From: Alteromonas mediterranea DE
Lineage (GTDB): Bacteria; Pseudomonadota; Gammaproteobacteria; Enterobacterales; Alteromonadaceae
DNA: 64,000 nucleotides
Direction of reading: 5' to 3'
NCBI RefSeq assembly: GCF_000020585.3
Contig: NC_011138.3
Location: forward strand, 1,903,136-1,967,135
A model generated the notes under the pieces. The model made no database searches. It was not told the origin of the DNA and saw only the letters and a list, made by a program, of their open reading frames with translations. Position 1 is the stretch's first letter; each line of letters opens with the position of its first letter. The position numbers were made by a program, and so were the translations under genes. Below, piece by piece: positions 1 through 64,000 of the stretch.

Positions 1-609
1 GCCATTAGCGACTATCTTTCTGAGTTCGGCGGACAGGGTTTCGCGTTAAACGTGACTGATAAAGACAGCGTTGATGCAACACTTAAAGCCATTAACGAAG
101 CGCATGGTGGTATCGACATCTTGGTCAATAATGCCGGTATCACACGTGATAATCTGCTAATGCGTATGAAAGATGACGAGTGGCAAGATATTATTGATAC
201 CAACTTAACATCGATATTTACGCTGTCAAAAGCCGTACTTCGCGGTATGATGAAGAAGCGCTTTGGTCGCATTGTTAATATTGGCTCTGTGGTAGGCAGC
301 GCGGGTAATGCGGGTCAAGCTAACTATGCCGCCGCTAAAGCAGGGGTCATTGGTTTTTCTAAGTCAATGGCGCGAGAAGTGGCTTCTCGTGGCATTACTA
401 TCAACGTTGTTGCGCCAGGTTTTATTGATACCGATATGACAAAAGCGCTGAGCGATGACCAAAAAGAAGCCATTTTTAAAGATATTCCGGCCAACCGTTT
501 GGGTGAGCCTGATGAAATTGCAGCCACTGTTGCTTTCTTAGTAAGCGATGGCGCAGCCTATATTACAGGCGAAACTATCCATGTAAATGGTGGTATGTAT
601 ATGGGGTAA
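1..609 (+). CDS. fabG: 3-oxoacyl-ACP reductase FabG (5' end outside window)
   Basis: NADPH-dependent reduction of 3-oxoacyl-ACP in type II fatty-acid synthesis, cytoplasmic. The reading frame is open from base 1, so about 40 N-terminal residues, including the glycine-rich cofactor loop, lie upstream. About 202 residues are visible: the NNAGITRD motif, the catalytic Ser in NIGSVVGSAG, the YAAAK motif (YxxxK) and a C-terminal GETIHVNGGMYM typical of FabG. A GTG at 52 is only an internal codon. The gene heads the usual fabG-acpP-fabF order. A 10-bp perfect hairpin starts at the stop codon. Confidence 0.96.
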   Translation, partial: AISDYLSEFGGQGFALNVTDKDSVDATLKAINEAHGGIDILVNNAGITRDNLLMRMKDDEWQDIIDTNLTSIFTLSKAVLRGMMKKRFGRIVNIGSVVGSAGNAGQANYAAAKAGVIGFSKSMAREVASRGITINVVAPGFIDTDMTKALSDDQKEAIFKDIPANRLGEPDEIAATVAFLVSDGAAYITGETIHVNGGMYMG

Positions 610-630
610 ATTCGCAAAAATTGCGAATTT
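608..630 (+). terminator. hairpin at fabG stop
   Basis: Perfect 10-bp inverted repeat (608-617 / 621-630, loop AAA) followed by only a few T residues. It overlaps the fabG stop codon. It may be a weak terminator or an mRNA-stabilising hairpin that sets fabG apart from the much more abundant acpP message. Confidence 0.5.
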
Positions 631-697
631 TCCCTAGTTTGGGGTGGTATTTACCCGAACTTGGATGTAAAAATAGTATTTTACGAATTTCGAATGT

Positions 698-714
698 CGC
701 TGGTTTGACCAGAA
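698..714. promoter_or_regulatory. candidate FadR-like operator before acpP
   Basis: Palindrome CTGGT-TTG-ACCAG at 700-712. The FadR operator known from E. coli and Vibrio has the core CTGGTNNGACCAG, which this fits exactly. It lies upstream of a plausible acpP promoter (TTGCAA at 734-739, 17-bp spacer, TAAACT at 757-762). Identification is by motif only; no fadR gene is visible in the window. Confidence 0.5.
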
Positions 715-733
715 AATTTCTTTAAACTGGTGC

Positions 734-762
734 TTGCAAGGATCAACCTTGCAAAATAAACT
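734..762 (+). promoter_or_regulatory. putative acpP promoter
   Basis: TTGCAA (734-739) and TAAACT (757-762) are 17 bp apart. The same stretch contains a 7-bp inverted repeat, TTGCAAG/CTTGCAA (734-740 / 748-754), which could be an operator or leader hairpin. Weak consensus match, so tentative. Confidence 0.3.
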
Positions 763-808
763 AGCGGCACTTTTATTATCTAGTGACGTTTAAGGGAAAC
801 CTAGAATT

Positions 809-1048
809 ATGAGTAACATTGAAGAACGCGTTAAGAAAATCATCGTTGAACAACTTGGCGTGAAAGAAGAAGAAGTAAAAGCAGAAGCTTCATTCGTTGA
901 CGACTTAGGCGCTGATTCACTTGACACAGTTGAACTAGTAATGGCTTTGGAAGAAGAATTCGATACTGAAATTCCAGACGAAGAAGCAGAAAAAATTACT
1001 ACTGTTCAATCAGCCATTGATTACATCAACGCTAACAAAGACGCTTAA
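809..1048 (+). CDS. acpP: acyl carrier protein
   Basis: Carrier of growing acyl chains in type II fatty-acid synthesis, cytoplasmic. The 79-residue, very acidic protein has the usual family length. The motif [15 protein letters not shown] carries the phosphopantetheine-accepting Ser at residue 37, followed by the acidic recognition helix. The ATG is preceded by an AGGGAAA-type ribosome site. It lies between fabG and fabF as in most gammaproteobacteria. A strong intrinsic terminator follows at once, which would make a separate, abundant acpP transcript. Confidence 0.98.
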
Positions 1049-1062
1049 GTCTTAATAGCGAC

Positions 1063-1089
1063 AAAACGGCTCTTCTACAGAGCCGTTTT
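1063..1089 (+). terminator. intrinsic terminator between acpP and fabF
   Basis: AAAACGGCTCT / AGAGCCGTTTT (1063-1073 / 1079-1089, loop TCTAC) followed by T residues. An 11-bp perfect stem inside the fatty-acid cluster should lower read-through into fabF. Confidence 0.85.
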
Positions 1090-1127
1090 TGTATCTCCTA
1101 CCTTTAGTTCCAAAGCGAGGGCTTTTT

Positions 1128-2366
1128 GTGACAAAACGTCGCGTAGTGGTTACTGGTCTTGGAATGCTTTCACCATTAGGTCTTAATAGCGAAGACACAT
1201 GGCGCAAATTGCTCGCGGGCGAGAGCGGCATCGGTGAAATCACCCATTTTGATTGCAGTAACTATTCAACCCGTTTCGCAGGTCAAATTAACGACTTTGA
1301 TCCGCAGGAATACATAGAAAAGAAAGAAACCAAGAAAATGGACCGCTTTATCCAGTTGGGTATCGCTGCCGGCAAACAAGCCTTGGTCGATTCTGGTTTT
1401 ACTGTTTCACCAGACAATGCGCACCGTGTAGGCGTAGCTATTGGTTCAGGAATTGGTGGTTTAGAGCAAATTGAACAAAACCACTTAAAACTGACAAATA
1501 GCGGTCCTAAGCGCGTGTCGCCATTTTTTGTGCCATCAACCATTACCAATATGATTTCAGGTTTTTTGTCTATCATGGAAGGGTTGAAAGGACCGAATTT
1601 GAACATTGTGACTGCTTGTACTACAGGTGTTCACAATATAGGTATTGCCGCAAGAACCATTGCTTACGGCGATGCTGATGCCATGCTTGCAGGCGGCGCA
1701 GAGGCGTCAATTACGCCGCTAGGAATGGCTGGTTTTGCCGCTGCGCGAGCCCTGTCTTCGCGCAACGACGATCCACAAGCCGCAAGCCGCCCATGGGATA
1801 AAGACCGTGATGGTTTTGTCATGGGTGAGGGCGCTGGCGTAGTTATGCTTGAAGAATACGAAGCCGCTAAGGCCCGTGGTGCGACTATCTATGCTGAGCT
1901 TGTTGGTTTCGGTATGAGTGGCGATGCCTATCACATGACATCACCGCCAGCAGATGGCGAAGGTGCCGCGGCGTCAATGCAAAATGCAATTAACGACGCC
2001 AAGTTAGATGCGAGCGAAATTGGTTATGTTAACGCACACGGTACCTCAACCCCTGCCGGTGATATTGCCGAAGTCGCCGCGGTAAAACGCGTATTTAACG
2101 ACCACGCATACAAACTGCTGGTTAGCTCAACAAAGTCGATGACGGGTCATTTACTTGGTGCAGCAGGATCAGTTGAAGCCATCTTCACTATTTTGGCACT
2201 GCGTGACAAAATGGCGCCACCGACCATCAACTTAGATGAGCCGGGCGAAGGCTGTGACCTAGACTTCGTGGCAAATAAAGCCAAAGCCTTCAGCGAAGAT
2301 TACGCGCTATGTAACTCTTTTGGATTCGGCGGTACTAACGGCTCGTTGATATTTAAGCGTATATAA
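1128..2366 (+). CDS. fabF: 3-oxoacyl-ACP synthase II FabF
   Basis: Condenses malonyl-ACP with acyl-ACP in chain elongation. At 412 residues it matches the family (about 413). The thiolase-fold Cys-His-His triad is visible: Cys in [12 protein letters not shown] (about residue 163), His in [11 protein letters not shown] (about 303) and His in [12 protein letters not shown] (about 340). The GTG at 1128, preceded by GAGG, gives the conserved N-terminus [17 protein letters not shown]. An upstream in-frame TTG at 1089 would add 13 unconserved residues that start inside the acpP terminator, so I rejected it. A terminator follows at 2401. Confidence 0.97.
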
Positions 2367-2400
2367 AACGCGTTTCAAACGTAGTTGTAATTTCAAATAT

Positions 2401-2423
2401 AAAGGCAGCAACTCGCTGCCTTT
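2401..2423 (+). terminator. fabF terminator
   Basis: AAAGGCAGC / GCTGCCTTT (9-bp stem, loop AACTC) followed by a run of T residues, 35 bp after the fabF stop. Confidence 0.9.
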
Positions 2424-2521
2424 TTTTGTACCGGCTTGATATGGCCCTTACGCTATAAGTTGTCTGGCTAGTACAAGTTGGTATACTTCTCCCACGATAA
2501 AAAGACATAAAAGAGTAGGCT

Positions 2522-3370
2522 GTGAGAATAATCCCTAGCGCTACGCCTATTTCACCGAGTGATAGGGCCTTCAATTATGGTGATGGTGTATTTTCTACTC
2601 TATTGGTGCACAACCAAAAGCCACAACTGTATTCTTATCACCTTTCTCGGTTAGAACACGATGCGGCCGCGATAAAAATTACCGTCGATACCTGTGCCTT
2701 GGAAACCGCTATTAACGAACAGATAGCGGCGTTCAGCAACTCGTCGAATGATATTTCCCCATCAAAATATGTATTAAAAGTACATGTTTCGGGCGGACAA
2801 GCGGGCAGAGGCTATGCACGAAGTGAAGACAATGTGCCTTTGGTCAGGTTCAGTCAGCATCCCTATCCTGCACATTACGAGGGGATGGCTAAGCAAGGTA
2901 TGTCATTAATTTGTGCACAAACCCGACTGGCTATTCAGCCGTTGCTTGCAGGTGTAAAGCACATGAATAGATTAGAGCAGGTACTGATAAAGCATGAAGT
3001 TAATGAAGCACATGCCGATGATGCCCTTGTATGCGACACCAACGATAACTTAATTGAAGCAAGTGCCGGTAACGTCTTCTTCTATTCGCAGGGTGAGTGG
3101 TATACCCCTTCGCTCAAAGGAAGTGGGGTGAATGGCGTGGTCAGACAGTGTTTGATTGATTCGCTGCTAAACAATAATCACACCTTACACGTAGGTGAGT
3201 ATCAGCTTTCACATATTGGCAATGCTAGTGCCGTGGTGATCACCAATGCGTTGATGGGCGTGATGCCGGTGAAAAGCGTGCGTATGCCAGATCACAGCAA
3301 GTTAGAATTTGACGTGGCAAGTGAAAGCGTTCTTGAATTAAGTAATTTGTTGGCACGCGCCCTACGTTAA
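2522..3370 (+). CDS. pabC: aminodeoxychorismate lyase PabC
   Basis: PLP-dependent fold-IV lyase that converts 4-amino-4-deoxychorismate to p-aminobenzoate and pyruvate for folate synthesis. At 282 residues it is close to E. coli PabC. Visible features are the N-terminal DRAFNYGDGVFSTLLV motif, the PLP-lysine region GVKHMNRLEQVLIKHE and the EASAGNVFFY motif typical of fold-IV aminotransferase-like enzymes. It starts with GTG after AGTAGG. The fabF-pabC-mltG-tmk-holB order supports the call over a branched-chain aminotransferase. Confidence 0.93.
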   Translation: MRIIPSATPISPSDRAFNYGDGVFSTLLVHNQKPQLYSYHLSRLEHDAAAIKITVDTCALETAINEQIAAFSNSSNDISPSKYVLKVHVSGGQAGRGYARSEDNVPLVRFSQHPYPAHYEGMAKQGMSLICAQTRLAIQPLLAGVKHMNRLEQVLIKHEVNEAHADDALVCDTNDNLIEASAGNVFFYSQGEWYTPSLKGSGVNGVVRQCLIDSLLNNNHTLHVGEYQLSHIGNASAVVITNALMGVMPVKSVRMPDHSKLEFDVASESVLELSNLLARALR

Positions 3371-3462
3371 TGTGTACAGCGGTTTAACTAATTTTAATCA
3401 ATGTAGTAAAGAGTAAAAATGGACGTGTTATTTAAAAATCAGCACATTGGGTACGCGCAAGT

Positions 3463-4482
3463 ATGAAGCGTACTGTCGTATTTCTGTTATCACTTGTATT
3501 CATCGTCGTGATTGTGGGTGCGTCTTGTGTGATGTACGTATCGTCGCAAGTGACAGCCCCCATAAAGCTGAAGGACGATACGCTATTTACCATTGAAAAT
3601 GGCAGTAACGCCTACCGCACGGTTAAACAGCTTCGCAACGCGGGTATGGTTGACGTTTCTCCTTTTATCGCCAAAGTATGGCTTAAGTTTTTTGCCGGCA
3701 GTACGTCGGTAAAATCTGGTAGCTACATGTTGCGCCCTGGCCAATCACTGGTTGATGCCTTTACTCTGTTTACACAAGGCGACGAGCATTTATTTGCCGT
3801 AAGTTTAGTAGAAGGCCTGACACTCGCGCAGTGGCTTGAGGCGCTACGGGCGAATCAAGATTTGGTTTTTGATGTAAATGAGCAAACCCTCAGCAACTTA
3901 ACACAGGGCAACGGTGTTGATTGGTGTTGTGAAAATGCACAGCACACAGAAGGTGTGTTTCTAGCAGATACTTACTTTTTCACAAAGGGCACGAAAGCGA
4001 GTGACGTGTTAAAAAGAGCACACAGGGCACTGATAACATTCGTTTCCCAAGAATGGGAGAAACGGGCTGAAGACCTGCCTTTATCATCACCGTACGATGC
4101 ACTGATTTTGGCGAGTATTATTGAAAAAGAAACCGCGGTACCTAAAGAACGCGATATGATAGCCGGTGTTTTCATAAATAGGCTTAATAAAAATATGCGA
4201 CTTCAAACCGACCCTACTGTCATTTACGGTATAGGGTCAGAGTTTGATGGCAATATTACTCGTAAGCACTTACGTACGGCTACGCCATACAATACTTACG
4301 TTATTAAAGGGCTTCCACCCACGCCTATTGCAATGGCAGGCAAGGCGGCAATACATGCAGCTCTTCATCCATTAGCGACCGACGCCTTATATTTTGTGGC
4401 TAAAGGCGATGGCAGTCACCAGTTTTCGAACACGTTAAAAGCGCATAATGCGGCGGTTAGAAAATATCAATTAAAGCGTTAA
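3463..4482 (+). CDS. mltG: endolytic murein transglycosylase MltG
   Basis: Inner-membrane lytic transglycosylase that cuts nascent peptidoglycan strands (YceG family). A single N-terminal membrane segment (about residues 5-27) is followed by a LysM-like region and the YceG domain. The catalytic Glu lies in LASIIEKETAVPKERDMIAG, and the conserved LQTDPTVIYG and PYNTYVIKGLPPTPI motifs follow. At 339 residues the length is typical. It sits 92 bp after pabC and 66 bp before tmk, as in related genomes. Confidence 0.95.
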   Translation: MKRTVVFLLSLVFIVVIVGASCVMYVSSQVTAPIKLKDDTLFTIENGSNAYRTVKQLRNAGMVDVSPFIAKVWLKFFAGSTSVKSGSYMLRPGQSLVDAFTLFTQGDEHLFAVSLVEGLTLAQWLEALRANQDLVFDVNEQTLSNLTQGNGVDWCCENAQHTEGVFLADTYFFTKGTKASDVLKRAHRALITFVSQEWEKRAEDLPLSSPYDALILASIIEKETAVPKERDMIAGVFINRLNKNMRLQTDPTVIYGIGSEFDGNITRKHLRTATPYNTYVIKGLPPTPIAMAGKAAIHAALHPLATDALYFVAKGDGSHQFSNTLKAHNAAVRKYQLKR

Positions 4483-4548
4483 TCGGGTGGGTAGTGGATA
4501 GATACCTGCTGTTATAATCTAAAGAAAGAACAGAGTTGATTTAAAGCA

Positions 4549-5217
4549 ATGCGCGGAAAGTTTATTGTAGTAGAAGGCCTTGAAGGGGCAGGAAAAAGCT
4601 CGGTAATCGGGTTGATTGTAAAAGCGTTAACAGACGCTGGAATGCGCGTGGAGCAAACTCGTGAGCCGGGCGGTACCCCAATGGCTGAAGCGATTAGAGA
4701 GTGTGTTAAGCACGACTGGGACGAAACAGTAAGCGAAGAAACCGAATTACTGCTTATGTATGCGGCTCGCGTTCAGTTACTGACCAATAAAATTTACCCT
4801 TCGCTTAACGCAGGTGCTTGGGTGGTGGGAGACAGGCATGATCTTTCTTCGCAGGCTTATCAAGGCGGAGGCCGAGGTGTCAGTGAAAAAACCATGACCG
4901 CAATTAGCGATATTGCTCTTAACGGGTTCAAGCCAGATTTAACCCTTTATCTAGACGTAGACCCAGCCGTGGGTTTAGAAAGAGCGCGTGGTCGCGGCGA
5001 GCTTGATCGAATTGAGCAAGCGGGTTTAGGCTTTTTTGAGCGTACGCGGGCCAGATATTTATCCTTGGCTGAAAATGATGAGAGCATCATTGTTGTTAAT
5101 GCTATGCAGCCCATGGAACAAGTGCATCAAGATGTCATTTCCATTATTGCTAATTATGTAAGCCAGCACATTGACGAAGGTAGCGAGTCGCACAAAACCG
5201 ATCAGGGGAATAACTAA
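4549..5217 (+). CDS. tmk: thymidylate kinase
   Basis: Phosphorylates dTMP to dTDP using ATP. At 222 residues it shows the P-loop GLEGAGKSS, the [11 protein letters not shown] motif that binds the nucleotide, the [16 protein letters not shown] segment and a LID region rich in Arg ([13 protein letters not shown]). The stop codon overlaps the holB start by one base (TAATG), so the two are probably translationally coupled. Confidence 0.97.
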
Positions 5218-6104
5218 TGCCAGTGCTGCCTTGGTTTACAGCTACCTATACCTCTTTAATTTCCCGTTACTTAGCAAAAAAACTGCACCATGGCTTATTG
5301 CTAACGGGGGTGAGTGGGATAGGCAAAAACCAACTTGCACTAGGCTTAAGTAATACGTTGCTGTGCAAGCACCCAAGTGTTGATGGCCCATGCGAGCAGT
5401 GTCAAAGTTGTCACTTAAGGCAGGCAGGTAACCATCCAGATTTTCATATTCTTGAAAGTGAAAAACAGCTGGGGGTAGACAAAATTCGCGAGGGCATTGC
5501 TAAGCTATCCGGTACTGCACAAATGGGCGGGAATAAAGTTTTATTAATCCCCAAGGCTGACACTATGACAGAGGCAGCGGCTAATGCGCTGTTGAAAACC
5601 TTGGAAGAGCCCACAAATAATACCTTCTTACTTCTGATTACCGACAGCGTAAATAAACTTATGCCAACCATACTTAGTCGTTGCGAGCGGCAAGTGTTGT
5701 CACTGCCGTCAGTATCAGAGAGTTTGAACTACTTAAAAGCGAAAGGCGTAGAAGATGCTAGCGACGCGTTACTTGCAGCCTATGGCTATGCACCGCTTCG
5801 GGTAGAGGAGGCCTTGTCGGGTGACGATGACCTCAGCTACCGTCACTTCAGTGATGGGATGCAAGCGCTCTTAGCGGGCGACGCAAATGTGCAAGCACAA
5901 ACCCTTGCTAACAAGTGGCAAGACAATGCTCAGCAAATAGCATTGTGGTGTCAGCAATTGTCCCATAATGAATATGTAAAACGTCAGCAAGAGACAGATT
6001 ACAAGCGTTACGCAGCGTGTGTTGAAGCAGTGAAAACTTTGCAGCACGCGGGTGTGAACAAGTCTTTGGTGCTTTTCGGGTTATTAAAAAAGTTTCAACG
6101 TTAA
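5217..6104 (+). CDS. holB: DNA polymerase III delta' subunit
   Basis: Clamp-loader subunit of the replicative polymerase. The 295-residue AAA+ protein has a modified P-loop (GVSGIGKNQ), a zinc-binding cysteine cluster (CKHP...CEQCQSC), the segment EAAANALLKTLEEP and the SRC motif (LSRCERQ), all standard for delta'. The start ATG overlaps the tmk stop. A helical collar domain forms the C-terminus. No pilZ-domain gene follows, unlike in some relatives. Confidence 0.94.
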   Translation: MPVLPWFTATYTSLISRYLAKKLHHGLLLTGVSGIGKNQLALGLSNTLLCKHPSVDGPCEQCQSCHLRQAGNHPDFHILESEKQLGVDKIREGIAKLSGTAQMGGNKVLLIPKADTMTEAAANALLKTLEEPTNNTFLLLITDSVNKLMPTILSRCERQVLSLPSVSESLNYLKAKGVEDASDALLAAYGYAPLRVEEALSGDDDLSYRHFSDGMQALLAGDANVQAQTLANKWQDNAQQIALWCQQLSHNEYVKRQQETDYKRYAACVEAVKTLQHAGVNKSLVLFGLLKKFQR

Positions 6105-6164
6105 CAGCATGGCGAAGGCAATGTCGTTGCCAAGCGGTTAACTTCAAAAAAATATAGGTGTAGT

Positions 6165-6956
6165 TTGTTTGTAGATTCTCATTGTCATTTAGACCGACTT
6201 AAACAAGGGCCAGAAGCGCTCGCAGAGACGTTGGACTTTGCAAGAACGCGTGGTGTTGAACATTTTCTTTGCGTGTGTGTATCTGTTAATGATTACGACA
6301 GCATGCTAGAGACGGTGAGCAACTTTGACGATGTTTCTGTGTCCTGTGGTGTTCACCCGTTGCATCAGGACGAAGCGTGTAGTTTTGAGGAACTTTTAGA
6401 AAAAGCGCAGCGTGAAGAAGTGGTGGCTATCGGCGAAACTGGGCTAGATTATTTCTATAGCCCCGAGAGCAAAGAGGTACAGTTAACCTCGTTTGTTGAT
6501 CATATTAAGGTTGCCAATGAAACGAAGAAACCGTTAATCATTCACACCCGTGATGCAAGAGAAGATACCATTAACTTGCTGCGTGAGCACAAAGCGTCGC
6601 ATACAAAAGGCGTTTTGCATTGCTTTACCGAGTCGCTAGAAATGGCCCAAGCAGCCATAGAGATGGACTTTTATATCTCTATTTCGGGCATCGTTACCTT
6701 TAACTCTGCGAGCGAGTTGCGCGAGGTTGTGAAAGCGATACCGCTTGAACGCCTTCTTATTGAGACAGATTCCCCTTGGCTAGCCCCTGTACCCCATAGA
6801 GGCAAACAGAATCAGCCTGGCTATGTGGTTGAAGTCGCTGAGTTCATAGCAGACTTGAAAGGTGTTTCTGTACAAGAGTTAGCCGAAGCTACTACGCAGA
6901 ACTTTTATAGGTTGTTTTCCCTTGCTGGCAATAAACGCGTTGCTAGCAATAACTAA
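6165..6956 (+). CDS. TatD family metal-dependent hydrolase (YcfH-type)
   Basis: Metal-dependent deoxyribonuclease-like amidohydrolase-fold protein. At 263 residues it shows the metal motif DSHCHLD near the N-terminus, the GETGLDYFY motif, HTRDA, the HCF segment and the C-terminal ETDSPWLAP motif. It begins with TTG (6165); no better start exists because the metal motif follows immediately at residues 4-9. It is the last conserved member of the tmk-holB-tatD group, and the YcfH paralogue is usually found here. The substrate is uncertain for this subfamily. Confidence 0.93.
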   Translation: MFVDSHCHLDRLKQGPEALAETLDFARTRGVEHFLCVCVSVNDYDSMLETVSNFDDVSVSCGVHPLHQDEACSFEELLEKAQREEVVAIGETGLDYFYSPESKEVQLTSFVDHIKVANETKKPLIIHTRDAREDTINLLREHKASHTKGVLHCFTESLEMAQAAIEMDFYISISGIVTFNSASELREVVKAIPLERLLIETDSPWLAPVPHRGKQNQPGYVVEVAEFIADLKGVSVQELAEATTQNFYRLFSLAGNKRVASNN

Positions 6957-6976
6957 TATAGTGCATGGAGATAGCT

Positions 6977-7534
6977 ATGCCCCAGTGGCGACAAGGACTG
7001 ACAAAAAGTTTGCATCAAACCCGTAGCGTACCTGAGAGTCGCTACTTTCAGCTTGCCTCAGTAGATAGCAACGGGGTGCCTTATTGCCGTACCGTGGTGT
7101 TTAGAGGCGTGACTGATGACAACCAGTTAGTCGTTATCTCTGACACCCGCTCAGAAAAGTTTGAACAACTTAGTCAAACCCCTGAAGCCCACGTTTGTTG
7201 GTACTTTTCTAAAACCCGGGAACAATACCGCTTTTCTTGCAAAGCATCGCTAGTCACCCTTGAACAAGATGACGAACTTGTCACGTCTCAGTGGAATAAA
7301 TTATCGGATGCTGGCAAAAAGCAATTTTTATGGGGAGAGCCGGGCACGCCCAGAAATGATGGGTCAGCATTACAAATTGAAGGGAGTTTTGACAAGGTGC
7401 CAAATCACTTTTGCACCATACTCCTTGCCATTAATAGTGTTGATTACTTAAATCTTAGAGGTAACCCACAACACCGCGAGTGGCATCATAAAGATGAGAA
7501 TGGTAACTGGGTCAGCCAGTCGCTCATTCCCTAA
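6977..7534 (+). CDS. PPOX-type FMN-dependent flavoprotein
   Basis: About 185 residues, related to pyridoxamine-phosphate oxidase-like flavoproteins (the Pyridox_oxase_2 type seen in cyanobacterial and proteobacterial proteins), not to canonical PdxH. Motifs include SRYFQLASVDSNG, RTVVFRG, the FMN-contacting DTRSEKFEQL and a C-terminal LRGNPQHREWH. The ATG at 6977 is preceded by GGAG with a 6-base gap; an ATG at 6965 is possible but overlaps that site. It follows tatD by 20 bp. The reaction is unknown. Confidence 0.85.
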   Translation: MPQWRQGLTKSLHQTRSVPESRYFQLASVDSNGVPYCRTVVFRGVTDDNQLVVISDTRSEKFEQLSQTPEAHVCWYFSKTREQYRFSCKASLVTLEQDDELVTSQWNKLSDAGKKQFLWGEPGTPRNDGSALQIEGSFDKVPNHFCTILLAINSVDYLNLRGNPQHREWHHKDENGNWVSQSLIP

Positions 7535-7580
7535 CGTGGTAACGGGCGTGGTTTTCTAACCCCCATTATTAACCACAAAT

Positions 7581-7624
7581 AAAAAGCCCTGTTGCATGCG
7601 AAACACTAAGCAAAAGGGCTTTTT
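7581..7624. terminator. bidirectional terminator
   Basis: AAAAAGCCCT / AGGGCTTTTT (7581-7590 / 7615-7624) with an inner TTGC/GCAA pairing. It lies between the convergent flavoprotein and SDR genes and has T runs on both strands. Confidence 0.8.
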
Positions 7625-7733
7625 AACTATCTCTATCTAAGGGCTCTCTTCCCGAGGTAACTAAACCTAAGTTGTTTTAATTCAAGCATCTCTACCTAAG
7701 GGGTCTATAACTAAGGAGTGTATACGCTTACCC

Positions 7734-8366
7734 TTAGAAGACCTGAGAAATTGGCGTATCACCTTTAAATAGGTATGTAATTACGTTGTCCTCACCTTTT
7801 CGGCTAATACTTTCAACAATAGCGGTTGCTACGTCTTCTCGTGGAATGACGGCGTCATCTTTGTTGTTTGGCATATCAGTGCGGACCAAGTGAGAACCCG
7901 GTTCGTTCAAAAGCGTTCCAGGGCGCAAAATAATGTGATGTAATCCGCTGTTAATTAGGTGCTCGTCAGCCATATGCTTGGCGACTAAGTAAGGCTTAAT
8001 TTCTGAAGATACTGCGTCGGGGTCGCCGGCTCCAATTGAACTCACCATTACAAATTTTGACGTGCCCGCAGCTTTGGCGTAGTTAACGGCATTGCGCGCG
8101 GCCCATAAGTCAATCATCAGTGTTTTATCTGCCCCGGTATTACCGCCTGACCCCGCCGTAAACACGGCAATATCAATACCTTCAAAATGTGCAGAAAAAT
8201 CTTCTTCTAAGTTTTGCTCTACCACGGTTAAATCATCGTTTTGAATGTCAGATAATTTTTCAGGGCTTCTTACCGGTGCTAACACTTTGTGGCCCGCATC
8301 TAAAAGTTTAACCGTTGCCTGTTTACCAATTTGTCCCGATGCGCCAATAACTAACACATTCGCCAT
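7734..8366 (-). CDS. atypical SDR, NAD(P)-binding (NmrA/YwnB-like)
   Basis: About 210-residue Rossmann-fold protein with an N-terminal GASGQIGKQ dinucleotide-binding loop, an FTAGSGG motif and a VSSIGAGDP segment. These fit the NAD(P)H-binding atypical short-chain dehydrogenases of unknown substrate. The ATG at 8366 has an excellent AGGAGG site (8375-8380 on the complement); a start at 8393 would lie upstream of that site and is rejected. It stands alone, convergent with the flavoprotein gene. It may be a redox or nucleoside-diphosphate-sugar-type sensor, but this is only family-level inference. Confidence 0.85.
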   Translation of the reverse strand: MANVLVIGASGQIGKQATVKLLDAGHKVLAPVRSPEKLSDIQNDDLTVVEQNLEEDFSAHFEGIDIAVFTAGSGGNTGADKTLMIDLWAARNAVNYAKAAGTSKFVMVSSIGAGDPDAVSSEIKPYLVAKHMADEHLINSGLHHIILRPGTLLNEPGSHLVRTDMPNNKDDAVIPREDVATAIVESISRKGEDNVITYLFKGDTPISQVF

Positions 8367-8583
8367 GATATAAACCTCCTTGCAATGCAACATGCATATC
8401 GTGAATAAAAACTGAGTTCATGTTTGTTAGAAAGGTAAAGTAAAAAGCGATCAATGTGTGCGACAAATAACATGATAACGAGGTTGTCGACATTACATCA
8501 GGTGTTAAAGCACTTGCTCGTTCTTAAAACGAGCGCCAGTTTTAGATTACAATAAGTAGGTTGTTAGAAGGATGAATTCGCTA

Positions 8584-11538
8584 CTATCTAACGACTGCAT
8601 TTCTACCGGCTTCTTTGCCCTTATACAGTTTTTTATCAACTGCATGAATACAAGCTTCAATGCTATCGTAATTTTTAATGTCAGCGACGCCGCAGGTAAT
8701 GGTTACATTAAGTTGATAAGGAGGAGAGTCAATAACTAGACTAGCCACCGCCTTGCGTAATTTCTCGGCAACCCAATAGGCTTCTTGCTCTTTTAAAGAG
8801 GGAAGTAGAATAAGGAATTCTTCGCCACCCCAGCGAGCGATAACATCGCTTTCACGAAGGCTGCTTTGCAAGATTTTAGCTATTTTGACAAGCACCGAGT
8901 CACCAGTTTGGTGGCCGTACTCGTCATTTATGCGCTTGAAATAATCAATATCTAAAAGAAGCAGCGAGAAAGTGTGTCCGTGGCGCTGGAATTCTTGCCA
9001 TTCAGCTTTTGCTCTTTGCGTAAAATACCGACGGTTTTTCAATCCAGTCAATGAGTCCTGTGTAGATAAGCGTGTTAGCTTTTCTACGACTTCCTCTAGA
9101 TCTTTTGTTTTTTCTTCTACCTTCAACGCCAGTTCTGCAGAACGTTTTTTTAGCGACGCGATTCTAAACCAAACGATTGAGGTAATGAGGAGAAGTATAA
9201 TAAGTACGATTACCACGCGCCAAATAGGTTTATCCCACCATGGGGGAATGATGATTACTTCAAGTTGAGCCTCGTCACTGCTCCATTCGTTTTCTTTATT
9301 GATGGCTTTTACGGTGAAGCGGTAGTGTCCTGGGTTTAAGTTCGTGTAAGTTGCCACTCTTGTTTTGGCGTCAGTAATACGCCAGCTACTCTCAAAATCA
9401 ACGAGCTTATAAGCATAGCGAAGTTCGTTGGCGTTCATGAAGTCTGTTGCTGCAAACTCGATAGAAAGTGCAATATTATTATCGTTAAGTGCGATTTTTC
9501 CACCTAAATTCAGACGTCTTTCTGCTGTAGTGCTATTGCTATTATTTCGACTAACTACTTTAACGTTAGTAAGGTGAACGCCCGGTGTCCACTTTAAGTT
9601 AGTGACTTGTGATGGGGTAAACTGCGTGACACCTTCTGAACCGCCAAAAAGAATAGTATTGTTATCGGTAGAAGCGACTGAGCCTATATAGTAGCCAGTG
9701 GATATCGCACCGTGCTCTGCACCGTAATAACTCAGTGAGGAAAGGTCAGGGGCGAGGTAAGTAATTCCTTCAATTGTAGAAATCCATAGACCATACTCGT
9801 TATCTTCCACAATAGCGCCGATTGAGATATTGCTAAGTCTGCTTTCGGGCTTAATCTGTGTTACTTTGAGTGACGACAGATCGTCTCCATCTTTGGTTAT
9901 AAAATAAAGCCCAGCCGCTTGGGTGCCGACCCAGTAACCCCCGCGTTTTGAGCGAGATATCCAAGTGACGACTGTTCTGTCAGTGATTTTGTCTGTGTAT
10001 TGGCTAACGTTAATAAGTTCGCCGGTTAATTTGTTAGCGACATACAAACCCGATACTGTACTCAGCCACGCACTTTCTTCGTTTTCGAACAGAATACGGG
10101 TGGTAAGTGATAAGGGCCATTGCTTAATTACTCGCCTCTCCGAAGGGCGGTAAACAAATACGCCGTCGCTATAGCCGCCAAACCAGATATCACCGTCTGC
10201 ATCAATATTTATGCTGTAGCCAGACTTTCCTTGCAAAGCCACGATATCCAATTGATTAGTTTCATTATTGAATTTCGCTAGGCCGCTACGCATAGACACC
10301 CATAACGTTTCAGTCTTTTTGTCGTAAACAAGGCTCGTTAGCTTATCGTTGGCTTTGTCATCGCTAACTTGTGCGCCGCTAGATGTAAAAGGGCCTTGGT
10401 GCGTTTTATCGACAGCATCATAAAGCCATAGCCCTTTTTCGTTGGTAAGCCATACTTTATTGTCTTTATAGTGAGCCATTGAACCGACAATTCGGCCATC
10501 GCCGACCTCGCTTGAGTAAAAGTTGCTTAGCTCGGGATTGCTTATCGCGAAACCGTTGTCTTTAGTCCCCACAACAACAAGGCCTGATTGCGTTTGATAG
10601 AGGCTTGAAAACCGCTCATTCGCCGAATCTTTTTTACTAATTGGAAACCGCAATACAGTGTACGGACTGTGCGCCGTCAGTATGTTTATCCCTCGCTCAG
10701 TCGTTACCCATAGGTCACCATTGCGGCGAAGTAAAATATCAGAGACGTAATTGTCAGATAAACCATGAACTTCAGACGTACACAGTCTTGTAATCGGCTC
10801 TGATTTAGCGTTTGGATCAAACAGGCAGATGCCGTGTGTTGCCGTACCAAGCCAAAACCGCGAGCGCTGCGCCGCTACTAGGCGGGTAAAGTTAACGCCT
10901 TCAAACGCCACCAACTCCAACGTTTGCTTAATTAAATCGAGTTTATACAGGCCAGAGGTTGAGGTCACGTAAAGCGTGTTTCCAATCAGTTCAACATCAG
11001 TTAGCGTGCTGGTTGTATCGGGTAGATAGCTTATAAGCTCTATACTGTTTGTCTCTTCGTGATACGCGTATAGATTGCGTTCAGAGACTATCCAGAGCTT
11101 CCCATCGTGCGTCGTTTTAATTCGATTAATGACCTGTTTATTGAATGGGGAAGCAGTGGGTAAGGTGTAGTGTTCAAACCGCTCGGTGTCGACATTTAAA
11201 CGACTAAGCCCGCTAAATGTACCCACCCACATGTGTTGGCCGTCTAAACTAGCTTCAATTTGTAGTGCGGTAAGTGTTTGAAGACCCTTCGACTTGTCTT
11301 CTCCCCACATTCCGAAGTTTCTAAACGTATAGCCATCAAACTTGTCGATACCTGATTGAGAGGCAAGCCATAGAAAGCCATACTTATCTTCTGCTATGTC
11401 GGAAACGGTCACGTGACTGATACCGCTTTCCATGTCAAAGCTACGAAAGACGGGTGGGGCAAACTGCGCTCGTGCGTGAAAAGTATAGTTGGTAAGGAAG
11501 CTAAATAAGAGGAAGAGGTACGTCAGATGACCACGCAT
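8584..11538 (-). CDS. beta-propeller sensor diguanylate cyclase
   Basis: Membrane-bound diguanylate cyclase of about 984 residues. The start at 11538 gives a signal peptide ending near HARAQ. A long periplasmic region of two-component-regulator propeller repeats follows (recurring GLSRL, LWV.T..G, DG.LWI patterns), then a Y_Y_Y domain (LRYAYKLVDFE), one membrane helix (WRVVIVLIILLLITSIVWF), a short coiled coil and a C-terminal GGDEF domain. The active-site motif is GGEEF, with an RESD (RxxD) inhibitory site five residues upstream, so it should make cyclic di-GMP with product feedback. The ligand is unknown. A TTG start at 11601 is less likely. Confidence 0.93.
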   Translation of the reverse strand: MRGHLTYLFLLFSFLTNYTFHARAQFAPPVFRSFDMESGISHVTVSDIAEDKYGFLWLASQSGIDKFDGYTFRNFGMWGEDKSKGLQTLTALQIEASLDGQHMWVGTFSGLSRLNVDTERFEHYTLPTASPFNKQVINRIKTTHDGKLWIVSERNLYAYHEETNSIELISYLPDTTSTLTDVELIGNTLYVTSTSGLYKLDLIKQTLELVAFEGVNFTRLVAAQRSRFWLGTATHGICLFDPNAKSEPITRLCTSEVHGLSDNYVSDILLRRNGDLWVTTERGINILTAHSPYTVLRFPISKKDSANERFSSLYQTQSGLVVVGTKDNGFAISNPELSNFYSSEVGDGRIVGSMAHYKDNKVWLTNEKGLWLYDAVDKTHQGPFTSSGAQVSDDKANDKLTSLVYDKKTETLWVSMRSGLAKFNNETNQLDIVALQGKSGYSINIDADGDIWFGGYSDGVFVYRPSERRVIKQWPLSLTTRILFENEESAWLSTVSGLYVANKLTGELINVSQYTDKITDRTVVTWISRSKRGGYWVGTQAAGLYFITKDGDDLSSLKVTQIKPESRLSNISIGAIVEDNEYGLWISTIEGITYLAPDLSSLSYYGAEHGAISTGYYIGSVASTDNNTILFGGSEGVTQFTPSQVTNLKWTPGVHLTNVKVVSRNNSNSTTAERRLNLGGKIALNDNNIALSIEFAATDFMNANELRYAYKLVDFESSWRITDAKTRVATYTNLNPGHYRFTVKAINKENEWSSDEAQLEVIIIPPWWDKPIWRVVIVLIILLLITSIVWFRIASLKKRSAELALKVEEKTKDLEEVVEKLTRLSTQDSLTGLKNRRYFTQRAKAEWQEFQRHGHTFSLLLLDIDYFKRINDEYGHQTGDSVLVKIAKILQSSLRESDVIARWGGEEFLILLPSLKEQEAYWVAEKLRKAVASLVIDSPPYQLNVTITCGVADIKNYDSIEACIHAVDKKLYKGKEAGRNAVVR

Positions 11539-11630
11539 AATAACGCTAATTGTTAAATAAAGTTCATAGCGCAACGTTACCCGAATGCCCGAAACTTTCA
11601 ATGGGACTAAAGTTTAAATTGTATAAAAAA

Positions 11631-11648
11631 GCCCCGAACATTCGGGGC
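11631..11648 (-). terminator. terminator of the M2 peptidase gene
   Basis: GCCCCGAA-CA-TTCGGGGC hairpin; on the minus strand it is followed by a T run. It lies about 50 bp beyond the peptidase stop and upstream of the diguanylate cyclase gene. Confidence 0.85.
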
Positions 11649-11697
11649 ATATTTATTTACTCAGTACGCTTTAAATTTTGCCTATAGAGCGTAGTGA

Positions 11698-13518
11698 CTA
11701 CCAACCGCACTGGCGTGTCGCATTTTGCTTATCTAACCACGTTTTGAGCGGCGCGAAGTAATCAGCAATGGTGCTAGCATCCATTTGCGGCGAGCCCGTT
11801 AGTGTCTCTAACGCGTTCTGCCACGGTTGACTCATGCCCATTTCCAGCATCTCGTTTAGCGCCTTACCGGCTTCTTTACTGCCGTAAATAGAGCAGCGAT
11901 TTAGCGGGCCTTCATCACCAGCTATATCACACAAGGCTTTGTGGAACTGGAATTGAAGGATGTGCGCTAGGAAATAGCGCGTGTAGGGTACATTTGCTGG
12001 TACATGATACTTTGCACCTGGGTCAAAGGCATTTGCACTTCGCTCGACAGGTGCCATCACACCTTGATACTTCTCTCGAAGCTCCCACCACAGGTCATTG
12101 TATTGGTCAGGTGTTACTTCCCCCGACATCACCTTCCAACGCCATTGGTCAACCATTAAACCAAAAGGAATAAACGCGATCTTATCAAGCGCTACCTGCA
12201 TCAACATGCCGATATCATTCGACGCATCTGGGATTTCATCAATCAAATCAATTTGTTTAAGGTATTTAGGCGTAATCGATAGTGCGATAGTGTCGCCAAT
12301 CGCTTCATGGAAACCGTCGTTAGCTGAACCGCGATAGAGCAGTGGCTGATCTTTATAGGCGCGCTGATAATAGTTGTGACCTAATTCATGGTGAATAACG
12401 TTGAACTCTTCGCCTGTCTTTTGAATACACATTTTTATGCGAAGGTCGTCTTTGTCATCTAAATCCCACGCAGAAGCATGGCATTGTACGTCACGGCCTT
12501 CTGGTTTTTGAAACATAGAGCGTTCCCAGAACGTATCTGGCAGTTCCTCAAAGCCTAGGGATGAGAAAAATGATTCAGCCTGTTTAACCATAGCGATTTC
12601 GTCATAGCCTTGTTCAGCCAACGCAGCGGTTACATCTGGTACCTGCATTTCTTGTTGAGGTTTTACGATATCGTAAATGTTACCCCACGACTGTGCCCAC
12701 ATATTGCCTAAAAGGTGGGCCGGAATGGGTTTGTCTTGAGGTACTACATTTTCACCGTAATGTTCACCAAGCTTTGCGCGTACATGACAATGAAGTGATT
12801 CATAAAAAGGTTCTACTTGCGTCCACAAGCGGTCTAGCTCTTTGGGAAACTCATCAGCAGGCATATCATATTTGCCGCGCCACAGTGCACTCACATTTTC
12901 AAAACCCAGCTCTGCCGCGCCTTCATTTGCCAGCTCCACTTGTTCTGCGTAAAGCGGTGCCATTGGTTTAGATATTTCGCGCCAGCCTGCCCAATATTCT
13001 AATAATTTATCGGCGTCACGAAGGGTGGCCATTTCACTGCTCATTTCTACTAAGCTTTTGCACGTCCCATCTTCGCTACAATACTCACCCGAGCCGTACA
13101 TGGCACTTAGGTCTGAGCCAATCTTGGCTAAGCGCTCAGCTTTAGCTGCATCTGCAGGTGGTGGCATGGTTAAGCCATTTTTTAATAAATCGAGTTGTCT
13201 GCGGGTATCACTGTCCACATCTACATCATTAAATTTGGCCGCTTCTTTGGCTAACTTTGCTACTTTTGTTGATAGCACTTCATTAAAGTAGGCGCTTACC
13301 GCAGCGGTATCGAAATTGATATTGGTCGCATAGCTCCATTCTGCGTGCGCAGCGGGTACCTGCATCTTCGCAATATCATCTTGTGCTTGCTGGAGGAACT
13401 GTTTTGCGTCTTTTGCGGTCAGTGCCGCTTGGGTTTCTGTCTGCGTAGTACTTTCGCCACATCCTATAAGCGATAGGCTTACCAGTGCTGCTATCAGAGT
13501 ACGTTTATGATTGAGCAT
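11698..13518 (-). CDS. peptidase M2 (angiotensin-converting-enzyme-like) lipoprotein
   Basis: Zinc dipeptidyl carboxypeptidase family M2, 606 residues. It starts with a lipoprotein signal (lipobox LIGC, Cys at about residue 20), so it is probably membrane-anchored and periplasmic. The zinc motif HELGH lies in VIHHELGHNYYQ, and the third ligand Glu is in GFHEAIGDTIALS. The length is close to bacterial ACE homologues. It is monocistronic, with a terminator at 11631. It probably trims dipeptides from exported or imported peptides. Confidence 0.95.
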   Translation of the reverse strand: MLNHKRTLIAALVSLSLIGCGESTTQTETQAALTAKDAKQFLQQAQDDIAKMQVPAAHAEWSYATNINFDTAAVSAYFNEVLSTKVAKLAKEAAKFNDVDVDSDTRRQLDLLKNGLTMPPPADAAKAERLAKIGSDLSAMYGSGEYCSEDGTCKSLVEMSSEMATLRDADKLLEYWAGWREISKPMAPLYAEQVELANEGAAELGFENVSALWRGKYDMPADEFPKELDRLWTQVEPFYESLHCHVRAKLGEHYGENVVPQDKPIPAHLLGNMWAQSWGNIYDIVKPQQEMQVPDVTAALAEQGYDEIAMVKQAESFFSSLGFEELPDTFWERSMFQKPEGRDVQCHASAWDLDDKDDLRIKMCIQKTGEEFNVIHHELGHNYYQRAYKDQPLLYRGSANDGFHEAIGDTIALSITPKYLKQIDLIDEIPDASNDIGMLMQVALDKIAFIPFGLMVDQWRWKVMSGEVTPDQYNDLWWELREKYQGVMAPVERSANAFDPGAKYHVPANVPYTRYFLAHILQFQFHKALCDIAGDEGPLNRCSIYGSKEAGKALNEMLEMGMSQPWQNALETLTGSPQMDASTIADYFAPLKTWLDKQNATRQCGW

Positions 13519-13651
13519 ACTTTGTCCTTTAATTATTTTGTTCTTAAAGTGAATCGACGTTCACATAGACATGCGCTAGCATTGTGTAACGCTGCGTAGA
13601 TTTTGTAAAACAAATTTAACACAACACATTTATTCAATTATAAGGAAATTT

Positions 13652-14017
13652 ATGTCAACGGAAGCGCCACTTTATTGGGGGCTAAATGCCCGCAGTTATT
13701 GCACACTGATCCACGTTTCTCAGTTATCGAGCTTTGTTATTCCCAGTCTTGGTATTATTTTACCGATAGTGCTTTGGATTGCACATAAAGATCAAAACGA
13801 AGATATTAACCAGCATGGCAGAGTGACCGCTAATTGGCTACTGAGCTTACTCGTTTACTCAGTAATTTGCTTTATTCTCACCTTCATTATCATCGGGGCA
13901 CTTGGGTTTATCGCACTTGGCTTGCTGAACGTTATCTTTGCCATTGTAGCAGCGGTAAAAGCAAACAAAGGGGAACTTTGGGTTTATCCTTTGAGTTTTC
14001 AGTTTATTAAGCGCTAA
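13652..14017 (+). CDS. DUF4870 (Tic20-like) membrane protein
   Basis: 121 residues with three predicted hydrophobic segments (about 24-42, 65-84 and 85-105). The IVLWIAHKDQNEDINQHGRVTANW segment between helices, with the KAN motif near the C-terminus, is typical of DUF4870. Function unknown. It is transcribed divergently from the M2 peptidase gene across a 133-bp gap. Confidence 0.85.
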   Translation: MSTEAPLYWGLNARSYCTLIHVSQLSSFVIPSLGIILPIVLWIAHKDQNEDINQHGRVTANWLLSLLVYSVICFILTFIIIGALGFIALGLLNVIFAIVAAVKANKGELWVYPLSFQFIKR

Positions 14018-14111
14018 CGCAACATTACCACTATCAGGTATTTAAGCGCCTTTATCATTCGTTACCGTTTCGTCCGTCTTTTACGCTAGCTTTAAGACTG
14101 TTAAATGGTAA

Positions 14112-14387
14112 TTATTCAGCGCTGGTACGGCTGTTAGGGAGTACGCTATGAATGAGAAACAAGCCGTTCGATGGCTTTTTGCGTTGAGGAACTAAGGAGG
14201 TAGTGCGTTTAACAGCGTTAAGTGCCAGCGATTTATTGAGGCGCTGTTTCTTATTGCTTGGGTTAGAGGCTATTTCTTTTACACTGGTTAACGAAAGTGG
14301 TGCTTCTTGAGCCAGAGCAGGAGTAAAAACAATGGCGAATAGGCTTAGCGCGAGCGATAAGAAAATGTTTTTACTTGGCTTTATCAT
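14112..14387 (-). CDS. small exported protein, unrecognised
   Basis: 91 residues with a convincing signal peptide (positive start, LSLALSLFAIVFTPALA, cleavage near AQEAP). The mature part is short, basic and Ser/Asn/Lys-rich (SNKKQRLNKSLALNAVKR), with no domain I recognise. Start ATG at 14387, or GTG at 14390; a weak AGAGAAA lies upstream. It is convergent with the DUF4870 gene and has no partner gene. A real but species-restricted gene is plausible. Confidence 0.5.
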   Translation of the reverse strand: MIKPSKNIFLSLALSLFAIVFTPALAQEAPLSLTSVKEIASNPSNKKQRLNKSLALNAVKRTTSLVPQRKKPSNGLFLIHSVLPNSRTSAE

Positions 14388-14564
14388 CACACTTTTCTCT
14401 TTTGCAGTGACGGGTCGATTGCAGAGGCGGTTGCACTCGCCTCTTTAATCGGTTTTGTTTGTTCACCTTTATTACAACTAAAGTAGAGAGAAATCTAAAG
14501 GTTACGGGTTATACCAAGGTATTGGTTTCCATACTTATTGCTAAGCTTATGGGCAACGTTTTTA

Positions 14565-15329
14565 TCACCACGCCGTAACACCGCCATCTACGGCGATGGT
14601 TTGTCCATTCATGTAACTGTTGCCAGGTGACAGCATGAGCATCATGGTATTGACGATTTCTTGAGGCTCGCCTAAACGCTTCATTGGGCTACCCATACCC
14701 AGCTGTTCGCGGGCTTCAGGCGTGTTATAGCCGTCCACATTGAGTATATTGGTAGGGCTGTAGAACGGGCAAATTGCGTTAACCCTTACATTTTTACGCC
14801 CATATTCAACGGCAGCAGTTCGGGTAATACCTGAAACCGCATGCTTCGCCGCCGCGTAAGCGCCGCCTTTAGGCGCGCCGCCCAAACCGGCAAGAGAACT
14901 TACATTTAATATGTGTCCTTGTTTTTGCGCTAGCATGACGGGAATCTGATATTTCATGCCGAACATAACACCTTTTACATTTACGGCAAACTGAGCGTCT
15001 ATGATTTCTTCTGTCATCTGGTGAACAGGAGCGGGCTGATGAGCAATACCCGCATTGTTGACTGCAATGTCTAATCGGCCGAATGTCTCCATCGCCTTGT
15101 TAACGAGCTCTTTATTGAGTGATTCGCTCGCGATGTTACCAGCTAGCACTGCAACATCGGTTAATGTACTTACATCGCGCTGAATTTCTTCAAGGGCTGT
15201 TTCATTGATATCAGAAAGAACCAGTTTCGCGCCCCGGTTAGCAAGACCTAACGATAGCAAGCGGCCAAAGCCACTGCCTGCGCCGGTGATTAGTACTACT
15301 TGCCCCGTAAAGTCGAGTAGTGCATCCAT
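14565..15329 (-). CDS. short-chain dehydrogenase/reductase
   Basis: Classical SDR of 254 residues: ITGAGSGFGRLL cofactor loop, NNAGIAHQ, Ser in NVSSLAGLGG, YAAAKHAV (YxxxK) and the C-terminal NGQTIAVDGGVTAW. An Asp at the end of the second strand (LVLSDIN) suggests NAD(H) preference. It starts 12 bp after the hydrolase stop, so the two are co-transcribed. It may oxidise an alcohol released by the hydrolase; that is inference from the pairing. Confidence 0.9.
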   Translation of the reverse strand: MDALLDFTGQVVLITGAGSGFGRLLSLGLANRGAKLVLSDINETALEEIQRDVSTLTDVAVLAGNIASESLNKELVNKAMETFGRLDIAVNNAGIAHQPAPVHQMTEEIIDAQFAVNVKGVMFGMKYQIPVMLAQKQGHILNVSSLAGLGGAPKGGAYAAAKHAVSGITRTAAVEYGRKNVRVNAICPFYSPTNILNVDGYNTPEAREQLGMGSPMKRLGEPQEIVNTMMLMLSPGNSYMNGQTIAVDGGVTAW

Positions 15330-15341
15330 GGTAAACTCCTA

Positions 15342-16262
15342 TTAATTTGTTGACTGATGTGTTTGTTGAATAAACCGTATAAGTAATTCGGCTAACTTTT
15401 CACCCTGGTCTTCTTGAATGAAGTGTCCGCCGTTTTTAACCGTGGTGTGCGCCATGCCATCGCAGCCTTGGACTAGTTTCTGGAATATCTTTTCGCCGCC
15501 TTTGGTTATTGGATCGCTGTCGCCATACGCAGTAATAAAAGGTTTGTTAAACTGTTTCAGTTTTTCCCACGCCAGCCTGTTGGCCTGTGCCTCTGGATTA
15601 TCCGGACTTGTGGGCACTAATAAAGGGAACATGCGCGCACCTGCTTTGTAACTTTCGTCTGGAAAGGGCGCATCATAGGCGGCTAGGGTAGTATGGTGTA
15701 AATCCGATACCGTAGCGTTTTGGATAATGGCCGAAGTGGGAAAAACCGGTGTATCTTGAGAAAAACGGCGCCATTTTATAAACGCGTCGCTTGCCGGATG
15801 ATCTCCAGTAGGTAACCCTGTATTAGATACCATTACACCAGTAAAGCGCTCCGGCATATCTGCGACAAGTCGTAACCCCAAAAGCCCACCCCAATCTTGG
15901 CAAAACAATGTAGTCGGTCCTTTAACAACCTGAGTAAACCATTCTTTAAGCCAGATAACGTGCCTTGCGTAGGTATAGTCCTCTTTGCGCATTGGCTTAT
16001 CAGAACGGCCAAAGCCTATTAAATCGGGAACCACTACGTTAAACCCCGCCTTTGCTAATATAGGCATCATCTTTCTGTACAAATAGGCCCATGTGGGTTC
16101 GCCGTGCATTAATAGAATGGTATGGCCGTCAGCCGGGCCACACTGATAGTACGCCATCGTAATTTCACTGCTTATCGTATCGGTAACTGCGACATACCGA
16201 GGCACGTAAGGAAAGTCGGGTATTTTATCAAAAGCACTTTCCGGTGTTTTGAGGACTTGCAT
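15342..16262 (-). CDS. haloalkane dehalogenase-like alpha/beta hydrolase
   Basis: 306 residues. HGEPTWAYLYRKM is characteristic of subfamily-I haloalkane dehalogenases. The nucleophile Asp in CQDWGG is followed by the first halide-binding Trp, a cap-domain FIKWRRF supplies a likely second Trp, an acid Asp lies in YGDSDPITKGG and the catalytic His in NGGHFIQED. These residues are all present, which favours a dehalogenase over an epoxide hydrolase. The substrate is unknown. It is first in a two-gene unit with an SDR. Confidence 0.85.
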   Translation of the reverse strand: MQVLKTPESAFDKIPDFPYVPRYVAVTDTISSEITMAYYQCGPADGHTILLMHGEPTWAYLYRKMMPILAKAGFNVVVPDLIGFGRSDKPMRKEDYTYARHVIWLKEWFTQVVKGPTTLFCQDWGGLLGLRLVADMPERFTGVMVSNTGLPTGDHPASDAFIKWRRFSQDTPVFPTSAIIQNATVSDLHHTTLAAYDAPFPDESYKAGARMFPLLVPTSPDNPEAQANRLAWEKLKQFNKPFITAYGDSDPITKGGEKIFQKLVQGCDGMAHTTVKNGGHFIQEDQGEKLAELLIRFIQQTHQSTN

Positions 16263-16385
16263 CGTTCACCATCCTTATGTAAATAAAATGTAATAACCTG
16301 TACTGCGTGTTTAACAAAAACACTCCTTCTTCAAGCTGTCAATTAATCCTTAAGCGAGTCGTAGCTAGCGCTAAACACAAAAATG

Positions 16386-16401
16386 AACCCGCTAACGGGT
16401 T
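16386..16401. repeat. inverted repeat in divergent promoter region
   Basis: AACCCG-CTAA-CGGGTT lies between the divergent hydrolase and beta-oxidation operons. It has no T run on either strand, so it is more likely an operator or mRNA hairpin than a terminator. It does not match the FadR core or the PsrA GAAAC-N4-GTTTC pattern. Confidence 0.35.
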
Positions 16402-16507
16402 GGGGCGTGTTATTAAATATTATGATGAATGTCTATAACACCAATAAACTTGGATGATTGGCAACACTGCAATAACATCCGGTTAACGTGATAAACAGGA
16501 CATGGTT

Positions 16508-18634
16508 ATGACTGAGATGGAAAATAAAGCTGTCGAATACGCAGTGCAGCAGGGTGTTGCCACCCTTACAATGCAAAGCGCACCGGTAAATGCGCTATCA
16601 CGCGCAATAAGAATTGGCTTAATTGAAGGTATAGAAAGCGCGCTTAACGATGCAAGCGTGAAAGCAATCGTTGTTACTTCTTCACTACCCATTTTTTCTG
16701 GTGGTGCAGACATCAGTGAGTTTTCCGGTGGCGATTTGTCGCCCATGTTGCCTGAAGTTTTAGACAAGATAGAAAACGCGACAAAACCCGTGGTTGCCGT
16801 ACTTCCCGGGCCAGCCTTTGGCGGCGGGTTAGAAGTAGCGTTAGCGTGTCACCACCGCATTACTTTTGCGGGCAACAAAGTCGGCCTTCCAGAAGTTAAT
16901 CTTGGAATTTTGCCTGGGGCTGGCGGTACGCAGCGCCTTCCGCGTTTAGCCGATGTTCAAACTTCCCTTGAAATGATTGTAACGGGCAAACCTACATCAG
17001 TAGTGAAGTTACCAGGTGTTTTTGACAAAATTTCCGATAAACCAGAGCATTTGCTTGAAGATACCAAAGCGTATCTGCAGGGCCTTACGCCAGATAAAGC
17101 CATCAAACGTACTTGCGACATTTCGCTTACGATGACAGATGAAACTAAAGGCGTGTTTGATGCGGTAACAGCGCAAACGAAAAAAGCGACCCGTGGCTTT
17201 TTCGCTCCCCTTAAGTGTATTGAGGCAGTGCGCGGCGCGTATACGTTAGCGTTTGACGATGGCCTTAAAAACGAAGGCAAGTTGTTCATGGAATGTATGA
17301 ACACGCCACAAGCCAGAGCACAGCAGCACTTCTTCTTTGCAGAGCGAGCGGCAGGTCATGTGAGTGATTTTGATAAGAACACGCCAGAGCGCAGTATCGA
17401 AAAAGTCGCAATTATAGGCGCAGGTACCATGGGGGGCGGAATTGCAATGAACTTTGCTAATGCCGGTATTCCCGTAACTATGCTTGAGCTTAAAGAAGAG
17501 GCGCTGGAAAAGGGTCTTGCACTCATTCGCAAGAACTACGAGAACTCTGCGAAAAAAGGCAAGCTTACTCAAGAACAAGTAGAAAGTCGCATGGCGCTGC
17601 TATCTGGCACCACATCATACGATGATCTCTCTGATGTCGACTTAGTCATCGAAGCTGTGTTCGAGAAAATGGAAGTAAAGAAAACAGTATTCTCAACGCT
17701 TGATAAAGTGTGCAAGCCCGGCGCTATTTTGGCCTCGAATACATCGACACTGGACATAGACGAAATTGCTACCGCGACGTCACGCCCAGAAGATGTGATT
17801 GGCCTGCATTTCTTCTCGCCTGCCAATGTTATGAAGCTGCTTGAAGTGGTTAAAGCAGAAAAGACATCCGCCGAAGTTATCAAAACCTGCATGAAGATGG
17901 CTAAGCGCATTAGGAAAGTAGCCGTGTTAGTAGGTGTATGCTTTGGATTCGTGGGGAATCGTATGATTGAACCTTACGGTCGTGAAGCCAATCGATTGCT
18001 TCTTGAAGGAGCGACGCCTGAACAGGTTGATCGCGTTTTAACAGAATTTGGCATGCCAATGGGGCCGTTCACGATGGGCGACATGGCGGGCTTAGATATT
18101 GGTTACTATGTGCGTCAATCTCGCCAAGAACACATTTCCCACGATCCCGCCTACGGCGCGGTTGCAGATCGCCTTGTAGAGAAAGGGCGCAACGGGCTAA
18201 AAACCGGGCGTGGTGCTTACAACTACGAGCCAGGGAGTCGCGTTCCTATCCCAGACCCTGAAGTACTTGAAATTGCTAAGCAAGAAGCGGAACGCCTAGG
18301 CGTTCAACAGCGTTCTGACATCTGCGATGAAGAAATTCTTGTTCGTGTTATGTATTCACTGATCAATGAAGGTGCGGCGATTTTAGAGGAAGGTATTGCG
18401 GCAAAGTCTAGCGATATTGATGTGATTTATGTTTACGGCTATGGCTTCCCAGTGTACCGCGGCGGCCCTATGCAATATGCCGATGAAGTAGGGCTTGGGA
18501 CCATTTTAGATAAGCTAACCACTTATCGCGATCAGCTTGGCGAATACGGAAAGATGTGGTTAGAGCCAAGTGATTTATTGGTAAAGCTGGCCCAAGAGGG
18601 CGGCAGTTTTAGAAGCTATAACGCAAAAGCCTAG
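16508..18634 (+). CDS. enoyl-CoA hydratase/3-hydroxyacyl-CoA dehydrogenase fusion
   Basis: Two consecutive beta-oxidation steps on one chain of about 708 residues. N-terminal crotonase domain (SGGADISEF and GPAFGGGLEVALACHHR oxyanion-hole motifs, Glu in LPEVNLGILPGAGGTQR), then an NAD-binding hydroxyacyl-CoA dehydrogenase domain (IIGAGTMGGGIAMNFANAG at about 300) with HFFSPANVMKLLEVV and a C-terminal YGYGFPVYRGGPM. The layout resembles the peroxisomal bifunctional enzyme and FadJ. ATG at 16508 has AGGA seven bases upstream; ATG at 16502 is too close to that site. First gene of a three-gene operon. Confidence 0.94.
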   Translation: MTEMENKAVEYAVQQGVATLTMQSAPVNALSRAIRIGLIEGIESALNDASVKAIVVTSSLPIFSGGADISEFSGGDLSPMLPEVLDKIENATKPVVAVLPGPAFGGGLEVALACHHRITFAGNKVGLPEVNLGILPGAGGTQRLPRLADVQTSLEMIVTGKPTSVVKLPGVFDKISDKPEHLLEDTKAYLQGLTPDKAIKRTCDISLTMTDETKGVFDAVTAQTKKATRGFFAPLKCIEAVRGAYTLAFDDGLKNEGKLFMECMNTPQARAQQHFFFAERAAGHVSDFDKNTPERSIEKVAIIGAGTMGGGIAMNFANAGIPVTMLELKEEALEKGLALIRKNYENSAKKGKLTQEQVESRMALLSGTTSYDDLSDVDLVIEAVFEKMEVKKTVFSTLDKVCKPGAILASNTSTLDIDEIATATSRPEDVIGLHFFSPANVMKLLEVVKAEKTSAEVIKTCMKMAKRIRKVAVLVGVCFGFVGNRMIEPYGREANRLLLEGATPEQVDRVLTEFGMPMGPFTMGDMAGLDIGYYVRQSRQEHISHDPAYGAVADRLVEKGRNGLKTGRGAYNYEPGSRVPIPDPEVLEIAKQEAERLGVQQRSDICDEEILVRVMYSLINEGAAILEEGIAAKSSDIDVIYVYGYGFPVYRGGPMQYADEVGLGTILDKLTTYRDQLGEYGKMWLEPSDLLVKLAQEGGSFRSYNAKA

Positions 18635-18660
18635 TTTTTAAAAAATAGTAATGAGTAAGG

Positions 18661-18682
18661 CGTAAGCCGTTAGCGGCTTACG
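18661..18682 (+). repeat. intercistronic hairpin in beta-oxidation operon
   Basis: CGTAAGCCG-TTAG-CGGCTTACG, a 9-bp perfect stem with no T run, between the multifunctional enzyme and thiolase genes. It may protect or process the message; it does not look like a terminator. Confidence 0.7.
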
Positions 18683-18764
18683 TTACGCACACTAAAGAAA
18701 ACGTGAAATTTAGCTTTACGAGCAGAGTTGAGCTGAATTTTGCGCAATACGAAGGAACAGTAAT

Positions 18765-19946
18765 ATGCGTGATGCAGTAATTGTAAGTACAGCACGTACA
18801 CCAATAGGCCGTGCCTATAAAGGCGCACTAAACAACTTACCCGCGCCGTCGTTAGGTGGTCATGCCATTGAAAATGCGGTATCTCGTGCGGGTATTGACC
18901 CTGCTAGCGTAGATGACGTCATCATGGGCGCAGCGCTCACACAAGGCAGCGGTGGTATGAACATCGGCCGGTTAGCCGGGCTTGCCGGCGGCCTTCCTGT
19001 TACGGTTGCGGGTATGACCCTTGACCGTCAATGTAGTTCAGGTATGTACGCCATCGCTACAGCAGCAAATGCTATTCGTACTGGCGATACCAACATTATG
19101 GTAGCCGGTGGTTTAGATTCTATTTCACTGGTACAAAACAAGAACATGAATATGTTCCGTGCCGTTGACCCTGCACTTGTTGCTAAGCACAAAGATATCT
19201 ACATGCCGATGCTTCAAACCGCTGAAGTGGTAGGCAAGCGTTATAACATTAGCCGCGATGTACAAGATGAGTACGGCTACCAAAGTCAAATGCGCACAGC
19301 AGCAGCGCAAGAGGCCGGTAAGTTTGACGACGAAATTGTACCTATTACAGCAGTTCAAGCGGTGTTCAATAAAGAAACGGGTGAAACCTCTGAGCGCGAA
19401 GTCACCTTGTCTAAAGATGAAGGTAATCGCCCAGAAACTACTCTTGAAGGTTTGAAAGCGTTAAACCCTGTTATTGAAGGCGGCTGCATTACAGCTGGCA
19501 ACGCGAGCCAGCTTTCAGACGGCGCAAGTGCAACAGTTATTATGGATGAGCAGTCAGCAGCGAAAGGCAGTGCTCAGCCACTTGGTATTTATCGCGGTAT
19601 TGCAGTGGCAGGCTGTGAACCTGATGAAATGGGAATTGGCCCGGTATTCGCCATTCCTAAGCTATTAAAGCAGCATGGATTAACCATGGACGATATCGGT
19701 CTATGGGAACTTAACGAAGCATTTGCAGTACAGGTACTCTACTGCCGCGACAAGTTAGGTATTCCAGACGAATTATTAAATGTAAACGGCGGTGCCATTT
19801 CTATTGGTCACCCATACGGCATGAGCGGTGCTCGCATGGTGGGTCACGCACTCATCGAAGGTAAACGACGTGGTGCGAAATATGTAGTTTGCACCATGTG
19901 TATCGGTGGCGGCATGGGCGCTGCTGGTCTATTTGAAGTTATATAG
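18765..19946 (+). CDS. acetyl-CoA C-acyltransferase (thiolase)
   Basis: Thiolytic last step of beta-oxidation. 393 residues with the acyl-accepting Cys in [15 protein letters not shown] (about residue 90), the NEAFAVQ motif, the His in [13 protein letters not shown] and the proton-donor Cys in [13 protein letters not shown]. The length is standard. It follows the fused hydratase/dehydrogenase by 130 bp and precedes an acyl-CoA dehydrogenase by a few bases, completing a beta-oxidation set. Confidence 0.96.
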
Positions 19947-19955
19947 GTATTGGGT

Positions 19956-21755
19956 ATGGAAGGTTATAAAGCTCCACAACGTGACGCCATGTTTGTAACA
20001 CATGAGCTACTAAATTATCAAAATCACTATCAGAAGCTGGGATTCGAAGAAGCGTCTGAAGACTTAGTGTCTGCAATTTTTGCAGAAGCTGCTAAGTTCT
20101 CTGAAAACACGCTTGCACCTATTAACGCATCAGGCGATGAAGAAGGGTGCAAGTGGGTTGATGGCGAAGTAACGACGCCGAAAGGCTTTAAAGAAGCGTA
20201 TCAAACCTACGTAGAGGGTGGCTGGCCAAGTATGTCTCACCCAGAAGAATTTGGTGGTCAAGCGCTACCATATTCATTGTCTTCTATCATTGCTGAATGG
20301 TTCTCAGGCGCGAACCACTCGTGGGCCATGTACCCAGGCCTTAGTCAGGGCTGTATGGAAACATTAAAAGCCCACGGTACTGAGTTGCAGCAAAAAATGT
20401 TTCTTGAAAAACTGGTAAGCGGTGAGTGGACAGGCACAATGTGTCTAACCGAAGCGCACTGTGGCTCAGACTTAGGCATGCTGAAATGTCGCGCCGAGCC
20501 TCAGGAAGACGGCAGCTATAGCTTAACGGGCACAAAGATTTTTATCTCTGCCGGTGAACACGATATGTCTGAAAATATCGTACACATCGTGTTGGCTCGC
20601 TTGCCTGACGCACCAGAGGGCACTAAAGGTATCTCGCTATTTGTGGTGCCTAAATTCAATGTATCTGAAGAAGGCGAAAAGCAAGATAGAAATGCAGTTG
20701 CGTGTGGCAGTATTGAACACAAAATGGGCATCAAGGCCAGCGCAACGTGTGTTATCAACTTTGACGGCGCAAAAGGTTTCTTAATTGGCCCACCAAACCG
20801 TGGCCTAAATTGCATGTTTACCTTTATGAATACAGCACGTATTGGTACTGGTCTAGAAGGTCTTGCGGCATCGGAAGCGTCATTCCAAGGTGCGCTGCGC
20901 TACGCGAAAGATCGCATTCAGTTTCGCTCAATGACCGGGCGTAAAAACCCAGATGGTCCGGCCGACCCGATTATCGTGCACCCTGACGTGCGCCGTATGC
21001 TATTGACGCAAAAGGCGTTTGCTGAGGGAAATCGTGCGCTTGCCGCTTATTGCATGCAAATGGTTGACGTTACCCTTTACGGTGATAATGCGGCCGAGAA
21101 ACAAGAAGCTGAAGCTAAACTTGCTTTCTTAACGCCTATTGTAAAAGCGTTTTTAACCGAAACGGCACAAGAATCAACCAGCTATGGCATGCAGGTTTAC
21201 GGTGGACATGGCTTTATAAAAGAGTGGGGCATGGAGCAGCTAGCGCGTGATACGCGTATTTGTACCATGTATGAAGGGACTACTGGTATTCAAGCGGTAG
21301 ACTTATTAGGCCGCAAAGTAATGGGCTCTAACGGTGAGTTGCTTAATGTATTTGTACAAGAAGTACGTGACTACTGTAACTCGCTTCGCGACAACGCCCA
21401 ATTTAGTGCCTGGACTAATGCCCTGAGTTCTCACCTTGACGAATGGCAGCAAATTACTATGGATATTGGTAAAGCCGCCGCGTCAAACCCAGATGAAATA
21501 GGTGCGGCGTCTGTTGACTACCTGATGTATTCGGGTTACGTCACCGTGGCTTACTTCTGGCTTAAAATGGCAGTGAAGGCACAAGAGCAACTCGATGCCG
21601 GTAGTACAGAAACTGAGTTTTACCAGAGCAAGATCTTAACGACGGGTTTCTACTTTGACCGCTTGTTAACACGTACTCGTTCTCTTGTTTCTGCAATGCA
21701 ATCAGGCGCTGACAACTTGATGTCTATGCCAGAGAGCATGTTTGCTATCGAGTAA
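19956..21755 (+). CDS. acyl-CoA dehydrogenase (long form)
   Basis: First, FAD-dependent step of beta-oxidation. About 599 residues, longer than the 380-residue core family because of the N-terminal AcylCoADH_N (YKAPQRDAMFV) and C-terminal DUF3604-like extensions seen in this long subfamily. Core signatures: LTEAHCGSDLG, GTKIFISAGEHD, and YGGHGFIKEWGMEQLARDTRI with the catalytic Glu region MYEGTTGIQAVDLLGRK. ATG at 19956 chosen; TTG at 19950 is possible. It ends the operon. Confidence 0.95.
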   Translation: MEGYKAPQRDAMFVTHELLNYQNHYQKLGFEEASEDLVSAIFAEAAKFSENTLAPINASGDEEGCKWVDGEVTTPKGFKEAYQTYVEGGWPSMSHPEEFGGQALPYSLSSIIAEWFSGANHSWAMYPGLSQGCMETLKAHGTELQQKMFLEKLVSGEWTGTMCLTEAHCGSDLGMLKCRAEPQEDGSYSLTGTKIFISAGEHDMSENIVHIVLARLPDAPEGTKGISLFVVPKFNVSEEGEKQDRNAVACGSIEHKMGIKASATCVINFDGAKGFLIGPPNRGLNCMFTFMNTARIGTGLEGLAASEASFQGALRYAKDRIQFRSMTGRKNPDGPADPIIVHPDVRRMLLTQKAFAEGNRALAAYCMQMVDVTLYGDNAAEKQEAEAKLAFLTPIVKAFLTETAQESTSYGMQVYGGHGFIKEWGMEQLARDTRICTMYEGTTGIQAVDLLGRKVMGSNGELLNVFVQEVRDYCNSLRDNAQFSAWTNALSSHLDEWQQITMDIGKAAASNPDEIGAASVDYLMYSGYVTVAYFWLKMAVKAQEQLDAGSTETEFYQSKILTTGFYFDRLLTRTRSLVSAMQSGADNLMSMPESMFAIE

Positions 21756-21814
21756 TGCCATAGTAGTTAAACGAGCAATAAAACTCGTGCGCAGGTAAAA
21801 GTGCGCACGACAAG

Positions 21815-21868
21815 CCGAGCAAATAGGTAACCAAGTTTTTTGGATACGTTATTTAGCTCGGTTTTTTT
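21815..21868 (+). terminator. beta-oxidation operon terminator
   Basis: CCGAGC plus AAATA pair with TATTT and GCTCGG (21815-21825 / 21850-21861, one bulge), followed by a 7-T run. Confidence 0.75.
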
Positions 21869-21893
21869 GTTTTTGAAGATAAGAAAGGTATCT

Positions 21894-21974
21894 ATGACCT
21901 CATTGACAAAAACTCAGCAAGCAGTGAATAGCAGCCACGATACCCATTGGTACGCCGAAACTTTACAAAGGTAG
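21894..21974 (+). CDS. possible 26-residue small protein
   Basis: ATG with AAAGG about five bases upstream, encoding 26 mostly polar residues (C-terminus HWYAETLQR). No recognisable family and no membrane segment. It lies after the operon terminator. Could be a real small protein, a gene remnant or chance. Confidence 0.2.
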   Translation: MTSLTKTQQAVNSSHDTHWYAETLQR

Positions 21975-22035
21975 TATTAAAAAGGCCGGATAGGTAAAGG
22001 CAAAAAGAATGACTTTTTAGGGAGTAGAAAGGGGT

Positions 22036-22103
22036 GAGGCCCCAAAAAGGGGCCTCCAGTGCGGCATCCTGCCGCTACCATGTTGAACTGGTGTATCACA
22101 TGG
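22036..22103 (-). ncRNA. structured 3' UTR of DUF3718 gene, copy 1
   Basis: Reading from the stop codon on the minus strand there are three hairpins: (1) CCATGT/ACATGG (22078-22083 / 22098-22103, extended by TGA/TCA), (2) GCGGCA/TGCCGC (22061-22066 / 22070-22075), (3) GAGGCCCC/GGGGCCTC (22036-22043 / 22049-22056). The third lacks a clear T run here. The same order occurs after the two paralogues. Hairpin 2 differs in sequence between copies but stays paired. Confidence 0.65.
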
Positions 22104-22121
22104 TGTGACTTAAATGTTTTA

Positions 22122-22520
22122 TTAGATTCTGCCGTTAAGCTCAGCTGAAATTGGTGAGCTTTGAAGGCCTTGCTCTGCAATCCAAGCTTGAAGAGTCTTG
22201 CCGTCAGCTTCAGGTGCCGCTAGGTCTTTACTTGGCATTTTCTTTACAAGTAGTGTGCCTACGTCCACTGCGTTGTTAGTAATGGCCGTGCGGATAAGGC
22301 TTTGACCGTTACAAGAAATACCTGAGTAGTAATCGCGAAGCTTAAGCTTGTAATCTGACTGTACGCTACGCATTTTTTTGCGTAGTTCGCCTTTGTCATC
22401 TGCCTGTACAATAGTACAGATATTTGCAAGGGCTTCGTTAATGTCATTCGCTTGCGCTGCGTTAGAAAAAGCTAAAGTAGATGCTGCAATTACTAGAGAA
22501 GTTTTAACGATTTTCAACAT
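22122..22520 (-). CDS. DUF3718 family periplasmic protein, copy 1
   Basis: 132 residues with a signal peptide (MLKIVKTSLVIAASTLAFS, cleavage near AQAND). The mature domain has ANICTIVQADDKGELRKKM, DYYSGISCNGQSLIRTA and VGTLLVKKMPSKDL, typical of DUF3718. Two Cys (35 and 70) could form a disulfide. Function unknown. It is nearly identical to the copy at 22764-23162, with a third copy at 30163-30555. An inverted repeat (22621-22638) lies about 100 bp upstream. Start is preceded by GAAGGAA. Confidence 0.88.
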   Translation of the reverse strand: MLKIVKTSLVIAASTLAFSNAAQANDINEALANICTIVQADDKGELRKKMRSVQSDYKLKLRDYYSGISCNGQSLIRTAITNNAVDVGTLLVKKMPSKDLAAPEADGKTLQAWIAEQGLQSSPISAELNGRI

Positions 22521-22620
22521 GGTTAAATTCCTTCGTTTGTTGTTTTTAAGATTATGTTTGTTCGTTGAGATGTATTTAACCTCAAACTAAGTAATTGAAA
22601 AACATGTTGTAAAATAACAG

Positions 22621-22638
22621 GGTATACCAAAGTATACC
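22621..22638. promoter_or_regulatory. candidate operator upstream of DUF3718 copy 1
   Basis: GGTATAC-CAAA-GTATACC, a perfect 7-bp inverted repeat about 100 bp upstream of the start. Related GGTAT/ATACC palindromes sit at matching distances before the other two copies. Confidence 0.5.
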
Positions 22639-22682
22639 TTTGGGTTTGGGCGGGGGGATGAAGCGGAATTAGCCCAATAAAA

Positions 22683-22750
22683 AAGGCCCCGTAGCAGTGG
22701 GGCCTTCGAATGCAGCTATTGCTGCAACCATGTTGAATGGGCTCACATGG
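22683..22750 (-). ncRNA. structured 3' UTR of DUF3718 gene, copy 2, with terminator
   Basis: CCATGT/ACATGG (22728-22733 / 22745-22750), then TGCAGC/GCTGCA (22711-22716 / 22721-22726, loop TATT), then the terminator stem AAGGCCCC/GGGGCCTT (22683-22690 / 22699-22706), followed on the minus strand by a run of T. Order and spacing match copies 1 and 3. Confidence 0.75.
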
Positions 22751-22763
22751 TAATGTGAATAGC

Positions 22764-23162
22764 TTAAATTCTATCGTTCAGTTCGGCAGAGATAGGAGAA
22801 CTCTGTAAGCCTTGTTCTGCAATCCAAGCCTGAAGAGTCTTACCGTCGGCTTCTGGCTGGGTCAAATCCTTACTTGGCATTTTTTTCACCAATAGTGTGC
22901 CTACTTCAACAGCATTGTTGCTTAAAGCTGTTCTAATAAGACTTTGTCCGCCACACGAAACACCAGAGTAGTAATCGCGAAGTTTTAACTTAAAGTCAGA
23001 TTGCACACGACGCATTTTTTTGCGCAGTTCACCTTTGTCGTCTGCTTGCACAATGGTACAAATGTTGGCTAGCGCTTCGTTTACATCGTTTGCTTGCGCT
23101 GTATGTGAGAAAGCTAAGGTAGACGCTGCTATGACTAAAGAGGTTTTAACAATTTTCAACAT
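22764..23162 (-). CDS. DUF3718 family periplasmic protein, copy 2
   Basis: 132 residues, same architecture as copy 1: signal peptide, ANICTIVQADDKGELRKKM, two Cys (SGVSCGGQSL carries the second) and a C-terminal EADGKTLQAWIAEQGLQ. It differs mainly by conservative changes (RRVQSDFKLK, LSNNAVEVG). It is tandem with copy 1, each copy having its own upstream palindrome and 3' hairpins, so the two are separate transcription units and not an operon. Confidence 0.88.
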   Translation of the reverse strand: MLKIVKTSLVIAASTLAFSHTAQANDVNEALANICTIVQADDKGELRKKMRRVQSDFKLKLRDYYSGVSCGGQSLIRTALSNNAVEVGTLLVKKMPSKDLTQPEADGKTLQAWIAEQGLQSSPISAELNDRI

Positions 23163-23257
23163 GGTTAAATTTCCTTCGTTTGTTTGATTAAAAGTTTTGC
23201 TTGTTGGAACTAATTAAAAAACAACCAGGTTGAGTAAAAAACATTCATTCGAATAAC

Positions 23258-23279
23258 AAGGTATATCAGTCAATACCTT
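23258..23279. promoter_or_regulatory. candidate operator upstream of DUF3718 copy 2
   Basis: AAGGTAT / ATACCTT, a perfect 7-bp inverted repeat (spacer 8), about 106 bp from its centre to the start codon. Confidence 0.5.
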
Positions 23280-23388
23280 ATACTAAAGATGTAAGTAGAG
23301 TGGAATTTGCTGTTAGCCTTTAGTATTAAAGGGGTAGAGGGGATGACGGAAGGGGAAATGACTTGATCAATAAAGCAGCAAAAAAGGC

Positions 23389-23419
23389 GCAAAAAAACAG
23401 CGCTTCACTGTTTTTTTGC
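23389..23419 (-). terminator. terminator of the SorC-type regulator transcript
   Basis: GCAAAAAAACAG / CTGTTTTTTTGC, a 12-bp perfect stem with loop CGCTTCA, about 60 bp past the regulator stop. T-rich on the minus strand. Confidence 0.75.
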
Positions 23420-23477
23420 TTTTTCTCAGCGACTTTCGTTGTTAATTTTGAAAAAGTCGTTTCAATTTAAAGTCGTG

Positions 23478-24434
23478 CTATGCATCAAGTAATGCCGACG
23501 CCGTGCGTTCTGTAGTGATTAACCCGTTTAAAAATTTAGAGCGAAGCGCACCTCTAATGGCATTGAATTTGTTGTCTCCCGCAGCAATACCAATAACGGG
23601 TTTCTCTGGGGTGGCTTTAAGTTTAACGCTCGTTACCCGTTGGTTAATGTCGCACTTGATCAATGCGCCCTCTTCGTTAAACACCCAGCTGATAATTTCG
23701 CCGCAAGCGCCTGAGTCGGCTAGAATGCCTAACTCGTCGTCGTCAATGAATCCGTCTTTATATAGCGGAGATACGCTGCCTAGGTTGCCTATGCCTACAA
23801 AGCTGATATCAGCCTGTTCGGCCAACGAATGAATGCGAGATATATGCTTTTGTTGATGCCATACATCTCGTTCCTCTTCGCTCGAAGCAATAACCGGTGT
23901 TGGCATAGGGTAGTGCTGGGCTTTTAATCGGTCAGCAACATGTACCGCCACGTCGTAACGGGTCGCTTCTCCATTTTCAGCTATATTACCGACGAGGGAA
24001 ACAATTTTATGTTGCGGGCAGTGCAATAACGATAACTCATCCGCACAAGCACGAAGCACTCTTCCGGTGCCAAATGCTATGGTTTGCGGAGCGTCGTGTT
24101 TAAGTGCGCGTTCTATAGCTGCCGCGCCGGCCTGTCCCAGCCCCTGTGTAGAGTTAGGGTCGTCATCTACATTTGGCACGATATCGCAAAATGTCAGCCC
24201 AAACTTTTCTCGTAGCCCTTGCGCTAATTCCATGCATCTGGCAATAGGGTGTTCCAAGCGCACTTTAACCAGCCCTTCTGACATAGACAGTGCGACCAGT
24301 CTTTGTGCACTTTGACGGGAAGTTTTAAGGGTTTTCGCTATTTCGTCCTGTGTTTTTCCGCCCACATAATACATCCATCCCGCTCTGGCCGCTTCATCCA
24401 GTTTGTTGAGTTCGTTTTGTGCTTTCTTACTCAT
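23478..24434 (-). CDS. SorC/DeoR-type sugar-binding transcriptional regulator
   Basis: 318 residues. N-terminal helix-turn-helix (GGKTQDEIAKTLKTSRQSAQRLV, about residues 25-48), then a sugar-phosphate-isomerase-like effector domain (IAFGTGRVLRACADEL, FVGIGNLGSVSPL, DSGACGEIISWVFNEEG) as in SorC-family regulators. The start overlaps the end of the HAD gene by 8 bases, so they are one operon. It lies divergently beside the permease-dehydrogenase operon and probably controls it in response to a polyol-derived phosphate. Confidence 0.92.
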   Translation of the reverse strand: MSKKAQNELNKLDEAARAGWMYYVGGKTQDEIAKTLKTSRQSAQRLVALSMSEGLVKVRLEHPIARCMELAQGLREKFGLTFCDIVPNVDDDPNSTQGLGQAGAAAIERALKHDAPQTIAFGTGRVLRACADELSLLHCPQHKIVSLVGNIAENGEATRYDVAVHVADRLKAQHYPMPTPVIASSEEERDVWHQQKHISRIHSLAEQADISFVGIGNLGSVSPLYKDGFIDDDELGILADSGACGEIISWVFNEEGALIKCDINQRVTSVKLKATPEKPVIGIAAGDNKFNAIRGALRSKFLNGLITTERTASALLDA

Positions 24435-25101
24435 GTTTTTTTCTCGTATTAAATAAGTCAGGGAACCGTGTTGTAAACCCGTCCCAAGAAGTAATGGTGT
24501 GCTCGTTGTGTTCTACTAGGTTACGTAAATGAGTACCGCCTGTGTAGTGAAGGTAGCGCATTCCGGCGGCTTTTGCCCCCGCCAAGCCTGGCTCGGAGTC
24601 TTCAATCACTAAACAGGTGCGTGGGCTGCAATTAAGTGCATTGGCGGCATAAAGAAATAAGTCTGGCGCTGGTTTACCTCTGCTTACCAATGAGCGGGTA
24701 AATATACGGTCGTTAAAATAGGTAATTAGGCCAGTACTTTTTAATGCTTTTTCGGTTCTCTCTGGTGAACTGCTTGTCGCCACGCAAAAGGGGACACGCA
24801 ACGAAGAGAGAACATCTATAATGCCTGACGTTGCAGTTAGGTGGCGTTCAAAGGCGTGAAAAAGCAGTGTATGAAACTCACTTTCCAGAGAAGGGGTCAA
24901 TGAAAGCGCAAAATCCTCTTCTATTTTGCTCCTTACATGCTCCATGCTTTTGCCTAGAAAGTTTTCGATAAAATACTGCTTAGTGAGTGCAATATCATAA
25001 TTCGCTAAAACCGATTTCCACGCCTGCATAGACAGCACTTCGCTATCTATAAGTACACCATCACAGTCAAAAATAACTAAATCAATGTTATCAGTTCGCA
25101 A
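24427..25101 (-). CDS. HAD-IA family sugar-phosphatase-like hydrolase
   Basis: 224 residues. HAD motif I FDCDGVLIDSE with cap insertion, motif II Thr/Ser in VATSSSPERT, motif III Lys in SRGKPAPDLFLYAA and motif IV EDSEPGLAGAKAAGM. This is the beta-phosphoglucomutase-like subgroup (YieH/YniC-type phosphatases). It is transcribed first in a two-gene operon with the SorC-type regulator. Context suggests a sugar or polyol phosphate as substrate. Confidence 0.92.
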   Translation of the reverse strand: MRTDNIDLVIFDCDGVLIDSEVLSMQAWKSVLANYDIALTKQYFIENFLGKSMEHVRSKIEEDFALSLTPSLESEFHTLLFHAFERHLTATSGIIDVLSSLRVPFCVATSSSPERTEKALKSTGLITYFNDRIFTRSLVSRGKPAPDLFLYAANALNCSPRTCLVIEDSEPGLAGAKAAGMRYLHYTGGTHLRNLVEHNEHTITSWDGFTTRFPDLFNTRKKHE

Positions 25102-25577
25102 GAATCACCCTTAATGCATTTACCATAGTTTTGCCTTATTCCATACTTTCCTACGCAATACCTGTTCAATGATTACAAGGGAAATAAAAAGCACCCCTTG
25201 AATATTTGCTTAAGTGTAAAGTAATTGATGCCAACGTTTCTACCGTTAATTTAATGCGCCAATCGCGATAACGCTGTTTTACGTAAACTCGCTGAAATTA
25301 CTCAATGTATTAACAATACCATTTTATATCTTCGCTATTTACTTCAAAGAGATACCCCTAAGGGAAAAGGCTGGCGTACATTTGTTGAGCAATTTTGTCG
25401 TGTTAAAAATTTAACGCATAGCGACTTTATTTTGTTAATTCGTGTTTACAAATGAAGGGGTATGTGCAAATATTCACGAAAATGAGATATGTCTCACAAG
25501 TTGGGCAATTGCTCTATCTGCATTGTCGCTACAAAGACACAACAAAGAGACATCCACCTATAACAAGAGATTTGAAG
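25102..25577. other. divergent control region of the sugar-alcohol locus
   Basis: 476 bp without a gene between the HAD-regulator operon (minus) and the permease operon (plus). AT-rich. It holds a palindrome at 25483-25496 and an imperfect one just upstream (GTGCAAATATTCAC at 25464-25477). Confidence 0.6.
25483..25496. promoter_or_regulatory. candidate operator of the permease-dehydrogenase operon
   Basis: TGAGA-TATG-TCTCA, a perfect 5-bp-arm palindrome about 80 bp before the permease start. A second imperfect dyad lies about 20 bp upstream, consistent with a multimeric SorC-type regulator. Motif-based only. Confidence 0.35.
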
Positions 25578-27293
25578 ATGAAGTCAACGTCGAGCGATAT
25601 TGATATTTCAAAAGTAAGCGACGAGCAACTGCCGGTCGCAAAGCATAAACTTAAAGGCTGGAAGCACTTCATGGGCTTGTATGCCGGTGAACACGTTGCG
25701 GCCACAGAGTTTGTTTTCGGTGCAACGTTTGTCGCCTTAGGCGCCACCATGACCGACATCTTGTTAGGCTTACTTATTGGTAACCTACTGGCTGTTTTGA
25801 GCTGGACACTTATCACTACACCTATAGCTGTTGAAACCCGTCTAAGCTTGTACTCCTATCTTCAGAAGATAGCGGGTGATTCAATGACCAAGCTCTATAA
25901 CTGGGCGAATGTGATCATATTCACCGTTATTTCCGCTGCGATGATTACCGTATCAGCCACTGCCGTTCGATTTGCGTTAAACATTCCAGCGCAGTTGAAC
26001 TGGTACCCGACTAATTTAGCATTTGTTGCTGTTGTGTTGGCTGTGGGCGTTATTGTTGTGTTTGTTGCCATGTACGGTTTTAACGCTGTGTCGGACTTCT
26101 CTCGTATTTGTGCCCCTTGGCTTTTCACTATGTTTATCTGTGGTCCACTTATTCTTATGCCTGCATTGGCAGAATCTGTGATAGGACAAACATTCTTAAC
26201 GTCGTGGAACGACTTTATGCATATCGGCAGTACGTCGGTGTGGACCGGTTTAACGCAAAGCGGTGAACCAGGAATTGGCTTATTAGAAGTTATTGGGTTC
26301 TCTTGGGCAGCAAATACCATCACGCATTTTGGCCTTATTGATATGGCGCTACTACGCTTTGCGAAACGCAAGCGCTACGGTCTTTGCACCTCAGCAGGCA
26401 TGTTGTTTGGTCACTATATCGCATGGATCTCAGCGGGTATTATGGGCGCGGGGACTGCGGTTATTGTGCAGAAATCTATTGTAGAACTTGATCCAGGTGA
26501 CGTGGCATTCCACGCGTTAGGTCTCTCTGGTCTTGTTATTGTTATCGTTGCCGGCTGGACTACCGCAAACGCTAACCTTTATCGTGCCGGACTTGCTGCA
26601 CAAGCTATTTTTAAAGATAAATCACGTACTAAAACCACTGCTATAGTTGGTATGGTTACCGTAGCCATCGCGTGCTTCCCATTCGTATTTACTAAGTTGC
26701 TGCCACTTTTAACTTATGCCGGGCTGCTTGTTGTTCCAGTCGGTGCAATAGTCTTCGCTGAGCATATGATTTTTCCTCGCATTGGGTTTACACGTTACTG
26801 GGCCCATTATCAAAGCCTTACCCATAGCACACCCGCTGTTGCAAGCTGGGGCCTAGGACTTGTGTTCGGCTTTGGGTTAAATGCGTTAGATGTTATTTCA
26901 TTCTATTACCTGTTTATCCCTACATGGTTCTTCACAATAGCCGTATATACCGTGCTTGCTGCTAAATACGGCGCGAAAGAAGAATACCCTGAGCAACAAG
27001 CGCAAGTGAAGGCCTTTGACGAGCGTGTTGAAGAACACCAACAGCAAGAAGCGGCGTTAGAAAGCGACCACGTTGAGGATATCAGCGCCGCAACTAAATT
27101 ATTGCGCCTTACTTCTGTAGCTAGCTTACTTGTGTCCATCGCGCTAGCAATTAAAACGTTTTCTCTTAGTGACACGCTTGCCGTGTACGAATCGAACCGT
27201 GATTTATTTTTCAATATAGGGTTCGCGTGCACCGTTATCTATTTCGTTACTGCGTATTGGGCGATGCGTCGCCAGAAAGCGCTACAAAGCTAA
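25578..27293 (+). CDS. NCS1-type permease, probable sugar-alcohol transporter
   Basis: About 571 residues with roughly twelve hydrophobic segments and hydrophilic ends (N-terminus from ATG 25578; C-terminal Glu/Gln-rich linker about 480-525, then two more helices). Motifs such as GLYAGEHVAATEFVFGA, AANTITHFGLIDMALLRF and AGWTTANANLYRAGLA resemble cytosine/purine permeases (nucleobase:cation symporter 1). No purine or pyrimidine gene is near; mannitol 2-dehydrogenase starts 10 bp downstream. So a polyol substrate is inferred. Earlier in-frame starts lie in the control region. Confidence 0.8.
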   Translation: MKSTSSDIDISKVSDEQLPVAKHKLKGWKHFMGLYAGEHVAATEFVFGATFVALGATMTDILLGLLIGNLLAVLSWTLITTPIAVETRLSLYSYLQKIAGDSMTKLYNWANVIIFTVISAAMITVSATAVRFALNIPAQLNWYPTNLAFVAVVLAVGVIVVFVAMYGFNAVSDFSRICAPWLFTMFICGPLILMPALAESVIGQTFLTSWNDFMHIGSTSVWTGLTQSGEPGIGLLEVIGFSWAANTITHFGLIDMALLRFAKRKRYGLCTSAGMLFGHYIAWISAGIMGAGTAVIVQKSIVELDPGDVAFHALGLSGLVIVIVAGWTTANANLYRAGLAAQAIFKDKSRTKTTAIVGMVTVAIACFPFVFTKLLPLLTYAGLLVVPVGAIVFAEHMIFPRIGFTRYWAHYQSLTHSTPAVASWGLGLVFGFGLNALDVISFYYLFIPTWFFTIAVYTVLAAKYGAKEEYPEQQAQVKAFDERVEEHQQQEAALESDHVEDISAATKLLRLTSVASLLVSIALAIKTFSLSDTLAVYESNRDLFFNIGFACTVIYFVTAYWAMRRQKALQS

Positions 27294-27303
27294 TAAGGTT
27301 TTT

Positions 27304-28839
27304 ATGCAATCTCAAACGACAATTTTATTAAACAGAGCTAACTTGCCATCCTTGCCAGCTGACGTTAAGCGTCCAGCTTATGATGTGGAGAATGTTCAAA
27401 CGGGTATTGTTCACATCGGCGTGGGTGGGTTTCATCGTGCACATGAAGCCATGTATGTAGACAGATTAATGGCCAAGACCGGTAATTTGTCGTGGGGTAT
27501 TTGTGGTGTAGGCCTTCGTGAAAACGACCGAGCAATGAAAAAAGTGTTCGATGAGCAAGACAATCTTTACACATTGGTTGAAAAGCACAATGACGGGTCG
27601 CGCTCTGCGTCAGTGATAGGTGCGATGACTGGTTTCTTAATGGCGCCAGATAATCCTCAAGCTGTCATTGATAAAATGTCTGAGCCTGAAGTGCGTATCG
27701 TTTCTTTAACCATCACTGAAGGTGGTTATAACTTTGATGCATCTACAGGTGAGTTTATTACCACTAACCCAGATGTGCTTCACGACATCGAAAATCCGAA
27801 AAGCCCTAAACTGGTTTTTGGCTACTTAGTTGCTGCAATCAAAAAGCGCAGAGAAAACAACGTTAAGCCCTTTACGGTTATGTCGTGCGACAATATTCAG
27901 CACAACGGTCATGTGTTGAAGAAGATGTTGCTAGCTTATATTGAGTTATTCGACCAAGCATTAGCGCAGTGGGTTAACGAGAACGTCAGCTTTCCTAATT
28001 CTATGGTAGACAGAATTACGCCTGCGACTACAAGCGAAGATATAGTAATGCTTAAAGCACAAGGGGTAGAAGATAGCTGGCCAGTAGTATGTGAGCCTTT
28101 CAAGCAGTGGGTTATTGAAGATGACTTTTGTAATACTAAGCCACAGTTTGATGAAGTGGACGCACAATTTGTTAGCGATGTAGCGCCTTATGAAAAGCTT
28201 AAACTACGCATGCTAAATGCTGGGCATTCAGTATTAGGGCTAGTGGGTTCAGTTGCCGGTCTTGATATTATCCATGAGAGTGTAGAAGCTGCGCAATTAA
28301 AACAGCTATTGTCTATCTTTATGGAAAAAGAGGTGATGCCAACCCTAGATCAGGTTGAAGGCATTGATGTATTTGATTATCGCGATACGTTAATCTCTCG
28401 TTTTTCAAATCCTTTTATCAAAGATACCTTAGCGCGTATTTGCTTAGAAAGTTCAGCCAAACTGCCAGTGTTCTTGCTGCCTACGGTACGTGATAACTTA
28501 GTAGCCGGGCGTGATGTAAGTATTAGTGCCTTCGTTGTCGCGTGTTGGTCGTATTATTCAGATAAACACGCGTCTCAAGACGGAAAGCCGCTAGAAATTA
28601 ACGACGTATTGTCTGATACACTTCATCGCGCTGCCCAGCAAAATGAAACAGACAGCTTAAGCTTCTTGAAGATAGAAGAAGTGTTTGGTGAGCTTGCTCA
28701 GCAAGAAAAATTTGCTGATGTCTACAAGGCATTCCTTGAGCGTGTTTATCAAAATGAGCCTGTACTTTCGATAAGCGAAGCACTTTCGGAGGAAAAGCTA
28801 GCGGTGGCTAAGGAAGATGCGAATAAGTCCCCGATGTGA
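27304..28839 (+). CDS. mannitol 2-dehydrogenase family protein (3' end altered by IS)
   Basis: Polyol-specific long-chain dehydrogenase oxidising mannitol (or arabitol/sorbitol) to the ketose with NAD. 511 residues; the N-terminal IVHIGVGGFHRAHEAMYVDRL, EGGYNF, PFTVMSCDNIQHNG and the active-site KLRMLNAGHSVLGLVGS are typical. It is co-transcribed with the permease. The last eight codons lie in an IS5-type element; removing the element and one target copy gives a 505-residue protein ending AVAKAS, so the enzyme is probably still active. Confidence 0.94.
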   Translation: MQSQTTILLNRANLPSLPADVKRPAYDVENVQTGIVHIGVGGFHRAHEAMYVDRLMAKTGNLSWGICGVGLRENDRAMKKVFDEQDNLYTLVEKHNDGSRSASVIGAMTGFLMAPDNPQAVIDKMSEPEVRIVSLTITEGGYNFDASTGEFITTNPDVLHDIENPKSPKLVFGYLVAAIKKRRENNVKPFTVMSCDNIQHNGHVLKKMLLAYIELFDQALAQWVNENVSFPNSMVDRITPATTSEDIVMLKAQGVEDSWPVVCEPFKQWVIEDDFCNTKPQFDEVDAQFVSDVAPYEKLKLRMLNAGHSVLGLVGSVAGLDIIHESVEAAQLKQLLSIFMEKEVMPTLDQVEGIDVFDYRDTLISRFSNPFIKDTLARICLESSAKLPVFLLPTVRDNLVAGRDVSISAFVVACWSYYSDKHASQDGKPLEINDVLSDTLHRAAQQNETDSLSFLKIEEVFGELAQQEKFADVYKAFLERVYQNEPVLSISEALSEEKLAVAKEDANKSPM

Positions 28840-30004
28840 GATCATAGCTGCATAGTAAATCACAGCCATTACCGCCCATGAGCCAACAGTTAACTTTTGC
28901 CGATAGCGAGTTTTCCAGCAAGCGCCGTCAGACCCGTAAAGAGATATTCTTATCCAGAATGGATAACCTGCTGCCGTGGTCTCAATTGCTGGAAGTGATT
29001 GAACCCTTTTATCCTAAAGCAGGCAATGGCAGACGTCCATATGCGCTTGAGACCATGTTTCGCATTCACTGTATGCAGCAATGGTATAGCCTCGGTGATG
29101 AAGCGATGGAAGATGCGTTATATGAAATTGCTTCGATGCGTCAGTTTGCGCAACTGTCACTGGATAAAGCCATTCCTGACCGCACCACCATTATGAACTT
29201 CCGTCACTTGCTGGAAAAGCACAAGCTGACTCGCCAATTATTCAAAACGGTCAACCAATGGCTGTCGGAGTGCGGTGTGATGATGACGCAGGGTACACTG
29301 GTGGATGCGACGATTATTGAAGCTCCCAGCTCCACCAAGAATAAAAAGAATGAGCGTGACCCGGATATGCACCAGACCAAAAAAGGTAATGAATGGCACT
29401 TCGGCATGAAAGCCCATATAGGAGTGGATGCCAAGAGTGGCCTGACGCATACGCTGGTGACCACTGCCGCCAACGAACATGACCTGAATCAGATGAAGAA
29501 CCTGTTGCATGGCGATGAGGAATTCATCTCTGGCGATGCTGGATATCAAGGCGCAGAGAAGCGTGAAGAACTTAAAGAAAAGGATGTGGAATGGCTGATT
29601 GCTGAGCGTCCCGGAAAGGTTCGGGCACTGAAAAAGCATCCCCGCAAAAACAAAACTGCCATCAACATCGAATATTTAAAAGCCAGCATCCGAGCAAAAG
29701 TTGAACACCCGTTTCGCATCATCAAATGTCAGTTCGGCTTTATCAAAGCACGCTATAAAGGGCTGACAAAAAATGACTCACAGTTAGCCATGCTATTCAC
29801 CTTGGCGAACCTGTTTAAAGTAGACCAGATGTTACGACGACAGCCAAGATCTGTCTGAAATCCGGGAATAGCCCGGAATTAGGTCGAAATCCGGCCTAAA
29901 ACGGCAGTATATTGGCCAAAATTGAGAATTTAGCGTTCAAAAATTAGACGGCGAATGCAAAGGCTGGTTCAAGAACTAAATTGCAGGACTTATTCGCAGT
30001 TTCC
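28812..30004 (+). mobile_element. IS5-family insertion sequence (1193 bp)
   Basis: Terminal inverted repeats GGAAGATGCGAATAAGTCC (28812-28830) and the complement of 29986-30004 (GGAAACTGCGAATAAGTCC) match at 17 of 19 positions. A 4-bp direct repeat CTAA flanks it (28808-28811 and 30005-30008), fitting the YTAR target of IS5-group elements. One transposase gene lies inside. The intact duplication and ends suggest a recent insertion. Confidence 0.93.
28878..29858 (+). CDS. IS5-family transposase
   Basis: 326-residue DDE transposase. The first catalytic Asp is in [12 protein letters not shown], the second in [13 protein letters not shown], and the Glu in [16 protein letters not shown] (the Y-(2)-R-(3)-E-(6)-K-type signature region). 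N-terminal DUF772 domain ([21 protein letters not shown]). Full length with no frameshift. It may be read from the permease-dehydrogenase promoter, because the operon terminator now lies beyond the element. Confidence 0.96.
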
Positions 30005-30036
30005 CTAAAGCCAGTTAGATACTAATTAATAAATAA

Positions 30037-30063
30037 AAGGAGAGTTAATATTAACTCTCCTTT
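30037..30063 (+). terminator. original terminator of the permease-dehydrogenase operon
   Basis: GGAGAGTTAA / TTAACTCTCC with AAA/TTT extensions and a T run. It is about 25 bp past the ancestral mannitol dehydrogenase stop (TAG at about 30015-30017), now separated from the gene by the IS. Confidence 0.85.
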
Positions 30064-30083
30064 TTTTCATCTTGAAAAGAAAA

Positions 30084-30150
30084 AAGCGACCCGGAGGTCG
30101 CTTCTTAAAGTGCAGATTACTCTGCAACCATGTTGAACTGATTCACATGG
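30084..30150 (-). ncRNA. structured 3' UTR of DUF3718 gene, copy 3, with terminator
   Basis: CCATGT/ACATGG (30128-30133 / 30145-30150), TGCAGA/TCTGCA (30111-30116 / 30121-30126, loop TTAC) and terminator stem AAGCGACC/GGTCGCTT (30084-30091 / 30096-30103) with a minus-strand T run. Stem 2 and the terminator differ in sequence from copies 1 and 2 but keep pairing. Confidence 0.75.
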
Positions 30151-30162
30151 CGTGAAAGGGGG

Positions 30163-30555
30163 TTACAGTCTGTCGTTAATTACCGCTGCAATTGGGTTGT
30201 CTTGCAAGCCGTTTTCGGCAACCCATGCTTGCAGTGTTTTACCGTCTGCTTCAGGCGCATTTAAATCGCTCTTGGGCATTTTCTTAACCAGTAGCTCACC
30301 AGCTTCTACTGCGTTACTTAGCAGAGCCGTACGAATTAGGCTGTTACCACTACAGCTAATGCCTGAGTAATAATCTTTAAGCTTCATACGATAATCTGAT
30401 TCAACTGAACGCATCTTCTTACGAAGCTCGCCTTTATCGTCAGCTTGTACAATAGTGCAAATGTTTGCTAGCGCCTCGCTTACATCTGCGTGTGCCATAC
30501 CTGACATGCCAAATGTTGCTGCGATAACAAGAGAAGTTTTAACGATTTTCAACAT
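30163..30555 (-). CDS. DUF3718 family periplasmic protein, copy 3
   Basis: 130 residues; same family as the genes at 22122 and 22764 but more diverged (signal peptide ends HADVSE; MRSVESDYRMKLKDYYSGISC; ENGLQDNPIAAVINDRL). Two Cys (33 and 68) are conserved. Together with copies 1 and 2 it flanks the sugar-alcohol locus, which suggests that locus was placed into, or the genes were spread from, one DUF3718 array. Function unknown. Confidence 0.88.
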   Translation of the reverse strand: MLKIVKTSLVIAATFGMSGMAHADVSEALANICTIVQADDKGELRKKMRSVESDYRMKLKDYYSGISCSGNSLIRTALLSNAVEAGELLVKKMPKSDLNAPEADGKTLQAWVAENGLQDNPIAAVINDRL

Positions 30556-30642
30556 GGTTAATTCCTCAAGTAAGTTGTTTGAATATTCGTTCGTTGGAAA
30601 CGATTAAACAATATTCATGAGAGGTTAGAAACGCCGTAATCG

Positions 30643-30654
30643 ATACTTAGGTAT
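30643..30654. promoter_or_regulatory. candidate operator upstream of DUF3718 copy 3
   Basis: ATAC-TTAG-GTAT inverted repeat, centred about 93 bp upstream of the start codon. Shorter than in copies 1 and 2 but the same half-site. Confidence 0.4.
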
Positions 30655-30759
30655 GTGGCTTAATAACTGACATAGCACACTAAATGAGTGCGCTAAATAA
30701 GCACGTTAAATAAGCGCAATAAAAAAGCGCTCTGGGTGAGCGCTTTTAGGCAGGGTGGG

Positions 30760-31662
30760 CTAGTGTGGCTTAAAATTACTTGCCACTTCCATAATTTGTT
30801 CACGCATCCACATATGGGCGTAGTCGTGGTCTGCGCTAACATGCCAATACAAATAATATTCGACCGGCGGCAGGTCAAAGGGCATTTCGTAAATCGCAAG
30901 ATCGTAATGCTTTGCTAAGTGAAATGGTAAACAAGCGATTAAATCGGTTTTCACTATGGTACTGGGTACTGTCAAAAAGTGTTGCCCACGCATGACTTCT
31001 TTTCTTCTTTTGCCCATTTTGTCTAGCGCTACGTCAATAGGGCCTGCGCCCGATTTGCGTTGCGATACGTTAATATGCCCAAGACGAAGAAAGGTATCTA
31101 AGTCCAGCCCGTTTTTTAGGGCAGGGTGATTTTTACGGGCTAATACAACAAACCTGTCTTGTGCAATTTTCTCTTTACACAAGTGTGGGTCGGTAAACGT
31201 AGACGCGTCAGCGAAGAAGTCCAGCGTACCCGCTGCCATTGCGGATACCACCTGACTGCGCGGAATTTCGTAGTTTGTTAATCCAATATTCGGCGCTAAG
31301 TTTTGAAGGCGAGAGACTAAGCGAGGCATTATGCTCACCTCTAGTAAATCGCGGCTAGCAAAGTTGAAGGACTTTTCAGCGGTAAGCGGGTCGAAGGTAT
31401 GGCTTTCTTGAACACTCTTGCGTAACAATGCAAGGGCCTGACGCGCAGGAACAATAATGTTTTGAGCTACTGGTGTAGGTGTCATGCTATGCCCAGTGCG
31501 CACGAAAAGCGGGTCATTAAGCATTTCTCTCAGTCTTGCTAATGAATTACTCACCGCGGGTTGAGTAATACATAGTACGTCTGCTGCCTTGGTCAAACTG
31601 CCTGCCGTATAAATGGCATCAAATACGGCAAACAAATTTAAATCGATTCTATTGAGATTCAT
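30760..31662 (-). CDS. LysR-type transcriptional regulator
   Basis: 300 residues. N-terminal winged helix-turn-helix (LTKAADVLCITQPAVSNSLARLREMLNDPLFVRTGHSM) is typical of LysR regulators, followed by a periplasmic-binding-fold effector domain. It is a lone gene, transcribed divergently from the MaoC-like gene across about 230 bp, which may be its target. The effector cannot be read from sequence. Confidence 0.94.
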   Translation of the reverse strand: MNLNRIDLNLFAVFDAIYTAGSLTKAADVLCITQPAVSNSLARLREMLNDPLFVRTGHSMTPTPVAQNIIVPARQALALLRKSVQESHTFDPLTAEKSFNFASRDLLEVSIMPRLVSRLQNLAPNIGLTNYEIPRSQVVSAMAAGTLDFFADASTFTDPHLCKEKIAQDRFVVLARKNHPALKNGLDLDTFLRLGHINVSQRKSGAGPIDVALDKMGKRRKEVMRGQHFLTVPSTIVKTDLIACLPFHLAKHYDLAIYEMPFDLPPVEYYLYWHVSADHDYAHMWMREQIMEVASNFKPH

Positions 31663-31894
31663 AACTAATCCTTTACGAGCGAATGCTCTGAAAAAAAGCC
31701 AATAGATGAAGAAGCGCTGTGTTTGTAACAGCGTGTATTAAAGCAATATATGAATGCATTGCTACATAGCATCTACGATAAATTTGCGTTAGTGTAACAA
31801 GAATATTTATAAATACCTATTATTAAAAGTTAATTGAAACATTCAAGTGAATAATAGTAGGTTGGTCGTGTACAAACGGAGAATGGACGTAAAA

Positions 31895-32344
31895 ATGGAA
31901 ACGCTTTTGGATTTATCGGTAGGGGATTTACTTGAGCAGCCTGAATGGCTAACCGTAACTCAAGACATGATTAATCAGTTTGCTGACGCAACCGGTGATC
32001 ATCAATGGATTCATCTTGACGGGGCACGTTGTGAAAAAGAGAGCCCGTTTAAAACCACCATAGCTCACGGTTTTCTAAGCGCTAGTTTGATGCCAAAGGC
32101 TTTTGCCGAAGTGGTATCACCGAGCGAACGCATAGCCTCTATGATTAATTACGGCATCGATAAGTTGCGCTTTCTAGAGCCAGTGAAATGCAACGATTCG
32201 CTCAAGTATCAATTTAAACTGATTGACGTGACTGAAAAGCCGCAAGGCAAGCTCTTTAAAGTTGAGGCTAGCTGCCTTTTAAAATCGAGCGGTAACCCAG
32301 CGCTTGTAGGCAGTTTTTTAATGTTAGCGATACTTAAACCCTAG
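31895..32344 (+). CDS. MaoC-like (R)-specific hydratase-type protein
   Basis: Hot-dog-fold protein of about 149 residues. The hydratase motif FADATGDHQWIHLD carries the Asp/His pair of MaoC-type (R)-enoyl hydratases, and IAHGFLSASLMP follows. Start: ATG at 31895 fits the family N-terminus, but GGAG at 31878-31881 lies 13 bases before it; ATG at 31883 and GTG at 31847 are alternatives. Possibly linked to fatty acid or polyhydroxyalkanoate metabolism, by family only. Confidence 0.87.
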   Translation: METLLDLSVGDLLEQPEWLTVTQDMINQFADATGDHQWIHLDGARCEKESPFKTTIAHGFLSASLMPKAFAEVVSPSERIASMINYGIDKLRFLEPVKCNDSLKYQFKLIDVTEKPQGKLFKVEASCLLKSSGNPALVGSFLMLAILKP

Positions 32345-32424
32345 CTCAAGCTATATGCAGGGCCATGGCAATAATGGGCATATTAATGAATTTTCACTGT
32401 TTTGGTGAAAACTAAGCACAAAAA

Positions 32425-32456
32425 AGCCTGATGAAGAACGCATCCTTCATCAGGCT
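32425..32456 (-). terminator. entericidin-like gene terminator
   Basis: AGCCTGATGAAG / CTTCATCAGGCT, a 12-bp perfect stem with an 8-base loop and a T run on the minus strand. Confidence 0.88.
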
Positions 32457-32502
32457 ATTGTTGATAGTAGAGAACTCTGTACCTAATTCACAAAATTGGC
32501 AC

Positions 32503-32667
32503 TTAGTTCGATGCCTCTTGCGCTCCTTCTTCTACCGCTTCACCAGCGCTTTGAATATCTTCGCCAGCGCCTTCGATAGTAGCGCAACCACCTAAGCTTC
32601 CAATACTCGCTGCAAAAATCAGTGCTAAAAATGCGTGTTTACGTGTAGTTGAATTTAACATTTCCAT
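32503..32667 (-). CDS. entericidin-like small lipoprotein
   Basis: 54 residues. Basic N-terminus, hydrophobic stretch HAFLALIFAASIGSLGGC with lipobox LGGC, then a short acidic, Gly/Ala-rich mature part (ATIEGAGEDIQSAGEAVEEG) typical of entericidin EcnA/EcnB. The ATG at 32667 has GGAG six bases upstream. It is followed by a strong terminator and lies just beyond the MscS gene, same strand. Confidence 0.82.
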   Translation of the reverse strand: MEMLNSTTRKHAFLALIFAASIGSLGGCATIEGAGEDIQSAGEAVEEGAQEASN

Positions 32668-32685
32668 TTGTTTCTCCTTTGGTTT

Positions 32686-33681
32686 TTACTCTTCATCGGC
32701 GTGACTTGACCCGTCGCTCGCCTTTTCGCCAGCAGAAGACTGCGGCGAGGTTGAACTATGGTTACTTGCTTTCGATTCATTTCGATCGCTAAGCATGGTG
32801 TTTAGTTTATCGCTGCCCTTGGCATTAAAATCCAGCGTTCTGATTGGGAACGGTATCAGTATGTCATTATCTTCAAGCACCGTTTTAACCGTGGTAATGG
32901 CATCGTGACGAACTACCATAAAGCCCGGCTCTCCCGGATATCGAATCCAAAACCACAGCAGAAGATTAATACTAGAATCGCCAAAAGACTCGGCATACAC
33001 CGCGGTTTCTTCTTTCTTGATAACGTAGTCCTTTTCGTTCATCGCATCCGTAATCACTTTAGCGGCTTGTTCAATATCGTCGGCGTAGGATATACCCACA
33101 GGCACTTCTATTCTTCGGTAACCTAAATACGAATAATTAGTCAGGATGTTGCGGAACAAAATTTTGTTTGGAATAACCTCTAGCTGGCCGTAAAAGGTTT
33201 CCACCAACGTATTTCTAAGGTTTATTTCCTTAACATTTCCAAACACCCCTTCAGCTTCAATAACATCACCAATATCAAAGGGCTTTCTAATACCCATTGC
33301 TACGCCAGCAATGAAGTTTTCTGTCATGTCTTGAAAAGCAAAACCAATCGCTAACCCTACAATACCAGCACCTGCAAGTAGTGATGTAACAGTGCCTTTA
33401 AGACCGACGAAATCTAGAGCAATGAAAATGCCGGCAACAAGTACAATCGCTTTAATAATAGAGGTAAGAAGGCCAGCAATTTGTCGGGACTCAAACGTAC
33501 GTCGCATTAGTTTACCTGCGACGTTGCCCACAACTTTAGCTATGACCCCAAATACAATAGCAATAAGAAATGCGACGACTATATTTGGTAGTAGGGTAAT
33601 GCCACCCTCTATCCAGCTTTCTAACTTTTCACTTAAAAGCTTATATACCTCGTCTACTTTCGGAAACTCCATAAACCTCAT
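32686..33681 (-). CDS. MscS-family mechanosensitive channel
   Basis: 331 residues. Three N-terminal membrane segments (about 25-50, 65-90 and 95-125). The third, LLAGAGIVGLAIGFAFQDMTENFIAG, is the Gly/Ala-rich pore-lining helix of MscS. A beta-domain (FDIGDVIEAEGVFGNVKEINLRNT) and a soluble alpha/beta domain follow. The C-terminal 40 residues are low-complexity Ser/Lys-rich. It protects from hypo-osmotic shock and is small-conductance-like, as in most marine bacteria. Confidence 0.92.
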   Translation of the reverse strand: MRFMEFPKVDEVYKLLSEKLESWIEGGITLLPNIVVAFLIAIVFGVIAKVVGNVAGKLMRRTFESRQIAGLLTSIIKAIVLVAGIFIALDFVGLKGTVTSLLAGAGIVGLAIGFAFQDMTENFIAGVAMGIRKPFDIGDVIEAEGVFGNVKEINLRNTLVETFYGQLEVIPNKILFRNILTNYSYLGYRRIEVPVGISYADDIEQAAKVITDAMNEKDYVIKKEETAVYAESFGDSSINLLLWFWIRYPGEPGFMVVRHDAITTVKTVLEDNDILIPFPIRTLDFNAKGSDKLNTMLSDRNESKASNHSSTSPQSSAGEKASDGSSHADEE

Positions 33682-34091
33682 TCACCTGTTGTGGGCCTGT
33701 TCTTGATCAATCAAATTTCGTTCCTCTAAATGCTAATTCTTATGTGATTGAATTTTATGAAGTTAGTTTAGGTGTGTAGGTGGGCCGTTGTAGAGGTAGT
33801 GTATAAATTACCTAATCAATGAAACATATACTCAGTGGAATATTAGGAAGTATCTAGATTTTAAATACGATCTTATCCAAAAGTCTATCTGGTCTGACCA
33901 TGTGTAAAATTAATGTAAACATATTATTCACAATAAATTTACAAAGGTGAAAATCGGGCATAGTATCAATTGAGTAGGCCATCACTTGATGTGACCTATC
34001 ACAATAACAACACAAAATCGAACAGCCTGTTGCTAGCGGAAAGTGTGAGTAGTAGTGCCGGTAGTGATAAGCCCAGATTTGGAATCACACT
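33682..34091. other. non-coding stretch before the TonB receptor
   Basis: 410 bp between divergent MscS and receptor genes. AT-rich; I see no gene, no clear palindrome and no Fur-box of convincing quality. Confidence 0.5.
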
Positions 34092-36797
34092 ATGAAATTT
34101 AAAACGCGTAAGACCGCAGTTGCCGCTATGGTTGGCACTGCTTTACTTTGCTCACCTTATTTAGTTTCAGCACAAGAAACTGACGCAGATAAAGAGCAAG
34201 AAGCAAAGAAAGACGTTGAACTTATTCTAGTTACCGGCAGTTTCGTGCGCCGAAGCGAGAACTTCGAATCACCCTCACCGCTGGCCGTTGTTGATAGCGT
34301 GGCTATTGATGCAATTGGCGCAAAGAATATTGCTGACATTACACAAACACTTACCATTAACACAGGTGCTGAAAACAACCCAGACGCGTTTACGCAAAAC
34401 GCGACTGCTGGCACATCTAATATTAACCTTCGGGGCCTTGGTGTTGCCTCGACCTTGGTCCTGCTAAATAACAAGCGCCAAGTAGTTACCGCTCAGCCCA
34501 CTAATGAAGGCCTCAACTTTGTAGACACTAGTTCATTAGTACCTATGATTGCCATCGACCGCATGGAAGTAGTGAAAGATGGAGCATCAGCCCTTTACGG
34601 TTCTGACGCGGTTGCCGGTGTAGTTAACTTTATTACTAAACGAAACTACGACGGTGCAATGGTAAGCGTTGATTATCAAGATGGGGCCCATGGCGATAAT
34701 AAAGAGTATATTCTACAGGGGTTGTGGGGAGCTACTGGAGACAACGGAAGCGTACTTGCTGCAATCAGCTATACCAACCGCTCGCCACTGTTTTTAAGCG
34801 ATAGACGCTTAAGTCGTCCGCAAGATGACACCAGTGCCCTAGGAAATCCTGGCTCTTATTTTTTGAATATTCCTGGAGCGGGTCCACTTCCAATAATTGA
34901 TCCATATGGATGTGAAGAGTTCGGCGGCGCGCCAGATCTCAGAGCACCTAGCGGCACGATTCCCGGCTTAGAAGTAGGCTTTTGTGGCTTCGATTTTGGT
35001 AAATTTTATTCGTATGTTGCCGATGAAAGTCGAACCAATGCCTATGTTCGCGCCGATTATGAGTTTGATAACGATATAACTTGGACAGCGGAATTCAGTA
35101 CCGCAAGAAACCGTGCAGAGCGGGGGGGAGCACCAAGCTTCCCTATCTTAACTTCGCCCATCGTTCCTGATTATCACCCGCAAAACCCGTTTGGCCAGTC
35201 TGTGGCCTTTTTCGGAAGAGCAGAAGGAAACGGCTTTGAAGGCGACCCAGCGAATACCGAATCTGACACCCTTCGTTTTAGCACCAGCTTACAAGGTGTC
35301 ACCGACACAGGGTTCTGGGAAGTAAGTTATACCCGAGCAGTGAACGATTTTGTGTTCAGAGTACCTGATGTATTAAACACAGAGTTCCAGCTGGCACTTT
35401 ATGGCCTTGGCGGTTCGAACTGTGATCCTATAGCAGGGTCGCCCGGGGTAGGGAATTGTGAGTTCTTTAATCCGTTTGCTACCTCTTATACATCGGCCCC
35501 CAATTCTGATTATGTCGTTAGTTCATTTACGGGCACAGAGGTAATTGATTCTAAAGCTGACTTAGAAGTCTTCGAAGCTTTCACTTCGTTTGATGTCTTT
35601 GAAATGGGCGGTGGATTTGCGGCTTTGGCGCTAGGAGTGCAGTATCGAGAAAACCAGCTTAGTCAAGATTATGATGACTTGGCGAATCAAGACAGCTTCA
35701 CCTTCGTGATTGGTAACCCCGATATTGATGGTAGCCAAGACGTATGGGCGGCGTTTGGTGAATTAGCCTTACCTATTAACGACGAATTAGACGTTCAGCT
35801 TGCCGTGCGTTATGAAGATTACGGTGGCTCAATAGGTAGTACTGTCGACCCGAAACTCGCGGTCTCGTGGCGCGCAACCGATGAATTCTCGTTCCGTGGA
35901 TCAATTTCTACCTCATTTAGAGCGCCTACGGTCTTCCTAGCGCAAGGCGGGGCTACGTCGTTACAGCAGTTAATTGACCCTGTTCAAGGGGCCGTCGCTT
36001 TTGTTGCGGTGCGAACGTCGGGTAATGAAGATTTGAAACCTGAAGAATCTACCGCCTATAACATTGGCTTCTCTTACGAGCCATTCAGAGATTTTTCTAT
36101 AGAAGTTGATTATTGGAATTTTGAATTTGAAGACTTGATCATTCAGGAGAATGCGCAAGCGGTACTCAATGAAGACCCGACGAATCCTGACCGAGTCATT
36201 CGCGCGGGCGATCCGTTGACCGGCCCAGCGCTTCAGGTGAACAATACCTATGTTAACGCAAGCTCACTTGAAACATCGGGTCTTGATTTTGTGACCAGCT
36301 ATAAAATTGAAACCGACTTTGGTAGCTTCACGCCGTCACTTAATGCTACCTATATTACTAAATATGACCTTATGGACCCACAGGCAGGTAATATAGACGG
36401 CGCAGGGCGTCGTAACTTTAACAACATAGGAGTATCTTCCCCTGAGCTGCGCGCGAATTTAGGCTTGGCTTGGAAGAATGACATCCATGCTGCCAATGTC
36501 TTCTTGCGCTATATTTCGTCGTATGACGATGACCAAAACTGTGATGACGGCACAGCTAACCTAGGCGGTTGTGCGGGCGGATTTTACGAAGTGGATAGCC
36601 ACCTAACGGTTGATGCGCAATATAACATTGACCTTGGCGGTCTTTATGATACTGAGCAGAGTTACGTGTTAACCCTTGGTGCAATCAATATGTTTGATGA
36701 AGAACCCCCTCAGCTATTTACCAATAGTGGTTTTGACTCAAAAGTTCACGACCCGCGAGGCCGACAAATCTATGCGCGTTTAGCTATTGAGTTTTAA
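34092..36797 (+). CDS. TonB-dependent outer-membrane receptor
   Basis: 901 residues. Signal peptide ending near VSAQE, TonB box-like LILVTGS at about 45-51, plug domain with TSNINLRGLG and DRMEVVKDGASALYGSDAVAGVVNFITKRN, then a beta-barrel ending DPRGRQIYARLAIEF with a terminal Phe. No siderophore genes or TonB-ExbB lie beside it, and it has no FecA-type signalling extension. Substrate (iron complex, carbohydrate or other) is not inferable. Terminator at 36822. Confidence 0.95.
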   Translation: MKFKTRKTAVAAMVGTALLCSPYLVSAQETDADKEQEAKKDVELILVTGSFVRRSENFESPSPLAVVDSVAIDAIGAKNIADITQTLTINTGAENNPDAFTQNATAGTSNINLRGLGVASTLVLLNNKRQVVTAQPTNEGLNFVDTSSLVPMIAIDRMEVVKDGASALYGSDAVAGVVNFITKRNYDGAMVSVDYQDGAHGDNKEYILQGLWGATGDNGSVLAAISYTNRSPLFLSDRRLSRPQDDTSALGNPGSYFLNIPGAGPLPIIDPYGCEEFGGAPDLRAPSGTIPGLEVGFCGFDFGKFYSYVADESRTNAYVRADYEFDNDITWTAEFSTARNRAERGGAPSFPILTSPIVPDYHPQNPFGQSVAFFGRAEGNGFEGDPANTESDTLRFSTSLQGVTDTGFWEVSYTRAVNDFVFRVPDVLNTEFQLALYGLGGSNCDPIAGSPGVGNCEFFNPFATSYTSAPNSDYVVSSFTGTEVIDSKADLEVFEAFTSFDVFEMGGGFAALALGVQYRENQLSQDYDDLANQDSFTFVIGNPDIDGSQDVWAAFGELALPINDELDVQLAVRYEDYGGSIGSTVDPKLAVSWRATDEFSFRGSISTSFRAPTVFLAQGGATSLQQLIDPVQGAVAFVAVRTSGNEDLKPEESTAYNIGFSYEPFRDFSIEVDYWNFEFEDLIIQENAQAVLNEDPTNPDRVIRAGDPLTGPALQVNNTYVNASSLETSGLDFVTSYKIETDFGSFTPSLNATYITKYDLMDPQAGNIDGAGRRNFNNIGVSSPELRANLGLAWKNDIHAANVFLRYISSYDDDQNCDDGTANLGGCAGGFYEVDSHLTVDAQYNIDLGGLYDTEQSYVLTLGAINMFDEEPPQLFTNSGFDSKVHDPRGRQIYARLAIEF

Positions 36798-36821
36798 CGC
36801 TTAACGTTGCACCTATAAAGT

Positions 36822-36849
36822 CGACCTAGTGAGTCACAACGCTAGGTCG
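36822..36849 (+). terminator. receptor gene terminator
   Basis: CGACCTAG / CTAGGTCG (8-bp stem) followed by GCTTTTTT. Confidence 0.85.
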
Positions 36850-36987
36850 GCTTTTTTAATTGCTTGTAAACTATTTCCTCCACCTTGCGCTTTCCTAATA
36901 GCGCGCAATGACTTCTAATCTTTCAACGTTTCATTAAAGTAGTAAGCTCACGTGTCAATCAATTTACGTTATTTCAAGGAACGCGCT

Positions 36988-37290
36988 ATGGCTACAAAAC
37001 TGGTAGAAAGTGAAATTGAGAATAAACTTGAAGCACTCAACGCTCTGATAACTGATGACACCCCTTGGGAGCGCAGTGGTGATAGCATTAAAAAAACATT
37101 TACGTTTAAAAGCTTTATTCGGGCGTTTGGGTGGATGTCGCAAATGGCTATTTGGGCTGAGAAGCTAAAGCATCATCCAGAATGGTTTAACGTTTACAAT
37201 AAAGTAGAAGTAACTTTGACCACCCATGACGCCGGTGGATTGACTGAACTGGATTTCTCGCTTGCTGAAAAAATGGAAAAATTTAAATAA
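36988..37290 (+). CDS. 4a-hydroxytetrahydrobiopterin dehydratase
   Basis: 100 residues from ATG 36988 (AAGGA seven bases upstream); the earlier start at 36952 adds unconserved residues. Pterin-4a-carbinolamine dehydratase fold: [27 protein letters not shown] carries the His-His-Pro-(Glu)-Trp signature, and [20 protein letters not shown] completes the family pattern. It recycles the pterin cofactor of phenylalanine hydroxylase. No phhA gene is in the window. Confidence 0.94.
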
Positions 37291-37408
37291 CTTAGCGCGT
37301 GTGCTTTGTAAAAGGTGCTAATCAGCAGCATATTCGTATTAACTTTGAGCATGTTGGTCAATTAAACTGCGAACAGTCAGAAAAATGAAATATTTCGCAC
37401 CTTTGTAC

Positions 37409-37436
37409 TTGTGTTGAGAAAGTCCCTATGTATAAT
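37409..37436 (+). promoter_or_regulatory. promoter of the initiator tRNA cluster
   Basis: TTGTGT (37409-37414), 16-bp spacer, perfect TATAAT (37431-37436), then a GC-rich discriminator-like stretch typical of stable-RNA promoters, about 57 bp before the first tRNA. Confidence 0.7.
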
Positions 37437-37492
37437 ACGCACCACGTTGAAGCGAGGCATTAAACGAAACGCTTCAAACGTATATTTTCTGG

Positions 37493-37569
<77 letters not shown>

Positions 37570-37622
37570 CAGAAAATAAACCAGAATTTCAAAGCTTTGC
37601 AATGCAAGCTTTACCGTACAAT

Positions 37623-37699
<77 letters not shown>

Positions 37700-37753
37700 T
37701 ATTTATATAGCCAGAATTATAAAGCATCGCAACACCATGCTTTACCGTACAGT

Positions 37754-37830
<77 letters not shown>

Positions 37831-37834
37831 CATT

Positions 37835-37860
37835 AAAAACCCAGCATTTGCTGGGTTTTT
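37835..37860 (+). terminator. tRNA cluster terminator
   Basis: AAAAACCCAGC / GCTGGGTTTTT (11-bp stem, loop ATTT) and further T residues, directly after the third tRNA. Confidence 0.92.
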
Positions 37861-37998
37861 TCTTTTTCGCCTTTTAATTATTCCTTCTATATTTTTTGGC
37901 ACAATATTCTCAACAAATAACTACACTATAGAAATGTGTATGCTAAATTGATTTATCGCCACTAATAACAATTAACTAGAAGGTAGTTTTGCCGCGTT

Positions 37999-40900
37999 AT
38001 GATATCTCGCTTTTTTACGTTTGAAGAAAGCGCCACTTTGCTAGAGGGCGCCTACCACTTTCCCCTCGTAGTATTGTCTCTTTTAGTCGCAATATTTGCA
38101 TCATTTATGGCGTTTAATGTCGCAGGACAAGCTGCCGTTACAACCGATCACCTTCGCCGGAATACGCTATTGGGAACGGGCAGTATTGCGCTTGGTGGCG
38201 GCATTTGGTCTATGCATTTTCTGGGCATGACCGCGTTTGATTTGTGCGTATCTGTTGAATATGACCCCCTTATAACGGGGCTGTCGGCCCTGCCGGGCAT
38301 TGCGGCGGCATGGGTAGCGCTGAATTTACTAATTAAAACCCGCATCAGTGTGAGTGAAGTTATTCTTGGCGGTGTATTGGTAGGCGCAGGTATTGGTACT
38401 ATGCACTACAGTGGTATGGCGGCAATGGAAATGGCACCTTTGCTGCGATACAACTTACCTATGTTCGCGCTGTCCATTATAGTAGCAGTACTTCTTGCCA
38501 TGCTTTCACTTTGGATTAAGTTTGGAATAAGAGCGGCAACGAAGTCTAAAAAGCTTTTGGGTAAACACGTTTTACTAGCTAGTGTAGTTATGGGGTGTGC
38601 TATTGCAGGAATGCATTATACCGGCATGGCCGCAGCGCGTTTTGTTTTGCCGCCTGGTATGGAAACCTCTGCTCAATCATCAAATATCGCGGTCTTTTTG
38701 GCCGTATCAATAGCAATAGTTACACTTATACTTATTACTATGGTGTTGGGTATCAGCCTGTTATTCAAATACCGTGACGTTATGGTACGGGCAATCGAAA
38801 GCGAACGAATTCAAAGAGCAATAACCGACACGGCAGTAGATGCCATCATGACTGTCAATGATAAAGGCATCATAAAAACGGCTAACCCTGCCGTAGAACA
38901 TATTTATGGTTATAAGCCTGATGAACTCATTGGTCTTCACGCGTCTGAAATTGTTCCTCATGAAAGGCGCCACCTTTACGACGATGACTTTTTTAGTCAA
39001 CGGGTTGTGCCCACTGAGCAAATTATTGGTACTGGACGTGAAGTAGAAATATTAAGAAAAGGTGGTGAAAAGATACCGGTTCGCCTCGGTGTGGGGTATA
39101 CGAAAATTGATGGAAAGCCGGTTTTTGTTTCGTTTGCTTCCGATTTGCGCAAACGTAAAGAAATAGAAGATGCCCTTCGTGAAAGTGAGGCTAAGTTTAG
39201 AAGTTTGATTTCTAATATTCCGGGAGTAGCGTATCGCTGTCTGAATATGCCTGGCTGGCCAATGGTATTTATTAGTGATGCGGTTACAGAAGTAACGGGT
39301 TATTCACCCGAAGATTTTGTATTGCCAGACCCAAAGCGTTCTTTTAGTGACCTTTATCATCCTGACGATGTGGAAAGGCTTTGTAATGTAAACAGCGACG
39401 GGGGCCCGTTCTCCTATGAATATCGCATTGTTGCAAAATCAGGCGAAGTTAAATGGGTAACGGAGCACGGCGTTCATGTTAAAGATGAAGATGGCAACGT
39501 GCTTTACGTAGATGGGTTTATCTCTGATATCACTCAAAGACGTGTAATGGAAGATGAGCTTAAAGCCGCGAAAGAAAAGGCAGAGCAGGCTGCCGCAGCC
39601 CGTACGGCCTTCTTAGCAAATATGAGCCATGAAATTCGTACACCCATGAACGCGATTATTGGCTTTAGCGACCTCATGTTAGGCGAGGCCTTACGAGACG
39701 AACAAAAATCTCATCTCACTACAATTAATCGTTCGGCGCGCTCCCTGCTTCACCTACTCAATGATATTTTGGACAGTGCTAAGTTAGATAAAGGAAAGCT
39801 TGATCTAGACTATCGCGACTTCCTTATACGTGAAGAATTAGACCTTGTTGTATCGACCTTTTGGTTAGAAGCTAAACGCAAAAAGGTCGACCTAGTACTT
39901 AACGTGGATGCGTCGGTTGCCGATGGTTACCGAGGTGTACCAGAGCGCATGCGGCAAGTACTTAACAACCTGATTGGCAATGCTGTGAAGTTTACGCACG
40001 AAGGCAAAGTAGAAATAGCGGTAAGAAGTGAAGGAGAGCTTGTTTACTTTGATGTTTCAGATACCGGCATTGGGATGACGAAAGCGCAGTTGGACAATGT
40101 ATTCGACCCGTTCTCTCAAGCCGATGCGTCAATGAGTAGAAAGTATGGGGGGACCGGGTTAGGTACCACGATTTCGAAACAGCTGGTAGAGCTGATGGGC
40201 GGCAATATTTGTGCAACCAGTGAAGAAGGGAAAGGGACGACCTTTACCTTTCGGCTACCGTTAGAAGTTGTTGCGTTAGATGAAACGAGCAAGGCTGACG
40301 CGGATGCAAAAATAACGCATATCGAGTCTACACTGAATATTCTGGTAGTGGATGATGTTCAGCAAAATATTGAGTTACTTTCATTACTGCTTAAACGCTC
40401 AGGGCACAAGGTAGAGACGGCAACAGACGGTTTGATCGCACTTAAAAAAATGCGCGCACAGTCTTTTGATGTGGTGTTGATGGATTTACAAATGCCTAAC
40501 CTCGATGGTTTAGAGGCAGCTAAACAACGTCGACTTTATGAAAAAGATCAGGGATTACCTGCAACGCCTATCATCGCACTTACTGCAAGTGTGCTCGTTC
40601 AAGATAAGTATGAGGCAGAGCAAGCCGGTATGGAAGGATTTGCTAATAAGCCTGTGGATTTCTCCTTATTAATGGAAGAGATTGTGCGGGTACTTAACCT
40701 GGAAACTGAGCAGGTGAAAGTATCAGAAAACGCGCTGCCAACGCAGCATCGCGCATCTACACTCAGTGTTGAAAAGCATATTTTAGATATCAATAAGGCC
40801 ATTGATTTGTGGGGCAACGAAGATACGGTGCTCCAAGAGGTCGATAAATTTACCTCTTCTTGTCGAGATAAAATAGATGCGCTGATGAGTGCTACAATTA

Positions 40901-41334
40901 GGGAAGATTACAAAGCGGTAGCAGCTTTAGCACATGGATTGAAAGGCACGTCTGGGAATTTATGTTTAACCACGTTTTTCCGCACCACGCGAGATATAGA
41001 GTCTCAAGCGCTGAAGTCACACGTTGATATAGAAAACATTAATGTATTAAGAGACGCATTAGATAAAATTGAATTAATGTTGAGCGAGTCGCCCTTGTAC
41101 GCTGAGGATGCTATAAATGAAAGCATCGACAACGAGCTGTTACTTAGCCATTTAATGTCGCTGCTTGAAAGCGTTGACAAAAATATGGTGGATGAAGAAG
41201 AGTTGGCTTTCCTGCGTGAAGTAGGGTGTTCTAGTCATAAAGAACAAATAACGCAAATCATATTAGATATAGACGATTTCGAATTTGAACTCGCGCATGA
41301 ACGGATTTCGTTAATGTTAGAAGAGTTAAAGTAG
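37999..41334 (+). CDS. MHYT/PAS hybrid sensor histidine kinase
   Basis: 1111 residues. N-terminal seven-helix MHYT domain (MHFLGM about 72, MHYSGM about 135, MHYTGM about 205), two PAS domains (about 265-385 and 395-515), HisKA with the phospho-accepting His in FLANMSHEIRTPMNAIIGF (about 548), HATPase (NLIGNAVKFT, DTGIGM, GGTGLGTTI), a receiver (DVVLMDLQMPNLDG, about 780-895) and a C-terminal Hpt domain (ALAHGLKGTSGNL). MHYT may sense oxygen, CO or NO via bound metal. Its stop is 2 bases before the HD-GYP regulator gene. Confidence 0.95.
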   Translation: MISRFFTFEESATLLEGAYHFPLVVLSLLVAIFASFMAFNVAGQAAVTTDHLRRNTLLGTGSIALGGGIWSMHFLGMTAFDLCVSVEYDPLITGLSALPGIAAAWVALNLLIKTRISVSEVILGGVLVGAGIGTMHYSGMAAMEMAPLLRYNLPMFALSIIVAVLLAMLSLWIKFGIRAATKSKKLLGKHVLLASVVMGCAIAGMHYTGMAAARFVLPPGMETSAQSSNIAVFLAVSIAIVTLILITMVLGISLLFKYRDVMVRAIESERIQRAITDTAVDAIMTVNDKGIIKTANPAVEHIYGYKPDELIGLHASEIVPHERRHLYDDDFFSQRVVPTEQIIGTGREVEILRKGGEKIPVRLGVGYTKIDGKPVFVSFASDLRKRKEIEDALRESEAKFRSLISNIPGVAYRCLNMPGWPMVFISDAVTEVTGYSPEDFVLPDPKRSFSDLYHPDDVERLCNVNSDGGPFSYEYRIVAKSGEVKWVTEHGVHVKDEDGNVLYVDGFISDITQRRVMEDELKAAKEKAEQAAAARTAFLANMSHEIRTPMNAIIGFSDLMLGEALRDEQKSHLTTINRSARSLLHLLNDILDSAKLDKGKLDLDYRDFLIREELDLVVSTFWLEAKRKKVDLVLNVDASVADGYRGVPERMRQVLNNLIGNAVKFTHEGKVEIAVRSEGELVYFDVSDTGIGMTKAQLDNVFDPFSQADASMSRKYGGTGLGTTISKQLVELMGGNICATSEEGKGTTFTFRLPLEVVALDETSKADADAKITHIESTLNILVVDDVQQNIELLSLLLKRSGHKVETATDGLIALKKMRAQSFDVVLMDLQMPNLDGLEAAKQRRLYEKDQGLPATPIIALTASVLVQDKYEAEQAGMEGFANKPVDFSLLMEEIVRVLNLETEQVKVSENALPTQHRASTLSVEKHILDINKAIDLWGNEDTVLQEVDKFTSSCRDKIDALMSATIREDYKAVAALAHGLKGTSGNLCLTTFFRTTRDIESQALKSHVDIENINVLRDALDKIELMLSESPLYAEDAINESIDNELLLSHLMSLLESVDKNMVDEEELAFLREVGCSSHKEQITQIILDIDDFEFELAHERISLMLEELK

Positions 41335-41336
41335 CC

Positions 41337-42350
41337 ATGGGACAGGGCATGTTAGATATTGATATTGAAAAACCCACTTTATTGCTTGTAGACGACGAGC
41401 CTGTCAATCTCCGCGTTTTAAAGCAACTACTAGCCAACGATTATCAGCTTATTTTTGCGAGAAATGGCGAGGAAGCGCTCAAATTAGCGCCAAGCAGGCA
41501 GCCAAATTTAATTTTGCTGGATGTCATGATGCCAGGTTTAACGGGCTTTGAAGTATGCAGACAGTTAAAGCAGCAAGAAAATACAAAGCAGATACCTGTT
41601 ATATTCGTCACCGCGTTAAATGATGAGCAAGATGAAACACAAGGTTTTGACGCTGGCGCAGTAGATTATATTACTAAGCCTATTTCACCTGCTATAGTAA
41701 AAGCGCGGGTTAAAACTCACCTAAGTTTGGTCCAAGCCGACGAGTTGCTCGACAGCCGTTTACAAGTTGTACAGCGCCTCGGTAAAGCAGCTGAGTATAA
41801 AGATAATGAGACGGGTATGCATGTCATGCGTATGAGTCATTATTCGAAAGAACTGGCGCTGGCTTATGGCCTATCAGAGAAGCAAGCTGAGATTCTGCTT
41901 CATGCAGCCCCTATGCATGACATAGGGAAAATAGGCATTGCAGACAGTATCATGCTTAAGCCTGGTAAATTGACCGATGAAGAATTTGCGACCATGAAGC
42001 ACCACCCTGAGATAGGGGCTGAAATCATTGGTGATTGTGGTGACTCGGTTTTATTAAAAGTCGCTAAATCGGTGTCTTTAACCCACCATGAAAAATGGGA
42101 TGGTACCGGTTATCCCAACGGGCTAGCAGGCGAGGATATTCCTATTGAAGGCCGAATTTGCGCTCTTGCTGATGTGTTTGATGCCCTAACCAGTAAGCGT
42201 CCTTACAAAGACGCTTGGAGTATCGAAAAAACTATCGATTTTTTAGAGAGTCAACGAGGCAAGCATTTTGAGCCTCGTTTAGTTGATTTAATAATCGAAA
42301 TAATGCCGAAAATTCTCGACATTAAAGCCACCTTCAAAGACGAAGACTAA
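41337..42350 (+). CDS. HD-GYP response regulator (probable c-di-GMP phosphodiesterase)
   Basis: 337 residues. Receiver with acceptor Asp in LILLDVMMPGLTG and Lys in YITKPIS; then an HD-GYP domain with HDIGKIGI, HHE (LTHHEKWDGTGYPNGL), the GYP loop (GTGYPNGLAGEDIPIEGRI) and DVFDALTSKRPYK, as in active c-di-GMP phosphodiesterases. It is translated right after the hybrid kinase, so it is its likely output. The start at ATG 41337 is used; ATG 41349 is an alternative. Confidence 0.95.
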   Translation: MGQGMLDIDIEKPTLLLVDDEPVNLRVLKQLLANDYQLIFARNGEEALKLAPSRQPNLILLDVMMPGLTGFEVCRQLKQQENTKQIPVIFVTALNDEQDETQGFDAGAVDYITKPISPAIVKARVKTHLSLVQADELLDSRLQVVQRLGKAAEYKDNETGMHVMRMSHYSKELALAYGLSEKQAEILLHAAPMHDIGKIGIADSIMLKPGKLTDEEFATMKHHPEIGAEIIGDCGDSVLLKVAKSVSLTHHEKWDGTGYPNGLAGEDIPIEGRICALADVFDALTSKRPYKDAWSIEKTIDFLESQRGKHFEPRLVDLIIEIMPKILDIKATFKDED

Positions 42351-42360
42351 GTATTGGCTG

Positions 42361-42389
42361 TTGCTTAATGCGCCGCCTATACGTATAAT
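42361..42389 (+). promoter_or_regulatory. promoter upstream of rimP leader RNA
   Basis: TTGCTT (42361-42366), 17-bp spacer, perfect TATAAT (42384-42389). This is the only clear promoter between the HD-GYP gene and rimP. Confidence 0.7.
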
Positions 42390-42395
42390 GGACAC

Positions 42396-42575
42396 ATTAA
42401 GTGATGAGCGCGGGCTCCCTCAGAGTTCAGAAATGAGTGTTCAGGAAAGTAACGCCCTCATCCATAGCAAGCTATCACCTAACGGTGGTTTTACCCATAA
42501 GTTTGCAACTGCCCTTGTTGGCAGGTATGGGTTCAGAATTTTAATAAAAGCCCCGCTAGTCCGGGGCTTTTTGTT
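42396..42575 (+). ncRNA. candidate structured RNA, about 180 nt, before rimP
   Basis: Begins about 7 bases after TATAAT and ends at an intrinsic terminator (42546-42571). Long-range pairing GATGAG/CTCATC (42403-42408 / 42457-42462, extended by GCG/CGC past a mismatch), CACC/GGTG (42476-42479 / 42484-42487), ACCCATA/TATGGGT (42493-42499 / 42526-42532) enclosing CTGCC/GGCAG (42509-42513 / 42520-42524). Not a tRNA, 6S or 4.5S by eye. It could be an independent RNA or the leader of rimP-nusA-infB. Confidence 0.6.
42546..42571 (+). terminator. terminator upstream of rimP
   Basis: AAAAGCCCCG / CGGGGCTTTT, a 10-bp stem with loop CTAGTC and T residues. It ends the candidate RNA and would act as an attenuator if read through into rimP. 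Confidence 0.9.
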
Positions 42576-42621
42576 GTATTAAAACCTGGAGTCAGCCTCG
42601 CTGAGCCGGGTGATGACAGGT

Positions 42622-42640
42622 GGGCTTTAGGCCCTTTTTT
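42622..42640 (+). promoter_or_regulatory. rimP leader attenuator-like hairpin
   Basis: GGGC-TTTAG-GCCC followed by six T residues, ending eight bases before the rimP ribosome site. Short terminator-like hairpins at this place are known in enterobacteria (the rimP-leader motif). Assignment by position and shape. Confidence 0.6.
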
Positions 42641-42658
42641 CGTTTTTGGAGGTTTGCA

Positions 42659-43117
42659 TTGGCAAAACTTGAAGAGAAGCTAACCGAAATGCTAGAACCA
42701 GGTGTTGAAGCACTTGGATTTGAGTTGGTTGGCATCGAGTTTGTACGAGCGGGGAAACATTCGATTCTTCGCGTTTTTATTGATCATGAAAACGGGATTA
42801 CCGTAGATGATTGTGCAGATGTAAGTCATCAGGTTAGCGCGATTTTGGACGTTGAAGATCCAATTAGCACTGAATATAACTTGGAAGTGTCATCACCAGG
42901 TATGGACAGACCGCTTTTCAAAGAAAAGCATTACATCGAGTCTGTGGGTGAAGTGGTTCAGGTTCGTTTGTCTATGCCGATGGACGACAGACGCAATTTT
43001 AAAGGCAAAGTACTTGCGTGCGAAAACGGCATGGTAAGTATTGAAGTGGATGGCCAGCAGTTCCAGTTAGCTGTGGCGAATATCGAAAAAGGTAACGTTG
43101 TTCCCACGTTCGATTAA
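42659..43117 (+). CDS. rimP: ribosome maturation factor RimP
   Basis: Needed for 30S subunit maturation. 152 residues from a TTG start with a strong GGAGG six bases upstream, giving AKLEEKLTEMLEPGVEALGFELVGIEF. The ORF from 42620 starts inside the attenuator and is rejected. Motifs: VDDCADVSHQVSAILDVEDPI, YNLEVSSPGMDRPLF. It heads the rimP-nusA-infB-rbfA-truB block. A TTG start with strong SD may allow tight control. Confidence 0.96.
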   Translation: MAKLEEKLTEMLEPGVEALGFELVGIEFVRAGKHSILRVFIDHENGITVDDCADVSHQVSAILDVEDPISTEYNLEVSSPGMDRPLFKEKHYIESVGEVVQVRLSMPMDDRRNFKGKVLACENGMVSIEVDGQQFQLAVANIEKGNVVPTFD

Positions 43118-43162
43118 CGGAACAGCTCTGCTTTCATCGACGAAAGCAAAAGTGAGGCGAAA

Positions 43163-44659
43163 ATGAATAAAGAAATTTTGTTAGTGGCGGAAGCCGTTTC
43201 AAATGAAAAACAAGTGCCTAGAGAAAAGATTTTTGAAGCGCTAGAGTTTGCTATTGCTAGCGCAACAAAAAAGAAAAACGAAGGCGAAATTGAAGTTCGT
43301 GTAAGCATCGACAGAACGTCTGGTGACTTTGATACATTCCGTCGCTGGTTGGTTATCCCTGATGATCAAGAACAGGAAAACCCATTTGCTGAAATTACGA
43401 TTTCTGCGGCGCAAATCGACGAACCAGAGATACAACTTGGCGATTATGTGGAAGAACAGATTGAATCTATCAAATTCGACCGCATAACTACGCAAACAGC
43501 TAAGCAAGTTATCGTACAGAAAGTACGTGAAGCTGAGCGTCAGCAGATGATTGCTGAGTACGAAGATAAAGTGGGTGAGTTGGTAACAGGCACGGTTAAG
43601 AAAGTTAACCGCGATAATATCATCATCGATTTGGGTAACAACGCTGAAGGTGTTATCTACCGCGATGACATGCTTCCTCGTGAAACTTTCCGTCCTGGTG
43701 ACCGTGTACGTGGTCTTCTTTACGTAATTCGTCCAGAAGCGCGTGGCGCACAACTATTTATCAGCCGTACGCATCCAGACATGCTAGTTGAACTATTCCG
43801 CTTAGAAGTGCCAGAAATCGCGGAAGAAACACTAGAAATTAAATCTGCTGCTCGCGACCCGGGCTCTCGTGCAAAGATTGCTGTTAAAACCAACGATAAG
43901 CGTTTAGACCCTGTGGGTGCGTGTGTTGGTATGCGTGGCTCACGTGTACAAGCTGTGTCGGGTGAACTGGGCGGCGAACGTGTTGATATCGTGCTTTGGG
44001 ATGAAAACCCAGCGCAATTTGTTATCAATGCAATGGCACCTGCTGAAGTAGCATCAATTGTTGTTGACGAAGACAGCAATAACATGGATGTAGCAGTTGA
44101 AGCCGATAATCTAGCGCAAGCGATTGGCCGTAGCGGTCAAAACGTTCGCTTAGCAAGCCAGCTAACAGGCTGGGAACTTAACGTGATGACGGTTGAAGAC
44201 CTCAACAAGAAGCACGAAGAAGAAAACGCGAAGGTACTGAATCTATTTACTGCTGGTTTGGATATTGACGAAGAATTTGCGTCTGTCCTAGTAGATGAAG
44301 GCTTTACGACACTAGAAGAAGTGGCATACGTGCCGGCAAGTGAACTTCTAGCGGTTGAAGGGTTAGATGAAGATATGGTTGAAGAGTTGCGCAATAGAGC
44401 GCGCGCTTTCTTAACCACGCGTGCACTAGCGAACGAAGAGTCGCTTGAAGGTGCAGAACCTACCGAAGCCTTATTAAATCTTGAGGGTATGAGTAAACAC
44501 GTGGCTTATGTGTTGGCCAGCCGCGGTGTTATCGACCTAGAGGAATTAGCAGAACAAGGTACCGATGATATCAGTGATATCGATGAACTAGACGAAGAGA
44601 AAGCCGGTGAGTTAATCATGGCGGCTCGTAATATCGTATGGTTCAGTGAAGAAGAGTAA
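43163..44659 (+). CDS. nusA: transcription termination/antitermination factor NusA
   Basis: 498 residues. N-terminal RNA polymerase-binding domain ([28 protein letters not shown]), S1 domain ([26 protein letters not shown]), two KH domains ([37 protein letters not shown]) and two C-terminal acidic repeats, as in E. coli. The ribosome site GAGGCGAAA precedes the ATG. In E. coli NusA controls its own operon through leader terminators; two such signals lie before rimP here. Confidence 0.98.
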
Positions 44660-44683
44660 GGTCAACAGGGGGAAAAATACGTA

Positions 44684-47290
44684 ATGGCAGATGTATCTAT
44701 TGAAAAGCTCGCCAGCGACATTGGTACGACCGTTGACCGATTGGTTGGCCAGTTTAAAGACGCGGGTATCTCTAAGAGTGCCGGCGAACAGGTAAACGAA
44801 GACGAGAAACAGAAACTATTGGATCATTTAAGTAAGCAACACGGCAGCGCAGCTGAACCAACGCGCATGACACTGAAACGTAAGACGACAAGCACGCTAA
44901 GTGTAGGTAAGTCTAAAGAAGTGAAAGTAGAAGTTCGCAAGAAGCGCACTTACGTTAAGCGTAGCGACATTGAAGAGCAGCAGCGTCAAGCGGAAGAAGA
45001 GGCGAAGCGTCTTGAAGAAGAAGCACGTCTGAAGCGCGAAGCGGAAGAGAAAGCGGCGGCAGAAGCGAAAAAAGCCGCCGAAGAAAAAGCACGCAAAGCA
45101 CAAGAAGCGAAAAAAGCCGCTGAAGAAGAGCGTGTTCGTCGCGCAGAACAAGCGAAGAAAGAAGCTGAAGCACGTAAAAAAGACGAGCCAGAGCTAACTG
45201 AAGCTGAAAAAGCGGAAGCGGAAGCTGCGCGTCAGGAAGAAGAGCGTTTACGCAAAGCGCAAGAAGAAGAAGCGCAGAAGAAGCTTGAAGAAGACGCGAA
45301 GAAAGCGGCTGATGAAGCGCGTAAACTCGCTGAAGAAAACGAACGTCGCTGGAAAGAAGAAGAAGAGCGTCGTAAGAAAGCAGAAGCTGAAGAAGTTCAC
45401 TTGCACTCTAACCGTTATGCTCAAGAAGCAGAAGACGAAGAAGACATGCAGGTAGAGCGTTCATCGCGCCGTCGTCGTAAGTCTAAGAAAAACGCAGGTG
45501 AGCATCTTAAGCAGGGCTTTAATAAGCCAGCGGCACCTGTTGAGCGCGTAGTAAAACTAGGCGCAACCATCACGGTAGGCGAACTTGCTAGTAAACTAGC
45601 GATTAAGTCTAATGAAGTTATCAAGACCATGATGAAGATGGGCGAGATGGCGACCATTAACCAAGTGCTAGACCAAGATACAGCGGTACTGGTTATCGAA
45701 GAGATGGGTCACAAATACGAACTTGTTAACGATAATGCACTAGAAGATGAGTTGTTAGCAGATGGTACAGACGGTGAGAAAACCAGCCGTGCACCTGTTG
45801 TTACTATCATGGGTCACGTTGACCATGGTAAAACATCGTTACTTGACTACATCCGTCGTGCGAAGGTTGCAGATGGTGAAGCGGGTGGTATTACTCAGCA
45901 CATCGGTGCATATAAAGTACAAACAGATAACGGTGAAATCACGTTCCTAGATACACCTGGACACGCCGCGTTTACGGCAATGCGTGCACGTGGTGCTACG
46001 GCAACCGATATCGTTATCCTTGTTGTTGCTGCAGATGACGGCGTAATGCCGCAAACGAAAGAAGCGGTACAGCACGCCCGTGCGGCTGGCGTACCACTGA
46101 TTGTTGCAGTGAACAAAATGGATAAGGAAACCGCTGATCCAGACCGCGTTAAAACTGAGCTTTCTCAACTTGAAGTTATCTCAGAAGAGTGGGGTGGTGA
46201 GCACCAGTTCTGTAACGTATCTGCTAAAACAGGTATGGGCGTAGACGAGCTTCTAGAAGCTATCGTACTACAATCTGAACTGCTTGACCTTCAAGCAGTA
46301 GCGGAAGGTCCAGGTCGTGGTATCGTTATTGAGTCTCGCCTTGATAAAGGTCGTGGGCCAGTGGCTTCAGTACTTGTTCAGGAAGGCCAGCTACGCGCGG
46401 GTGACATCCTACTATGTGGTGAAGAATACGGCCGCGTTCGTGCTATGCGCGACGAAAACGGTAAAGACATGAAGCTTGCCGGTCCATCTACACCAGTTGA
46501 AGTACTTGGTCTTTCAGGTGTACCGGTAGCGGGTGAAGACGCCGCTGTTGTTAAAGACGAGCGTAAAGCGCGTGAAGTAGCCGCTAAGCGTCACCAGAAG
46601 AAACGTGAACTTAAACTAGCACGTCAGCAAAAAGCGAAACTTGAAAACATGTTTGCGAACATGGAATCAGGTGATGTTAGCGAACTTAACATCGTACTTA
46701 AAGCCGACGTACAGGGTTCTGTAGAAGCGATTTCCGAATCACTTATCAAGCTTTCTACTTCTGAAGTGAAAGTAAATATTGTAGGTAGCGGTGTAGGTGG
46801 TATCACTGAAACTGACGCAACTCTTGCAGCTGCATCAGGTGCTATCGTACTTGGCTTTAACGTTCGTGCCGATGCAACTGCCCGTCGCGTACTAGAAGCG
46901 GAAGAAATTGATTTACGTTACTACAGCGTTATCTACAACCTAATTGATGAAGTGAAAGCGGCCATGAGTGGTATGCTTGCACCAGAATTCAAGCAGGAAA
47001 TCATTGGTCTTGCAGAAGTACGTGATGTATTTAAGTCACCGAAACTGGGTGCAATTGCCGGCTGTATGGTTACCGAAGGTAATGTTAAGCGCAGCAATCC
47101 AATCCGTGTACTACGTGACAACGTAGTAATTTACGAAGGTGAATTAGAATCACTACGTCGCTTTAAAGATGACGTACAAGACGTTCGTAACGGCATGGAA
47201 TGTGGTATCGGCGTTAAGAACTACAACGACGTAAAAGTAGGCGACCAAATCGAGGTCTTCGAAATCGTTGAAGTTAAACGCGAAATTTAA
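44684..47290 (+). CDS. infB: translation initiation factor IF-2
   Basis: 868 residues. An N-terminal IF2 domain is followed by a long Ala/Glu/Lys/Arg charged helix region (about 85-245), then the GTPase domain: [12 protein letters not shown] (G1), GGITQH (G2), DTPGHAAF (G3), NKMD (G4), SAKTG (G5), and C-terminal domains that bind initiator tRNA. An internal start for a short form is possible but not visible with confidence. Three fMet genes lie a few kb upstream. Terminator at 47315. Confidence 0.98.
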
Positions 47291-47314
47291 TTGCCTTAGT
47301 TAATTCGGCATGTG

Positions 47315-47343
47315 AAAAACGGGGGCCGAGTGCTCCCGTTTTT
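47315..47343 (+). terminator. terminator between infB and rbfA
   Basis: AAAAACGGG / CCCGTTTTT (with an inner GC pairing) followed by T and G. Splits the operon; rbfA may have its own promoter or depend on read-through. Confidence 0.8.
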
Positions 47344-47407
47344 GTCTGTACCTAAAGCGTCAGACCCAACAGCGTGCTTCAAGGTTAAATAAGGAAAGGA
47401 GAATACA

Positions 47408-47809
47408 ATGGCTCGTGAGTTTTCACGTACCGACAGAGTTGCTCAGCAAGTTCATAAAGAAGTCGCTAGCATCCTGCAAAATGAATACAAGCACCGTGTG
47501 GGTGATATGCCTTTGATTACGGTATCTGACGTAGATGTATCGCGCGATCTAGCGCACGCAAAGATTTTTGTAACCATTTACAACAGCACGGAAGAAGAAG
47601 GTAAAGTTCAAATAAAACAGCTAGCAGAGTACAAGAAGTTCATTCGCAGTATTCTTGCTAAACGACTTCGTATGCGTTCAGTCCCTGACCTTCACTTTTT
47701 TGAAGATAAATCAATTATTGAAGGTATGCGTATTTCTAATCTTGTGTCTCAGACCATTGCAAAAGATGAGTCAAAGCGCGACCAAGACGATTCACAAGAG
47801 CAGGAGTAG
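47408..47809 (+). CDS. rbfA: ribosome-binding factor A
   Basis: 30S maturation and cold-adaptation factor. 133 residues: TDRVAQQVHKEVASILQNE, TVSDVDVSRDLAHAKIFVT, and KRLRMRSVPDLHFFEDKSI match the KH-like RbfA fold. The ribosome site AGGAAAGGAG precedes the ATG. truB starts on the next base. Confidence 0.97.
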   Translation: MAREFSRTDRVAQQVHKEVASILQNEYKHRVGDMPLITVSDVDVSRDLAHAKIFVTIYNSTEEEGKVQIKQLAEYKKFIRSILAKRLRMRSVPDLHFFEDKSIIEGMRISNLVSQTIAKDESKRDQDDSQEQE

Positions 47810-48781
47810 ATGGCAAGACGTCGTAAAGGCCGTGATATTAACGGCATAGTATTGCTTGATAAACCACTTGGTGGTTCTTCGAATCAGCTTCTTCAAAAAG
47901 TGCGTTGGCTTTATAAAGCAGCCAAGGCGGGTCACACAGGAGCGCTTGATCCTCTCGCTAGTGGTATGCTGCCTTTGTGTCTTGGTGAGGCGACTAAGTT
48001 TTCTCAGTTTCTGCTCGATGCTGAGAAAACGTATGAAGTTACGGCGCAGCTAGGGGTGCGTACAACCACCTCTGACGCAGACGGCGAAGTTGTTGAAGAA
48101 AAGCCCGTCAATGTTAGCGAAGAGCAAGTCCGCGACGCATGCCTTGCTTTTTTAGGTAAAAGCAAACAAATCCCGTCTATGTTTTCTGCACTCAAACATC
48201 AAGGTAAGCCGCTGTATTATTATGCCCGACAGGGGATTGAAATAGAGCGAGAGCCCCGTGATATTGAAGTCTTTGAGCTTGACGTGTTGCGCATTGAGCT
48301 TCCTTACGTGGATATGCGAATAAAATGCAGCAAAGGCACGTATATACGTTCAATCGTTGATGACTTAGGGCAAAACTTAGGATGCGGTGCCTACGTTACC
48401 CGTTTACATCGTACTGAAGTGGCCGATTATCCTACGGATAAAATGGTATCGCTTGAAAAGTTAATTGAAATCCAGGAGTCACTAGACGACGGTGAGTTTA
48501 AAGCACTTGATGACTTGCTCATTCCTATGGACACCGCAGTAAGTCGTCTGCCGTTTGTGACTATCAACGACGCTGAAAGAAATCGCTTTGATAATGGACA
48601 ATCGGTTAAAGGAGAGTGTAGCGAGCCACTTAGTGAGGGCACGTCTTATCGTGTTTATCACGGTGTTGATACCAACGGCATCTTCCTTGGCGTAGGGGAA
48701 GGGGTACTTGACCCAAAAGATCAGGGTATACCCAAGCAAGAAATATTCGTTAACCCGAAACGTCGCGTTGTTTATAGTTAG
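47810..48781 (+). CDS. truB: tRNA pseudouridine-55 synthase TruB
   Basis: Makes pseudouridine 55 in the T loop of tRNAs. 323 residues: [20 protein letters not shown], the catalytic Asp in [22 protein letters not shown], the [18 protein letters not shown] motif, and the C-terminal PUA-like domain. It follows rbfA with no gap. A terminator at 48822 closes the block. Confidence 0.97.
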
Positions 48782-48821
48782 TTCTTAGCAATTAGCGATA
48801 CCTAGCAAATTATACTCGTTT

Positions 48822-48848
48822 AAAGCCTTGCGGTTACCGCAAGGCTTT
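48822..48848 (+). terminator. truB terminator
   Basis: AAAGCCTTGCGG / CCGCAAGGCTTT, a 12-bp stem with loop TTA and a T run. Confidence 0.92.
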
Positions 48849-48975
48849 TTTATTGGCAGATAAAGTAGTATAAAAGGCGCACCATTTAGTGGTAGGTTAT
48901 TTATCACTCATACAGACTTTTACTTTCTGCGAAACGTCTTAAACGGGCGCAGTGTGTTAATTAAGGGATTACACA

Positions 48976-50262
48976 ATGATCAAATGGATTGGTTTATGGC
49001 TTTGTTCGCTATGCCTGGTATTTGCAGCGGGTTACTATGCCAATGATAAGCGCCCTACGGTCCCCTCAGAAGCTTCTGTACACATAACCAATGTAGGCGA
49101 CGGTAAAGATGAACACGTCTCACAAGAAGCGCTACCCCCTCAGCAAGGGGAGACTAAGCGTGATCAGTTACCCAAAGACTCAGCGAGTAAACCTGATGAG
49201 ATTAGCCTAGAGGCCTGGTTGTCCGACAAGCCCAAGCTTAGCTTAAAACAAATAGGCGCCTTAATTATCTCTATAAGCACGATGGGCGAGCAGGCAATTA
49301 TCGATACGTTATCAAGCATCGATACGTCTATTAGCGATCCAGATGCCGCCATGATTTTGTCAACAATGGTCTCTCGCTTAGTAGAGCTGAACCCCGAAAA
49401 AGCCTGGGACCTTGTTGATAATATGAATATTAACTTGGAAACGAAGCAGCAGTTTCGCGTATCAGTTATAGCGAATTGGGCTAATCAATCGCCCTCTAAG
49501 GCCCTTGATTGGTATATTAATAATACTTCACTTACCTCAGGCAGGCTCGAAAACAACATTTACCCTCTGCTCATTTTTAGAGAAATGGCAAGTGAGGACA
49601 TTGATAGTGCCTTTCAGTCTATCGCTCTTCTTGAGTCAGAAAATTTAAAAAGTGCGGCCTACAGCGGTATTTTTAGTATCCTAGAAACATCAGAGCAGTT
49701 TCGAGACACGTTAACGTTAGTAAAACGTTCGGATGACAAACGGTTAGAAACGAATTTAATAAGTGTATGGGTACGCAAAGACGTTGAAAGTACTAAAGCT
49801 TGGTTCGATACGCTAGATGACAACGAACGAAAAAATGAGATAAAGCGCGCGGTCTTTAACAGTTATGTAAACCAATCACCCAGTGAAGCTGCTTCCTGGT
49901 TTGTAGAACATAGCAGTAGTGAAAACTATCAATCTGATGTTGAACACGCTGCCAGAACAATCGCTTATTTTGAGCCCAACACCGCGCTTAGTTGGGCACA
50001 ACGTCAAACGAATATCGATACTAAGCAAGCAGTGGTTACCTTATTACAAGGAGCAGTTTACAGATCACCGCAATTTGTCGAACAAAATTTAGACTTAGTT
50101 GTAGATCGCGACGCTAAGATAAACATAGCCCACTCGGTGTATTCTGCATACGGATACAAAAGTGACCAGCGGGCAAGGGATTTTTTGAACGGTTTCGAAT
50201 ACAAAAGCGAGTTAGCTAAACGTATTAATAAGGTGGAATCGAACCTTAAACGGGTTAATTGA
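48976..50262 (+). CDS. unrecognised exported or anchored helical-repeat protein
   Basis: 428 residues. N-terminal hydrophobic segment (about 4-20, LWLCSLCLVFAAGYYA) acts as a signal anchor; a polar linker follows (about 25-70). The rest is all-helical with a recurring motif: a tryptophan or tyrosine, then N/Q-x-S/P-x-x-A-x-x-W (ANWANQSPSKALDWY; NSYVNQSPSEAASWF; YFEPNTALSWA; about one per 35-40 residues), resembling HEAT/TPR-like repeats. It interrupts the usual truB-rpsO order. No catalytic motif. Function unknown. Confidence 0.85.
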   Translation: MIKWIGLWLCSLCLVFAAGYYANDKRPTVPSEASVHITNVGDGKDEHVSQEALPPQQGETKRDQLPKDSASKPDEISLEAWLSDKPKLSLKQIGALIISISTMGEQAIIDTLSSIDTSISDPDAAMILSTMVSRLVELNPEKAWDLVDNMNINLETKQQFRVSVIANWANQSPSKALDWYINNTSLTSGRLENNIYPLLIFREMASEDIDSAFQSIALLESENLKSAAYSGIFSILETSEQFRDTLTLVKRSDDKRLETNLISVWVRKDVESTKAWFDTLDDNERKNEIKRAVFNSYVNQSPSEAASWFVEHSSSENYQSDVEHAARTIAYFEPNTALSWAQRQTNIDTKQAVVTLLQGAVYRSPQFVEQNLDLVVDRDAKINIAHSVYSAYGYKSDQRARDFLNGFEYKSELAKRINKVESNLKRVN

Positions 50263-50283
50263 TGAATTTACGTTGTTCGGTCC

Positions 50284-50311
50284 TTGCTAACTGTGCAAAG
50301 GTCATTATAAT
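50284..50311 (+). promoter_or_regulatory. rpsO promoter
   Basis: TTGCTA, 16-bp spacer, perfect TATAAT (50306-50311), then a GC-rich start region about 60 bp before the rpsO start. Confidence 0.7.
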
Positions 50312-50373
50312 ACGGCGCTCATTCCGCTTTGCTGAATTAGTGATCGGCGAAGCATTAATATTAGGAGAATGAC

Positions 50374-50643
50374 ATGTCACTAACTAAAGCAGAAACCGCG
50401 AAAATCATTGCTGAGTACGGCGTTAAAGAAGGCGACACTGGTTCACCAGAAGTTCAAGTTGCTTTGCTTACTCACAACATCAACAAGCTTCAAGGTCACT
50501 TCGCTGATCACAAGAAAGATCACCACTCACGTCGTGGTCTTCTACGTATGGTTAGCCAACGTCGTAAGCTTCTAGACTACCTTAAAGGCAAGAACGCTGA
50601 GCGTTACCTTGACCTAATCAAGCGTCTAGGCCTTCGTCGATAA
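50374..50643 (+). CDS. rpsO: 30S ribosomal protein S15
   Basis: Primary 16S rRNA-binding protein. 89 residues, family length: [52 protein letters not shown]. It usually regulates its own leader. Only the rpsO-proximal part of the classical rpsO-pnp pair is present; pnp does not follow here, and a terminator plus rluF on the other strand come next. Confidence 0.98.
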
Positions 50644-50657
50644 GACTAGGTTTCAAG

Positions 50658-50680
50658 AAAAGCGCCCAATGGGCGCTTTT
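50658..50680 (+). terminator. rpsO terminator
   Basis: AAAAGCGCCC / GGGCGCTTTT, a 10-bp stem with loop AAT and a long T run. Confidence 0.93.
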
Positions 50681-50831
50681 TTTCTGTGTGAATTTTATTC
50701 CTTCAAAAAAGCGACGCTTTGTCCTCACATTTTTTATTTGCTAGAAGCTTAGACCATATTTTTGAGATTTGGCGTTCGTTGCAATTAATTATTATCGCAT
50801 AGGCGCGTTTTAAAGCATTCTTAATGGCATG

Positions 50832-51578
50832 TTAGTTTGAGGGCGCAGTTTTACTCGATGCTTTAACCGCATTTTGCAACGTGGTTAGCTCGTGTTGGGT
50901 GAGGTTACGCCACTGTCCCGGTTTCAGGGCCTTGAGCTCAAGGTGCATAATTCGTGTGCGCTTTAATTTAGTCACCTCATACCCGAGAAATTCACACATT
51001 CTGCGGATTTGGCGATTGAGCCCTTGGGTTAGGATAATAGTAAACGTATTTTTACCTGTGGGCTTTACAACACAAGGCTTAGTTACTGTTCCTAAGATAG
51101 GGACACCACGGGCCATGCGTTTAACGAAGCGCTCGCTGATAGGCTGGTTAACCGTGACTTCGTACTCTTTATCGTGAGCATTTTCAGCGCGCAATATCTT
51201 GTTTACTATATCACCGTCACTGGTCAAGATAATAAGCCCTTCTGATGGCTTATCTAGGCGCCCAACAGGGAAAATACGCGCTTTGTGACCTATGGCATCA
51301 ATGATGTTTCCCTTAACGTGTCGCTCTGTGGTGCAGGTGATACCTATGGGTTTGTTGTAAACAATATACACCCGATCGGATTTGTCTTTAGCCACCGCCC
51401 CAACAATTTTACCATCTACTTTTACGATGTCATTTGGGCCTATCTTGGTGCCAAGTTCTGGAGGATGGTTGTTTACACTAACGCGCTTTTGCTCAATGAG
51501 TTTATCAGCTTCACGTCGCGAACACAGGCCGGTGTCACTGATATATTTATTTAAACGTTTTGGCGCTTGGTCACTCAT
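50832..51578 (-). CDS. rluF: 23S rRNA pseudouridine synthase RluF-like
   Basis: 248 residues. N-terminal S4 domain (KRLNKYISDTGLCSRREADKLI), then the RsuA/RluB-E/F catalytic core with the Asp in FPVGRLDKPSEGLIILTSDG and the LNRQIRRMCEFLGYEVTKLKRTRIM signature that fits RluF. It modifies U2604 in E. coli 23S rRNA. It is shorter than the E. coli protein, which has a basic C-terminal tail. Lone gene, convergent with rpsO. Confidence 0.9.
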   Translation of the reverse strand: MSDQAPKRLNKYISDTGLCSRREADKLIEQKRVSVNNHPPELGTKIGPNDIVKVDGKIVGAVAKDKSDRVYIVYNKPIGITCTTERHVKGNIIDAIGHKARIFPVGRLDKPSEGLIILTSDGDIVNKILRAENAHDKEYEVTVNQPISERFVKRMARGVPILGTVTKPCVVKPTGKNTFTIILTQGLNRQIRRMCEFLGYEVTKLKRTRIMHLELKALKPGQWRNLTQHELTTLQNAVKASSKTAPSN

Positions 51579-51731
51579 TGCGCAGTATGTCCTATAATTT
51601 TTTAAAAGAAGATAATAATATCACGACACACGCTAATACATAAAAAATGAAAGGGGCACATTGCCCCTTTCGTTTCTTCGTTTAACAGTGTGTTGCCTCA
51701 CCGCTAAATAGAGATTACATCAACCAATATT

Positions 51732-52541
51732 CTATTGAGTTCCTGCCGTAGCTGGCGCCGAGCCGCTTCCACCTGATGCACCGCTGCGAGACACTACTTT
51801 TGTAGCGATTTCGCGGATTTCATTTTCTAAGCTAGTCAGACGGCCAGATAATGTTGTATTGCGCTGCTCTAGAACAGAAAGCTTATCTGAAAGGTTACGC
51901 ACACTTTGTTGCGCGCTTTGTTTATCGTTAGCCGCTTGCTCAAGCTGAACGTTCACCGCGAGCAACTCGTCTGCCAGCGAGGCCAGCTGATTTTTCACAG
52001 AACCAATGGCAGCCGCCTGGGCGTTAACATCGTCAGATACGGAACCAATATTTTTGTTGAGCGCGGTTTGGACGTTGCCAACACGATCGCCTAAATCGGC
52101 AATTTCTTTTTGGTTGCGGCGCCAAGCTGAAGCCCATAGCTTGTCCATCTGTTCCCACAGCTCGTTGGTTTTATTACTGAGCTCGGTCACCTTAACCTGA
52201 AGCGCGACCGTAGACTCGCCAATTTCTTCGCCAGTGGCAGAGAGTTTGTTTTCAAGCTGCATAATGCGTTTTTCGGCTTGATCGGCAACGGCTTTTTGTT
52301 GCTCTAATAGCGTATATAAGTAGTAACAGCCACCACATGCAGCTAACGCTACAATTGCAACCAAGGTTACCCATATTCCATTTCCACCACCGTTCGATGA
52401 AGGGGAAGGAGAAGAAGGCGTTGATGACGGCGTGGTAGAGGGTTTTGAAGGTGCCGCTTGCCTTTTGGTTTGGTAATCTCGACGGTCTTCTTCGTCCAGC
52501 CTAATTGTTGGAAACTCGTCGTTTTTTGAATTGTTTGCCAT
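51732..52541 (-). CDS. membrane-anchored coiled-coil protein, unrecognised
   Basis: 269 residues. Cytoplasmic N-terminus with a Ser/Thr/Pro-rich linker (about 28-50), one membrane helix (GIWVTLVAIVALAACGGCYYLYTLL, about 54-78), then a long heptad-patterned coiled coil (about 80-250) and a Gly/Ser-rich tail. Two Trp-rich turns (ELWEQMDKLWASAWRRNQ) break the coil at about 127-145. The layout resembles YhcB/HemX- or FtsN-like envelope proteins, but no family is recognised. Confidence 0.8.
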   Translation of the reverse strand: MANNSKNDEFPTIRLDEEDRRDYQTKRQAAPSKPSTTPSSTPSSPSPSSNGGGNGIWVTLVAIVALAACGGCYYLYTLLEQQKAVADQAEKRIMQLENKLSATGEEIGESTVALQVKVTELSNKTNELWEQMDKLWASAWRRNQKEIADLGDRVGNVQTALNKNIGSVSDDVNAQAAAIGSVKNQLASLADELLAVNVQLEQAANDKQSAQQSVRNLSDKLSVLEQRNTTLSGRLTSLENEIREIATKVVSRSGASGGSGSAPATAGTQ

Positions 52542-52756
52542 AGTAAATTATTTATCTCGTTATGTAGGGCTCGCTAATCACAAGGCTATCATGATGTGCG
52601 CTAATAAGAAGAGAGCCCATCCTTTTTTACGCGCTACCGCATGTTATCGCTTATTTAAAGGAAATTCTATGGCTTATGAAGATGTCAACAATACATAAGC
52701 CACAAGATTAAACATTTTCTTTAACGCGTTAGATTTAGCTGCGCTGAAACGCGGCT

Positions 52757-54313
52757 TTAGGATTTGTCGCCGATCCACTCAACCCGATACAAGTCGCGTC
52801 TTCTATCAAGGTAGTTTCTTACTGATCCTTCGTTTTGAAGTTTGGTAAGCTTGTCTAAATCTAAATCAACAATGAGAGTCATTTCCGTGTTTGGCGTGGT
52901 TTCAGATACAATTGCATCGTGAGGAAACGCAAAATCACTAGGAGAAAATACGGCCGTTTGCCCGTACTGTATGTCTACATTATCAACTTTGGGTAAATTA
53001 CCAACACTTCCGGCAATGGCAACGTAACATTCATTTTCGATAGCCCGTGCCTGTGCGCACCGGCGTACGCGTAAATAGCCGTTTTTAGTATCAGTCCAAA
53101 ATGGAACAAAGAGTATTTGCATTTCTTGGTCAGACAGAATGCGCGCAAGCTCGGGGAACTCCACGTCATAGCAAATCAGTACGCCAATTTTACCAAAATC
53201 GGTATCGAAGGTTTTAAGGCTGTTACCGCCTTTCATTATCCAATCCTCTTTCTCGTGAGGAGTAGGATGCAGTTTATATTGGCTCTCGATGGTGCCATCT
53301 CTTTTACAGATGTAGCTAACGTTGTAAAGCTCTTCCTCTTCCACCACAGGCATAGAGCCAGCAATGATCGTGATATTGTAGGACACCGCTAAATGGGACA
53401 CCGCTGTTAAAATTTCATCGGTGTAGGTAGCTAAGTGCCAAATAGCGTCAATGGAAGAATCTGACGGGCTAAGCCCCATTAATGGTGCATTGAAAAACTC
53501 GGGGAAAAGCGCAACATCACAGGAATAATCTGACAGTGCGTCAACGAAATATTCGACCTGCTGCAATAGCTCTTCTACATTGTTAAAATAGCGCATCTGC
53601 CATTGAATACAGCCTATACGGGCGCTGGCCTTTCTGCTTGCGATTAGAGAAGGGGTACCAGGCTCATAGTAAATATTGTGCCACTGAAGCAAGGTGGCAT
53701 ACCCTTGCGACGCTTCATCTTCAGGCAAGTAAGCTGACATAACCTGTTTCACTTCAAAGCCGTTAGAAAGCTGAAAGGTTAAAATAGGGTCGTAGATATC
53801 TTTAAGCTTTACCTGTTCAATGTATTCGTATGGCGACAATTCATTAGCGTGGTTTTTGTAGTTTGGTATACGGCCGCCCGCCATTATCGACTTTAAGTTG
53901 AGGTTACGACACAGTTCTTTGCGCGCCTCGTACAATCTGCGGCCTAGTCTAAGGCCGCGATACTCAGGGCAAACAATCACTTCAACGCCATATAGCACAT
54001 CGCCGTTAGGATCGTGAGTGGTCAGGTAGGCGTCGCCGGTTATCTCATCATAACTGTGTTTATCGCCAAACTGGTCATAGTCGACGATAACCGAGATAGC
54101 AAAAGCGACCACCTTGCCTTTATCTTCAATACAAATTTGCCCTTCGGGAAAGGTTGTTACCTGGGCTTTGTAATTAGAGTACGGCCAAGCGCCTCCTACA
54201 TTGGCGTAAACTGTATCCATTAACGCCTTTACATCGTTGTAGTCATCTAGCCTTAAATTTCTCAAGTCTAAATGATGTTCCGTTTCTTCTATTTGTGTTT
54301 GATCTTGACTCAT
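52757..54313 (-). CDS. GNAT acetyltransferase fused to a carbon-nitrogen hydrolase
   Basis: 518 residues. N-terminal GNAT domain (about 15-185; acetyl-CoA motif CPEYRGLRLGRRLYEARKELC), then a nitrilase-superfamily domain (about 220-505) with the triad Glu in ALFPEFFNAP, Lys in YKLHPTPHEKE and Cys in VLICYDVEFPELAR. One uninterrupted frame, so a true fusion. The hydrolase half resembles amidases/nitrilases that release ammonia, and the fused GNAT may acylate the product. Substrate unknown. Confidence 0.92.
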   Translation of the reverse strand: MSQDQTQIEETEHHLDLRNLRLDDYNDVKALMDTVYANVGGAWPYSNYKAQVTTFPEGQICIEDKGKVVAFAISVIVDYDQFGDKHSYDEITGDAYLTTHDPNGDVLYGVEVIVCPEYRGLRLGRRLYEARKELCRNLNLKSIMAGGRIPNYKNHANELSPYEYIEQVKLKDIYDPILTFQLSNGFEVKQVMSAYLPEDEASQGYATLLQWHNIYYEPGTPSLIASRKASARIGCIQWQMRYFNNVEELLQQVEYFVDALSDYSCDVALFPEFFNAPLMGLSPSDSSIDAIWHLATYTDEILTAVSHLAVSYNITIIAGSMPVVEEEELYNVSYICKRDGTIESQYKLHPTPHEKEDWIMKGGNSLKTFDTDFGKIGVLICYDVEFPELARILSDQEMQILFVPFWTDTKNGYLRVRRCAQARAIENECYVAIAGSVGNLPKVDNVDIQYGQTAVFSPSDFAFPHDAIVSETTPNTEMTLIVDLDLDKLTKLQNEGSVRNYLDRRRDLYRVEWIGDKS

Positions 54314-54595
54314 GGGTTACTCATGTTTGTTACGCTTTACATCACTTATATTCAAGTATAGTTGATGTTGACTTTAAGTAAGACAAGCAAGAAGCGTGCG
54401 ATTTCGAAGCACGCTCGCCAGCGATAAAACTTTTTTCTTCTATCGATTAAAATTTTGCGGAGTAAAAACCGCGTTTCACAATTGCCACACTAATGTTAGC
54501 GGCGTATAACGTCGCAGCTTTCTCGCGGCGTGCATTAACGCCATCAATGCACATCAAACCTTCTTTGTTTTAATTTATCGGTAAACAAAACGTAA

Positions 54596-55267
54596 ATGAA
54601 TAAACAGCAACTGACAGCAATACAACCTCTTCATGTTTTTGATGAATCGATTTTCGAAACCATTGTCGATGACCTCGTTACGAAAGGCTTTTCTATACAA
54701 GAGAATGGGTTACCTGATTTTATAACACAAGCTCTTTTAGACTGTCAGCGTTCAATTTCTGAGGCAGAATATAAAACGGCCGGCATTGGTCGCGCGGAAA
54801 ACTATAAAAAAGCGACGAACGTGAGAGGGGATGCAATATGTTGGATTACGGGCTCGTCCCAAGAGGGAGCACTGTGGCTAGCATGGTGTGAAGCAATGCA
54901 GCAGTATATAAACCGTTCACTTTTTATGGGGCTTTTTTCGTTTGAAAGTCATTTCGCCTGCTACGGACCGGGTAAATTTTACAAAAGACATGTAGATGCG
55001 TTTAAAGGGCAGGGCAATCGCGTGCTTTCACTGGTCGGGTATTTGAATGAAGATTGGCTGGAGGAGAACGGTGGAGAACTGGTCATTTACAATAGCAGTG
55101 ATGACGTTGAAGGTACCAAAGTCTTACCGAAGAAAAATACCCTTGTCGTCTTTTTGAGCGAACAGTTTCCCCATGAAGTACTGCCTGCTACACGTACCCG
55201 TCACTCTATTGCCGGTTGGTTTAGAGTTAACGGCAGCGTTAACGATAACATAGACCCACCGCGTTAA
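54596..55267 (+). CDS. 2OG-Fe(II) oxygenase (prolyl-hydroxylase-like)
   Basis: 223 residues. Double-stranded beta-helix fold with the iron ligands His and Asp in YKRHVDAFKG (HxD) and distal His in EQFPHEVLPA, plus the 2-oxoglutarate-binding Arg in TRTRHSIAGWFRV. It matches bacterial prolyl-4-hydroxylase-like proteins, some of which modify EF-Tu. Divergent from the GNAT-nitrilase gene across 282 bp; the substrate here is unknown. Confidence 0.9.
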   Translation: MNKQQLTAIQPLHVFDESIFETIVDDLVTKGFSIQENGLPDFITQALLDCQRSISEAEYKTAGIGRAENYKKATNVRGDAICWITGSSQEGALWLAWCEAMQQYINRSLFMGLFSFESHFACYGPGKFYKRHVDAFKGQGNRVLSLVGYLNEDWLEENGGELVIYNSSDDVEGTKVLPKKNTLVVFLSEQFPHEVLPATRTRHSIAGWFRVNGSVNDNIDPPR

Positions 55268-55552
55268 AACTTATGGGGCAATGTTCAGCATGTCTGGTAT
55301 CTAAAACATAATACTTATGTATAATAACTTCACGCTATCTATCTACAGATAAAGGGTGTAAAACTAAACCTTCACTAGGGTAATATGCTCTAAATGTTTC
55401 GTTTTAAAAGCCTTGCTCTTAATGTGGAAGTAAAGTGCTTTTAACTGACGCTTTCCCAGAACGTTTTGTTGATATGGTAGTGCAGTCCACAATAGCATCG
55501 CTTAAATGCCTATTGTGCCGCTTAGGGAAAAGACGTAAGAAGTGATTGGTCA

Positions 55553-57238
55553 ATGCTGGAAAAAATACCTGCCCCCACCCCAAGAGAAGAACTCCATGTA
55601 CTGGTTATCGATAATCAGGGGCTTGTTCATGATGTCGTAGCATCTGCATTGCATGAAATTGGAATAAAGAATGTCAGCAGTGCATTTAACGCATTTCATG
55701 CAAAGCGACTATGTGAAGCGCGACAGTTTGATTTTGTATTATTGTCGTTTAACGTAAGCCACGATAAAGATGGCTTTCACCTCTTTGAAGAATTAAAGCA
55801 CCTCAATCACATCAATGACACAACAACTGTCGTGTTCTTAAGCGCCGAAACATCGCCCGAGCTCGTCAATTGTATTGTCGAACTTCAGCCCGATGATTTT
55901 TGGGTAAAACCCCTACAGCGTAATAAAATTGAGTCTCGATTAGACTATTTAATACAAGTGCGCCTTAAGCTGCACAAAATGTTGTACTGTATGCAGATAG
56001 GCGACTATTCCACTGCGATGTATTATGCCGAAAGGCAGCTAAAAGACGCCTTGCTTTCTGAGTATCACACAAGAATAAAGCGCTTAATTGGCGATTGCTT
56101 ATTGCAGCTTCGCGATTACGAGACCGCCGAAGATTATTTTAGGGGCTTATTGCAGAGTATGGACCACGCATGGGTTCATATTGGCTTAACTCGCTCCTTA
56201 CTTAGACAAGACGAATTAGAAGAAGCCCAGCTTCTTGTCGATGATTTGTTACAAAGGCCTGATACGCGGTTTTTAACGTACGATTTACTGGCGCAGTATT
56301 TTATAGAAAAAGAGCAGTTCGATATTGCTTATGAGCAGATGAAAGAAGCGAGTAGGCTTGCGCCCCGTAATATTGAGCGCAACAAGCGCCTATGGGACCT
56401 CGCTCGACTTAATCACGACAAAAAAGGCCAGCTTTCTGCCGTTCAAAACATGGCAAAATTTGCTAAAAACTCTATTCACGATTCACCTCAGCTCACGTTA
56501 AACGTTATCCGTTCTACTATTGACCTTGCTACTAGCCTGGGCAATACAGAGACAGAAAGGTATTTGCAAAAAGCCGAGTCCGAACTGGAAGAGCTTAAAC
56601 AGCAAAAAGGTATGCAAAGTCAGCTTGGTGAACAAATTGACGTGGTGAAAGCCCGCGTGCTTTGTCTAAGAGATGATAAGCGTAGTGCAGAAAAATTGAT
56701 GAAAGATCGCTCAGCTTCTACAGAAGGCTTGTCGATGGAAGACAGTCTGGACAAAATGAAGGCGTTTCATGAACTGGGAATGCGCGAACACTGTGTCAGT
56801 ATTTTAGATAAGCTACGTAAACAGATTGAAGGCGATACCTTTACCTCGCAAGTGGTCAATGAATACTTAAATCAAGAGTCCATTGAACGCAGTGAGATTC
56901 AGTTTACCACCAAAGAACTGAAACAGATGGCAACGGTAAACTATAAAGAGAACCGATTGAACCCCGCCTACAATAACTTGCTGCAGGCACTGACATTGTC
57001 GCCTAAAGATAAACAAATTGCGTTGAGTTTATTGAAAGTTATTACCCAAATTCACCTTGACGATAACCTATCTGATGAACAAATGAAGTCGGCAAAGCGT
57101 GCAGCAAAGGTACTGTTATCTAGTGAATTATCGACAACGCAAGCGGAGAAGCGGGACCAGTATATTAAGCGTATTGGTATCGAAGTTGACGATACTAATG
57201 CCGCTGACTTAGTGGGTATGGTAGTGTCTAAAGCGTGA
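55553..57238 (+). CDS. degenerate receiver-TPR protein
   Basis: 561 residues. N-terminal receiver domain (about 10-140) in which the acceptor position is Ser: VLLSFNVSHDKDG where the family has DYNLG-type Asp; the distal Thr/Ser (FLSAET) and Lys (WVKPLQ) are kept, and the acidic pocket is reduced to one Asp (VLVIDNQG). TPR-like helices follow (about 150-300 and 470-560). So it is probably a phosphorylation-independent interaction protein. No partner kinase nearby. Confidence 0.87.
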   Translation: MLEKIPAPTPREELHVLVIDNQGLVHDVVASALHEIGIKNVSSAFNAFHAKRLCEARQFDFVLLSFNVSHDKDGFHLFEELKHLNHINDTTTVVFLSAETSPELVNCIVELQPDDFWVKPLQRNKIESRLDYLIQVRLKLHKMLYCMQIGDYSTAMYYAERQLKDALLSEYHTRIKRLIGDCLLQLRDYETAEDYFRGLLQSMDHAWVHIGLTRSLLRQDELEEAQLLVDDLLQRPDTRFLTYDLLAQYFIEKEQFDIAYEQMKEASRLAPRNIERNKRLWDLARLNHDKKGQLSAVQNMAKFAKNSIHDSPQLTLNVIRSTIDLATSLGNTETERYLQKAESELEELKQQKGMQSQLGEQIDVVKARVLCLRDDKRSAEKLMKDRSASTEGLSMEDSLDKMKAFHELGMREHCVSILDKLRKQIEGDTFTSQVVNEYLNQESIERSEIQFTTKELKQMATVNYKENRLNPAYNNLLQALTLSPKDKQIALSLLKVITQIHLDDNLSDEQMKSAKRAAKVLLSSELSTTQAEKRDQYIKRIGIEVDDTNAADLVGMVVSKA

Positions 57239-57285
57239 ACGCCTAGTGGTGTGTAGAAATAGAAAATTATGGTGATGCGCCATTG

Positions 57286-57313
57286 AAAAAGCTGCCTTTA
57301 AAGGCAGCTTTTT
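57286..57313. terminator. bidirectional terminator
   Basis: AAAAAGCTGCCTTT / AAAGGCAGCTTTTT (14-bp perfect inverted repeat), between the convergent receiver-TPR and nuclease genes, T run on both strands. Confidence 0.93.
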
Positions 57314-57366
57314 ACGTTTGCGGGTCACATTTTGTTAATGTGAACGGCGCTGGTTATTTTTCAACG

Positions 57367-59958
57367 TTAGCTTTTCTTTTCAACATTATGCTGACGACGG
57401 CGAAAACCTACCATTGCGGCTAGCAATGCGAAAATTCCTCCCATCGCTCCTCCTGAGCTATCCTTGTTGTCATCTTCATCGTCTTCAACTACGTCCGCTT
57501 GTAAATCGAATGTGGCGATGAATGGGTCATGGTCCGAGCTTCTAAACGGGCCAACGTCGGTAAATGCGTAGCCTTCTTCTTCAGGATAGAAACGAAGCGC
57601 TTGATCGTACTGTAGCTGATACGCTTCCACTGAGTTAATATTCCAGTGCGCACCATCAATAGCGTCTGCAAGCATGGCGTCACTTGCTAACACGTGATCT
57701 AAACTACCCACTTGTTCAGTGCCGTAGAACCAATATGAAAAGCCTTCTGCGTCGAACTCTTCGGCTAAATTGTGATAGCCAAAGCTAGATTCAACGTCAA
57801 CCGAAGCACCTTCGTCCATGCCCGTGTTTATAGCAGTAGCGATGGTGTATCCACGTGATTCAGGTGTGTAATCGGTAAGTACAGCGACAGGGTCTTCAGC
57901 ACTGTATGCATTTAAGTCGCCCAAGATGACCTTACGCTCAGGCAGGCTCTCATCGCTCAATGCGTTACCAAGCGTGATCGCTGCCGATACGCGAAGTGCA
58001 TTACAGCTGCCTTGAATTGTCGTAATTTCAGACGGTGCTTCTGCTACGTCCTCAGCACACTGCGAACCTTTAGATTTAAAGTGATTTACCGCAACAAGGA
58101 ACGACTTGCTACTTTCGTTATGAACGAACGACTGAAGAAGGCTAGGGCGCATACGTGCCAGACTATCTTCATCAATTTGTTGTACTGGCATATCCACAAT
58201 CATTGCATCGCTTTCAGGTGTCACTACAGACGCCTTATATAGTAAGCCTACGGTAATGGCATCGGTACCTATTTCGCTACCGTCGCTGGTAGCAACAAAT
58301 GCGTATTGTTCGGTTTCACCTAATTCAGCATTAATGGCATTAACAAGAGACTGGATAGCGCTATCGTCGCCAAAGCCATCATTCTCTATCTCCATTAAGC
58401 CAACAACATCAGCATTCAAATTAATAATGGCTTCGACAATACGGCCTTGTTGTAGGGCGAAGGCCACGTCGTCTGACGCACCGCGATTGTTGTCATAATC
58501 AAAGGTCACATCGCCGTTTTCATCTACTTCGCCATTGAAATAGTTCAGTACGTTAAACGTCGCGATTGAAAGGTTACCTTCAGCAACAACAGGGTTGGCT
58601 TCGCGTGTTGAAGCTACTTCAATGATGTCACTTGGATTTATTCTGTAAGTACCAAAGCTATAGTTTAGCGGGCCCGAGGCCGACACACTGTCGCCAATGC
58701 GAATGGCGTTCGCATAGCTGAAAGTAGGGAAGTAATTAAGTGTATCAGGATATTGTGAGCCACTATTGTCTTCAATAGTGAGTAAGCTGGTTTCGCTTGC
58801 TTGCTCTGCTGCAACGTAGTCTTCTGACAGTGGAGCTGCAACGTCGCTCGGCTGACGCTTAATCGTGTCACTAACGACAATCTCACCGAAGCGCCACAAG
58901 TTATTCGTGCTTATTACGGTAGCATCGGTAACGCTTACTACCATGCCTTCCAGTGTTTCTAAGTCAACTTCATAAGGCATTGAAAGGGCTACGCTCGCAA
59001 CCGATTCCGCTTCGCCACAATCTAACGCTACCACAGCGCTGTCCATAACCAGCGTGGTCATGCCGTAATTTTCTTCAACTTCTCCGTAAAGACGAACCAG
59101 GTTGCCTACTTCAATGTCTATATTACCTTCTACCAACAGGCCTTCAGACGTTGCTTCATTAGCGTCGTAATCTGCCGTTTCTTCTTGGATAAAGAATCCG
59201 CCATCTCGCGTACCTGTTACGATAGCTTCTACAATAACCTTATTGCCCACCTCTGCAGAGCTATTCTCACTACCTTGAATAGTACTGATAAGCACCGCGT
59301 CATCGCCACAAACCCCTAGCTCAACGGCCGGTACTTCAGGTTCATCGACTACTTCATCTCCACCTTCAGTTGTGAAAGTACCTGTTGGGAAAGGTGTCGT
59401 TGCATCGGTATTTGTTGTTGCGCCATCTAACGCATCCACACCGCTGAATGTCCAGTTAGCTGAATCGAAGTTGCCGCCGTTAGCGTTTTGGCCTGAGGTA
59501 CGGTAAGCCCACCCATCAAGGTATTCCCACGCGGTGCCGTTTCCATCGGTATTAATGTCGCCAAACGTATCAATAACACTACCGTCTTTGAAAAGTTCAA
59601 TAGCATCGTCGCCATTAATGCCCATTGACGAGCTATCATAGTCAGGTGCTGAACCGAAAAACGCGGTAAAGCCGTCTATTTCAGATGCAACGTAAATATA
59701 GGTTCCCGCACTTGCAGATACGCCAGTTGGGAAGGTGAACTCTTCGCCATCTGTGCCACCACCATTATTGGCAGAGCCAACACCATAAGCGGACAAGTCG
59801 GCAATGTCGTTGACCACAAAAAGTTCAACGGCTTTGGGTACACCGCCACTTAGCGGCCCATCAATGACACCACTAATGACCAAATCGTTAGCATTAACTG
59901 CTGTGGAAGAAAGCGCAGAAATTATCCCTGCAGATAGTAAAGTTAATGATGTTTTCAC
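57367..59958 (-). CDS. ExeM-like extracellular endonuclease with GlyGly-CTERM
   Basis: 863 residues. Signal peptide (LLSAGIISALSSTAVNA), lamin-tail-like domain (about 25-200), OB-fold region (about 225-440), then an endonuclease/exonuclease/phosphatase domain (LMEIENDGFG, NHFKSKGSQC, LGDLNAYSAEDP, SDHDPFIATF). The C-terminus is Gly-Gly-rich, then a hydrophobic helix and Arg-Arg-Arg, as in GlyGly-CTERM/rhombosortase sorting. It may let the cell use extracellular DNA as nutrient or loosen biofilm. Confidence 0.93.
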   Translation of the reverse strand: MKTSLTLLSAGIISALSSTAVNANDLVISGVIDGPLSGGVPKAVELFVVNDIADLSAYGVGSANNGGGTDGEEFTFPTGVSASAGTYIYVASEIDGFTAFFGSAPDYDSSSMGINGDDAIELFKDGSVIDTFGDINTDGNGTAWEYLDGWAYRTSGQNANGGNFDSANWTFSGVDALDGATTNTDATTPFPTGTFTTEGGDEVVDEPEVPAVELGVCGDDAVLISTIQGSENSSAEVGNKVIVEAIVTGTRDGGFFIQEETADYDANEATSEGLLVEGNIDIEVGNLVRLYGEVEENYGMTTLVMDSAVVALDCGEAESVASVALSMPYEVDLETLEGMVVSVTDATVISTNNLWRFGEIVVSDTIKRQPSDVAAPLSEDYVAAEQASETSLLTIEDNSGSQYPDTLNYFPTFSYANAIRIGDSVSASGPLNYSFGTYRINPSDIIEVASTREANPVVAEGNLSIATFNVLNYFNGEVDENGDVTFDYDNNRGASDDVAFALQQGRIVEAIINLNADVVGLMEIENDGFGDDSAIQSLVNAINAELGETEQYAFVATSDGSEIGTDAITVGLLYKASVVTPESDAMIVDMPVQQIDEDSLARMRPSLLQSFVHNESSKSFLVAVNHFKSKGSQCAEDVAEAPSEITTIQGSCNALRVSAAITLGNALSDESLPERKVILGDLNAYSAEDPVAVLTDYTPESRGYTIATAINTGMDEGASVDVESSFGYHNLAEEFDAEGFSYWFYGTEQVGSLDHVLASDAMLADAIDGAHWNINSVEAYQLQYDQALRFYPEEEGYAFTDVGPFRSSDHDPFIATFDLQADVVEDDEDDNKDSSGGAMGGIFALLAAMVGFRRRQHNVEKKS

Positions 59959-60278
59959 GTCATTTTCCCTTTGTAGTTTTCATTATTTTTCTAATTCACA
60001 TCTTTGTGTGTGCTCGCAGGTGTGCAAGCCAGCAATAACCAGGCCCAATGCCATTTTGCTATTGCGAGTACTACCGTAAAGGGATTTCGCGTGGGTAGGA
60101 ATGATTTAAGCTTATTCAAGCTGTATTTTAATAAATTTATATACAACAGGTACTTATCTTTTATGGGTAAGTTTATTTATGCCTTTGAGTTGTAACAAAG
60201 CGCTTAATTATCGCTTAAGTAATTCTATTCGGTGAAGTGTTTAAACCGCTAACGCAAGCTAGGGCGTTACCCATCAAT
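59959..60278. other. 320-bp intergenic stretch
   Basis: Region between the minus-strand nuclease gene and the DUF2252 gene, AT-rich, holding the nuclease promoter. A short AACGC/GCGTT dyad near 60255 lacks a T run. No gene or other element seen. Confidence 0.5.
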
Positions 60279-61607
60279 TCATTTGTTTTCAATATGTTGT
60301 TTAAATAAAGCATGATCGTCTATTACTTGCTCAGCATACAAATTTGCAACTTTTACCAGTAGGGTCTTTACAGATTCAAATGTTTTAGCCGCAGAAGAGG
60401 AGAAGCGGGTACTGCGGCGGTCTCCCCGGCAGTGTGCTAAAGCAAGGCTGTACCCACAAAGTTCAGCAAAGTAATTAAAACCCTTTTCGATGGCTTTTTT
60501 GCCCATGGCGATATCGTGCGGGGCAACCCCAACTTTAGCGTGATGGCGCGAGCGCACTAAATAGTGTGCGCCAGCATATTTTACCTCATCGAGCACTAAG
60601 TCTGGCCTGCGCTGCATTCGGCGTTGACAGCGGGCGGTAAGATGCGCCGCGTTCAGTCGATTAACCGGGTTAAGCGCTTTAAAATAGTGAATGGGAGCGG
60701 CTTCACGCTGCTGCTTCACTTCTACGATATGGCAATGTGAGAAGCTTTCGGCGTTATGCGGTTTGGACGGGCCCACTAAAAAATAATAGCGGTTCATATT
60801 AACCGAGCCCGTACCGGCATTTAGGCGTTTAACGATATCCACAACGGCGTCATCCATATAAGGGGCAAAAGCGGCCAGTAACGCTGAATATTCTTGCCCA
60901 CTTAGTTTAGTGAACTTCTCGCTGTTACGCTTGAAGGCTAATGTGTCGCCCTGTAGTTGTACTGCTTTGGCTAACGCACTTTTTGACGTGAAATCTTCAC
61001 CACCTGCACTACGCGCCTTTGCTTTGTTATAGAGCTTAGTTAATTTACTGGGAACGGTGCTAGGGCAGGTGTCTATTGCTTCGTTCAGTACTGAAGCGTT
61101 TGCTTTAACGCGCTCACATGTCTTTATATAGCTTTCTATAAAACGATACTGAGCTTCAATCACATCCTGATGGCTAACGACCGGCTTCGAATGGTTGATG
61201 GCGTCATCTTGATATTTACCTTTAATCACACCAGCGCAATGTGCTCTGGCAAGATGTAAAGACGTGAGATAGCGAAGAACGTCCCATTGCGCTTGTCCTA
61301 CGCATGCATCATCGAAATCGTTGGGTGAGAAAATAACCGTGTCGCCATGGGAACCCTCTTCGGTAAGAAAACCGAAATTTGAGGTGTGGCAATCGCCCAT
61401 TACGCTTGTAAGGGGAATTGAGTCACATTCTTTTGGGAAGTTGATGACCCCAGATAGAATATCGGCATAAAATAGCTGGGCACTTCCTCGATAAAACACA
61501 AAAGGGCTTGAAGCCATCTTTGTGTGCTTAGCTAGCTGTAAGCTTGGTGTTTGCCCGTCAATGCGTTTGACTGCATCTATGATATGTTGAAGCCGATTGT
61601 CTAACAT
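60279..61607 (-). CDS. DUF2252 family protein
   Basis: About 442 residues of the DUF2252 family, which has an aminoglycoside-phosphotransferase/kinase-like fold. Motifs: FYRGSAQLFYADIL, GDCHTSNFGF (kinase-like HxN), NDFDDACVGQAQWDVLRYLTSLHLA. ATG at 61607 has GAGG six bases upstream; GTG at 61619 is an alternative that overlaps that site. Function unknown in this family. Confidence 0.92.
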   Translation of the reverse strand: MLDNRLQHIIDAVKRIDGQTPSLQLAKHTKMASSPFVFYRGSAQLFYADILSGVINFPKECDSIPLTSVMGDCHTSNFGFLTEEGSHGDTVIFSPNDFDDACVGQAQWDVLRYLTSLHLARAHCAGVIKGKYQDDAINHSKPVVSHQDVIEAQYRFIESYIKTCERVKANASVLNEAIDTCPSTVPSKLTKLYNKAKARSAGGEDFTSKSALAKAVQLQGDTLAFKRNSEKFTKLSGQEYSALLAAFAPYMDDAVVDIVKRLNAGTGSVNMNRYYFLVGPSKPHNAESFSHCHIVEVKQQREAAPIHYFKALNPVNRLNAAHLTARCQRRMQRRPDLVLDEVKYAGAHYLVRSRHHAKVGVAPHDIAMGKKAIEKGFNYFAELCGYSLALAHCRGDRRSTRFSSSAAKTFESVKTLLVKVANLYAEQVIDDHALFKQHIENK

Positions 61608-61623
61608 GGTTTTCCTCACCTAT

Positions 61624-61839
61624 TCACGTGGCAAACGCTGAGCTTTGAAGTGCGAGTATTGCAATGCAATTAATCAATTTGGTTCTATTTTCATCGTTCA
61701 ATTCAATAACCTGATTAAGCGATTCATTTTTACCAATTAGTTTTTTAAAATGATACGCGCTATTCTTATCACCAGTTTCGAGAGACATGAATTTTTCATT
61801 AGTGAATAAGTTCACAAAAGTGTAAAACCATGTCGTCAC
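61624..61839 (-). CDS. possible small protein between DUF2252 and ahpC
   Basis: Up to 71 residues; the last 54, from an internal ATG (61788), look more natural. Helical, no known family, no clear ribosome site; the GTG start overlaps the putative ahpC promoter region. It lies 17 bp before the DUF2252 gene. Could be chance. Confidence 0.25.
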   Translation of the reverse strand: MTTWFYTFVNLFTNEKFMSLETGDKNSAYHFKKLIGKNESLNQVIELNDENRTKLINCIAILALQSSAFAT

Positions 61840-61912
61840 TATAAACGTAAAGTTTGTATTCGCATGCTACTTGCTTGCGAAGATAATTTAAAACCAAAAT
61901 GGAGAATTAAAC

Positions 61913-62476
61913 ATGGCATTGATCAATACTGCTATCAAACCTTTCAAAGCGACTGCATTTAAAGACGGCGAGTTCATTGACGTAAGCAGTGAAGACATCA
62001 AAGGTAAATGGGCAGTTTTCGTATTTTACCCAGCTGATTTCACATTCGTATGCCCAACTGAGCTTGGTGACATCGCTGACAAATACGAAGAGCTTCAGTC
62101 TCGTGGCGTAGAAGTTTTCTCAGTATCTACTGACACTCACTTCACACACAAAGCATGGCACGATTCTTCAGACACGATCAACAAGATCAAGTTTGCAATG
62201 ATTGGCGACCCAACAGGTGAAATCACTCGCAACTTCGATTGTATGCGTGAAACTATGGGCCTTGCTGACCGTGCAACATTTGTTGTTGACCCAGAGGGTA
62301 TCGTCCAAGCAATGGAAATCACGTCTGAAGGTATCGGCCGTGATGCAGACGACCTAGTACGTAAGGTTAAAGCTGCTCAGTACGTAGCAAATAACCCAGG
62401 CGAAGTTTGCCCAGCTAAATGGAAAGAAGGTGAAGAAACACTAGCACCTTCTCTAGACCTAGTAGGTAAAATCTAA
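61913..62476 (+). CDS. ahpC: alkyl hydroperoxide reductase peroxiredoxin AhpC
   Basis: 2-Cys peroxiredoxin, 187 residues, the E. coli AhpC length. Peroxidatic Cys in [15 protein letters not shown] (about residue 47), resolving Cys in [11 protein letters not shown] (about residue 166). The ATG is preceded by GGAG. It reduces organic peroxides and takes electrons from AhpF, whose gene follows after a 176-bp gap holding a hairpin. Confidence 0.98.
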
Positions 62477-62544
62477 GCGTCTTGCTTAGAGGCCGATAAT
62501 GCCGTTGGCGTTAGCTAACGGTAAGCATTGGCAACGTTTATATA

Positions 62545-62564
62545 GGGAGCGGGTCTCCGCTCCC
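62545..62564 (+). repeat. hairpin between ahpC and ahpF
   Basis: GGGAGCGG-GTCT-CCGCTCCC, an 8-bp perfect stem without a T run. It may stabilise the ahpC message or reduce read-through, giving more AhpC than AhpF. Confidence 0.75.
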
Positions 62565-62652
62565 TGATGTTAATTCCCAATTTCCGCTTATGTAGTTGAC
62601 CTCAGAAGAAGGTTGGCGGGGATCGGCGTGTCGAAAATAAGGCAGAATAACC

Positions 62653-64000
62653 GTGTTAACTAAAGAAATTTTACAAGCATTGAAGTCTTATGCTGAAACA
62701 ATGCAAAAAAACGTAACCTTTGTCGTACAGACCGGTGAACATAGCAAGCGCGACGAGCTTGTGAAGTTTCTGTCCGACATTGCATCAGTAAGCGAAAAAC
62801 TTAATGTTGAAGAGCGCGACACTAATGGTGAACTCCGCAGCGCTATCAGCTTCCTATTAGAAGCTGACGGTGAAGATACGGGTATCCGTTTCTCAGGCAT
62901 TCCCGGTGGTCACGAATTCAACTCTTTAGTCCTTGCCATGCTGCACGCAGCAGGCACAGAACTGAAGCTAGATGACAGCGTTAAAGCGATGGTAAAAGCT
63001 ATCAATGAACCGCTTAACTTCGAAGTGTTCATTAGCCTTAGCTGTCACAACTGCCCAGAGGTCGTTCAGGCGTTAAACCAATTTGCATTGGTTAATCCAA
63101 ATATTAAAGCTGAAATGATTGATGGCGGTTTATATCAAAACTTAATTCAAGAGCGCGACATTCAAGGTGTACCAAGTGTGTATCTAAATGGCGAGCTATT
63201 CGCAAACGGTAAAGTTGACGCTTCTGTGCTTATCAACAAACTTATCGAACGCGACCCAAGCCTTAAAGAAGCGAATAAAGGCGACGCGTTACCGCTGCAA
63301 GATGTGACGGTAATTGGCGGTGGCCCAGCTGGCGTAGCATCAGCTATCTACAGCGCTCGTAAAGGTTTGAAAGTAGCAATTGTTGCAGAAACATTTGGCG
63401 GGCAGGTTAAAGATACGATGGGCATTGAAAACCTAATCTCTGTGCCTAAAACCACAGGCCCTGAACTTGTTGGCAACTTGATGGAGCACGTACGTGACTA
63501 CGACATTACACTTAAAGAGCATGTTCGTGTAGATAGCATCGAAAAAGGCAACATCAAAACGATTACGTTGTCTTCTGGCGAGCAAATCCGTACGCGTACG
63601 GTAATTGTCGCTACTGGTGCCCGTTGGAGAGAGCTGGGCGTACCAGGTGAAAGAGAAAACGTAGGGAATGGCGTAGCATATTGCCCACACTGTGACGGCC
63701 CATTCTTTAAAGGCAAAGACGTGGCGGTAATTGGTGGTGGTAACTCGGGTATTGAGGCTGCACTAGACCTAGCAGGTATAGTGAAATCGGTAACGGTATT
63801 TGAATTCATGCCAGAGCTTAAAGCCGATCAGGTATTAATAGACCAAGCTGAAAAGCGCGACAATATCACTATTATTAAAAATGCAGCGACCCGTCAGATC
63901 ACTGCAGAAAATGGCAAAGTGAATGCGATTGAGTACCAAGACCGTAGTACTAACGAGATTCATACCCGCGAACTAGCAGGTGTATTTGTTCAAATTGGTC
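62653..64000 (+). CDS. ahpF: alkyl hydroperoxide reductase flavoprotein AhpF (3' end outside window)
   Basis: NADH-dependent reductase of AhpC. The frame is open to the window end, with 449 codons visible of about 520. N-terminal double-thioredoxin domain with CxxC ([12 protein letters not shown]), then FAD-binding [23 protein letters not shown], the redox CxxC in [13 protein letters not shown] and the NADH site [20 protein letters not shown] start at 62653, with AAGG about 10 bases upstream; no better start is seen. Confidence 0.95.

Follow-up and report, generated by a model that had tools for sequence, protein, structure and literature searches.

Conserved 3' UTR elements complementary to their own translation starts probably mediate self-repression of DUF3718 genes

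DUF3718 Genes and Their 3' UTRs

The window, i.e., the whole stretch of 64,000 nucleotides of Alteromonas mediterranea DE that was analysed, contains three DUF3718 genes on the minus strand: copy 1 (22122..22520, 132 aa), whose N-terminus looks like a signal peptide by eye, copy 2 (22764..23162, 132 aa) and copy 3 (30163..30555, 130 aa). All three matched PF12514 in a profile search (E-values of 2.6e-22, 9e-21 and 4.1e-20), and their scores of 79.3, 74.3 and 72.2 bits against a curated cut-off of 22.5 assign each of them to DUF3718. A literature search on DUF3718, an exported-looking family, returned no paper.

Downstream of all three stop codons we found the trio of hairpins that the original prediction had placed there, in the same order and, like the genes, on the minus strand. 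The first, CCATGT/ACATGG (hairpin 1), lies at 22078..22103 in copy 1, where its 5' arm mimics the start region and could hide the element described below; at 22728..22750 in copy 2, where a longer fragment takes an alternative predicted fold with the element mostly open; and at 30128..30150 in copy 3. It is followed by hairpin 2, with the stems GCGGCA/TGCCGC (copy 1, 22061..22075), TGCAGC/GCTGCA (copy 2, 22711..22726) and TGCAGA/TCTGCA (copy 3, 30111..30126), and then by a G+C-rich terminator-type hairpin (hairpin 3). The 130 nt 3' of the stops have minimum free energies of -41.5, -44.0 and -51.1, and the predicted folds of copies 1 and 3 leave hardly any base of the element's 3' half unpaired within the tail.

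A terminator scan recovered the intrinsic-terminator-like hairpins of copies 2 (22682..22707) and 3 (30081..30106) and missed the terminator-like hairpin 3 of copy 1 (22036..22056, GAGGCCCC/GGGGCCTC), which has no T run. The T run had been described as lost from copy 1; it is indeed absent, but this is not a private loss, as the same GGGGCCTCACCCCTTTC end is present in loci L097, L100, L101 and L105, among others. Assuming that transcription ends at hairpin 3, its end lies 82–86 nt past the stop in the three copies. A promoter scan found 1 site per region, versus 2.3 and 1.5 in shuffles. In Rfam release 15, zero families matched the 3' UTR region of the window at the cut-off; Leu_leader (18.8 bits, cut-off 50) and STnc100 (16.9 bits, cut-off 47) on the copy 2 3' UTR were sub-threshold and not credible.

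Conserved Structure in the 3' UTR

Compensatory change had been taken as a sign of selection on RNA, and hairpin 2 bears this out: it keeps its pairing across relatives, with substitutions on both sides at six of the seven pairs. Its covariation score of 0.477 was matched by none of 500 shuffles, and slid partners scored 0.02–0.12; descent is only partly corrected for by these controls. Hairpin 2 was present 3' of the element in all 126 genes that carry one, versus 42% of shuffles that preserved base content alone. Hairpin 1, which had also been put forward as conserved, shows no covariation. Nor is it a constant feature: the CATGT/CCATG arm upstream of the element is absent in 29 of the 126 genes, nine of which have a shorter CCAT arm and 20 no CCAT at all, whereas the 3' arm persists where the CCATGT-type arm is lost. 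The most conserved part of the 3' UTR is this 11-nt 3' arm, TTCAACATGGT, and not a structure.

Our alignment of 3' UTRs comprised 35 of 72 non-redundant sequences, all 72 selected for containing TCAACATGG. Its rows, which include all three window copies, were hand-picked toward shorter hairpin-2 stems, a choice that favours alignability, and mean column identity was 55%. With the covariance model built from these 35 rows the window copies scored between 54.9 and 73.3 bits, a match by construction because all three are among the rows. The only other matches in the window at E up to 1 were three weak ones (15.9–18.8 bits) at gene starts on the opposite strand, which result from the same 11-mer. 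RNAalifold alone reported only hairpin 2 and stretched it three pairs into the element; in the RNAalifold alignment the terminator register differs between subgroups.

An Anti-Start Element in Each Window Copy

TTCAACATGGT is the exact reverse complement of the start region of its own gene, ACCATGTTGAA (-3 to +8), a relation that the original prediction had overlooked, and complementarity to the start is exact over 11–12 nt in all three window copies. The anti-start elements lie at 22077..22087, 22727..22737 and 30127..30137 in copies 1, 2 and 3, and the start regions, their presumed targets, at 22513..22523, 23155..23165 and 30548..30558, all on the minus strand. On both strands of the 4.48-Mb genome ACCATGTTGAA occurs eight times and the backwards pattern once. 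Six of the eight are the three starts and the three 3' UTRs; the two extra sites fall inside reading frames, one of 542 aa (L151, in antisense) and one of 166 aa (L150), and not at starts. Since both are intra-frame, there is no intergenic third RNA with a full-length exact partner in this genome, and a third RNA was rejected as a candidate. A reading frame antisense to the element, beginning at the ATG of its complement, was likewise rejected, as it runs for just 22, 7 and 3 codons in the window copies. The 9-mer CCATGTTGA is frequent in the genome (53 sites versus 21 for the backwards pattern), and among the 30 of these 53 sites that we read, only those of the three DUF3718 genes coincide with a plausible start that has a ribosome-binding site.

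Conservation of the Element and the Start Region

Removal of duplicates left 155 of 180 genes, 147 of which had at least 115 aa and at least 120 nt downstream; five MLK-type genes from further loci brought the subfamily set to 152. Absence of the feature beside the DUF3718 genes of relatives, which would have spoken against the original prediction, did not occur: TTCAACATGGT, exact or with one end altered, was found 3' of 126 of the 152 genes. Within 150 nt downstream, the best match to the 11-mer had no mismatch in 117 genes, one in 10, two in none and at least three in 25, whereas one shuffle per gene gave two mismatches in three genes and never zero or one.

The start side is nearly invariant as well. 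Codon 2 (Leu) is TTG and codon 3 (Lys) is AAA in 126 of 126 genes, while the commonest codon at other conserved Leu positions reaches only 26–42%. Upstream, the ACC at -3 to -1 is retained in 138, 143 and 144 of the 147 genes of the earlier set, and positions -4 and -5 in 118 and 129. TTG at codon 2 is also present in 23 of the 26 subfamily genes without an element, some of which adjoin element-bearing paralogues (L015, L036, L045, L058), and it may be initiation itself, rather than pairing, that keeps the start region conserved. Non-consensus starts are found in 10 of the 26 genes without an element versus 8 of the 126 with one (Fisher p = 7e-5, uncorrected for descent). When descent was controlled for, the four well-supported independent pairs gave 2.0 for change in the same way and 0.1 for the opposite, which is in the expected direction and not significant. 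In the Alteromonas type we saw only G-U-tolerated changes and end mismatches between start and element, and no compensatory change on both sides.

Duplex Energies and Other DUF3718 Lineages

Mean plain duplex energies on unclipped UTRs (-22.1 with the element, -15.0 mononucleotide-shuffled, -15.5 without the element and -20.0 in other DUF3718 genes) hardly separated the groups and were therefore replaced by dinucleotide shuffles on UTRs clipped before the terminator. The mean duplex z was then -2.62 with the element (n = 123), -0.14 without it (n = 26) and 0.15 in other DUF3718 genes (n = 85). Duplex z-scores covered the genes that kept at least 12 nt after clipping, 123 of 126, 25 of 32 and 85 of 92, with duplicate pairs left out. 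At a threshold of at most 1 of 60 shuffles, 72 of the 123 element genes passed.

The same element is not shared by distant DUF3718 genes, as TTCAACATGG was found in 0 of 104 genes outside the MLK type and 0 of 34 genes of a second bacterial family (f7). Six DUF3718 genes of f7 share an unrelated 3' UTR motif, TTAGCTCCTCTCGA, which is complementary over 8–10 nt to the Shine-Dalgarno region of the same gene (mean z of -3.30). Of 40 f7 genomes, six contain this 14-mer, each once and at one of these genes, and the backwards pattern has three matches in two genomes.

In a third clade, where automatic clipping was misplaced and UTRs were re-clipped before scoring, the complementarity is interrupted and differs from the Alteromonas type. 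With locus L350 left out of the set, 12 of 32 genes have a start-region duplex that no more than 1 of 200 shuffles equals, the strongest at -29 kcal/mol, several of these 12 being close relatives of one another; the other 20 fail the shuffle test (4 of 200 shuffles in one gene, 16 or more in each of the others). Covariation between codon 7 and the 3' UTR was rejected for this clade: an A in the 3' UTR accompanies 5 of 18 GTT versus 0 of 12 GCT genes, which is the direction expected, two of the 32 having no readable base (p = 0.066, few independent changes).

Proposed Mechanism and Alternative Explanations

We regard it as quite probable that the DUF3718 3' UTR is a self-antisense regulator in which TTCAACATGGT pairs with ACCATGTTGAA, the sequence around the start codon, in its own mRNA and in those of the paralogues. 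The ribosome would be unable to initiate on the paired start region, and the tail of the gene would probably switch off translation of its own message and of its sister genes, with negative feedback and dosage levelling among the copies as the outcome. Where hairpin 1 is present, its target-mimicking 5' arm could mask the element, and hairpin 2 and the terminator-type hairpin would provide a stable 3' scaffold. From these sequence patterns we infer pairing in the cell, repression and action at least partly in trans, by the whole mRNA or by a small RNA cut from its 3' end, and not solely through fold-back in cis. The original prediction of a regulatory 3' UTR or a 3'-derived small RNA thus pointed in the right direction, with the corrections that hairpin 1 is neither constant nor covarying and that the element is probably aimed at the translation starts of its own gene and the paralogues. 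More tentatively, antisense 3' UTRs directed at the gene's own ribosome-binding region may have evolved repeatedly among DUF3718 genes, in three or more lineages and from unrelated sequences. The paralogues of a genome may form one RNA silencing network in which a 3' UTR can shut the starts of its sisters and most translation of a message precedes synthesis of its own tail.

A purely cis-acting 3' UTR, folding onto the start of the same molecule with neither a separate small RNA nor cross-talk between paralogues, is possible but rather unlikely. Start and element do lie on one transcript, 420–449 nt apart in 142 of 166 pairs of named loci (overlapping loci counted repeatedly), and each of the six f7 genomes has a single copy of its element. 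However, element and start are identical in the three window copies and nearly so in other genera. Gene-specific compensated pairs, of which none were seen, would not be expected under action in trans, because one 3' UTR must then recognise several starts. The OppZ study also excluded long-distance intramolecular pairing and found a need for processing (PMC7398697).

That the 3' UTR yields a small RNA aimed mainly at other genes, the match to its own start being a side effect, seems improbable. The exposable seed, the structured 3' end and the terminator-like hairpin in two of the three copies give it an anatomy that resembles known 3'-derived small RNAs, but the 30 of 53 CCATGTTGA sites that we read offered it credible starts at the three DUF3718 genes only.

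Highly improbable is an ordinary 3' end, i.e., a terminator region inherited by duplication with an accidental or functionless match to the start. The copies are paralogues, terminator hairpins show paired variation anyway, and copies 2 and 3 have one normal-looking intrinsic terminator past the stop. Yet the 11-mer is retained while spacer, hairpin partner and stop distance change and while the 35 aligned 3' UTRs, selected for TCAACATGG, average 55% column identity. The start side, moreover, barely varies even at synonymous or untranslated positions, and other DUF3718 lineages have unrelated start-complementary motifs at this position.

We give no more credence to a site for a third party, namely an RNA-binding protein, or a DNA-binding protein on the dyad CCATGT-N-ACATGG, with the same factor acting at the start. 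The element is half of a CCATGT dyad in 93 of 126 genes, and one protein could read a double-stranded motif at both places. Against this, the 11-mer stays in the 29 genes that lack the CCATGT-type arm and the 20 that lack any CCAT, and start and 3' UTR hold opposite strands of the motif, which fits pairing and not a single-strand binder. Finally, DNA inversion between inverted repeats of 11–12 bp flanking the gene is extremely unlikely: the start and the 3' element do form an exact inverted repeat with a spacing of about 430 bp, but no inverted form was noticed among the rows listed (a weak point, as the search began from genes with intact starts), f7 pairs with the Shine-Dalgarno region and the third-clade complementarity is different and interrupted.

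Comparison with Known Systems

A few individual cases are known in which a bacterial gene regulates itself by pairing of its 3' UTR with its start; most small RNAs derived from 3' ends act on other genes. The OppZ/CarZ class has an intrinsic terminator as its 3' end; among the DUF3718 copies, 2 and 3 have terminator-like ends and copy 1 a stem without a T run. In the icaR mRNA of Staphylococcus aureus, UCCCCUG in a long 3' UTR pairs with the mRNA's own ribosome-binding region, blocks initiation and creates an RNase III substrate; this 7-nt motif lies 260 nt past the stop, is directed at the Shine-Dalgarno sequence and is reported absent in four other staphylococci (PMC3868564). DUF3718 genes resemble icaR in having a 3' UTR motif complementary to their own ribosome-binding region, at the start codon in the Alteromonas type and at the Shine-Dalgarno region in the six f7 genes. 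Unlike the 7 nt in the single gene icaR, the complementarity here covers 11–12 nt on the start codon and is kept across genera and in several paralogues per genome. The 3' UTR is short (82–86 nt to the end of hairpin 3, if terminated there) where that of icaR exceeds 100 nt, and the element often lies within a masking hairpin.

In Vibrio cholerae, OppZ and CarZ are excised by RNase E, and OppZ, which is Hfq-dependent, pairs ahead of oppB and spares the first gene of the operon (PMC7398697). A review calls the two the first 3'-end-derived small RNAs that control their own expression (PMC9438474). DUF3718 would share with such RNAs its origin at an mRNA 3' end, and shares with OppZ and CarZ a seed that is complementary to a translation start of the transcript it comes from (three of three copies, 126 of 152 genes). 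Unlike these operons, DUF3718 genes are paralogous single genes. Self-repression by a 3' UTR common to paralogues is the most likely reading; it would follow icaR and OppZ/CarZ in principle and be new in gene family, sequence and conservation.

If this is true, own-start pairing would be readable from sequence in many species, common to paralogues and repeatedly arisen in one family. Cis versus trans action, dosage levelling among paralogues and evolution of the element could be tested by comparing species, and DUF3718 would gain a first handle. It also suggests a simple screen, in which genomes are searched for genes whose 3' UTR is antisense to the start region. As for the 11-mer itself, 242 of 246 genomes of the family have at least one site, so that a background of chance sites exists. 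Close inverted pairs of the 11-mer were also seen among the matches listed, with at least four in genome G389.

Complementarity between the 3′ UTR and the start of the DUF3718 genes

The three DUF3718 genes (PF12514) of the window lie on the reverse strand, copy 1 at 22122–22520 (132 aa), copy 2 at 22764–23162 (132 aa) and copy 3 at 30163–30555 (130 aa). Among named records, those nearest to copy 1 come from Alteromonas species. As described in the original prediction, each stop codon is followed by three hairpins at all three copies. The 3′ arm of hairpin 1, together with its neighbouring bases, reads TTCAACATGGT in the three 3′ UTRs, and the start region of each copy, from 3 bases ahead of the ATG to base 8 of the gene, reads ACCATGTTGAA. 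These strings are exact reverse complements over 11 nt in copy 1, and the match extends to 12 nt in the other two copies. The 11-mer occurs at eight sites on both strands of the single-contig genome of 4,480,937 bases, compared with one site for its reversed-letter control. Six of the eight are the three starts and the three 3′ UTRs, and the remaining two fall within reading frames. Complementarity of the 3′ UTR to the gene's own start codon, as a conserved property of these DUF3718 genes, is well supported.

Hairpin 1 had been noticed as a conserved stem because its 5′ arm, CCATGTGA, mimics the start region. The antisense match to the gene's own start had been missed, and the stem does not covary since the 3′ arm is fixed. 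The earlier interpretation, a conserved regulatory 3′ UTR or a 3′-derived small RNA, can be sharpened to a conserved 3′ UTR that is antisense to the start codon of its own gene; the complementarity is observed, and regulation is a reading of the sequence.

Conservation of the element and of the start

To follow this 11-nt anti-start string (the element) in the subfamily of the window copies, 152 distinct genes were collected from 79 named loci, the genomes of the genus and the wider order. The element is present in 126 of them. Its presence is nearly all-or-nothing: the best match to the 11-mer within 150 nt downstream had no mismatch in 117 genes, one in 10, two in none and at least three, the level of shuffled sequence, in 25. 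Among the named loci, the element was found in Alteromonas, Salinimonas, Marisediminitalea, Aestuariibacter, Aliiglaciecola and Paraglaciecola. The spacing between stop codon and element varies. On the protein tree, which has many weak forks, parsimony requires at least 14 changes in element presence, only four of which are forced by well-supported branches. The upstream arm contains CCATG or CATGT in 97 of the 126 genes, just CCAT in 9 and neither in 20. In three of these 20 (L055, L064 and L084) the stop codon is 2–5 nt from the element, so that there is no room for an upstream arm; some genes among the 20 may have a hairpin of different sequence, such as TGTTGA with TCAACA in L178, and such stems were left out of the count.

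The start is constrained as well. In all 126 element-bearing genes codon 2 is TTG and codon 3 is AAA, whereas the commonest codon accounts for 26–42% at other conserved leucine positions and for 57–89% at other conserved lysine positions. Ahead of the ATG, A, C and C occupy positions −3, −2 and −1 in 138, 143 and 144 of 147 genes, with A at −4 in 118 and T at −5 in 129. TTG at codon 2 is also found in 23 of the 26 genes without the element. Departing starts are commoner without the element (10/26 versus 8/126, Fisher p = 7e-5, descent ignored); with descent considered, four independent pairs on well-supported branches point in the same direction, which proves nothing. Where element-bearing genes have departing starts, pairing is mostly kept through G-U (ATC and GCC starts, e.g., L143, L154, L178 and L066). 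With G-U counted, pairing between the start and the consensus element is possible throughout the ten positions from −3 to +7 in 124 of 126 element-bearing genes, compared with 21 of 26 without it.

Covariation in hairpins 2 and 3

A stem of at least five pairs (G-U allowed) begins 0–6 nt past the element in 126/126 genes, with 57 different 5′ arms; the same stem definition finds a hairpin in 42% of shuffled sequences (1059/2520). In 35 aligned 3′ UTRs this hairpin 2 is 89.7% paired, and six of its seven pairs have changed on both sides, one of them being G-C in 18 sequences and A-U in 17 with no exception. Its covariation score of 0.477, against 0.02–0.12 for slid partners, was reached by none of 500 shuffles. 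Covariation is also seen in the terminator-type stem, hairpin 3, in which 77% of cells are paired and the register varies among subgroups. The compensatory change first proposed for these two stems is therefore borne out. In copy 1 (22036–22056) and several orthologues, hairpin 3 has no T run; the bases after it form a CACCCCTTTC-like pyrimidine tail, which is similar from gene to gene.

Start complementarity in other DUF3718 lineages

A second family of this order, f7, has 34 DUF3718 genes, of which six (L205, L213, L264, L266, L269 and L277) carry TTAGCTCCTCTCGA in the 3′ UTR. It lies in a hairpin loop and arm, ahead of a G+C-rich hairpin, and is complementary over 8–10 nt to the gene's own Shine-Dalgarno region. 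Across 40 f7 genomes this 14-mer has one site in each of six and none elsewhere, all six being those DUF3718 3′ UTRs, and its reversed-letter control matches at three sites, spread over two genomes. No duplex signal is seen in the remaining 28 f7 genes (mean z 0.16 versus −3.30 for the six).

A third clade comprises proteins beginning MKKLL from several genera within the window's own family. In 12 of its 32 genes (L328, L332–L337, L342, L343, L345, L358 and L165) the 3′ UTR is partly complementary to the gene's own start, with duplexes that dinucleotide shuffles equal no more than once in 200. The strongest, to −29 kcal/mol, are those of L332, L336 and L337, which belong to one genus. In L342, L343 and L345 a large part of the 3′ UTR reads like the start region inverted, with imperfections, and this may hint at the origin of such elements. 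Among the other 20 genes one is marginal (4/200 shuffles) and the rest are at 16/200 or more. DUF3718 genes outside these groups gave no group signal (mean z 0.15, n = 85), with four at 1/60 shuffles or fewer. The MKKLL-type 3′ UTRs (L328–L358) also have a well-conserved string close to GTTTTACTAGTTAATAATTCTTATGTC directly ahead of the terminator; it is present in many genera, including genes that match their start only weakly.

Proposed mechanism and relation to known systems

In the simplest reading, the 3′ UTR would pair with the translation start and block initiation, so that the gene would limit its own translation. As element and start are identical in the three window copies and nearly so across genera, the tail of any copy should be able to pair with the start of any other, and action in trans in addition to cis is favoured. 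For a processed small RNA from the 3′ UTR we see about an even chance. Hairpin 1 could serve as a latch, its 6–7 intra-tail pairs (−8.5 to −9.2 kcal/mol) competing with the longer tail–start duplex (−16.2 to −21.3 kcal/mol at best, some pairs beyond the element included). Of the 53 genome sites of the 9-mer CCATGTTGA, 30 were read by eye, and only the three DUF3718 genes have it at a credible start; among these sites the circuit therefore looks private to the DUF3718 family. With 53 sites, CCATGTTGA is commoner in the genome than its reversed letters (21), and only six of the 53 belong to DUF3718 genes.

For icaR it is established that the 3′ UTR pairs with the ribosome-binding region of its own mRNA, and the motif is reported missing in four related species (PMC3868564). 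OppZ and CarZ are established self-regulating small RNAs from 3′ UTRs (PMC7398697), named in a review as the first examples of their kind (PMC9438474). For Alteromonas macleodii Te101, a study of the primary transcriptome reports 127 small RNAs from the chromosome; the term 'DUF' was searched for in its main text and not found (PMC5864184). The word DUF3718 was not found in the open-licence literature. Nothing on the DUF3718 element was among the matches listed for open-licence literature on Alteromonas Hfq/UTR, A. macleodii sRNA and transcription start sites, self-regulation by UTR complementarity, or autoregulatory start-codon antisense sRNA. Judged by its sequence, the self-antisense DUF3718 3′ UTR would be a known kind of regulation in a new form.

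Other features of the window

The gene at 28878–29858, upstream-adjacent on the map to copy 3, is one we take to encode an IS5-like transposase, and beside it, at 27304–28839, is presumably a mannitol-dehydrogenase-like gene. Between copy 3 and this putative transposase gene, a 13-pair stem with A and T runs on both sides (30035–30064) could terminate transcription in both directions. Elsewhere, Rfam families place a rimP leader at 42510–42641 and an S15 leader at 50324–50430, and three tRNA genes are found at 37493–37827.
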